A stretch of DNA of 36,254 bases from Rhodocyclaceae bacterium (GTDB lineage Bacteria; Pseudomonadota; Gammaproteobacteria; Burkholderiales; Rhodocyclaceae): NCBI GenBank assembly GCA_024710925.1, contig JANJTW010000023.1, forward strand, positions 1 to 36,254. Reading direction: 5' to 3'. Position numbers and translations under genes: made by a program. Below, in pieces: positions 1 through 36,254 of this stretch. The notes beneath the pieces are model-generated. The model was not told where the DNA came from, searched no databases, and saw nothing but the letters and a program-made list of their open reading frames with translations. How positions within the stretch are numbered: the first letter of the stretch is position 1; each line of letters begins with the position of its first letter.

Positions 1-73
1 CTTCAGGTTTCTTGTAGTCGGCCAGCAGGCTGGCCAGGAGGGCTTCAGGGACGTCGTGTTTCTTTGTGCTCAT
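1..73 (-). CDS. IS256-family transposase, N-terminal fragment (runs off window edge)
   Basis: Reverse complement of 1-73 reads MSTKKHDVPEALLASLLADYKKPE, like the N-terminus of IS256-family transposases (..LLDxLLAxYKKPEDLIGENGLL..). Confidence 0.75.
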   Translation of the reverse strand, partial: MSTKKHDVPEALLASLLADYKKPE

Positions 74-140
74 TGTGGCTCCGGACAATTCGGCAGTTTC
101 CCGCCAACGGTCCGTTTACACAAAATTCTGCACAGGCCCC
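1..140 (-). mobile_element. Terminal part of an IS256-family insertion sequence; probable terminal inverted repeat at about 109-139
   Basis: Transposase start codon at 73, followed outward by GGTCCGTTTACACAAAATTCTGCACAGGCCC, resembling IS256-type ends (GGGCCTGTGCAGAATTTTGTGTAAACGGACC read inward). The other end is outside the window. Confidence 0.65.
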
Positions 141-585
141 ACCATTGGTTCGTGGGGGGACAAGTTAAGAGTTGGTTACCTGAATTTCACGTATACAACT
201 CGTTTACGTGGAACATGATAATCACCGACAAAGATGACCTGTGTGACGAGCAAGCGTTTTGCGATGCTAGCGCCGAAGATAAGAGAAACAAGAGTGACTG
301 ACGGAAGGGGCGCGCACCGCTCTTATCTCGGCCGCGGAGTTGATGTTTGCAGCTTGGTCAGCTGAAGGGCTAAAACCGGCCGTTCATTCAACACCCATTG
401 ACTGACAGCTTCGGCCGAGGACCAGAAGTCGGCAAAAACCCTCATCCGGCCACCCTCGTTCGTATGGCAGGTATAGATTGCCAAACTGACGCTTAAAGTT
501 GTCGACGAAAGTCAGGTCGATTCACACCCGGCGAGCGTAGACCTCCGGCAGGGCCGGCTTGACCGTCCGGCAAGCGCCTGCCAGC

Positions 586-1611
586 ATGCCCGCCACCATG
601 ACCGCAAAAGACAACGACGACCCCGCCGCCAAACCGGGATTGCACCCGCGCAACCGCCATCGCCTGGGCTACGATTTTGCCGCGCTGACGGCCGCCGTCC
701 CCGAGCTCGCCCGACATCTCGTCGTCACGCCGGCTGGCCAGCCGAGTATCGATTTCGCCGATCCGGCAGCGGTAAAGATGCTCAACCGCGCGCTGTTGCT
801 GACCGACTACGGCGTCCACGGCTGGGACATCCCGGCCAACTACCTGTGCCCGCCGATCCCCGGCCGCGCCGACATGCTGCACGGCCTGGCCGACCTGCTG
901 GCGGAAGGGAACGCCGGCGTCATCCCGCGGGGTGAGCGCGTCTGGGCGCTGGACATCGGTGTTGGCGCCAATGCCGTCTACCCCTTGATCGGCCACGCCG
1001 AATACGGCTGGAGCTTCGTCGGCGTCGATACCGATCCGCTGGCGCTGGCCAACGTGAAACACATCGTCGCCGCCAACCCGGGCCTCGCCCGGGCGATAAA
1101 ACTGCGCCAGCAGATGGTCACCGACAACGTCCTTGCCGGCATCCTGCGACCCGGCGAGAAATTCGACCTGACGCTGTGCAACCCGCCCTTCCATGCCTCG
1201 GCCGCCGAAGCCGCGGCCGCCGCGCAGCGCAAATGGAACAAGCTCGGTCATCACGCGGCCAAAGGCACGGGCAAGACGCCACCCCGCCTCAATTTCGGCG
1301 GCAAGAGCAACGAACTCTGGTACCCCGGCGGCGAATGGGCCTTTCTCGAACGTCTTATCGAACAGAGTACCGGCATCGCCAAGCGCTGCCTGTGGTTCAC
1401 CAGTCTCGTCTCGAAAGCCGAGAACCTGCGCCACGTCGAAACCGCACTGAACAAACTGCACCCGTGCGACCGCCGCATCATCCCCATGCGCCAAGGACAG
1501 AAGCAAAGCCGGTTGGTGGCGTGGACCTTCCTCTCCAAGGCTGAGCGTGCCCGCTGGCGGGAAAATCGCTGGGCGGAGCCAGGCGTTGCGCACACCACCT
1601 CGCCGGGCTGA
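586..1611 (+). CDS. rlmF: 23S rRNA (adenine(1618)-N(6))-methyltransferase RlmF
   Basis: GLHPRNRHRLGYDFAAL, VWALDIGVGANAVYPLIG, LTLCNPPFH, KSNELWYPGGEWAF are RlmF-family signatures. ORF track starts at a TTG (559); ATG at 586 or 598 is more likely. Confidence 0.93.
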   Translation: MPATMTAKDNDDPAAKPGLHPRNRHRLGYDFAALTAAVPELARHLVVTPAGQPSIDFADPAAVKMLNRALLLTDYGVHGWDIPANYLCPPIPGRADMLHGLADLLAEGNAGVIPRGERVWALDIGVGANAVYPLIGHAEYGWSFVGVDTDPLALANVKHIVAANPGLARAIKLRQQMVTDNVLAGILRPGEKFDLTLCNPPFHASAAEAAAAAQRKWNKLGHHAAKGTGKTPPRLNFGGKSNELWYPGGEWAFLERLIEQSTGIAKRCLWFTSLVSKAENLRHVETALNKLHPCDRRIIPMRQGQKQSRLVAWTFLSKAERARWRENRWAEPGVAHTTSPG

Positions 1612-1663
1612 CCTCTCCGGCTAGAATAGCGGCCCAGTCCATTCCGCTGCCGGAGACGCTGCC

Positions 1664-2302
1664 ATGTCCGCAATGCCCCAACTTCTCACCCCCGTCGAAG
1701 CGCGCATCCTCGGCGTCCTCATCGAGAAGGAAAAGACCACGCCGGACGTCTATCCCCTCACCGTCAATAGCCTCACCGCCGGGTGCAACCAGAAGACCTC
1801 CCGCGATCCGGTGATGAGCCTTTCCGAAGGCGAGGTCCAGGCCGCGCTGGAGGAATTGCATAGCCGCACCCTGGTATTGGAGACCTCCGGCCGGGTCATG
1901 CGCTACGCCCACAACTTTGGCAGGTGCTACCAGGTTCCCGCCGCCGCCGTGGTCCTGCTTGCCGTGCTGATGCTGCGGGGGCCCCAGACGGTGAGCGAAC
2001 TACGCGCCAATTGCGACCGCCTCCATCGCTTCGCCGATTCGTCTTCCGTGGAAGGCTACCTGGAGGAACTTGCCGCCAGGCCAGACGGGGCCATGGCCGT
2101 CTGCCTGCCGAAGCAGCCGGGGTCCCGGGAACACCGCTGGACCCATCTGCTGTGCGGCGAACTCCCCGCCGGCCCGGCTGCTTTTCAGGAGACGGCATCC
2201 CCGGCGGGCACGCTGGATCTGGAGAACCGGGTCGCGCGGCTGGAGGAGGAGGTCGCCGAACTGCGAACCATGGCGGCGAGGCTCCTGCCGCCCTCGGCCT
2301 GA
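1664..2302 (+). CDS. YceH family protein (DUF480)
   Basis: LTPVEARILGVLIEKEKTTPDVYPLTVNSLTAGCNQKTSRDPVMSLSEGEV is the classic YceH N-terminus. Confidence 0.93.
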   Translation: MSAMPQLLTPVEARILGVLIEKEKTTPDVYPLTVNSLTAGCNQKTSRDPVMSLSEGEVQAALEELHSRTLVLETSGRVMRYAHNFGRCYQVPAAAVVLLAVLMLRGPQTVSELRANCDRLHRFADSSSVEGYLEELAARPDGAMAVCLPKQPGSREHRWTHLLCGELPAGPAAFQETASPAGTLDLENRVARLEEEVAELRTMAARLLPPSA

Positions 2303-2503
2303 TTCTTTCCTCTGGGCTCGCTACGGTTTGAACTGCCCCGTCATCAATTCGCCGCATAGCTGGCGTAGCCCGGGAGGCTTCCCGGCGGCAGCAAAGGCCG
2401 ACGTTCTGCCTGTTGCCGTCGGCATGAGGCCGGATATCGACCATTCAGGAGCTTCTCCGATGAGAAAATCAGGCCGAATCCCGTTGCTTGCTTGTCGTTC
2501 ATG

Positions 2504-2533
2504 AACCTGGCTGCCTCTGAAGGCAGCCAGGTT
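2504..2533. terminator. Strong 13-bp hairpin between convergent yceH-like and ndh-like genes (probable bidirectional terminator)
   Basis: AACCTGGCTGCCT-ctga-AGGCAGCCAGGTT perfect inverted repeat; no long T-tract on either side. Confidence 0.5.
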
Positions 2534-2539
2534 TCGGAC

Positions 2540-3748
2540 TCAGGGTACGATGACGTAATCCGGATTGGCGACCGCGAATACCGCCTCCCGATCGGCTGCC
2601 GGCGGGTAAATCCACTTAGTCGTGATATCGCGTTTGAGCGCCTTGGCTTCGTCCCGAGTCAGACGAACCTGGCGATCCCAGCCTTCCGTGTAGAGCGCGC
2701 CCCAAGCGCCGAGATCGAGGCAGGTCACATACTTGGGCTGGCTGTACGGATGTAGTGGCAGGCCAAGCAATTCGGCGGCAGCATTGTGGCCGGCCACCCG
2801 GCCCAGGCTCAAGGCGTGCTGGCACGACATCAGGGCAAGGTTACCCTGCGTATCCGTCGCTGCCCGGGCGACATCGCCGGTCACGAAAATATCGGGAACG
2901 CCCTCGGCATGCAGGAATGGGTCAGCCGAAATGCGGCCAAAACCATCCTTGTCCCCGGGGATTCGTGCCGCCAAGGGATTGGCCCGCGCCCCGGCCGTCC
3001 ACACCACGGTTTCTGCGTCGATCCGCTGCCCCGAGGACAGAACGAGGCCCCGGGCATCGATCGCCGCAACCGATGTGTGCGTGATTATTTCCACGCCGCA
3101 CTCGGCCAGCGCGGCCTCAATGACCGGGCGTGGCACCGCGCCGAGATCCGGTCCGACCGTCGCTGCCTGCTCGATGATGACAACCCGAAGTTTTGCTTCT
3201 TTACCGAATACGGAGCGGAGCCGGTCGGGCATTTCCGCCGCCGTCTCAATGCCGGTGAAGCCGCCACCGACGATGACGACCGTATCGCGAGCCAGCGAGG
3301 CAGGCTGCGCAGCCAGGGCTTTCAGATGGCGATCAAGCGCCTGGGCATCGGCCAGTTGGTCCACGCTGAAGGCGTGTTCGGCCAAGCCGGGTACCGGCGG
3401 CATAAACAGGCAGCTGCCGGTGGCCAGGATAAATTTGTCGTAGTTCAGGACGGTCGGGGTGCCATCGGCATCGGAAATCCCGAGTCGATGCCCGGCGACA
3501 TCGATTTCGGTGACGCTGCCGGCAAGGTGGCGAACCCCCAGCGCGGCAAACAGTGGCTTCAGATCCGGGGCCACGTTATCGAGAACCGCTTCGTACAGGC
3601 GAGGGCGAATGACCATGCAGGCGCTCGGGGAAACCACCGTCACATTGACGCGATCCTCCGCATGGGCAAGAGCAACTGCACGGGCAGCCGAAGCAGCCGC
3701 CCACAAGCCGGCAAAGCCCGAGCCGGCGACGACGATGTTGTAGTTCAT
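2540..3748 (-). CDS. NAD(P)/FAD-dependent oxidoreductase, type II NADH dehydrogenase-like
   Basis: N-terminal Rossmann VVAGSGFAGLWAA, internal VVIVGGGFTGIETAAEM, VWTAGARANPLA, IFVTGDVA; NDH-2-like architecture. Confidence 0.82.
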   Translation of the reverse strand: MNYNIVVAGSGFAGLWAAASAARAVALAHAEDRVNVTVVSPSACMVIRPRLYEAVLDNVAPDLKPLFAALGVRHLAGSVTEIDVAGHRLGISDADGTPTVLNYDKFILATGSCLFMPPVPGLAEHAFSVDQLADAQALDRHLKALAAQPASLARDTVVIVGGGFTGIETAAEMPDRLRSVFGKEAKLRVVIIEQAATVGPDLGAVPRPVIEAALAECGVEIITHTSVAAIDARGLVLSSGQRIDAETVVWTAGARANPLAARIPGDKDGFGRISADPFLHAEGVPDIFVTGDVARAATDTQGNLALMSCQHALSLGRVAGHNAAAELLGLPLHPYSQPKYVTCLDLGAWGALYTEGWDRQVRLTRDEAKALKRDITTKWIYPPAADREAVFAVANPDYVIVP

Positions 3749-3879
3749 GGAGTACTCCTGTTGGAAAACGCCGGGCGCAACAATCCTCTGGCCATAGACA
3801 AACGGCCACCTTCTCGGCGCGTCCGGCAGGAGGACCGAGGGCAGAGAGCGTTATGCTTGGGGCCTGACCCCGATGACGA

Positions 3880-4422
3880 TCAGGCGGGCGGTTCGGAGGG
3901 TTTGGGAGGTCGCCCAGGTTTTCTGCCCTTGGCGCGCTCACTCTTCCATTCATCAAGCCGAATGAAAAATTCGTGCGGTGCCTTGCGCTCGAAACTGCTG
4001 TTTGCGTCAGCCAGCGTGTGCGAGGCCAGTTCGTCACGCATCGCCTGTTCGGCCTTCAACATCACCGCATGAATGGCGCAAACGCCCGCGGTGGCCCAAT
4101 CCGGCGCTTCCGTTCCGAAGACGGCGCAACGGTCACGGATTTCCTGACAGTCGAAAAGCGGTTTGTTGCCCTCGATCGCATCGACGATCTCAAGAAAACT
4201 GATCGCCTCCGGTGCCCGGGCCAGGCGATAACCACCGCGCACGCCATCGCTGGCACTAACGATCCCGGCTTTTTCCAACTTGGGGAAAATCTTGGCCAGA
4301 AAGCTGGGAGAAATTCCTTGCAGCTCAGCCAAGTCCCGACTGCTGAGCGGTGTCTCGGCTGAGCCGGCAAGCCACAGGAGGCAATGGATGCCATATTCGA
4401 CGCTGGAAGTGATGTGTGCCAT
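3880..4422 (-). CDS. Rrf2 family transcriptional regulator
   Basis: MAHITSSVEYGIHCLLWLAG...SSRDLAELQGISPSFLAKIFPKLEKAGIVSASDGVRGGYRLARAP, with three Cys in the sensor region (C-x6-C-x15-C). ORF track starts at 4461, but ATG 4422 fits the family. Confidence 0.88.
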   Translation of the reverse strand: MAHITSSVEYGIHCLLWLAGSAETPLSSRDLAELQGISPSFLAKIFPKLEKAGIVSASDGVRGGYRLARAPEAISFLEIVDAIEGNKPLFDCQEIRDRCAVFGTEAPDWATAGVCAIHAVMLKAEQAMRDELASHTLADANSSFERKAPHEFFIRLDEWKSERAKGRKPGRPPKPSEPPA

Positions 4423-4428
4423 AACGCA

Positions 4429-4441
4429 GACTATATCTGTC
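4429..4441. promoter_or_regulatory. GAC-N7-GTC dyad upstream of the Rrf2 gene, copy 1
   Basis: GACTATATCTGTC, 7 bp upstream of the Rrf2 ATG; same half-sites and spacing as copy 2 (4470-4482). Confidence 0.45.
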
Positions 4442-4469
4442 CGCGTTTTAAAAATCAACAAATAACAGC

Positions 4470-4482
4470 GACAATTATTGTC
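4470..4482. promoter_or_regulatory. GAC-N7-GTC dyad upstream of the Rrf2 gene, copy 2
   Basis: GACAATTATTGTC, a perfect 6-1-6 palindrome centred 41 bp from copy 1. Confidence 0.5.
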
Positions 4483-4531
4483 CGTGTTTTCAAGGTTTGC
4501 TCAGCGGGCAAACTCCGCACCGACAACGCCC

Positions 4532-4577
4532 CTAAAAAAACATCGGCCCGTCCGGCGACAGCCGGTACGGGCCGATG
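4532..4577 (-). terminator. Rho-independent terminator of the minus-strand operon
   Basis: On the minus strand: CATCGGCCCGT ... ACGGGCCGATG followed by TTTTTTTA. Confidence 0.88.
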
Positions 4578-4605
4578 CGGCCTGGCGCGACGGATTCAGA
4601 CGGAT

Positions 4606-5190
4606 TCAGGCGGCGAACGACACCGCCCAGCCCCAGCTGACGAAGGCCAGCCCGAGCATCGCCACCCAGCCGACGAGGCCGGCGCCGACCACGGAGGCGG
4701 TCAGCAGTTGCGCCGGCCCCTCGTCGTCGATGCCGAACACCCGGTAGGTGCCTTCGTAGATCAGCAGCACCGACGCGGCGATCGCCACCACGCCGACCAG
4801 CGCGATGAACAGCAGGTTCGGCACGAACAGCGCCAGCGCCGACAGCCACAGCGGCGTCGGCACCACCGCGGCGAAGGCGAACGTGTCGTGATACTCCGGA
4901 TGACGGTCGGCGACTTCGCCGATGTTGCGGATCACCGCCGCCATCACCGGCACCATCACCAGCTCGGCGACGTAGAAAATCGCCGCCAGCGTCCACGCAC
5001 GGTTCATCGGAATGCCGAGGACGCCCTCGTTGTAGGCGCTGGCCGCATAGAGCAGCATGGCCGGCGGCAGCAGCGACATCGGCACGACATAGAGCGCCAT
5101 CATCTTCACCACCGACGGGTGGACGCGCATCAGCCAGGCCCATCCCTCGTCGTGCGACGACAGCATTTTCGGGAACATCATCAGGTTCAT
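4606..5190 (-). CDS. Yip1 family integral membrane protein
   Basis: MNLMMFPKMLSSHDEGWAWLMRVHPSVVKMMALYVVPMSLLPPAMLLYA... multi-TM, Yip1-like. Start trimmed to ATG 5190, which has an upstream GGAG. Confidence 0.72.
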   Translation of the reverse strand: MNLMMFPKMLSSHDEGWAWLMRVHPSVVKMMALYVVPMSLLPPAMLLYAASAYNEGVLGIPMNRAWTLAAIFYVAELVMVPVMAAVIRNIGEVADRHPEYHDTFAFAAVVPTPLWLSALALFVPNLLFIALVGVVAIAASVLLIYEGTYRVFGIDDEGPAQLLTASVVGAGLVGWVAMLGLAFVSWGWAVSFAA

Positions 5191-5271
5191 GGCCGGTCTC
5201 CTTCGCGCAGTCACTCGGTAACCGTTTGACCGGCGGCGGCGGCGCACGGTTCCGGGCGCGCCGGCCGGCGC

Positions 5272-6522
5272 TCAGGACTCCAGGCGGCCGGCGCAGTCGA
5301 CGGCGCGGCCGAAGCTCGACACGCCGGCGCTCTTCACGAACATGCACGGCTTGCCGCTGCGCTTGCACTGCGCCTTCACGCGCCAGTAGGCGTTGTGGCT
5401 GATGCAGCCGACCTGGCAGATGACGATGTCGGCGGCGGCGAGCGCGCTGTCGATGCGCAGCAGGTTCTCCTCGACGCCGCCGTCGTGGTGCACGAAGCGG
5501 CCGCCGGACTGCTCGACCACCTCGCGATAGGAATCGACGGCGCCGGTGCGTCCGCCGACGCAGAGCACGCACTTGCCGGCGAGGTTGCAGGCGGCCGGCA
5601 GCGCCTCGGCCGCGTCGGCCACCGGCGCCGGGTCGGCATCCGGCGGCGGCAGCGCGGCGCGCAGCCGGCCGAGTTCGGCGGCCAGCGCATCGGCCCGGCG
5701 ACGTTCGGCGGCAGCCCGTTCGTCCGCCGCCGCCGCACGCTGCGCCAGCGTCTCGCGCGCATCGAGGTCGGCGACGCGGCGACGCAGTTCGGCCAGCGCC
5801 TTCGCCTGCCGGTCGCGCTCGGCCTCGGCCGCCGCCAGTTCGGCGCGCAGGCCGGCGACCGTCTTCGCCGCCGTACGGACGGCGGCGTCGCGCTCGCCGC
5901 GCGCCGCTTCCAGTTCCACCGCCTGCACCGCGGCCTGCCGGCGCAATTCGGCGTGGTCGGCGCGCAGCCGCTCCATCGCGCGCAGGTCGGCGCGGGTGCC
6001 GGCGCCGACCTGGTGCTGGATCATGTGGATGTCGGCGAAGATTTCCTGTTCCAGCGCCATGTCCATCGCCGGGTGCGTCCAGCACGCCCACAGCGTCGCC
6101 GGAATTCCCGCGCCGTCGGCGACGGCGGCCTGCCAGGCGGCACGCAACTCGGCGGCCGAGCGCAGGCCGGCGAAATCGCCGACGACCAGCCGGTAGCGCT
6201 TCTCCAGCGCCTTCTGCAGCGTCTCGGCGAGCGGCGTGCGCGTCTCGCAGGCGCCGACGGCGGTGGTGTGCAGCACGAAATCGCTCGTTTCCGGCGGGAA
6301 ACACATCGTCTTCCGCATCAGCGCCCGCAGCTCGGCGCAGTCGAAGCAGACGCCGACCAGCGGGCAGTGGAACTTGTGCGGCAGCTCCCACAGCCGGCGG
6401 CGGCGCGAACCGGCCGGGCGCGGCGGCGGCAGCAGGCCGTCGACCGGCGAGGCGGCGACGCCGGCGCGGCGCACGAACCCGGCGACGTCGCCGAGCACGG
6501 CGTAGGGAAAGGCGGCGCTCAT
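5272..6522 (-). CDS. DUF2325 domain-containing protein with central coiled coil
   Basis: C-terminal KCVLCVGGRTGAVDSYREVVEQSGGRFVHHDGGVEENLLRIDSALAAADIVICQVGCISHNAYWRVKAQCKRSGKPCMFVKSAGVSSFGRAV matches DUF2325; N-terminal Cys-rich HCPLVGVCFDC. Confidence 0.85.
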   Translation of the reverse strand: MSAAFPYAVLGDVAGFVRRAGVAASPVDGLLPPPRPAGSRRRRLWELPHKFHCPLVGVCFDCAELRALMRKTMCFPPETSDFVLHTTAVGACETRTPLAETLQKALEKRYRLVVGDFAGLRSAAELRAAWQAAVADGAGIPATLWACWTHPAMDMALEQEIFADIHMIQHQVGAGTRADLRAMERLRADHAELRRQAAVQAVELEAARGERDAAVRTAAKTVAGLRAELAAAEAERDRQAKALAELRRRVADLDARETLAQRAAAADERAAAERRRADALAAELGRLRAALPPPDADPAPVADAAEALPAACNLAGKCVLCVGGRTGAVDSYREVVEQSGGRFVHHDGGVEENLLRIDSALAAADIVICQVGCISHNAYWRVKAQCKRSGKPCMFVKSAGVSSFGRAVDCAGRLES

Positions 6523-6986
6523 CGCGGCCTCGCCGGCGACGCCGACGCCTCACCGGCCGACGCCTCACCAGCCGAAGCCTCACCAGCCGAAGCCTTGCCA
6601 GCCGGCATCGCGGTGCCGGCGGCCAGCGCATCGCGCTCGTCGGCGAGGCGGCGGCAATCGTCGTGCGCCGCCGCCAGCTGCGCCTGCAACGTGCGCGCCT
6701 GCTCCGCCGCCGCACGCAGCCCGTCGTTGGCCGCGCTCAACGCCATCAGCCGGCGGCCGAGGCTGATCACCGCCTCGCCGGAGGCGTAGGCGTCGAGCTG
6801 CCGGCGCTGCGCCTCGCACACGCCGCGCAGGCGCGCCACCTCGTCGGTCAGCACGGCGATGCGCTGGACGCTGGCGCAGCGGTCGAAGTCGCGCTCGCTG
6901 CGCAGTGCGGCGAGCGCGCTGCGCAGCGCCTCCGCGTCCCTGTCAGCACGCTCGATGGCGTTGCGGTTTTCAAGCGGCGCAAGCAC
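6519..6986 (-). CDS. Hypothetical coiled-coil protein with C-terminal AGEAS repeats
   Basis: Ala/Arg/Leu-rich heptad-like sequence; ATGA overlap with the DUF2325 gene; GTG at 6986 is a likely start that overlaps the upstream small ORF. ORF track gives 7040. Confidence 0.6.
   Translation of the reverse strand: MLAPLENRNAIERADRDAEALRSALAALRSERDFDRCASVQRIAVLTDEVARLRGVCEAQRRQLDAYASGEAVISLGRRLMALSAANDGLRAAAEQARTLQAQLAAAHDDCRRLADERDALAAGTAMPAGKASAGEASAGEASAGEASASPARPR
6547..6606. repeat. Tandem 15-bp repeat (about 4 units) encoding (AGEAS)n
   Basis: gcctcaccggccgac / gcctcaccagccgaa / gcctcaccagccgaa / gccttgccagccggc. Confidence 0.9.
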
Positions 6987-7179
6987 GGCGGTCCTCCACA
7001 CGCTCGTCGAGACGGCTGCTGGCGCGCTCGCACAGCGCACGCACCTCGGCGTCGAGCCCGTCGAATTCGCACAGGCGGTCGAGGAGCCGGATGGCGTGGC
7101 GCGCGGAATGCGGGCAACCGGTCTCCTGGTGGATCAACAGCTGGCTGAGGGCGCCGGCCCAGAGGCTGTCCGTCGGCAT
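6970..7179 (-). CDS. Small hypothetical protein (69 aa)
   Basis: MPTDSLWAGALSQLLIHQETGCPHSARHAIRLLDRLCEFDGLDAEVRALCERASSRLDERVEDRRACAA; tightly packed in a minus-strand gene string. Confidence 0.55.
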   Translation of the reverse strand: MPTDSLWAGALSQLLIHQETGCPHSARHAIRLLDRLCEFDGLDAEVRALCERASSRLDERVEDRRACAA

Positions 7180-7193
7180 GGCGCGCCCTCCGT

Positions 7194-7364
7194 TCAGACC
7201 GTGCGCAGCACGAGCCAGAGCAGCCCGGCGGCGATGGCGATGTGCAAGTACAGGCTGTCGGCGGGAAACCTGGTCGGCGGGTGCCTTTCGGCGCCGCCGG
7301 CCGGTGCGGGAACGGCCCCGCTGCGGCGAGCGGGGGGGAGCGGGTTGTCGTGTTGCAGGCGCAT
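7194..7364 (-). CDS. Small single-TM hypothetical protein (56 aa)
   Basis: MRLQHDNPLPPARRSGAVPAPAGGAERHPPTRFPADSLYLHIAIAAGLLWLVLRTV; C-terminal hydrophobic helix; first gene after the 7418-7432 Fur-box-like site. Start uncertain (ORF track 7454). Confidence 0.45.
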   Translation of the reverse strand: MRLQHDNPLPPARRSGAVPAPAGGAERHPPTRFPADSLYLHIAIAAGLLWLVLRTV

Positions 7365-7417
7365 GGGGCCTCCGTCGGTCGGGTTACTGGCTGGCGGCTT
7401 CGTCGCCCGCCACTTGT

Positions 7418-7432
7418 TGAGAATAATTCTCA
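7418..7432. promoter_or_regulatory. Fur-box-like 7-1-7 palindrome
   Basis: TGAGAAT-A-ATTCTCA, perfect inverted repeat resembling TGATAATnATTATCA. On the minus strand it overlaps the -10 region downstream of a TTGACT -35-like hexamer (AGTCAA at 7449-7454). Confidence 0.8.
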
Positions 7433-7460
7433 TAAATGTGAAAAGCAAAGTCAAGACAGA

Positions 7461-7475
7461 TGAGAATTATTTTTA
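7461..7475. promoter_or_regulatory. Second Fur-box-like site
   Basis: TGAGAAT-T-ATTTTTA, same left half as the 7418 site. Confidence 0.6.
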
Positions 7476-7554
7476 TTTGTGCGGGCGACGATTTTCCCAG
7501 AAACGCCCGCGCATCGCCTGCAAGACGGGCGGTCAAGCCATGTTCATGAAGCCC

Positions 7555-7582
7555 TTGCGAAAAACTCCGGCATCCGTATAAT
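7555..7582 (+). promoter_or_regulatory. Sigma70-like promoter for the plus-strand heme locus
   Basis: TTGCGA - N16 - TATAAT. A degenerate Fur-like sequence (TGCGATCCGTTCTCA) overlaps the -10/start region just downstream. Confidence 0.65.
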
Positions 7583-7644
7583 GCGATCCGTTCTCATTTG
7601 CAACAACAGGGGCCGGGCGGTCGATGGGTCGGACCGACGTCCGC

Positions 7645-7695
7645 CGGCGCCGGAGAGAGAACGCGGTGCGGCGCCCTCTCTCCGGCGCCGCACCG
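7645..7695 (+). promoter_or_regulatory. Two mutually exclusive hairpins in the 5' leader of the TonB receptor
   Basis: Stem A: CGGCGCCGGAGAGAG (7645-7659) with CTCTCTCCGGCGCCG (7676-7690), 15 bp. Stem B: CGGTGCGGCGCC (7664-7675) with GGCGCCGCACCG (7684-7695), 12 bp. The 3' arms overlap. Confidence 0.7.
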
Positions 7696-7770
7696 GCCCC
7701 CTTCCCAACCACCGAACGCCAGCCAGCCGCGCGCCAGCCAGCATCGAAAAATGCATAACTGGAGGCCCGC

Positions 7771-10053
7771 ATGTCTGCCGTTCGCGCGCATTCGCGCAGT
7801 CGTTTCATCCCCCGTCCGCTGGTCGCGGCCGTAAGCACCGCCCTCGCCACCCTTGCCGCTGCCGCACCGCCGGCCTTCGCCGAGCAGCAGCTGCGCGAGA
7901 CCGTCGTCACCGCCACGCGCAGCGAGGCGGCCATCGACGACCTGCCGCTCACCGTCACCGCCGTCACGCGCCAAGAGATGGACCGCCGCCTGCCGATGGA
8001 CGAGGCCGACCTCTTCCGCGACGAGCCCGACGTGGCGATGGCCCGCGACCTGCGCCGTTTCGGCGCAACGCGTGTGAACATCCGCGGCATCGAGGACAAC
8101 CGCGTCGTGCAGATGGTTGACGGGGTGCGCCTGCCCGATTTCTACAACGGCGGCGGCCCGACCAACTTCACGATGAGCGCAACGCCGTCGGCCTTCCCCG
8201 ACTTCCTGAAGCAGGTCGAGATCGTCCGCGGCCCGGCTTCCAGTCTCTACGGCTCGGACGCGATGGGCGGCGTCGTCGGCTTTGTCACGCTCGATCCGGC
8301 CGACATCGCCAGCGGCGACAAGAAAGCCGCGGTGCGCGTGCGCGGCGGCTATTCCGGCACAGGCGACCAGTTCTCGGGCAGCGTCGTCGGCGCCCTGCGC
8401 GGCGATTCGGCCGAGTTCCTGCTCGGTTACGGCGAGGCACGCGGCCACGAGACTGACAACATGGGCAAGGACGGAAGCACCGGCGCACGCCGTGAGAAGG
8501 CGAACCCGACCGATACCGCCGACCGCGGCCTGCTCGCCAAGCTGGTGCTGAGGCCGGCGGCCGGGCACAAGCTGTCGGCCACCGTCGAAAGCCGCGAGCA
8601 GAACGTCGAGACCGACATCCGCCGTCTTTCGGCGTCGCTGCCGCGGGTGACGACGATGCTCGGCGACGATAGCAGCGAGCGCACCCGCTTCAGCCTGGAA
8701 TACGAGCACAAGCCGGCCGGCCTCTTCTACGACCGGCTGACGGCGCGCGTCTATCACCAGGACGCCAAATCGCACAACGAGAACTACCAGCGCCGCAGCA
8801 ACACCAGCGCCGGCTGCTCGGCGGTGACCGCCGGCGCCAACCAGTGCGACCTCTACCAGGACTTCTTCTTCGAGCAGCAGAGCGCCGGCCTCAACCTGCA
8901 GTTCGAATCGCTGCTCGGCAAGGACGTGACTCACCTCCTCACCTACGGCCTCGATCTGATGCGCCTCGACACCGAGGAGCTGCGCGACGCGACCGCCTAC
9001 AACCGGACCGCTGGCACCTCGACCAAGAACATCGTCGGCGAAACCTATCCGCTGCGCGACTTCCCGAACGGCCGCAGCGACACCGTCGGCCTCTTCCTGC
9101 AGGACGAGATCGGCGGCCTCGCCGGCGGCCGGCTGACGCTGACGCCGGGAATCCGCTACGACCACACCCGGCTGAAGCCGGAGGTCGACGCGCTGGCGCA
9201 GGGCGTGCTGACGGCGATCAACCGCAGCGTTTCCGAGCAGAGCTACAGCCGCTTCTCGCCGAAGCTCGCGGCGCAGTGGAAGTTCAGCGAGCGGCTGTCG
9301 ACCTACGGCCAGATCGCCGCCGGTTTCCGCGCGCCGAACTACAACGAGGTCAACGGCGCCTTCCGCAACAGCGCGCAGCGCTATGCGACGACCCCGAACG
9401 GCGAGTTGAAGCCGGAGACCAGCGTCGGCGTCGAGTTCGGCCTGCGCGCCAGGGCCGCGACGGCGCGCGCCCAGATCGCCGTCTTCCACAACAAATACAA
9501 GGATTTCATCGAGAACGTCCGCCTCGCCTGCCCGGCCGACCCGGCCTGCGTGACGATCGGCGGCATCAACTACATCACCTACCAGTCGCGCAACCTTTCC
9601 AAGGTCCGCATCTACGGCGCCGAAGCGCGCGGCAGCTGGGACTTCCAGCCGGGCTGGCGCGTCGACGGCGCGCTCGCCTACGCGCATGGCGACAACCAGG
9701 AGGACGGCGAGCCGCTGAACAGCATCGAGCCGCTGCGCGCCAGCCTCGGCCTGGTTCGCGACGCCGGCAGCTGGGGCGCTGAGGCACGCCTGCGCGCGGC
9801 AAGCCGCAAGGACCGCATCGACGACAGCGGCGGCCGCTACTACCGCACCCCGGGCTACGGCGTCACCGACCTCGCCGCGTGGATCAAGCCCAGCCGCGAT
9901 ACGCGCGTCACCGTCGGCGTGAACAACCTGTTCGACAAGAAGTACTGGCTGTGGAGCGACATCCGCCAGGCCGACTCGATCAACCCGGTCGCCGTCGACT
10001 TCTACTCGCAGCCCGGACGGACCTTCCGCATCGCCTTCCAGGCCGACTTCTGA
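7771..10053 (+). CDS. TonB-dependent hemoglobin/transferrin/lactoferrin-family (heme) receptor
   Basis: Signal peptide, TonB box-like ETVVTATRSE, plug VNIRGIEDNRVVQMVDGVRLPDFYNGGGPTNF, VEIVRGPASSLYGSDAMGGVVGFVTLDP, C-terminal PGRTFRIAFQADF. Confidence 0.9.
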   Translation: MSAVRAHSRSRFIPRPLVAAVSTALATLAAAAPPAFAEQQLRETVVTATRSEAAIDDLPLTVTAVTRQEMDRRLPMDEADLFRDEPDVAMARDLRRFGATRVNIRGIEDNRVVQMVDGVRLPDFYNGGGPTNFTMSATPSAFPDFLKQVEIVRGPASSLYGSDAMGGVVGFVTLDPADIASGDKKAAVRVRGGYSGTGDQFSGSVVGALRGDSAEFLLGYGEARGHETDNMGKDGSTGARREKANPTDTADRGLLAKLVLRPAAGHKLSATVESREQNVETDIRRLSASLPRVTTMLGDDSSERTRFSLEYEHKPAGLFYDRLTARVYHQDAKSHNENYQRRSNTSAGCSAVTAGANQCDLYQDFFFEQQSAGLNLQFESLLGKDVTHLLTYGLDLMRLDTEELRDATAYNRTAGTSTKNIVGETYPLRDFPNGRSDTVGLFLQDEIGGLAGGRLTLTPGIRYDHTRLKPEVDALAQGVLTAINRSVSEQSYSRFSPKLAAQWKFSERLSTYGQIAAGFRAPNYNEVNGAFRNSAQRYATTPNGELKPETSVGVEFGLRARAATARAQIAVFHNKYKDFIENVRLACPADPACVTIGGINYITYQSRNLSKVRIYGAEARGSWDFQPGWRVDGALAYAHGDNQEDGEPLNSIEPLRASLGLVRDAGSWGAEARLRAASRKDRIDDSGGRYYRTPGYGVTDLAAWIKPSRDTRVTVGVNNLFDKKYWLWSDIRQADSINPVAVDFYSQPGRTFRIAFQADF

Positions 10054-10077
10054 CAACGAGGAGAAAAGGCTGGAGAC

Positions 10078-10111
10078 AAGCCCCCCGGCACGCCCGCGCG
10101 TGCCGGGGCTT
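10078..10111 (+). other. Intercistronic GC-rich hairpin
   Basis: CCCCGGCACGC-ccgc-GCGTGCCGGGG (11 bp), extended by AAG/CTT across a 2-nt bulge; no T-tract. Confidence 0.65.
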
Positions 10112-10130
10112 CCCGCCGCAAGGAGTCACG

Positions 10131-10427
10131 ATGGATACCGCACCGAAACCGCAACTGCCCGATCCGGACGCGCTCGTCGCCGCGCTGCTGACGATGATGA
10201 CGCGCTTCTCCTGCCTCGGCTGCCCGCGCCTGGCCGGCCGCATCCGGCGAAATCTCACACTGCTGAAGCACTACGGCGACGACGAAATGTCACCGCTGCT
10301 GAAGCAGCTCGCCGTCCGCCTCGAAGGCGAATGGGCGCAACTCCAGTTCGCGCTCGCCGACACCGAAGAACCCCAGACCGCCACCGATCACCACGCCACC
10401 CTGCCCGCCAGCCAGTCGCTGCACTGA
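10131..10427 (+). CDS. Small hypothetical protein with CLGC motif (98 aa)
   Basis: MDTAPKPQLPDPDALVAALLTMMTRFSCLGCPRLAGRIRRNLTLLKHYGDDEMSPLLKQLAVRLEGEWAQLQFALADTEE...; AAGGAG SD upstream; lies between the receptor and the cobN-like gene. Confidence 0.75.
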   Translation: MDTAPKPQLPDPDALVAALLTMMTRFSCLGCPRLAGRIRRNLTLLKHYGDDEMSPLLKQLAVRLEGEWAQLQFALADTEEPQTATDHHATLPASQSLH

Positions 10428-10453
10428 TCGCCGACCAGCAAGCCGAGACCCTC

Positions 10454-13400
10454 ATGCCGTTTTCCCGATTGTTCCGTCACGCCCTGCTCGCCGCCACCCT
10501 GCTCGCCGGCGCCGCTCAGGCCGACACCGTGCTCTTCGTCTCGACCAGCCCGGTGCCGCACGGCAAATTCACGAAACTCGCCGAGATCGGCGCCGCGCAC
10601 GGCTTCAAGGTCGAAGCGAAGCAGGCCGAGAAGCTGCCGGTCGAGCCGGACGCCTCGCTGTGGCGCGGCGCCGACCTCGTCGTCTTCGACGCGCCGCGCG
10701 ACCACCTGCGCGAGCAGATGCGCGCCAGGCTGGCCAAGGCGCTGCCCGCCCTCACCGTAGCGCAGCTGTGGATGCACGACAGCCAGCCGGAGGCGAAGGG
10801 CCTGCCGAAGCCGCTTGCCGACCGCCTGCACGCCTATTACATGAACGGCGCCCGGCCGAACTTCGAGAACTTCTTCCGCACGCTCGCCGCGCACCGCCAG
10901 GGCCAGCCCTTCGCCGGCATCCCGGCGCCGGTGGTCTTCCCGAAGGCGGCGATCTACCACCCGCAGGCGCCCGGCCTGGTCTTCGCCCATACGGCCGACT
11001 ACCTCGCATGGAAGCAGGTCGACCTGGCGAAGAAGCCGCCGATCATCGCCGTCGCGCTGCACCAGACCTACGTCGGCAGCGAACAGACCGCCTTCGTCGA
11101 CGACCTGATCGCCCGCATCGAGGCCGCCGGCGCCGTGCCGCTGGCCTGGTACGCGCCGGTGATGGGGCCGCAGGGCGGGCTGCTCAAGGTCGACGGCCAG
11201 CTCGTCGCCGACGCCATCATCAATACCCAGATCGTCCTCGACCCCGACGGGCGCCGGCAGGAACTGGCCGCCCTCGGCCTGCCGGTCATGCAGGCGCTGT
11301 CCTACCGCAAGGGCGACGAGGCCGACTGGCGCGCCGACCCGCAGGGCGTGCCGCTGATCGACGTGCCCTTCTTCCTCGCCCAGGGCGAATACGCCGGCAT
11401 CGCCGACGCCGTCGTCGCCGGCGCGCAGAAGAAGGGCGACGACGCGGTCACCGTCGTTGCCGAGCAATCGGCCGCCGTCGTCGCCAAGGCGCTGAACCAG
11501 GTCCGCCTGCAGCGTCTGGCGAACATCGACAAGAAGCTGGCGGTGATGTTCTGGAACTACCCGCCGGGCGAGAAGAACCTGTCGGCCTCCTACCTCAACC
11601 TGCCGAAGAGCTTCGTCGCCACGATGCAATCGTTGCAGGCGGCCGGCTACGACATCGAGCCGGAAGCGGAAACGATCCTCATCGGCAAGCTGCAGCGCCT
11701 GCTCGCCCCGTTCTACCGCGACGGACAGCTGCAGCCGCTGCTGCGCGACGGCTTGGCCGACAGGCTGCCGGTCGCCGTCTACCGCCGGTGGCTGGCGACG
11801 CTGCCGGAGCCGGTCCGCCGCGAACTGCACGAGCGCTGGGGCGAGCCGGAAAAGTCGGCGATGGTCGTCGCCAACGACGGCGCGCCGTACTTCGTCATCC
11901 CGCGCCTTTCCGCCGGCAAGACGGTGTTCACGCCGCAGGCACCGCGCGGCGAGAAGTGGGAAAGCAAGGAGAAGGCGCTCTACCACTCGACCAAGGCCGT
12001 CCCCTCGCACTACTACCTCGCCCAGTATCTGTGGCTGCGCGAGCAGTTCAAGGCCGACGCACTGATCCACTACGGCACGCACGGTTCGCAGGAATGGCTG
12101 CCGGGCAAGGAGCGCGGCCTCGCCATGACCGACTACCCGATGCTGGCGGTGGGCAACGTGCCGGTGATCTACCCGTACATCGTCGACAACATCGGCGAGG
12201 CGCTGCAGGCCAAGCGCCGCGGCCGCGCCACCATCGTCACGCACCAGACGCCGGCCTTCGCGCCGGCCGGCCTGCACGAGGCGACGGTGAAGATCCACGA
12301 CCTCTTGCACGCGTGGCTGGCGCAGGACGACGGCGCGGTCAAGCTGAAGCTCGCCGCCGACCTCAAGGCAGCGGTGCAGCAGGAGCGCATCGTCAAGGAC
12401 ATGGGCTGGAGCGAGGCGAGGATCGACGCCGAGTTCCGCAACTTCGTCGACGCGCTGCACGACCACCTGCACGAACTGGCGCAGACCGCGCAGCCGCTCG
12501 GCCTGCACACCTTCGCGACGCCGCCGCAGGAAACGCACCGCCTCGGCACCGTGCTGCTGATGCTCGGCAAGGGCTTCTGGGAGAGCGCGGCGAAGACCGC
12601 CGGTGTCGACGCCGGCGAGCTCGACGAAATGTTCGTCGCCAGCTACGAGAAGACCGTCGATGCACCGCCGTTCAGGCTCTTCCGCGACTGGCTGGACGGC
12701 CGCACGGCCAAGCCCGCCGACGCCGCGCTCGGCGAACGCTTCGCCCAGGGCAAACGCTGGTACGGCGACCTCGGCGCCGCCAACGAGATTAACGGCCTGC
12801 TCGCCGCGCTCGCCGGCAAATACATCCCGACCTCCTACGGCGGCGATCCGATGAAGAACCCGGACGCGCTGCCGACCGGCCGCAACCTGTATGGCTTCGA
12901 CCCGTCGCGCGTGCCGACGAAACAGGCTTGGGAAGCCGGCAAGGAGGCCGCCGAAGCGCTGCTCGCCGCGCACCGCGCAAAAACCGGCAGGACGCCGAAG
13001 AAGCTCGCCTTCTCGCTGTGGTCGGTCGAGACGATGCGCCACCAAGGCATGCTCGAAGCGCAGGCGCTGTGGACGATGGGCGTCGAGCCGGTGTGGGACC
13101 AGGGCGGACGCGTCGTCGATGTGCAGCTGGTGCCGCGCGACAAGCTCGGCCGGCCGCGCGTCGACGTCGTGCTGTCGGCGACCGGCCTCTACCGCGACCA
13201 TTTCCCGAACGCGATGAAGCAGCTGGCCAAGGCCGTGCAGCTCGCCGCCCGCGCCAAGGAGGCCGACAACCCGATGTTCGAGAACAGCCGTGCCATCGCC
13301 GCCCGGCTGATGAAGCAGGGCATCCCGGAAGCCGCGGCGGTGAAGGCCTCGGAAACGCGCATGTTCTCGTCCGAATCGGGCAAGTACGGCACCGGCCTCG

Positions 13401-14458
13401 ACGACGCGACGCTGGCCACCGATACCTGGCAGGGCAAGGCCGAGGGCGACCGCAAACTCGCCGACCTCTACCTGTCGCGCATGCAGTTCGCCTACGGCGC
13501 CGACGAGTCCGACTGGGGCAGCAAGGGTGCCCTCGGCGGCACGGCAAATGCAGCCGGTGCCGACGGGGAAGCGAGCCGCGGCGGTGCAAACATCAACCTC
13601 TACGCCGAGCACCTGAAAGGCACCGAGGGCGCCGTGCTGTCGCGCACCTCCAACCTCTACGGCATGCTGACCACCGACGATCCCTTCCAGTACCTCGGCG
13701 GCATCGGTCTCGCCGTGCGCCGCCTCGACGGCAAGGCGCCGGAGCTGTACATCTCGAATCTCCGTGGCGCCGGCAGCGGCAAGATCGAAGGCGCCGACGC
13801 CTTCCTCGCCAAGGAACTGGCGACGCGCAACTTCCACCCCGGCTACATCAAGGGGCTGATGGCCGAGGGCTACGCCGGCACGCTGCAGGTACTCGATGCG
13901 ATGAACAACTTCTCCGGCTGGACCATCGTCGCCCGCGAGATCGTGCGCGACGACCAGTGGCAGGAGTTCGCCGACGTCTACGTCCGCGACAAGCACGACC
14001 TCGGCCTGAAGGACTGGTTCGAACGGCACAACCCGGCGGCGCTGGCGCAGACCATCGAACGCATGCTCGAAGCGGCGCGCCAGGGCTACTGGCAGGCCGA
14101 CCCGCGCACGCTGGCCGAGCTGAAGGACCGCTACCGCGACCTCGCGCAGCGCCACGACGTCGTCACCGACAACCGGGCCTTCAAGGACTTCGTGGCCCCG
14201 GGCTTCGGCCTCTCGGCGCGCGCCGCCGCGCTGCCGGCGACGCGCCCGCAGCAGGCCGCCGACCTGGCGCCGCCGCCCGCCGCACCGGCCCCGCCGCCGG
14301 TGCAGGGCATGCTCCTCGAACGCGTCGAGGAAAAACCGGCGCCGCCGGCCCTGCCCTTCGCCCTGCTCGGCCTGGCGCTGCTGACGCTGGCCACCGTCGG
14401 CGGCGCCGCGCGCGCGCTGACCAATCCGGCGCTCGGCCGGACGGAGGTGACGGCATGA
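10454..14458 (+). CDS. CobN/ChlH (HmuS)-like chelatase with signal peptide and C-terminal TM anchor
   Basis: ALIHYGTHGSQEWLPGKERGLAMTDYPMLAVGNVPVIYPYIVDNIGEALQAKRRGRATIVTHQTPAF is the CobN/BchH core signature; N-terminal MPFSRLFRHALLAATLLAGAAQA; C-terminal Pro/Ala linker plus LPFALLGLALLTLATVGGAARAL. Confidence 0.9.
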   Translation: MPFSRLFRHALLAATLLAGAAQADTVLFVSTSPVPHGKFTKLAEIGAAHGFKVEAKQAEKLPVEPDASLWRGADLVVFDAPRDHLREQMRARLAKALPALTVAQLWMHDSQPEAKGLPKPLADRLHAYYMNGARPNFENFFRTLAAHRQGQPFAGIPAPVVFPKAAIYHPQAPGLVFAHTADYLAWKQVDLAKKPPIIAVALHQTYVGSEQTAFVDDLIARIEAAGAVPLAWYAPVMGPQGGLLKVDGQLVADAIINTQIVLDPDGRRQELAALGLPVMQALSYRKGDEADWRADPQGVPLIDVPFFLAQGEYAGIADAVVAGAQKKGDDAVTVVAEQSAAVVAKALNQVRLQRLANIDKKLAVMFWNYPPGEKNLSASYLNLPKSFVATMQSLQAAGYDIEPEAETILIGKLQRLLAPFYRDGQLQPLLRDGLADRLPVAVYRRWLATLPEPVRRELHERWGEPEKSAMVVANDGAPYFVIPRLSAGKTVFTPQAPRGEKWESKEKALYHSTKAVPSHYYLAQYLWLREQFKADALIHYGTHGSQEWLPGKERGLAMTDYPMLAVGNVPVIYPYIVDNIGEALQAKRRGRATIVTHQTPAFAPAGLHEATVKIHDLLHAWLAQDDGAVKLKLAADLKAAVQQERIVKDMGWSEARIDAEFRNFVDALHDHLHELAQTAQPLGLHTFATPPQETHRLGTVLLMLGKGFWESAAKTAGVDAGELDEMFVASYEKTVDAPPFRLFRDWLDGRTAKPADAALGERFAQGKRWYGDLGAANEINGLLAALAGKYIPTSYGGDPMKNPDALPTGRNLYGFDPSRVPTKQAWEAGKEAAEALLAAHRAKTGRTPKKLAFSLWSVETMRHQGMLEAQALWTMGVEPVWDQGGRVVDVQLVPRDKLGRPRVDVVLSATGLYRDHFPNAMKQLAKAVQLAARAKEADNPMFENSRAIAARLMKQGIPEAAAVKASETRMFSSESGKYGTGLDDATLATDTWQGKAEGDRKLADLYLSRMQFAYGADESDWGSKGALGGTANAAGADGEASRGGANINLYAEHLKGTEGAVLSRTSNLYGMLTTDDPFQYLGGIGLAVRRLDGKAPELYISNLRGAGSGKIEGADAFLAKELATRNFHPGYIKGLMAEGYAGTLQVLDAMNNFSGWTIVAREIVRDDQWQEFADVYVRDKHDLGLKDWFERHNPAALAQTIERMLEAARQGYWQADPRTLAELKDRYRDLAQRHDVVTDNRAFKDFVAPGFGLSARAAALPATRPQQAADLAPPPAAPAPPPVQGMLLERVEEKPAPPALPFALLGLALLTLATVGGAARALTNPALGRTEVTA

Positions 14459-16782
14459 GCCCCGCCGCCTCGCCGCTGGCTTCCGGCAAGTCCTTTCCGG
14501 AAGCCGTCGCCCCGTCCACCGCCATGGCCGCGCCCCCGTTCGCGCGCCGCCCCGCCGGCCCGCTCGCCGCCCTCGCCCTCGCCTTGCTCGCCGCCCCGGC
14601 AGCGGCGGAAACCCGGCTCGACGAAGTCGTCGTCACCGCCCCCCACGACGGACTCGCCGACCGCCGCGAGGCAGTCACCCAGAAGACCGTGCTCGACCGC
14701 AAGGAGATCGAGTCGCTCGGTGGCCTGACCGTCGGCGAAGTCATCCGCAAGCTGCCCGGCATCGACGCCGGCGAGCATTCCGGCGACGGCGCGCCGAGCG
14801 CCAAGGCGCGCGGCATGGGCCGCGACGCGGTGCAGTTCCTGGTCGACGGCGAACGGCCGACGGCCAACGCGCGCTACGCGCTGACCCTGGTCGGCCGCCT
14901 GCCGTCCGGCGAACTGGAACGCATCGAGATCCTGCGCGGTGCGTCGGCCGAGCACGGCGGCGGCGCGCCGGTCACCGTGAATCTGGTGATGAGGAAGGCC
15001 AAGCCGGTGGCCTCGACGACGCTGAAGACCGCCGTCGGCATCCGCGGCAGCAGCGGCGGCTTCGGCGGCCGAAGTGGTGCAGATTACGAGCCGAACGGCC
15101 AGTTCTCGGTCAGCCGCGGCGGCGGCGGCCAGCTCGACGACGGCACGCAGTTCTCGTGGCTGCTGCCGCTCACCGTGAACCACCACGGCCTGCCGCTCGA
15201 CAAGACGACGACGCGCATCCATTCGAACGCCGGCACGCGCAACCTGTGGCAGGAGGACCGCGAGCGCGGCCCCTACGAACTGAACGAGCTGATCCTGTCG
15301 CCGCGCCTGACCTGGAAGAAGGCCGGCGACAGCCTGACGCTGTGGCCCAGCCTCTACCGCAACGAGGGCACGCGCGAGTCGGTGCTGACCCGCTCGGCCT
15401 ATGCGAATCCGGCCGCCGGCACCGGCCTCGGCGCCGCCGGCGGCCGCGTCGACAACGAAGACAGCGACCTGACCATCGCCCGCCTGCGCGCCGAGGGCGA
15501 AATGAAGCTGGCCGGCGGCGGCAAGCTCTCGGGCCGCGCGGCGACGATGGGCGGCTGGCGCGACAGCGACACCGCGCGCAGCTGGCGCGACGCCGTCGGC
15601 ACCGTCACGACCCGCCGCGAGCAGCTCGGCCGCGACGAGCGCGAATTCTCCGCCGCCGTCCGCCTCGACCGGCCGCTCGGCGAGGCGATGAGTTCGTTCG
15701 GGCTGGAAGCGGCAACGCACCGGCGCGAGGAAACGCAGACGATTGTTGGCGACCTCGCCGGCAACGGCGCCTTCGCCGCGAGGCGTGAGACGGCCGACGC
15801 CAGCCAGCAACAATGGACCGCCTGGGCGCAGCACGAGTGGTCGCCGCGCGTCTTCGCGACCATGCCGCTGACGCTCACCGCCGGTCTGCGCGGCGAGAGC
15901 ATCCGCCTCGAATCCGATGGCCGCGACCGCCATGCCGGACAGCTGGCGCCGTCCATCGCCGCCCGCCTCGACGCCGGCGGCGGCTGGATCGCCCGCTCGT
16001 CCGCCGGCGCCGGCATCAAGGCGCCGAAGCTCGACGAAATCTCGGCGATCACCATCGGCAATACCGCCAGCGCCACCGGCAACACGCCGCTCGAACCCGA
16101 CCGCGCCGGCAACCCGAACCTCAAGGCCGAACGCAACGTCAATGTCGAGCTGGGTCTGGAACGCTACCTCCAGGGCGAAGCCGGCGAGATGGGCGTCCTC
16201 GGCGCCAGCGCCTACTGGCGGCGCACCGGGGATTTCATCGAGCGCACGACGCGACGCGAAGGCGCACGCTGGGTCGAACGCCCGACCAACCAGGGCACGG
16301 CGCGCCACTACGGCGTCGAGTTCGACGCCCGGCTGAAGAGCGAACTGTTCGGCGTCAAGGGCGGCGCGCTGCGCGCACACCTGACGCTGCCGCAGGGTCG
16401 TGTCGACGACCAACGACTGGGCACCACGCGCGACGCGCGCGAGCTGCCGCGCTACCAGTTCACGCTCGGCTACGAGCAGGCCTTGCCGTTGCTCGCATCT
16501 TCCGCCGGCTTCCAGCTGACGAAGAACGGCAGGACGCGCACCGACATTCCCGGCGAGCTCGCCGACGGCACGACGCGCGGCACGCTGCTCGACGCGCACT
16601 GGGTGAGGAAGCTCTCGTCCGCGCTGAACCTGCGCCTCTCGGCGCAGAACCTGCTGCGCGCCGACACGAAACGCAGCTCGGCGGCCTGGTCGAACCTCGT
16701 CGCCGGCACCGACGACTGGCGGCTGGCGAGCACCGAGAAGGGCCAGATCACCTGGCTGCTGTCGCTCGAAGGCAAGTGGTAA
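14455..16782 (+). CDS. TonB-dependent receptor (plug plus beta-barrel)
   Basis: ATGA overlap with the cobN-like gene; signal peptide, TRLDEVVVTAP TonB box, VGEVIRKLPGIDAGE, MGRDAVQFLVDGERP, LERIEILRGASAEHGGGAPVTVNLVMRK plug motifs; C-terminal LLSLEGKW. Confidence 0.88.
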   Translation: MSPAASPLASGKSFPEAVAPSTAMAAPPFARRPAGPLAALALALLAAPAAAETRLDEVVVTAPHDGLADRREAVTQKTVLDRKEIESLGGLTVGEVIRKLPGIDAGEHSGDGAPSAKARGMGRDAVQFLVDGERPTANARYALTLVGRLPSGELERIEILRGASAEHGGGAPVTVNLVMRKAKPVASTTLKTAVGIRGSSGGFGGRSGADYEPNGQFSVSRGGGGQLDDGTQFSWLLPLTVNHHGLPLDKTTTRIHSNAGTRNLWQEDRERGPYELNELILSPRLTWKKAGDSLTLWPSLYRNEGTRESVLTRSAYANPAAGTGLGAAGGRVDNEDSDLTIARLRAEGEMKLAGGGKLSGRAATMGGWRDSDTARSWRDAVGTVTTRREQLGRDEREFSAAVRLDRPLGEAMSSFGLEAATHRREETQTIVGDLAGNGAFAARRETADASQQQWTAWAQHEWSPRVFATMPLTLTAGLRGESIRLESDGRDRHAGQLAPSIAARLDAGGGWIARSSAGAGIKAPKLDEISAITIGNTASATGNTPLEPDRAGNPNLKAERNVNVELGLERYLQGEAGEMGVLGASAYWRRTGDFIERTTRREGARWVERPTNQGTARHYGVEFDARLKSELFGVKGGALRAHLTLPQGRVDDQRLGTTRDARELPRYQFTLGYEQALPLLASSAGFQLTKNGRTRTDIPGELADGTTRGTLLDAHWVRKLSSALNLRLSAQNLLRADTKRSSAAWSNLVAGTDDWRLASTEKGQITWLLSLEGKW

Positions 16783-16817
16783 GCCCCCCAACCCCCCAAT
16801 CCATTGAAGGAGAACCC

Positions 16818-17300
16818 ATGTCCACCCTGGTCGAAACCACGATGTACCAGATCTCGCAGGTCTTCCTGCTGCCGACGCTGGCGCTGATCGCCATCCTTTT
16901 CCTCTACGCCTTCTGGGTGCTCGGCGAGTTCGCCGTGCTCGCGCTGCGCCGCCGGCACGGCGCCGGCCGCGCGCTGGTTTCGCACTTCGCGCGCGCGCCG
17001 CAGCTCACCGCCGACGAACTCGACGTGCTCGCGCACAAGGCGCTGGAAACGCCGCGCATCGCCAGCCGGGTGACGCCGATGCTCGGCCTCGTCGCGACGA
17101 TGATTCCGATGGGCCCGGCGCTGAAGTCGCTGTCCGACGGCAATCTGGCGCAGGTCTCGGAAAACCTGACCGTTGCCTTCTCGGCGGTGATCCTGGCGCT
17201 GATCGCCGCGTCGATCACCTACTGGGTGGTGAACGTCCGCCGCCGCTGGCTCGCCGAGGAACTGCTGGAGATCGAGGCGCTGCGCGGGGTGAAGGCATGA
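16818..17300 (+). CDS. MotA/TolQ/ExbB proton-channel family protein
   Basis: TPMLGLVATMIPMGPALKSLSDGNLAQVSENLTVAFSAVILALIAASITYWVVNVRRRW; AAGGAG SD before ATG 16818. Confidence 0.86.
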   Translation: MSTLVETTMYQISQVFLLPTLALIAILFLYAFWVLGEFAVLALRRRHGAGRALVSHFARAPQLTADELDVLAHKALETPRIASRVTPMLGLVATMIPMGPALKSLSDGNLAQVSENLTVAFSAVILALIAASITYWVVNVRRRWLAEELLEIEALRGVKA

Positions 17301-17315
17301 GCGCCCGCCGCCGGG

Positions 17316-17393
17316 CCGCCCCAAGGCGGGCATCGTTAGCAACCGGAGTCCCGCAGGGACGAACCGTAATCACCTCCTCCCATGGGGAGGAGG
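17316..17393. repeat. Cluster of three hairpins in the exbB-like/DUF2149 spacer
   Basis: CCGCC-ccaa-GGCGG (17316-17329), GTCCC-gca-GGGAC (17348-17360), CCTCCTCCC-atg-GGGAGGAGG (17373-17393). Confidence 0.65.
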
Positions 17394-17409
17394 CAGGGAG
17401 GAAGGTCCA

Positions 17410-17736
17410 ATGAAGCTGCTGCACGAACCGGAGACCGAGGACCCGATCCTGTCGGTGGTCAACCTGATCGACATCTTCCTCGTCATCATCGCCGCGCTGC
17501 TCATCACGGTGGCGCAGAACCCGCTCATCAACCCGTTCAACAAGCAGGACGTGACGGTCATCACCGACCCCGGCAAGCCGAGCATGGAAGTGCTCATCAA
17601 GAAGGGCGAAAAGATCGAGAAGTACAAGGCCAACGGCAGCATCGGCAGCGGCGACGGCGAAAAGGCCGGCGTCGCCTACCGCATGCAGGACGGCTCGATG
17701 GTCTACGTACCGGAGGGCGGCGACGCCGCACGCTGA
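17410..17736 (+). CDS. DUF2149 family protein (ExbD-like topology, one N-terminal TM)
   Basis: DPILSVVNLIDIFLVIIAALLITVAQNPLINPFNKQDVTVITDPGKPSMEVLIKKGEKIEKYKANGSIGSGDGEKAGVAYRMQDGSMVYVPE, typical DUF2149. Confidence 0.85.
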   Translation: MKLLHEPETEDPILSVVNLIDIFLVIIAALLITVAQNPLINPFNKQDVTVITDPGKPSMEVLIKKGEKIEKYKANGSIGSGDGEKAGVAYRMQDGSMVYVPEGGDAAR

Positions 17737-17765
17737 CACGCGCCATGCCAGGAAACAGAACAACG

Positions 17766-18539
17766 ATGAGCGCCGCCATCCACCCCCATGTCATTCTCGA
17801 CTGCATCAACGCGCGCCGCTTCGGCGTCGAATACCAGCCCTTCGTCGACCTGCGCAGCGGCGAGGTCCTCTGCCACGAGGCGCTGGCGCGCTTCGTCGAC
17901 GCCGACGGCGGCGCGCTGCCGCCGGACCGGGTCTTCGGCGCGCTGCACGACAACCCGCTGCTGCTGCTGCACACCGAGCTGGAAATGAAGCGCCTGCAAC
18001 TCGCCGAAGCGCCGGCGCACGGCCAGCTCTTCGTCAACCTCGACCCCGACAGCTACGTCGCCGGCGAAACCGCCGACAGCGGCAACCTGTTCCTGCCGCT
18101 GCTCGCCGCGCAGCGGCAGCGGCTGGTCGTCGAGATCATCGAGAACCTGCACCTGCAGGACGTCACCATCTCCGAGCGGATGATCGCCGCACTCGCCGGT
18201 GCTGGCATCCGCATGGCCGTCGACGACCTCTCCTCGTCGCGCGGCCTCGTTTCCTACGCGGCGCTGATGAGCGCTTCCTTCGTCAAGTTCGACCGCAGCT
18301 GGCTCGCCGGCGAGATGAACGCACGCCAGCGCACGCTGCTCACCTGGGCACTGGCGCAGGCCGCCGACCTCGGCCTCGTCACCGTTCTCGAAGGCGTCGA
18401 GAACGAGGCGCACCTGGCGCTGGCGCGACAGATGGGCTTCAACCTCGCGCAGGGTTTCCTCTACCGCGAGCGCTTCATCCGCCGCGGCTGCCAGCCCAGC
18501 CGGCGCCCGACCGCCCGCGGCAGCCTCGCCGCCGCCTGA
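17766..18539 (+). CDS. Stand-alone EAL domain protein (putative c-di-GMP phosphodiesterase)
   Basis: YQPFVDLRSGEVLCHEALARF (EAxLxR-type), LFVNLDPDSY, EIIEN, MAVDDLSSSRG, VKFDRSWL, LEGVENEAHL, AQGFLY. Confidence 0.82.
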   Translation: MSAAIHPHVILDCINARRFGVEYQPFVDLRSGEVLCHEALARFVDADGGALPPDRVFGALHDNPLLLLHTELEMKRLQLAEAPAHGQLFVNLDPDSYVAGETADSGNLFLPLLAAQRQRLVVEIIENLHLQDVTISERMIAALAGAGIRMAVDDLSSSRGLVSYAALMSASFVKFDRSWLAGEMNARQRTLLTWALAQAADLGLVTVLEGVENEAHLALARQMGFNLAQGFLYRERFIRRGCQPSRRPTARGSLAAA

Positions 18540-18579
18540 CCCCCGCCCCCTAACCGCAAACACGCAAGAAAGGAAAAGC

Positions 18580-19188
18580 ATGGCCCGCTACACCGGTCCC
18601 CGCCTGAAGATCGTCCGCGCCCTCGGCATCGAGTTGCCCGGACTCACCCGCAAGACCCCGAACCGCGACTACGGCCCCGGCCAGCATGGCGCCAAGCCGA
18701 AGCGCAAGTCCGGCTTCGGCATCCAGCTGATGGAAAAGCAGAAGCTGCGCTACAACTACGGCGTGTCCGAACGCCAGATGCAGCGCCTCTTTCGCGAGGC
18801 GAAGAACGACAAGGGGCAGACCGGCGCCAAGCTGCTCGAACTGCTCGAACGCCGGCTCGACAACGCCGTCTTCCGCACCGGCTTCGCGCCGACCGTCGTC
18901 GCCGCCCGCCAGCTGGTCAGCCACCGCCATCTGCGCCTGAACGGCCGGCCGGTGAGCATCGCCTCAATCCGGGTGAAGCCCGGCGACGTAATCTCGCTGA
19001 CGGAAAAGGCGCGGCGCATGCCGCTGGTCGTCGAGACGCTTGCCGCACCGCCGCTGACCCGACCGGAATGGCTTGCCTTCGACGAGGGCAAGGCGGCGGC
19101 GACCGTCACTCGCCTGCCCGAAGCAAACGAGGTGCCGTTCCCGATCGAGGTGCAGCACGTCGTCGAGTACTACGCGGTCAGGCTGTAG
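18580..19188 (+). CDS. rpsD: 30S ribosomal protein S4, divergent Cys-free paralog
   Basis: [36 protein letters not shown]...[42 protein letters not shown]4 family, but the N-terminus is closer to the cyanobacterial/plastid type than the usual proteobacterial MARYLGPKLKLSRREGTDL. Confidence 0.9.
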   Translation: [202 protein letters not shown]

Positions 19189-19200
19189 GCCGCTCCTCCG

Positions 19201-19225
19201 TCCCGGGGCCGCCCGGCCCTCGGGA
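19201..19225 (+). terminator. GC-rich hairpin after the rpsD paralog (possible terminator, weak T-tract)
   Basis: TCCCGGGGCC-gccc-GGCCC(T)CGGGA, just after the stop at 19188. Confidence 0.4.
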
Positions 19226-19238
19226 TTCTCCAATGTGT

Positions 19239-19253
19239 TGTTGCGACGCAACA
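19239..19253. promoter_or_regulatory. Perfect 7-1-7 dyad upstream of the third TonB receptor
   Basis: TGTTGCG-A-CGCAACA, between the rpsD hairpin and the Fur-box-like site. Confidence 0.45.
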
Positions 19254-19295
19254 GGCGGCACACGCGGGCCGCCATTTGTTTCCGCTCTGTAACAA

Positions 19296-19310
19296 TGCAA
19301 ATCATTCTTG
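19296..19310 (+). promoter_or_regulatory. Fur-box-like site upstream of the FecA-like receptor
   Basis: TGCAAAT-C-ATTCTTG, with -10-like TATACT at 19313-19318. Confidence 0.65.
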
Positions 19311-19316
19311 TTTATA

Positions 19317-19345
19317 CTCCGGCTCCGGCTCCGGCTCCGGCTCCG
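19317..19345 (+). repeat. Hexanucleotide repeat (CTCCGG)4-5 in the receptor 5' leader
   Basis: ctccgg ctccgg ctccgg ctccgg ctccg. Confidence 0.9.
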
Positions 19346-19469
19346 TCGCCGCCGCCTGGAGCCTGAGCACCGCCGCCCCCGGCAGCCGCCGGCGCCGGCC
19401 CCCTTTCCAGCCAGCCACGTCGCCCCCCTTGCGTCCAGCCAGCCACACACTCAACGCAAGGAGCTTTTG

Positions 19470-21572
19470 ATGAGCAGCACGTTTCTCCATCCGTCGGCCA
19501 ACCGATCGGCGATGACGAAAACCCGGATCGCCATGGCCGTCGCGGCGGCCATCGCCATTCCCGCACAGGCGTTCGCCGCGGAAATCGAATTGCCGAGAAT
19601 CGACGTCATCGGCCAGGGCGACGAGGCGATCACCAAACAGCCGGGCGCCGTTGCCATCATCGGCAAGGAAGACTTGGCGCTGATGCACCCCCTGTCCACG
19701 CAGGATGCGCTCAAGTCGGTGCCCGGCATCGTCGTGCGCGAGGAGGAAGGTTACGGTTTCATCCCGAACATCGGCATGCGCGGCCTGAACCCGAACCGCA
19801 GCCAGAAGCTGCTGGTTCTCGAAGACGGGGTGCCGGTGGCGCCCGGCCTCTTCCTCGCCAATGAGTCCTACTACAGCCCGCGCATCGAGCGCATGGAAAG
19901 CATCGAGGTGCTGAAAGGCGCTGCCGGCCTGCGCTACGGCCCGACGACCATCGGCGGCGTCATCAACTACAAGACCAAGAAGCCGGAGGACGGCGTCCGC
20001 GTCACGGCCAAGGCCGGTTCGCACGGCTATCGCCTGCTCGGTCTCGATGCCGGTGGCGCGACGCCGTCGGGCGAGGCAGTCGGCGGCATCAGCCTGGTCA
20101 CGTCGCGCGGCGACGGTTTCCGCCACAACGATTTCGACATGAACGACATCGTCGTCAAGGGCGGCATGATGATCGGCGACAAGCAGTGGGTGAGCGTCAA
20201 GTTCTCGCACTACGACAACGACATCAACACGTCCTATGTCGGCCTGCGTCCCAATGAGTACCGCCGCAATCCGACGAAGAATCCGGCGCCGAACGATTAT
20301 TTCGAAACCGAGCGTAACTCGTTCGACATCAACCACGAGCTGGAAATCAGCGACAACGTGAAGCTGAAAACACTCGTCTACTGGTCACAACTCGACCGCG
20401 ACTTCTGGCGCCGCGAGATTCAGGCGCGCAGCGCCAACGGCACGACCTACCGCGCCTGCGACGGCGTCCAGAACTGCATGACCGGACGCAACCGGGCCTT
20501 CGAGATGGCCGGCGTCGACAGTCGCCTGTTCGTCAATTACAACGGCTTCGGTATCCGCAACGAAGCCGAAATCGGCATTCGCCTGCACAGCGACAAGCTG
20601 AGCAACCAGACCGTCAGTTCGAAGACGGACCCGGATGCACGCTCCGGCACGCTGACCGGCGACGACACCCAGAAGGCCCGCGGTATCGCCTTCTACGGCC
20701 AGAACCGCTTCCACTTCACCGACAAGCTTGCCGCCACCCTTGGCCTGCGCGTCGAATCCTACGACCAGCGCCGCAAGAACGAGCTGACGGGCGCATCCGG
20801 CGATTCGAACAACACGGAAGTCATGCCCGGCCTCGGTGTGACGTGGCAAGTCATTCCGGAAGCCCAGCTATTCGCCGGCGCCTACAAGGCGTTCTCGCCA
20901 GCGATGGTGGCCACCGCCATCAGCGGTGCCGGCGTGGACGAAGAGCTCGACGCCGAACGCTCGACCAACCTCGAAGCCGGGGTCAGAGGCAAGCTTGCAC
21001 GCCTGACCTATGAAACCACCGTTTTCCAGATGGACTTTGCCAACCAGATCGTGCCCAAGTCGGAATCCGGCGGCGTCGGCGCGACGGTAACGAATGCCGG
21101 TGAAACCATGCATCGCGGGCTGGAAGCCGGCCTTGGCTTCGACATCGGTCGCGGCTGGCATCTGGGCGCGAACCTGACCTACCTGCCGACGGCGAAATAC
21201 GACAGCACCAAGATCGTCGGTGGCATCGACCGCAACGGCAATCGCCTGCCGTACGCGCCGAAGCTGACGTCGAATCTCGCACTGAGCTACAGGACGGGCG
21301 GTCTGATGACCAGCCTGAGCGCACACCACATGTCCCGCCAGTACGTCGATCCCGAAAACACCAAGGCCGAAAGCGCCGACGGCCGGCGTGGCGAGATCGA
21401 CGCCTACACGACCTTCAACCTGAACGCCCACTATCAGGTCGACAAGAAGCTGAGCGTGTTCGGCACCGTGCGCAATCTGTTCGACCGGAAGTACATCGCC
21501 AGCCGCAATCCGGACGGCATCTTCCCGGGCGCCGAACGCAACTTCGAAGTGGGCATGAGCTACAAGTTCTGA
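19470..21572 (+). CDS. TonB-dependent receptor, FecA-like (siderophore/ferric dicitrate type)
   Basis: LPRIDVIGQGDEAITKQPGAVAIIGKEDL, VPGIVVREEEGYGFIPNIGMRGLNPNRSQKLLVLEDGVPVAPGLF, IEVLKGAAGLRYGPTTIGGVINYKTK; C-terminal ERNFEVGMSYKF. Start at ATG 19470 with AAGGAG SD. Confidence 0.87.
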   Translation: MSSTFLHPSANRSAMTKTRIAMAVAAAIAIPAQAFAAEIELPRIDVIGQGDEAITKQPGAVAIIGKEDLALMHPLSTQDALKSVPGIVVREEEGYGFIPNIGMRGLNPNRSQKLLVLEDGVPVAPGLFLANESYYSPRIERMESIEVLKGAAGLRYGPTTIGGVINYKTKKPEDGVRVTAKAGSHGYRLLGLDAGGATPSGEAVGGISLVTSRGDGFRHNDFDMNDIVVKGGMMIGDKQWVSVKFSHYDNDINTSYVGLRPNEYRRNPTKNPAPNDYFETERNSFDINHELEISDNVKLKTLVYWSQLDRDFWRREIQARSANGTTYRACDGVQNCMTGRNRAFEMAGVDSRLFVNYNGFGIRNEAEIGIRLHSDKLSNQTVSSKTDPDARSGTLTGDDTQKARGIAFYGQNRFHFTDKLAATLGLRVESYDQRRKNELTGASGDSNNTEVMPGLGVTWQVIPEAQLFAGAYKAFSPAMVATAISGAGVDEELDAERSTNLEAGVRGKLARLTYETTVFQMDFANQIVPKSESGGVGATVTNAGETMHRGLEAGLGFDIGRGWHLGANLTYLPTAKYDSTKIVGGIDRNGNRLPYAPKLTSNLALSYRTGGLMTSLSAHHMSRQYVDPENTKAESADGRRGEIDAYTTFNLNAHYQVDKKLSVFGTVRNLFDRKYIASRNPDGIFPGAERNFEVGMSYKF

Positions 21573-21586
21573 CCCCGCAATGCGAA

Positions 21587-21617
21587 GGGGGCATGGTGTT
21601 CGCCATGCCCCCTTTTT
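21587..21617 (+). terminator. Rho-independent terminator after the FecA-like gene
   Basis: GGGGGCATGG-tgttcg-CCATGCCCCC-TTTTT. Confidence 0.92.
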
Positions 21618-21638
21618 CTGATTCGCACTGGGCCTGCC

Positions 21639-22541
21639 TCAGCGCCCACCCTTCCTGAACACGTAGAAGAGATTCGGCTCGCTGACCAGATACAGCGTGC
21701 CGGCATCGTCCATCGCCACGCCCTCGGCCTGCGGCACGCTTTCCTTGAGGCCGTGGCTGCCGCGCGACAGCGACAGCGTGCTGATCGGCCGGCCAGCGGT
21801 GTCGAGTTCGACGACCAGCCGCGATTCGTCGGAAAGCGCCAGCAGGTGGCCGGTACGGCGGTCGTACTGCAGGCTGGAAACGTCGCGGACGAAGAGGCGG
21901 CGGTCGCGCTTCGGGTCGTCGCTGACGTCGATGGCGAAGTCCTGTTCCGGCCCCATGGCCGGGAAGCCGCGGATCTCGTAGATGCGCACCGGCTTTTCCT
22001 TGGCGACGAACAGGCGGCCGCCGTCCGGGTCCCAGGCCAGCCCCTCGAAGCCGAGGTTGCCGCTGCGCCCGATGCCGAGCGACAGGTGCTTGCTGTCGGC
22101 GGCGTCGAGGCGCTGCGTGTCGTCGTCGACGCGCACCTTGTACAGGCGCTGGCGGCGCTCGTCGCTGATCACGTAGAGGCCGCGGCTGATGTATTCGACG
22201 GCCTCGGTGTCGCCGAAGCCGACGAGCGGGATGCGGCGCAGGATGGCGCCGGCCAGCGACAGCTCGATCAGTTCGGTGTCCTGGTTGGTGACGGTGAACA
22301 GCGTCTTCCGGTCCGGGTCGTAGGTCAGCGCCGAAACGTTCTCGACGCCGGGCAGCGGCCGTCCCTCGACGACGACGTCGTAGGCCGGCAACCACAGCGA
22401 GCGCTGCTGCCATTCGGTCCCCATGCGCCAGGCGTTGAAGGCGAACCAGCCACGTTCGAACAGGCGGAGGTGCTGGCCAACCGCCACCGCGCCGAGCAGG
22501 ACGACGACGGCGACGGTGCGCAGGACGGGTTGGCGGATCAT
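21639..22541 (-). CDS. SdiA-regulated domain (YjiK-like) beta-propeller protein
   Basis: VENVSALTYDPDRKTLFTVTNQDTELIELSLAGAILRRIPLVGFGDTEAVEYI...QAEGVAMDDAGTLYLVSEPNLFYVF. Confidence 0.82.
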   Translation of the reverse strand: MIRQPVLRTVAVVVLLGAVAVGQHLRLFERGWFAFNAWRMGTEWQQRSLWLPAYDVVVEGRPLPGVENVSALTYDPDRKTLFTVTNQDTELIELSLAGAILRRIPLVGFGDTEAVEYISRGLYVISDERRQRLYKVRVDDDTQRLDAADSKHLSLGIGRSGNLGFEGLAWDPDGGRLFVAKEKPVRIYEIRGFPAMGPEQDFAIDVSDDPKRDRRLFVRDVSSLQYDRRTGHLLALSDESRLVVELDTAGRPISTLSLSRGSHGLKESVPQAEGVAMDDAGTLYLVSEPNLFYVFRKGGR

Positions 22542-22584
22542 GGCCGACAGGATGGCGACAGGGCGGCGCCGCGGGCGGCGGCGC

Positions 22585-23640
22585 TCAGCCGACGACGACG
22601 CGCGGCAGGCCGTCGATCACCTCGCCGACCACCGTCGCGTGGTCGAAGCCCTGCTGCAGGAAGATCGACAGTACCTCGGTGACGACCTCGGGCGCGCAGG
22701 AGACGAGCAGGCCGCCGCTGGTCTGCGGGTCGGCGAGGAGCATGCGCTCGGCCTCGCCGAGGCGGTCGGCGACGGTGAGCAGGTTGCCGTAGCTCTGCAG
22801 GTTGCGCGTCGAGGCGCCGGTGACGAAGCCCCGGCGGGCGTAGTCGAGCGCGTTCGGCAGCAGCGGCAGCGCGTCGAAACGCAGCGTCGCCGCCACCTGC
22901 GAGGCCTTGCAGATTTCCAGCAGGTGGCCGGCCAGCCCGAAGCCGGTGACGTCGGTCATCGCGTGCACGCCGTCGAGGCAGGCGAGCGCCGGCCCCGGCG
23001 TGTTGAGCTGCGTCGTCGAGGCGATCATCGCCGCGTAGTCGTGCTCCGTCAGATCGCCCTTCTTGAAGGCCGCGGAGTGGATGCCGACGCCGAGCGCCTT
23101 GCCGAGGATCAGCTTGTCGCCGGGGCGCGCGCCGACGTTGCGCTTGACGTGGTCCGGGCGCACCAGGCCAATGGCGACGAGGCCGTAGATCGGCTCCGGC
23201 GAGTCGATGGTGTGGCCGCCGGCGATCGGAATGCGCGCCTGGGCGCAGACCGATTCGCCGCCTTCGAGGATGCGCCGGATGGTGTCGGTGTCGAGCTTGT
23301 TCACCGGCATGCCGACGATGGCCAAGGCGAACAGCGGCGTACCGCCCATCGCATAGATGTCGGAAATGGCGTTGGTGGCGGCGATGCGGCCGAAGTCGAA
23401 GGGATCGTCGACCACCGGCATGAAGAAGTCGGTGGTGGCGACGATGGCCTGCGTGTCGTTGAGCTGCCAGACGGCGGCGTCGTCGGCGGTCTCGATGCCG
23501 ACCAGCAGCTGCGGCGGCATCAGCGGCGCCGCCGACTTGGCGAGAATCCGTTCGAGCACGCCGGGGGCGATCTTGCAGCCGCAGCCGCCGCCGTGCGCGA
23601 GCTGGGTGAGGCGGACGGGGGAAGTCGTGCTGTCGGTCAT
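22585..23640 (-). CDS. selD: Selenide, water dikinase (selenophosphate synthase)
   Basis: LAHGGGCGCKIAPGVLERIL, DDAAVWQLND, TTDFFMPVVDDPFDFGRIAATNAISDIYAMGG, AMTDVTGFGLAGHL, DPQTSGGLL. Confidence 0.96.
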   Translation of the reverse strand: MTDSTTSPVRLTQLAHGGGCGCKIAPGVLERILAKSAAPLMPPQLLVGIETADDAAVWQLNDTQAIVATTDFFMPVVDDPFDFGRIAATNAISDIYAMGGTPLFALAIVGMPVNKLDTDTIRRILEGGESVCAQARIPIAGGHTIDSPEPIYGLVAIGLVRPDHVKRNVGARPGDKLILGKALGVGIHSAAFKKGDLTEHDYAAMIASTTQLNTPGPALACLDGVHAMTDVTGFGLAGHLLEICKASQVAATLRFDALPLLPNALDYARRGFVTGASTRNLQSYGNLLTVADRLGEAERMLLADPQTSGGLLVSCAPEVVTEVLSIFLQQGFDHATVVGEVIDGLPRVVVG

Positions 23641-23739
23641 GGTCGTGGCGCCGGAAAGGAAAGCCGCGATCTTAGCAGAGGCCGGCGACGCCGCTCGGGC
23701 GCCCCCGGTGACGTTCGTCGCGGCGCGCGAAACGACCGC

Positions 23740-23946
23740 TCAGGCGGCGTCGAACCCGGCGTCCTCGATCGCCGCGCGCAGCGCGGCCGGCGCGACCTGC
23801 GCCGGATCGTAGGCGACGCGCGCCTCGCCCGCTTCGAGCGACACCGTCACCGCGCCAACGCCGGGCAGTGCCTGCAGCACGCCGCCGACGTTCTTCACGC
23901 AGCCCTGGCAGCTCATGCCGCCGACCTTGATCACGACCTGTTCCAT
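23740..23946 (-). CDS. copZ: Heavy-metal-associated domain protein, CopZ-like copper chaperone
   Basis: VVIKVGGMSCQGCVKNVGGVLQALPGVGAVTVSLEAGEARVAYDP; GMSCxxC motif. Confidence 0.87.
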   Translation of the reverse strand: MEQVVIKVGGMSCQGCVKNVGGVLQALPGVGAVTVSLEAGEARVAYDPAQVAPAALRAAIEDAGFDAA

Positions 23947-23979
23947 GTCCGTTTCTCCCGAAAAGATGAGGCGCGCCGC

Positions 23980-26900
23980 TCAGGCGACGACGAAGGGCTG
24001 TGCGGCCAGGAGGCGGGCGAAGGCCTCGGCCGGCAGCGGCTTGCTGAAATGGTAGCCCTGCACTGCGTGGCAGCCCTGGCGGCGCAGCATCTCCAGCTGC
24101 TCCGCTTCCTCGACGCCCTCGGCGATGACCTGCAGGCGCAGGCTCTGCCCCATCGAGATGACGGTGCTGGCAATGGCCCAGTCGTCGGCATCGGTAACGA
24201 TGTCGCGGACAAAGCTGCGGTCGATCTTCAGCTTGTCGATCGGGAAGCGCTTCAGGTACGAGAGGCTGGAATAGCCGGTGCCGAAGTCGTCGATGGCCAG
24301 CTGCACGCCCATCACCGACAGCTTCCTGAGCGCCTGCACGGTGGCCTCGGCGTCCTCCATGACGATGCTCTCGGTCAGTTCCAGTTCGAGGTGCTCGGCG
24401 GGCAGGCCGGTGAGCTGCAGGATGCCGGCGACGGCCTCCTCGAAGCGCTGCTGGCGGAACTGCGCCGACGACAGATTGACGGCGACGGTGATCGGCGGCA
24501 GACCGGCATTGCGCCAGGTCGCCGCCTGCCGGCAGGCCTCCTTCAGCACCCAGGCACCGATCGGCACGATCAGCCCGCAGGCCTCGGCGATGGGGATGAA
24601 CTTGGCCGGCGGAATCATGCCGAGCTGCGGGTGCTGCCAGCGCACCAGCGCCTCGGCGCCGACGATGCGGCCGCCGGCGAGCTCGACCTGCGGCTGGTAG
24701 TGCAGCACCAGTTCGCGCCGTTCGAGCGCGACGCGCAGGCTGTTCTCCAGCATCAGCCGTTCGAGGGCCGCCTCGTTCATCTCGCGGGCGAAGAACTGGT
24801 AGGCGTTGCGGCCGCTCTCCTTGGCCCGGTACATGGCCGTGTCGGCATGCTTGAGCAGGGTCTGGAAGTCGCGCCCGTCCTGCGGGTACAGGCTGACGCC
24901 GATCGACGGCGTCACCGTCAGCTGGTGGCCGTCGGTGACGAAGGGCTGCGACACCGCCTTGAGGATCTTGCGGGCGACGCCGGCGGCACCCTCGATGCTG
25001 CTCTCGGCGCAGACGACGACGAACTCGTCGCCGCCCAGCCGCGCCAGCGTGTCGGTGCGCCGCACGCAGCGGCTCATGCGCTGCGCCACCTCGCAGAGCA
25101 GCTGGTCGCCGGTGAAATGGCCGAGCGAATCGTTGATCGTCTTGAAGTGGTCGAGGTCGATGAACAGCAGCGCCGCCAGCGAGCCTTCGCGCTCGGCCTG
25201 CGCCAGCACCTGGTCGACGCGGTCGTGCAGCAGCGTGCGGTTGGGCAGGCGGGTCAGCGGGTCGTAGTAGGCGAGCTGGCGGATGCGCGCCTCGGCGGCG
25301 TGGCGCTCGGAGATGTCGGTCGAGATACCGATGTAGTTGATGATCCGGCCCTCGCTGTCGCGGTAGGCGCTGATCGTCAGCCAGGCCGGAAAGACCTCGC
25401 CGTTCTTGCGCCGGTTCCACAGCTCGCCCTGCCAGACGCCGTCGCGATCGATCGTCGCCCACATCGCCGCGTAGAACTCCGGCGGCTGCCGGCCGGAACT
25501 GAGGAAACCGGGCGTGCGCCCGATCGCCTCGTCGGCGGTGTAGCCGGTGATGCGCGTGAAGGCCGGATTGACGGCGACAAGGAGACGGTTCTCGTCGGTG
25601 ATCAGGATCACCTCCTCGCCGACGTCGAAGACGCGCTGCGCCAGGCGCAGGCGCTCCTCGGCCCGGCGCCGCGCCGAGATGTCGCGGAAGATCGCCTGCA
25701 GCTGCTTCTTGCCGCCGGACTCGATGACGCTGGTGCTGACCTCGACCGGAATGTCCTCGCCGTCGGCGTTGCGGATGCGCATTTCCTCCGGCGCGCCGCC
25801 GCCGACGGTGATATGCCGGCGCAGCTCGGCCTCGTGGCTGGCCCGCCGGTCGGGCGGGAAGATCTCCACCGAGGGCAGGCGCAGCAGTTTCTCGCGCGGG
25901 CGGCGCAGCAGCGTCTCGGCGGCGACGTTGGCTTCGACGATGAGGCCGGCCTCGCCGTCGATGACGATGATCGCGTCCTGCGCCGACTCGAAGAGCGCGC
26001 GGTAGCGGTTGCGCGACTCGCCGATCTGGTCCTCGACGAGGCGCTGCGCGGTGAGGTCGAAGACCGTGCCGACCGAGGCCGGCGCACCGGAGAAGCTGGC
26101 CGGCACGCCCATGATGGCGATCGGAAACTGGCTGCCGTCCTTGCGCACGCCGGTGACTTCATACGGGAAGCCGGGCTCGCCGGCGGCGCGCCGGCGCATC
26201 TGGTCGCGCAGCCAGTCGTGCTGCTCGGGCACGACGACGTCGAGTGGCCCCATGCCGGCCAGCAGCTCCGCCTCGCTGTAGCCGAAATACGCCGCCAGCC
26301 GCGGGTTCACGTAGACGAAGCGCGAGTCCTGCAGCATGAAGATGCCGACCTGCGCCGCGCGCATGATGCCGCTGTACTTGGCCTCGCTCTCGCGCAGCGC
26401 CTGCTCCTGCAGGATGCGCGCCGAGATGTCGCGCTGGATGCCGAAGACGCCGAGCACCCGCCCGGCATCGTCGACGTCGGCGAGGAGCTGCATCTCGACC
26501 CAGGCCGGCGGCGCCGCCGCCGGCGCCAGCTCGATCGTGGCCAGTTGCCCCGTCGCCGCCAGGCAGTCGGCGAGCGCCTGCCGCCAGGCCGCCGGCGAGC
26601 GCGCCGGCACGGCCAGCGGGTCGGCGCCGGTGAGCGCCGCCGCGGTCAACCCGCACTGCGCGGCGAAGGCTTCGTTCACGCGCAGGAAGCGCAGCGCTTC
26701 GGGCTGCCCGGCGGCGACCGCGCGCGGCAGCGGCTCGGGGAAACGCAGCGCGAAGCAGCCGTCGAGCGACTGCGCAAAGAAATCGCCGAGGAGGCGCGTC
26801 GATTCCTGCAGCGAGGCCTCGGCCGCACGGCGCTCGCTGACGTCGGTGGTGATGCCGAAGACGGCGAGCGGCCGGCCGTCGGCGTCGGCCTCGACCGTCG

Positions 26901-27255
26901 TCGCGTCGCGGAACCAGGCCAGCTGCCCGTCCGGCAGGCGCAGCCGGTATTCGATCTGCGTGCGCGTCCGCTGTCCGGGCGCCGCCGCCGCCAGCGCGGC
27001 GAAATGCGCGATGCAGCGCGCGTAGTCGTCGACCGGCATGCGCTCGCGCAGCACCGCCAGGCCGCGCCGATGCAGTTCGTCGAGCGGCGCGCCGAGCACC
27101 TGCTCGGCGCCGGCGCTGACGTAGTCGTAGGCGTCGCTGCGCAGGTTGGCGCGATAGACGATGTGCTCGGTGCAGCCGAGAATCTCGCGCAGCATTTCCT
27201 TCCCGTCGGCCAAGGACGACTCCCCTTCCAATCGATGCGATCCGTCCGTCGTCAC
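23980..27255 (-). CDS. Multi-PAS GGDEF-EAL protein
   Basis: Several PAS/PAC segments, [62 protein letters not shown]. Confidence 0.93.
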
Positions 27256-29687
27256 CTTCCGCTCCCGGCCCGGCGCGGCCGCCAGCGTTTCAGCAACAGC
27301 GAGTTCGACACCACCGAGACCGAACTCAGCGCCATCGCCGCCCCGGCGACGACCGGGTTGAGCAGGCCGAAGGCCGCGAGCGGGATGCCAAGCACATTGT
27401 AGATGAAGGCGAAGAACAGGTTCTGCCGGATCTTGCCGAGCGTCGCCCGCGACAGCAGGATGGCGTCGGCGACGCCGGCGAGGTCGGCGCCGATCAGCGT
27501 CAGGTCGGCGGCCTCGATCGCCGCGTCGGAGCCGGCGCCAATGGCGAAGCCGACGTCGGCGGCGGCGAGCGCCGGCGCGTCGTTGATGCCGTCACCGACC
27601 ATCGCCACGCCGCGGCCGCCCTCCTTCAGCGCGTTGACCTCGGCCGCCTTGTCGCCGGGCAGGATGCCGGCGCGGAATTCGTCGATGCCGGCGGCGCGGG
27701 CGACGGCCGCCGCCGTCACCACGTTGTCGCCGGTCAGCATCACCACGCGCAGGCCCATCGCGCGCAGGCGCGCCACCGCCGCCGGCGAGGTCGGCCGCAG
27801 CGGATCGGCGACGGCCAGCAGCGCCAGCGGCCGGCCGCCCTCGGCGAGGACGACGACGGTCTTGCCCTCGCCCTGCAGGCGGCGCACGGCGTCGGCGGCG
27901 ACGCCGTCGGCGCCGGTCGCCGGCAGGTTCTCGCCGGCCCATTCCGGCGAGCCGAGGCGCAGCGCGCGCCCGTCCACCGTGCCTTCGACGCCCTGCCCGG
28001 GGACGGCGCGGAAATCGGCGACGGCGGGCAGCGCCAGCCCGTCGGCGGCGGCCCGGTCGAGCACGGCGCGCGCCAGCGGGTGCTCGGAGCCGCGTTCGAG
28101 CGCGGCGGCGAGGCCGAGCGCGGTCGCCGCGTCGATGCCGGCGACGGCGAGGTCGGTCACTTCCGGCGCGCCGCGCGTCAGCGTGCCGGTCTTGTCGAGG
28201 GCGACGACGCCGAGGCGCTCGGAGCGTTCCAGCGCCTCGGCGTTCCTGACCAGGATGCCGGCGCGCGCGCCCTGCCCGGTGCCGACCATGATCGCCGTCG
28301 GCGTCGCCAGCCCGAGCGCGCACGGGCAGGCGATGACCAGCACGGCGACGGCGCTGACCAGCGCCTCGGCCGGATCGCCGGCGAGCAGCCACCAGCCGGC
28401 GAAGGTGAGGATGGCGATGACGCAGACGGTCGGCACGAAGACCGCCGAGATGCGGTCGGCGAGCTTCTGCACCGGCGCCTTCGATCCCTGCGCCTCGGCC
28501 ACCAGGCGGATGATGCCGGCCAGCAGCGTGTGTTCGCCGACGCCGGTGGCGCGGCAGCGCAGCTGGCCGAGCTCGTTCGCCGTCGCCGCGAAGACGCGGT
28601 CGCCGGCGGCCTTGGCCACCGGCATGCTCTCGCCGGTGAGCATCGCTTCATTGACGCTGGAGGCGCCGTCGAGCACCGTGCCGTCGACCGGCACGCTCTC
28701 GCCGGGACGGACGACGAAGACGTCGCCGGGCAGCAGCGTGTCGGCCGCCACCTCGACCAGCGCGCCGTCGCGCTCGATGCGCGCGGTGCGCGGCCGCAGC
28801 CGGATCAGCGCCTCGATCGCCGCCGTCGTGCCGGCCTTGGCGCGCGCTTCCAGCAGCTTGCCCATCAGCACCAGCGTGATGACCGCCGCCGAAGCCTCGA
28901 AATAGACGTGCAGGTGGTCGAGGCCGAAGACCGTGACCGCCGCCGAGAAGCCCCAGGCCATGCTCGTGCCGAGCGCCACCAGCACGTCCATGTTGGCGCC
29001 GCTGAGACCGCCGCCGCGCAGCGCCTTCCAGGCGCCGTCGTAGAAGCGCCGGCCGATCCAGAACTGTACCGGCGTCGCCAGCACGAGCTGCAGCCAGCGC
29101 GGGATCGGCTCGGCCATGTGCGCGCCGCCGTGTTCGCCGTCGCCGAACATCCAGAACATCTGCAACACCAGCGGCAGCGTCAGCGCCGCGGCGATCCAGA
29201 AGCGGCGCTTCTCGATGCGCCAGGCTTCGGCGCGGCGCGCCTTCTCCTCATCGCGCGAGCGGTCGTCGGCGAGGCGCGCGGAAAAGCCGGCCTTCTCGAT
29301 GGCGGCGACGAGGTCGGCGGGCGTCGTCCGGCCGGGCACGAAGCGCACGCGGGCACGTTCGGCGGCAAGGTTCACGCTCGCCTCGACGCCGTCGAGCCGG
29401 CGCAGCACCTTCTCGATGCGCGCCGCGCAGGCGGCGCAGGTCATGCCGCCGACGGCCAGCTCGACGGTCTGCGGCGGCACCGTGAAGCCGGCGCGCTCGA
29501 TCGCCGCGACCACCGCCGCCGGCCCGGTCTCGTCGCCGGCGAGACGCACCTGCGCGCGCTCGGCGGCGAGGTTCACGCTCGCCTCGACGCCAGGCAGGCG
29601 GTTGAGCACCTTCTCGATGCGCGTCGCGCAGGCGGCGCAGGTCATGCCGCCGATCGGCAGGTCGAACTGGCGTGCGGGTCCGCTCAT
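27252..29687 (-). CDS. copA: Copper-translocating P1B-type ATPase with two HMA domains
   Basis: Two GGMTCAACA(T/A)RIEKVL motifs, [19 protein letters not shown] (CPC), [44 protein letters not shown]. Confidence 0.94.
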
Positions 29688-29691
29688 CGAC

Positions 29692-30117
29692 TCACTTCAC
29701 CAGCAGCACCGGGCACGGCGCCAGGCGCAGCACCTGGTGCGCGACCGAGCCGAGGACGGCGTCGGCGAGCGCGCCGCGGCCGACATTGCCGAGGATGAGT
29801 TCGCTGCAGGCAAGCTCGCCGGCGACACGGGCGATGACCTCGGCCGGGCTGCCGACGTGGATGTGCCGGGTATAGGCGACGCCGGCGTCGGCGAGCAGGC
29901 GCTCGGCGTCGGCCAGGTGCGGCAGGCTCTCCTCGCGGTAATAGCGTTCGAGGCTGTCGTGGCCGATGAATTCCTGCACCCGGCCGACCGGAATCGGCGG
30001 GTGCACGTAGAGCAGATGCACGGCCGGCCGCTCGCGCCAGCGATCGAGGCGGGCGATCAGGTGCGCGACGGCGCGGGCCGAGCTTGCGGAACCGTCGACG
30101 GCAAGCAGTACGTTCAT
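29692..30117 (-). CDS. Universal stress protein (UspA family)
   Basis: [20 protein letters not shown]...[36 protein letters not shown]. Confidence 0.9.
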
Positions 30118-30186
30118 GTCGTTCCCCATCCGTTGGGCGGTCCGCGCAAGCATGGCGGCCGCCGCGTTCAGTGTTGCCATGCCGGC

Positions 30187-30858
30187 TCAGGCGCTCTGGG
30201 CGAGGCGCCAGACACCGAGCAGACCCCAGACGCCGAAGCCGGCCACCAGCGTGCCCGCCGCCGCGCGCAGCAACGGCCGCTGCACGATGGCGCGCAGGCG
30301 CGCCAGCAGGAAGCCGGCGAGCAGCAGGTTGGGCAGCGTGCCGGCGCCGAAGGCGAGCATCAGCAGGCCACCGCGCAGCGCCGAACCGGAGGTCAGCGCC
30401 GTCGCCAGCGCGCTGTAGACCAGCCCGCACGGCAACCAGCCCCAGAGCAGCCCGAGCGGAAAGGCGCGGGCCGGCGTCGTCGCCGGCAGGAAGCGGCGCG
30501 TCAGCGGCTGCAGGCGTCGCCACAGATTCTGACCGAGGCGCTCGACGAAGGCCAGCGCGCGCGTGACGCCGACGAGGTAGAGGCCGAGCGCGACGAGCAT
30601 AAGGTTGGCGGCGACAGCGAGCGCAAGGCGCAGCGGCAGCTGCCCGGAGAGCGCCAGCGAGAGGCCGCCGAGGGCGCCGACGAGGGCGCCGGCGACGGCG
30701 TAGGAGGCGATGCGGCCGAGGTTGTAGGCAAGATGCAGCGACAGCCGCGGCGGTCCGCCCATCGACAGCGCGCCGACGATGCCGCCGCACATGCCGACGC
30801 AGTGCGTGCCGCCGAGCAGGCCGACGAGGAACAGCGCGAGATAACCGGAATCGGGCAC
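30187..30858 (-). CDS. Sulfite exporter TauE/SafE family protein (cytochrome oxidase maturation type)
   Basis: LALFLVGLLGGTHCVGMCGGIVGAL...FPLGLLWGWLPCGLVYSALATAL. Confidence 0.87.
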   Translation of the reverse strand: MPDSGYLALFLVGLLGGTHCVGMCGGIVGALSMGGPPRLSLHLAYNLGRIASYAVAGALVGALGGLSLALSGQLPLRLALAVAANLMLVALGLYLVGVTRALAFVERLGQNLWRRLQPLTRRFLPATTPARAFPLGLLWGWLPCGLVYSALATALTSGSALRGGLLMLAFGAGTLPNLLLAGFLLARLRAIVQRPLLRAAAGTLVAGFGVWGLLGVWRLAQSA

Positions 30859-30952
30859 GGAAAGGCTAGGGGTCGGGGGTGACGGCCGACGGACGGCCGC
30901 GGATCATGTTTCCCCGCATTTTACCCCAGCCCCGGTGCCGGGGCGCCGTGAC

Positions 30953-32347
30953 TCAGATCACCTTGGAGTAGCGCGTGCGCTGCCGGTCGGCGCGCAGGTA
31001 GCGGTCGAAGACCATCGAGATGGCGCGCACCAGCATGCGTCCGGGCGGCAGCACGGTGATCCACTTGTCGTCGACCTTGACCAGCCCGGCCGCCTGGAAT
31101 TCCTTGAGGTCTTCGAGTTCGGCGGCGAAGTACTTGCGGAAGTCGATCAGGTGGGCGATCTCGATCGATTCGAGCGACAGCTCGAAGTGGCACATCAGCG
31201 CCTGGATGATCGCCCGGCGCAGGATGTCGTCGGCGGAGAGCTCGATGCCGCGATAGACCGGCAGGATGCCGGCGTCGAGGCGGTCGTAGTACTCGTCGAG
31301 CGTCTTCACGTTCTGCTCGTAGGTCGGCCCGACCTTGCCGATGGCCGAGATGCCGAAGGCCAGCAGGTCGCAGTCGGCGTAGGTCGAGTAGCCCTGGAAG
31401 TTGCGGTGCAGGCGCCCCTGGCGCTGGGCGACGGCAAGCTCGTCGTCGGGCTTGGCGAAGTGGTCCATGCCGATGAAGACGTAGCCGGCCTCGGTCAGCT
31501 TGCGGATGGCCAGCGACAGGATCTGCATCTTGGCGTCGGGCGACGGCAGGTCGACGTCGGCGATACGGCGCTGCGGCTTGAACAGGCTCGGCAGGTGGGC
31601 GTAGTTGTAGATCGACAGGCGGTCCGGGTCCATCGCCAGCACGCGTTCGAGCGTGCGGTTGAAGCCCATCACCGTCTGGAACGGCAGGCCGTAGATCAGG
31701 TCGACCGAGACCGATTTGAAGCCGCTGCCGCGCGCGGCACGGATCACAGTCTCCGTCTCCTCGACGGTCTGGATGCGGTTGACCGCCTGCTGCACGCGCT
31801 CGTCGAAGTCCTGCACGCCGAGGCTCATGCGGTTGAAGCCGAGTTCGCCGAGCAGCTGCACGGTCGCCACGTCCACCTTGCGCGGATCGACCTCGATCGA
31901 ATATTCGCCGCCGTCGAGCAGGCGGAAGTGCTTGCGGGTCGCCCCCATCAGCTGCCGCATCTCGTCGTGCGAGAGGAAGGTCGGCGTGCCGCCGCCCCAG
32001 TGCAGCTGGATCACGTCGTGATCGCCGTCGAGGTACTCGCTCTGCAGCGCCAGCTCCTTGGCCAGGTACTTCAGGTACTTGGCCGAGCGCCCGTGATCCT
32101 TGGTGATGATCTTGTTGCAGGCGCAGTAATAGCAGATGGTGTTACAGAAGGGGATGTGAAAGTATAATGAGAGCGGTCGGCTGATGCCGCCGATGTTGCG
32201 CTTGCCCAGCCACAGTTTGTAGGCTTCCGCGTCGAAGGCCTCGACGAAGCGGTCCGCCGTCGGATACGACGTATAGCGGGGACCGTTGATGTCGAAGCGC
32301 CGGAGGATCTGCGGGTCGAAGACGAGGTTGGGTGTGGCGAAGTTCAT
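30953..32347 (-). CDS. hemN: Oxygen-independent coproporphyrinogen III oxidase
   Basis: RYTSYPTADRF, YFHIPFCNTICYYCACNKIITKD radical SAM motif, LHWGGGTPTFL, DLIYGLPFQT. Start trimmed to ATG 32347. Confidence 0.95.
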   Translation of the reverse strand: MNFATPNLVFDPQILRRFDINGPRYTSYPTADRFVEAFDAEAYKLWLGKRNIGGISRPLSLYFHIPFCNTICYYCACNKIITKDHGRSAKYLKYLAKELALQSEYLDGDHDVIQLHWGGGTPTFLSHDEMRQLMGATRKHFRLLDGGEYSIEVDPRKVDVATVQLLGELGFNRMSLGVQDFDERVQQAVNRIQTVEETETVIRAARGSGFKSVSVDLIYGLPFQTVMGFNRTLERVLAMDPDRLSIYNYAHLPSLFKPQRRIADVDLPSPDAKMQILSLAIRKLTEAGYVFIGMDHFAKPDDELAVAQRQGRLHRNFQGYSTYADCDLLAFGISAIGKVGPTYEQNVKTLDEYYDRLDAGILPVYRGIELSADDILRRAIIQALMCHFELSLESIEIAHLIDFRKYFAAELEDLKEFQAAGLVKVDDKWITVLPPGRMLVRAISMVFDRYLRADRQRTRYSKVI

Positions 32348-32402
32348 TGGATGCAAGCAGTACGTGTGCGGCGGATTATCATGGAGGCCGTAAACGCGCA
32401 CG

Positions 32403-32416
32403 TTGACATGGATCAA
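32403..32416. promoter_or_regulatory. FNR/Anr box in the hemN-fnr divergent region
   Basis: TTGAC-ATGG-ATCAA versus consensus TTGAT-N4-ATCAA. Confidence 0.85.
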
Positions 32417-32463
32417 AGGGGCAATAGACCTCCCGAACGGACCCTAGACACGCCGGAGCGAGC

Positions 32464-33213
32464 ATGCCCAACCGTAAGATCGCCACCCCCATCACCCTGA
32501 CTGAGGTCAAGTCGGCGTGTTCGAACTGTAACCTGCACGAACTCTGCCTGCCGCTGGGGCTTTCGCACGCCGAGATCGAGAAGCTCGACGAGGTCGTCGC
32601 CAATCGCCGCCGGCTGAAGCGCGGCGAACACCTGTACCGCGCCGGCGAGCCCTTCGATGCGATCTACGCCATCCGCAGCGGCTTCTTCAAGACCGACGTG
32701 CTGCTCGAGGATGGCCGCGAGCAAGTCACCGGCTTCCAGATGACCGGCGAACTGCTCGGCCTGGACGGCATCAGCACCGAGCACCATTCGTGCAACGCCG
32801 TCGCGCTTGAGGACAGCGAGGTCTGCACCATCCCCTTCCTGCATCTGGAGGGACTCTCGCGCGAGATTCAGACGCTGCAGCACCATTTCCACAAGGTGAT
32901 GAGCCGCGAGATCGTCCGCGACCACGGCGTCATGATGCTGCTCGGCACGATGCGCGCCGAGGAACGGCTGGCCGCCTTCCTGCTCAACCTGTCGCAGCGC
33001 TTCACCGCGCGCGGCTATTCGCCGGCCGAGTTCTACCTGCGCATGACGCGCGAGGAAATCGGCAGCTACCTCGGGCTGAAGCTGGAAACCGTCAGCCGCG
33101 CCTTCTCCCGCTTCCAGGAGGAAGGCCTGATCGCCGTGCAGCAGAAGCATGTGCGCATCCTCAGCATTCCCGGCCTGAAGCAGCTGATGAACCACCAGCA
33201 GGGCCGCGGCTGA
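32464..33213 (+). CDS. fnr: FNR/Anr-type Crp family transcriptional regulator
   Basis: CSNCNLHELCLPLGL N-terminal Fe-S Cys cluster; C-terminal MTREEIGSYLGLKLETVSRAFSRFQEEGLI helix-turn-helix. Confidence 0.94.
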   Translation: MPNRKIATPITLTEVKSACSNCNLHELCLPLGLSHAEIEKLDEVVANRRRLKRGEHLYRAGEPFDAIYAIRSGFFKTDVLLEDGREQVTGFQMTGELLGLDGISTEHHSCNAVALEDSEVCTIPFLHLEGLSREIQTLQHHFHKVMSREIVRDHGVMMLLGTMRAEERLAAFLLNLSQRFTARGYSPAEFYLRMTREEIGSYLGLKLETVSRAFSRFQEEGLIAVQQKHVRILSIPGLKQLMNHQQGRG

Positions 33214-33247
33214 AGCCGCTCCGGCGGGACCGCCCCGCCTGGCCGGC

Positions 33248-33631
33248 TCAGGCGAGCCAGCCGAGCGGATGGCGCGTCAGCGCCACCATCACGATGTAGC
33301 CGAAGGCCGCCAGCGCGGCGACAAACCACACCGCCCGCTGCGCCTTGGTGCGTCCGCGCTTCAGGGCCATCATGCCGAGCACGATGTAGGCGAGCAGGCC
33401 GAAGAACTTGGCCGTCAGCCAGGGCAGCACGAACGGGTACTGCGCGCTGATCACCGCCATGGCAATGGCGCTCGCCAGCAGCACGGTGTCGATCACGTGC
33501 GGCAGCACCTTGACCAGCCGGCGCTGCAGCAACGGCGAATCGGCCAGCATGAGCAGGCCGCGAACGGTAAAGCCGGTGATCGAGAGGACCACGGCGGTGA
33601 CGTGAAGGTGCTTCAGTGCCAGATAGCTCAT
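33248..33631 (-). CDS. SirB2 family membrane protein
   Basis: MSYLALKHLHVTAVVLSITGFTVRGLLMLADSPLLQRRLVKVLPHVIDTVLLASAIAMA. Confidence 0.88.
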   Translation of the reverse strand: MSYLALKHLHVTAVVLSITGFTVRGLLMLADSPLLQRRLVKVLPHVIDTVLLASAIAMAVISAQYPFVLPWLTAKFFGLLAYIVLGMMALKRGRTKAQRAVWFVAALAAFGYIVMVALTRHPLGWLA

Positions 33632-33634
33632 CGC

Positions 33635-34843
33635 TTACCCCGGTCGCCCGTCCGGGCGCGGTTTCAGGAACATCGACAGATGCACGCGCCCCCACATGCC
33701 GAAGACGGCCAGCCAGCCGAGCGCGCTCAGCCAGACCGCATCGAAGGCGCCGGCCTCCGCCGTCCACTCGCCGGCGATGCGTAGCAGCGCCACCGCCTGG
33801 AACAACCAGAACAGCCGCCAGGACCAGACGTCCGACGAGATCAGGCGACCGGAGTGGCCAAGGGTGACGCGCGTCGCCATGCCGATCAGGATCGAAGCGA
33901 AATAGCCGACGGTCAGCGCGTGCAGCGGCGCGCGGCCGCCCCAGGCGACGCCGGCAAGCGCCGCAAGGCTCTGCGCGGCAAAGAGGAGCAGCGCGACGCC
34001 AAGCCAGACGCTGGCCAGATGGTGCATCGCCAGCAGGTGCGAAACGAAGGCCTTGCGCAGCTGCCAGCGCCAGGACAGCCAGAGGGCGGTAGCGCCACCC
34101 GTCGCGTCGGCCAGCCACAGCCACTCCCGCCAGCCGGCACCGGCCAGCAGCGCATGGCCGGCACAGCAGGCGAGGACGATCCAGTACGGCAGCCGGCCGC
34201 GGTATTCGTCGTAGCCGCGGATGACGCTGCCGGAGAAGAAGGGCAGCATGCGGTAGGTGACGGTGAAGAAGACCGGCACCAGGAACAGCCAGAGGCCGAC
34301 CTCGATCGCCACGGCGACGAGCGTTGCATCGGTCAGCGCGATGCCGGCGGCGAACAGCGGCAGGCCGGCGCCGCCGGCGGCGAGTGCGGCGAGGACGACC
34401 CAGGCGTGCGTCTTGTGCTCGCTCATCGAGGCGCGCACGCAGGCAAACAGCGACTGCCAGCCGAGCCACCAGCCGGCGGCGGCGACGGCCATGCCGAGCG
34501 GCAGCAGCGGCGCCGCGAGGAGGCCGGCGTAGAAAGTCAGCCAGCCGGCGACGAGCAGGCAGAAGGCCGGCACGTAGTGGCGCTGTTCGAGCGGCCCCTG
34601 CGCCACCCATTTCGGCAGCGCCGTCATCAGGAAGCCGAAGATGAAGAAGGTGAACAATCCGTAGATCATCAGCGCCGCGTGCAGCCAGACGGCCGGCGCC
34701 GGCCACGACAGCGGCTCGTACAGGCCGGCATAGCGGGCACCGAGGTCGCTTGCCCAGAACAGCATGCCGAAGAGCGCCTGCAGCGCGCCGGCGAAGAACA
34801 TCACCCGGTGCGGCGCGGCGAAGAAGACGTGGCGCAGGTTCAT
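33635..34843 (-). CDS. nnrS: NnrS family protein
   Basis: APHRVMFFAGALQALFGMLFWA, HAALMIYGLFTFFIFGFLMTALPKW, RMLPFFSG, LHALTVGYFASILIGMATRVTLGHSGR. Confidence 0.9.
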   Translation of the reverse strand: MNLRHVFFAAPHRVMFFAGALQALFGMLFWASDLGARYAGLYEPLSWPAPAVWLHAALMIYGLFTFFIFGFLMTALPKWVAQGPLEQRHYVPAFCLLVAGWLTFYAGLLAAPLLPLGMAVAAAGWWLGWQSLFACVRASMSEHKTHAWVVLAALAAGGAGLPLFAAGIALTDATLVAVAIEVGLWLFLVPVFFTVTYRMLPFFSGSVIRGYDEYRGRLPYWIVLACCAGHALLAGAGWREWLWLADATGGATALWLSWRWQLRKAFVSHLLAMHHLASVWLGVALLLFAAQSLAALAGVAWGGRAPLHALTVGYFASILIGMATRVTLGHSGRLISSDVWSWRLFWLFQAVALLRIAGEWTAEAGAFDAVWLSALGWLAVFGMWGRVHLSMFLKPRPDGRPG

Positions 34844-36156
34844 CGCCGCCCCTCGATGCCGAGTTCCGCCAGCCGGGCATCGACCAGCGCCGCATGCCGA
34901 CGGTAGACGCCGAGCGCGGTGAACAGGTTAGCCGAGAGCAGCACCGCCGCCGCCGCCAGCGCCAGGCCGGCGATCCGCGCCAGCCCGGCGGGCCACAGCG
35001 CGGCGCCGGCGAGCAGCGCGCAGGCGGCGAAATGGACGCGCATCTGGCGCTGCATCGGCGCCTCGGCGAGCACCGCCTTCATGTTCGGCGCCACCACCTT
35101 GCCCTGGCCGCGGTTCTGCAGATGCAGCCAGACCAGGAAGGGAACGATCTTGTAGAGCATGCCGACGATCACCGACATGAAACCGCCGGCCAGCACCAGC
35201 ACGCCGAACAGCAGCGGCCATTCCTCGCGCTCGCCGAGCGCCGGCACCAGCGCCGCGATCTCCCACAGCGCGCAGGCGGCCAGGCCGGAGGCCATCGCGC
35301 CGCGCCACAGGCGCTGCGTCGTATCGGGACGGGCGCGCTTGCTGCGCGCCTGCAGCCACAGCGTCATCGCGCAGAAGGCGGCGGCCAGCCAGACCAGCAG
35401 CGCCTGCAGGAGGGCGGCAAGATCGGCTGCCGCGAGAAGCATCGCTGCCGTCATCGCCAGCACCGTCGTCACCAGTCCGACCACGTAGAGCCGGCTGAAC
35501 CATTGCGGATAGGCCGGCGTCAGCTGGAACATCGGCACGACAACGTAGGCCACCGCCGACAGCAGGCCGAGTCCCCACGCCCCCAGTCCCCAGCCGGCGT
35601 GGAGGTTGGTCATCTCGACCAGCGGCAGCGACCAGCGACCGTCGAGGCCGCCGGCGAGCGCGATGCCGAGGGAAACGACACCGAGCAGCGCCAGCAGCGC
35701 CAGCTTCAGGCTGCCGACGGTCGGGCTGGTCGCCGGCACGCCGCGCAGCGACAGCGCCGCCATCAGCAGGAAGAAGCCGATGCCGCCGCCGAGCAGCAGC
35801 GCCGCCAGCGAGAAGCCTCCCGGGAGCAGCCCGAGGAAGGCGCCGGCGAGCGCCAGCACCCCGGCCAGCAGCAGCACATGCACGACGCGGGCGACGAACA
35901 GCGGCTGCCGCAGGTTGGCGCCGGCGACTACCGGCAGGATCTGGATCATCGCGCCGATCATCACCTGCAGCATGAAGCCGAGTGCGACCAGGTGCGTCAG
36001 CGCCAGCGCGCCAGGAGCCCAGCGCGAGACGAGCATCTCGGCGCCACCGGCCAGCAGCAGCATGCCGGCGAGCAGCGGGAACAGCGGTGCCGTGACGAAG
36101 AAACGGAAAGGCGCCGCGAAGGGCGGCGCCTGTTCGAAAGACAGGAGGGCCTGCAT
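34840..36156 (-). CDS. Multi-TM membrane protein of NnrS-associated type (heme-copper-oxidase-like fold possible)
   Basis: About 12 hydrophobic segments, ALTHLVALGFMLQVMIGAMIQILPVVAGAN, HAGWGLGAWGLGLLSAVAYVVVPMFQLTPAYP; ATGA overlap with nnrS. Confidence 0.65.
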   Translation of the reverse strand: MQALLSFEQAPPFAAPFRFFVTAPLFPLLAGMLLLAGGAEMLVSRWAPGALALTHLVALGFMLQVMIGAMIQILPVVAGANLRQPLFVARVVHVLLLAGVLALAGAFLGLLPGGFSLAALLLGGGIGFFLLMAALSLRGVPATSPTVGSLKLALLALLGVVSLGIALAGGLDGRWSLPLVEMTNLHAGWGLGAWGLGLLSAVAYVVVPMFQLTPAYPQWFSRLYVVGLVTTVLAMTAAMLLAAADLAALLQALLVWLAAAFCAMTLWLQARSKRARPDTTQRLWRGAMASGLAACALWEIAALVPALGEREEWPLLFGVLVLAGGFMSVIVGMLYKIVPFLVWLHLQNRGQGKVVAPNMKAVLAEAPMQRQMRVHFAACALLAGAALWPAGLARIAGLALAAAAVLLSANLFTALGVYRRHAALVDARLAELGIEGRR

Positions 36157-36168
36157 GGGGCTACCGCG

Positions 36169-36254
36169 TCAGGCCGCCGCGTGCCAGATCAGGATCTCGA
36201 CGGTGCCGTCGGCGAGGTGCTCGGCCTCGTGGCGAAAGCCGTTGTTGGCCAGCG
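36169..36254 (-). CDS. C-terminal fragment of a protein running off the window (possibly DUF2249-like)
   Basis: ...LANNGFRHEAEHLADGTVEILIWHAAA* on the minus strand. Confidence 0.4.
   Translation of the reverse strand, partial: LANNGFRHEAEHLADGTVEILIWHAAA

Follow-up and report, generated by a model that had tools for sequence, protein, structure and literature searches.

A predicted exported, membrane-anchored CobN-like protein encoded beside an ExbB-like/DUF2149 pair in a Rhodocyclaceae bacterium: a candidate proton-motive-force-coupled periplasmic de-chelatase

Genes and features of the locus

The stretch of DNA analyzed here (the window) comprises 36,254 nucleotides from a Rhodocyclaceae bacterium, contig JANJTW010000023.1. 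It carries an operon in which a long CobN-like gene is found together with genes for two TonB-dependent receptors, a small protein, an ExbB-like protein and a DUF2149 protein (Table 1). The CobN-like reading frame is unbroken, its coordinates are right, and its stop codon overlaps the next start in the sequence ATGA.

Table 1. Coordinates of the operon and its features in the window, with the basis of each assignment
Feature	Position	Strand	Basis
Fur-type palindrome TTGAGAATAATTCTCATAA, upstream of operon	7417..7435	.	perfect GAGAATAATTCTC palindrome, read directly
Second Fur-type box ATAATGCGATCCGTTCTCATTTG	7578..7600	.	20/23 to consensus
TonB-dependent receptor 1, heme/hemoglobin receptor subfamily by profile	7771..10053	+	TIGR01786, TIGR01785
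98-aa protein with CLGC motif	10131..10427	+	no Pfam or NCBIfam match; conserved in 12 loci
Predicted exported, membrane-anchored CobN-like class I chelatase-fold protein, 1334 aa	10454..14458	+	Pfam CobN-Mg_chel 3.7e-297; NF004644; AF2 model; Foldseek
Predicted signal peptide, residues 1-23 of CobN-like protein	10454..10522	+	hydropathy and conservation
His543, equivalent of HmuS His538	12080..12082	+	invariant in 50 sequences
Asp1076, at HmuS His1209 position; not kept as His	13679..13681	+	alignment
Juxtamembrane motif VQGMLLERV, residues 1283-1291 of CobN-like protein	14300..14326	+	motif in 45/47 sequences
Predicted C-terminal transmembrane helix, residues 1300-1322 of CobN-like protein	14351..14419	+	hydropathy
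TonB-dependent receptor 2, divergent	14455..16782	+	no family over cut-off
ExbB-like (MotA/TolQ/ExbB) protein, HmuU-like	16818..17300	+	Pfam MotA_ExbB 2.6e-7; alignment
DUF2149 protein, HmuV-like	17410..17736	+	Pfam DUF2149 5.6e-29; alignment

Export and membrane anchoring of the CobN-like protein

The preliminary description of this locus proposed an N-terminal, cleavable-looking Sec signal, a Pro/Ala linker and a single hydrophobic C-terminal helix, and all three are borne out. The N-terminus reads MPFSRLFRHALLAATLLAGAAQA/DT, in which basic residues are followed by a hydrophobic stretch and by A-Q-A ahead of the predicted cut. The linker occupies residues 1271-1282, and the C-terminal helix (LPFALLGLALLTLATVGGAARAL), which is followed by a basic tail, has a mean hydropathy over 19 residues of 1.93, versus a maximum of 1.16 in the body of the protein.

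Topology was judged by hydropathy, conservation and the positive-inside rule in a full-length set of 47 sequences, the window protein and 46 relatives. The N-terminal hydrophobic signal is present in 46 of these, the C-terminal helix in 45 and both in 44, and the tail is net positive in 98% of the set, which fits a "tail in, body out" orientation. The helix is absent from all six cytosolic CobN/ChlH controls. A true start downstream of the signal is ruled out, as the next in-frame Met (about residue 84) comes only after the conserved stretch, which starts near residue 25, and the relatives begin 18-50 residues ahead of that stretch, each with an unrelated hydrophobic leader. Export and inner-membrane anchoring, as predicted from these comparisons, are thus well supported, and the body of the protein must then be periplasmic.

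Just ahead of the helix is a juxtamembrane motif, [VI]xG[M]x[L], that had not been part of the preliminary description; it occurs in 45 of the 47 full-length sequences (shuffled mean 0.16).

Family, fold and active site

The NCBI model for exported CobN-like proteins, NF004644, matches residues 4-1320, thereby covering both ends, with 1415 bits against a cut-off of 1248. The model carries the name "cobaltochelatase subunit CobN", as would suit an ordinary cytosolic CobN with incidentally hydrophobic ends. That reading was rejected and is hardly credible, given the conservation of both ends and scores far under the equivalog cut-offs of both the canonical CobN model TIGR02257 (487.6 versus 822.05 bits) and the ChlH/BchH model TIGR02025 (552.9 versus 829 bits). 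Nor was CobS found in the window's genome, which is 90% complete; ChlD matches there were all below cut-off, and no CobS/CobT or ChlI/ChlD ATPase partner is encoded in the window operon.

The AF2 model of the protein (pLDDT 87) has a body that Foldseek, with matches to 7c6o and 9d26, aligns with M. tuberculosis CobN (TM 0.82/0.84) and with HmuS (TM 0.78/0.75). Fold and core motifs are shared with the CobNST cobaltochelatase and the ChlHID magnesium chelatase, but these are cytosolic, are driven by ATP through AAA/VWA partners, and insert metal. In the tree, the exported forms all lie on one side of a branch separating them from cytosolic CobN/ChlH (SH-aLRT 98).

CobN-like proteins with a periplasmic body and a membrane anchor have a precedent in HmuS of Bacteroides, which has been shown to de-chelate heme, converting it to protoporphyrin IX and Fe(II) (PMC12583661). 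HmuS, encoded in the hmuYRSTUV operon of Bacteroides and Porphyromonas (PDB 9d26), resembles the window protein in its export, C-terminal anchor and CobN fold, and in the equivalents of two residues: His538, which lies in the conserved HxGTHG motif and is essential for heme turnover (PMC12583661), and Glu577, whose counterpart Glu582 is, like His543, invariant in 50 sequences. The two operons have in common a TonB receptor, ExbB-like and DUF2149 genes, and iron regulation. The window operon differs in lacking HmuY and HmuT and in having a second receptor and the 98-aa protein. Identity to HmuS is about 25% in the structural alignment, and the N-terminal signal, unlike that of HmuS, looks cleavable. 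The head/neck heme ligand His254, which acts in HmuS together with Met79, is replaced by Ile at residue 260; the active-site motif LTTDDPFQYLGG has Asp1076 and Gln1079 in place of His1209 and Glu1212 of the HmuS motif LSLDHxxEFMGG; and the Met-rich domain IV insertion was not seen in the translation or the aligned region (1334 aa versus 1469 for HmuS). HmuS proper was rejected as an identity on account of these absent residues and insertion; its sequence places the window protein in the exported clade that includes HmuS, within a proteobacterial subgroup from which the residues defining HmuS are missing.

The Asp at the His1209 position is also found in B12-type and Trichlorobacter proteins, and this shared change might be expected of a true chelatase that inserts metal in the periplasm. 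Insertion is nonetheless quite improbable: the sole characterized exported relative removes metal (PMC12583661), and the window operon is a Fur-controlled uptake operon that encodes no tetrapyrrole synthesis enzyme. The earlier suggestion of a chelatase working in the periplasm is therefore retained as to location, on the strength of the topology, while insertion of metal is less likely than its removal.

Regulation, receptors and the probable substrate

The two Fur-type boxes of the window have counterparts elsewhere, in that 26 of 53 operons are preceded by a box with a score of 17/23 or more (1.9 expected), and Fur-type regulation is indicated at the sequence level. An Rfam search of the window returned no riboswitch and no other match, so cobalamin control of the window operon was dropped. 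In a scan of the window for Zur boxes, none stood out. A palindrome upstream of an Acinetobacter relative is no more than suggestive (shuffle p ~0.18).

Receptor 1 exceeds the cut-offs of both heme/hemoglobin receptor models (TIGR01786, 451 bits versus 324; TIGR01785, 436 bits versus 317). Classical heme receptors are expected to have a His between FRAP and NPNL, and receptor 1 has none there. Many relatives' operons encode CirA-like receptors in place of the heme type.

The absent receptor His and the B12-type Asp at the His1209 position both leave room for a substrate other than heme, whether a corrinoid (in BtuS-like salvage), a zinc complex or an unknown metallophore. The same genome encodes, on its contig 177, a second exported CobN of the BtuS type, a name attributed in PMC6460266 to Rodionov 2003. 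This paralog likewise has a signal, a C-terminal helix and ExbB-like and DUF2149 neighbors; it differs in its length (~1450 aa), in its ~30% identity to the window protein and in its context of a cobalamin riboswitch and BtuB/BtuC/BtuR/CbiA. A zinc complex is suggested by the P. aeruginosa PA1922-PA1925 operon, which by its published description combines a TonB receptor, a CobN-like protein, an ExbB/D-annotated protein and DUF2149, is under Zur rather than Fur control, and is expressed 44- to 147-fold more strongly in a znuA (zinc-uptake) mutant. A non-heme substrate is accordingly a possibility of some substance, if not the one favored here: the window operon has Fur-type boxes and no cobalamin riboswitch, its receptor 1 groups by profile with the heme/hemoglobin subfamilies, and the cobalamin role is already filled by the paralog. 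Counting against heme de-chelation as the best explanation is the observation that protoporphyrin production persisted in a btuS double mutant of B. fragilis (PMC6460266).

The ExbB-like/DUF2149 pair and its partner

In alignment, the DUF2149 protein has one transmembrane helix with a near-invariant Asp (D21), followed by a small C-terminal domain. Profile comparison with ExbD (hhalign E 1.3e-4, probability 54%) detects similarity limited to the transmembrane helix. Pfam recognizes the protein as DUF2149 only, not as ExbD; a PDB profile search gave no ExbD match, only chance or low-complexity ones, and the AF2 model is poor (pLDDT 60). No function is given for DUF2149 in those parts of the literature covered by the search. 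The arrangement nevertheless recalls the TonB-ExbB-ExbD and TolA-TolQ-TolR motors, in that an ExbB-like protein accompanies a small protein with one transmembrane helix and an acidic residue, and a client, here the CobN-like protein, has a single transmembrane helix and a proline linker. It departs from them in that DUF2149 is not a Pfam ExbD and the client is a C-terminally anchored enzyme instead of TonB or TolA.

Gene neighborhoods link the pair to the helix. In 299 genomes, all 12 DUF2149 loci lie within ~2.5 kb of a CobN homolog. Among 47 CobN/ChlH loci, ExbB-like and DUF2149 genes are near 11 of 11 forms with the C-terminal helix and 0 of 36 others, the latter being 35 without a helix and one (L117) in which a typical cytosolic CobN has a borderline helix score and was counted as cytosolic. 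AAA/VWA (ATPase) partners are limited to cytosolic forms in the same set (6 loci versus 0 exported), and the single haloarchaeal plasmid CobN locus examined is of the ordinary type, with a VWA protein adjoining. B12-type proteins with the helix have an ExbB-like neighbor in 12 of 12 cases and DUF2149 in 11 of 12. This linkage is inherited within one clade and so does not represent many independent events.

In the published hmu model, HmuU and HmuV are assigned to powering the receptor HmuR (PMC12583661), and by extension the pair in the window could be an auxiliary TonB energizer for the operon's receptors, the CobN-like protein working alone. TonB receptors do usually adjoin these loci, and in vitro HmuS, supplied with NADH, de-chelates heme when HmuU/V are absent (PMC12583661). 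Several observations make this assignment unlikely. DUF2149 tracks CobN rather than receptors. A Trichlorobacter plasmid cluster carries the CobN-like/ExbB-like/DUF2149 trio in addition to a separate, complete TonB-ExbB-ExbD set; OTU4NAUVB1 has the trio without a nearby receptor; and the B12-type locus L151, exported but without the helix, keeps BtuB yet has neither ExbB-like nor DUF2149 genes. In the archaeon M. acetivorans, examined as a control, DUF2149 and CobN homologs occur in the absence of ExbD, and four ExbD genes lie elsewhere in the window's genome. Energizing of the CobN-like protein by the ExbB-like/DUF2149 pair would therefore fit the comparative data better than the published assumption of power for the TonB receptor.

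Proposed mechanism

The reading preferred here, to which a probability of roughly one half is assigned, is that the window encodes a class I de-chelatase that acts in the periplasm in Fur-controlled iron/tetrapyrrole uptake, and that a proton-motive-force motor of its own drives or resets it. The operon's TonB-dependent receptors would bring a tetrapyrrole into the periplasm, where the inner-membrane-anchored CobN-like enzyme would strip its metal. Heme, or a compound like it, is the likeliest source, its iron being removed when the cell is starved of iron. In this it would act as HmuS does, from a separate proteobacterial subgroup. The CobS/CobT or ChlI/ChlD motor, which runs on ATP, is out of reach of an enzyme outside the cytoplasm. 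In its place, the ExbB-like and DUF2149 proteins would form a dedicated inner-membrane motor, with DUF2149 as an ExbD-like stator subunit bearing the transmembrane aspartate. The C-terminal helix of the CobN-like protein and its juxtamembrane VxGMxL motif may be what this motor grips, so as to drive or reset the catalytic cycle. That metal is removed, that heme is the substrate and that the coupling is mechanical are what we infer from these comparisons. The motor would not be absolutely required for the chemistry, since HmuS acts in vitro without HmuU/V, and L151, exported without helix or motor, indicates that the enzyme can exist motor-free.

It seems an even bet that the scheme extends to the exported class I chelatases as one clade, in which the AAA/VWA ATP motor was swapped for an ExbB-like/DUF2149 proton motor holding the helix and VxGMxL. 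One module would then serve different metal-tetrapyrroles, with receptor and regulator (Fur, cobalamin riboswitch or Zur) deciding which.

Significance

If the preferred reading is true, a role for HmuU (ExbB-like) and HmuV (DUF2149) would be explained, as would the finding that recombinant HmuS lacking its transmembrane helices and HmuU/V stops after 1-2 turnovers (PMC12583661). Anaerobic-type heme iron extraction would extend from gut Bacteroidota to environmental proteobacteria. The system would constitute a periplasmic metal (de)chelatase powered by the proton motive force and not by ATP, that is, a proton-driven enzyme as opposed to a proton-driven transporter.

An exported, anchored CobN-like protein

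The CobN-like protein (1334 residues) begins with MPFSRLFRHALLAATLLAGAAQA/DT, and its residues 126-1219 cover the whole CobN-Mg_chel model of Pfam (E 3.7e-297); beyond them lie a Pro/Ala linker, then a hydrophobic helix at residues 1300-1322, and last a short tail. Topology was called from hydropathy and conservation, with relatives from 58 loci of named genomes, mainly Rhodocyclales and Burkholderiales. Among 47 full-length sequences, the window protein included, a hydrophobic N-terminal leader is present in 46, the C-terminal helix in 45 and both in 44, with a positive tail after the helix in nearly all. Directly before the helix, 45 of the 47 carry the motif [VI]xG[MLIQFY]x[LM] (0.16 expected by shuffling), and neither helix nor motif occurs in any of six cytosolic CobN/ChlH controls. 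The signal, the linker and the single helix proposed in the preliminary description are thus borne out. Its proviso that the true start might lie downstream of the signal does not hold: the relatives' leaders are unrelated in sequence and alike in character, and conservation begins only at about residue 25, so the annotated start is no artefact. Judged from these sequence features, the protein is almost certainly exported and anchored in the membrane.

An AlphaFold2 model of residues 24-1222, built from a 36-sequence alignment (pLDDT 87, pTM 0.85), finds its best solved-structure matches in M. tuberculosis CobN (TM 0.82/0.84) and the Bacteroides heme de-chelatase HmuS (0.78/0.75). Equivalents of HmuS Glu577 and of His538, which is essential in that enzyme (PMC12583661), are invariant in 50 sequences, as is Ser1199. 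HmuS His254, His1209 and Glu1212, in contrast, are Ile, Asp and Gln in the window protein; unlike it, relatives from Azospirillum, Stella and Acinetobacter retain the His pair. In a quick tree without bootstrap, one branch (SH-aLRT 98) separates exported forms from cytosolic CobN and ChlH, and HmuS forms a separate long branch.

The operon and its relatives

Features of the CobN-like operon and the genes downstream of it
Feature	Position	Strand	Remark
TonB receptor 1	7771-10053	+	first gene of operon
98-aa protein	10131-10427	+	CLGC motif; kept in 12 loci; no family match
CobN-like ORF	10454-14458	+	
TonB receptor 2	14455-16782	+	directly after CobN-like gene
ExbB-like gene	16818-17300	+	after receptor 2
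DUF2149 gene	17410-17736	+	last gene of operon
EAL-domain-like gene	17766-18539	+	downstream of operon
Ribosomal protein S4 paralog	18580-19188	+	near operon in 16 relatives' loci, distant Uliginosibacterium among them
TonB receptor 3, siderophore/FecA type	19308-21572	+	TIGR01783 over cut-off

Receptor 1 scores above the curated thresholds for both subfamilies of heme receptors, a family label only, because no His lies between its FRAP and NPNL motifs. Two Fur-type boxes precede the operon, and no riboswitch was found in the window. Boxes matching at least 17/23 positions lie upstream of 26 of 53 operons against 1.9 expected, a somewhat generous figure because the consensus had been revised following an initial pass. 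At one related locus (L005, 10001-20430), two CobN-like genes (~39-42% identical) flank receptor 2 in a single operon, with one ExbB-like/DUF2149 pair downstream.

A second exported CobN-like protein, with signal MRRLLLAACLLPLPAIAA and a C-terminal helix, is encoded on contig 177 of the same genome (L063, 2191-11870), in the order cobalamin riboswitch, BtuB-like receptor, BtuC, BtuR, CobN-like, ExbB-like, DUF2149, CbiA-like. This B12-type arrangement recurs in related genomes, with a cobalamin riboswitch at 8 of 10 loci. Taken together, the two operons therefore present the CobN-like, ExbB-like and DUF2149 trio as a module combined with different receptors and regulators. Comparable operons in the literature are the iron-linked hmuRSTUV and P. 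aeruginosa PA1922-1925. The latter is under Zur control, and its induction reaches 147-fold when znuA is mutated; a Zur-box-like AT-rich palindrome upstream of an Acinetobacter operon (GTTATGTTATAACATAAT; L060, 7997-8019), alone not significant, is consistent with that control. On a Runella plasmid (L092, 1-11821), the trio and a TonB receptor accompany a urease-accessory-annotated gene among hypC, hypD, hypE and hypF, which hints at a nickel-related version. Adjoining the trio elsewhere, and absent from the window operon, are a DUF2162 gene in Trichlorobacter (L091, 3867-4568) and an unannotated gene at the hmuT position in Bacteroides (L089, 9994-10707), possibly permeases for the released metal.

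Enzyme or receptor as partner of the ExbB-like/DUF2149 pair

In the published hmu model, HmuU (ExbB-like) and HmuV (DUF2149) are assigned to powering the receptor (PMC12583661). Five comparative tests agree in pointing instead to the enzyme, with counts that are not independent of one another because the loci are related by descent. All 12 DUF2149 places in 299 genomes of the phylum lie within ~2.5 kb of a CobN homolog. In a survey of 47 CobN/ChlH loci, ExbB-like and DUF2149 genes neighbour 11 of 11 proteins with the helix and none of 36 others; AAA/VWA partners accompany cytosolic forms only (6 loci). Among 12 B12-type proteins with the helix, every one has the ExbB-like gene, and DUF2149 accompanies 11 of them. 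The only B12-type protein in the sample without the helix (L151, 3411-7601) has neither gene, keeps its signal peptide and a BtuB receptor, and is a natural joint loss of helix and motor; BtuF-like and BtuC genes follow it.

A Trichlorobacter plasmid carries the trio beside a separate, complete ExbB-ExbD-TonB set, and a second plasmid (OTU4NAUVB1) has ExbB-DUF2149-CobN with no receptor near. Four ExbD genes lie elsewhere in the window's own genome; M. acetivorans, an archaeon, encodes DUF2149 as well as a CobN homolog, and ExbD was not found there. DUF2149 resembles ExbD along the membrane helix only (NLIDIFLVII vs PLIDVMLVLL; hhalign E 1.3e-4). CobS was not found in the window's genome, weak evidence because that genome is 90% complete and in 262 contigs.

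Proposed function

Periplasmic CobN-like proteins were already known in Bacteroidota as HmuS and BtuS (PMC6460266, PMC12583661, PMC13227078). New in the literature searched are an iron-type subgroup in proteobacteria that has a distinct active-site signature, the motif just before the membrane helix, and the near-exclusive pairing of the helix with ExbB/DUF2149, which suggests a specific role for DUF2149, likewise new there.

In cytosolic class I chelatases an ATPase ring works the CobN/ChlH subunit (PMC7689651). HmuS removes iron from heme with NADH and without ATP, and recombinant HmuS lacking helices and partners stops after 1-2 turnovers (PMC12583661). Coupling of the ExbB/DUF2149 motor to the CobN-like enzyme is given a probability of about 0.6; against it stand the HmuS chemistry, which runs without the motor, and the existence of L151 without one.

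Published work routes the iron that HmuS releases through FeoB; contig 88 of the window's genome carries FeoB, an ExbD gene and a gene resembling a periplasmic iron-binding protein. Given a weak heme oxygenase-family match on contig 196 (L103), heme may also be degraded by a route that needs oxygen.

With coupling, the exported clade would have swapped the ATP ring for an ExbB/DUF2149 motor that is driven by protons and joined to the enzyme at the C-terminal helix and the juxtamembrane motif. The window module would release iron from heme or a heme-like compound, the chances that heme itself is the substrate being about even.
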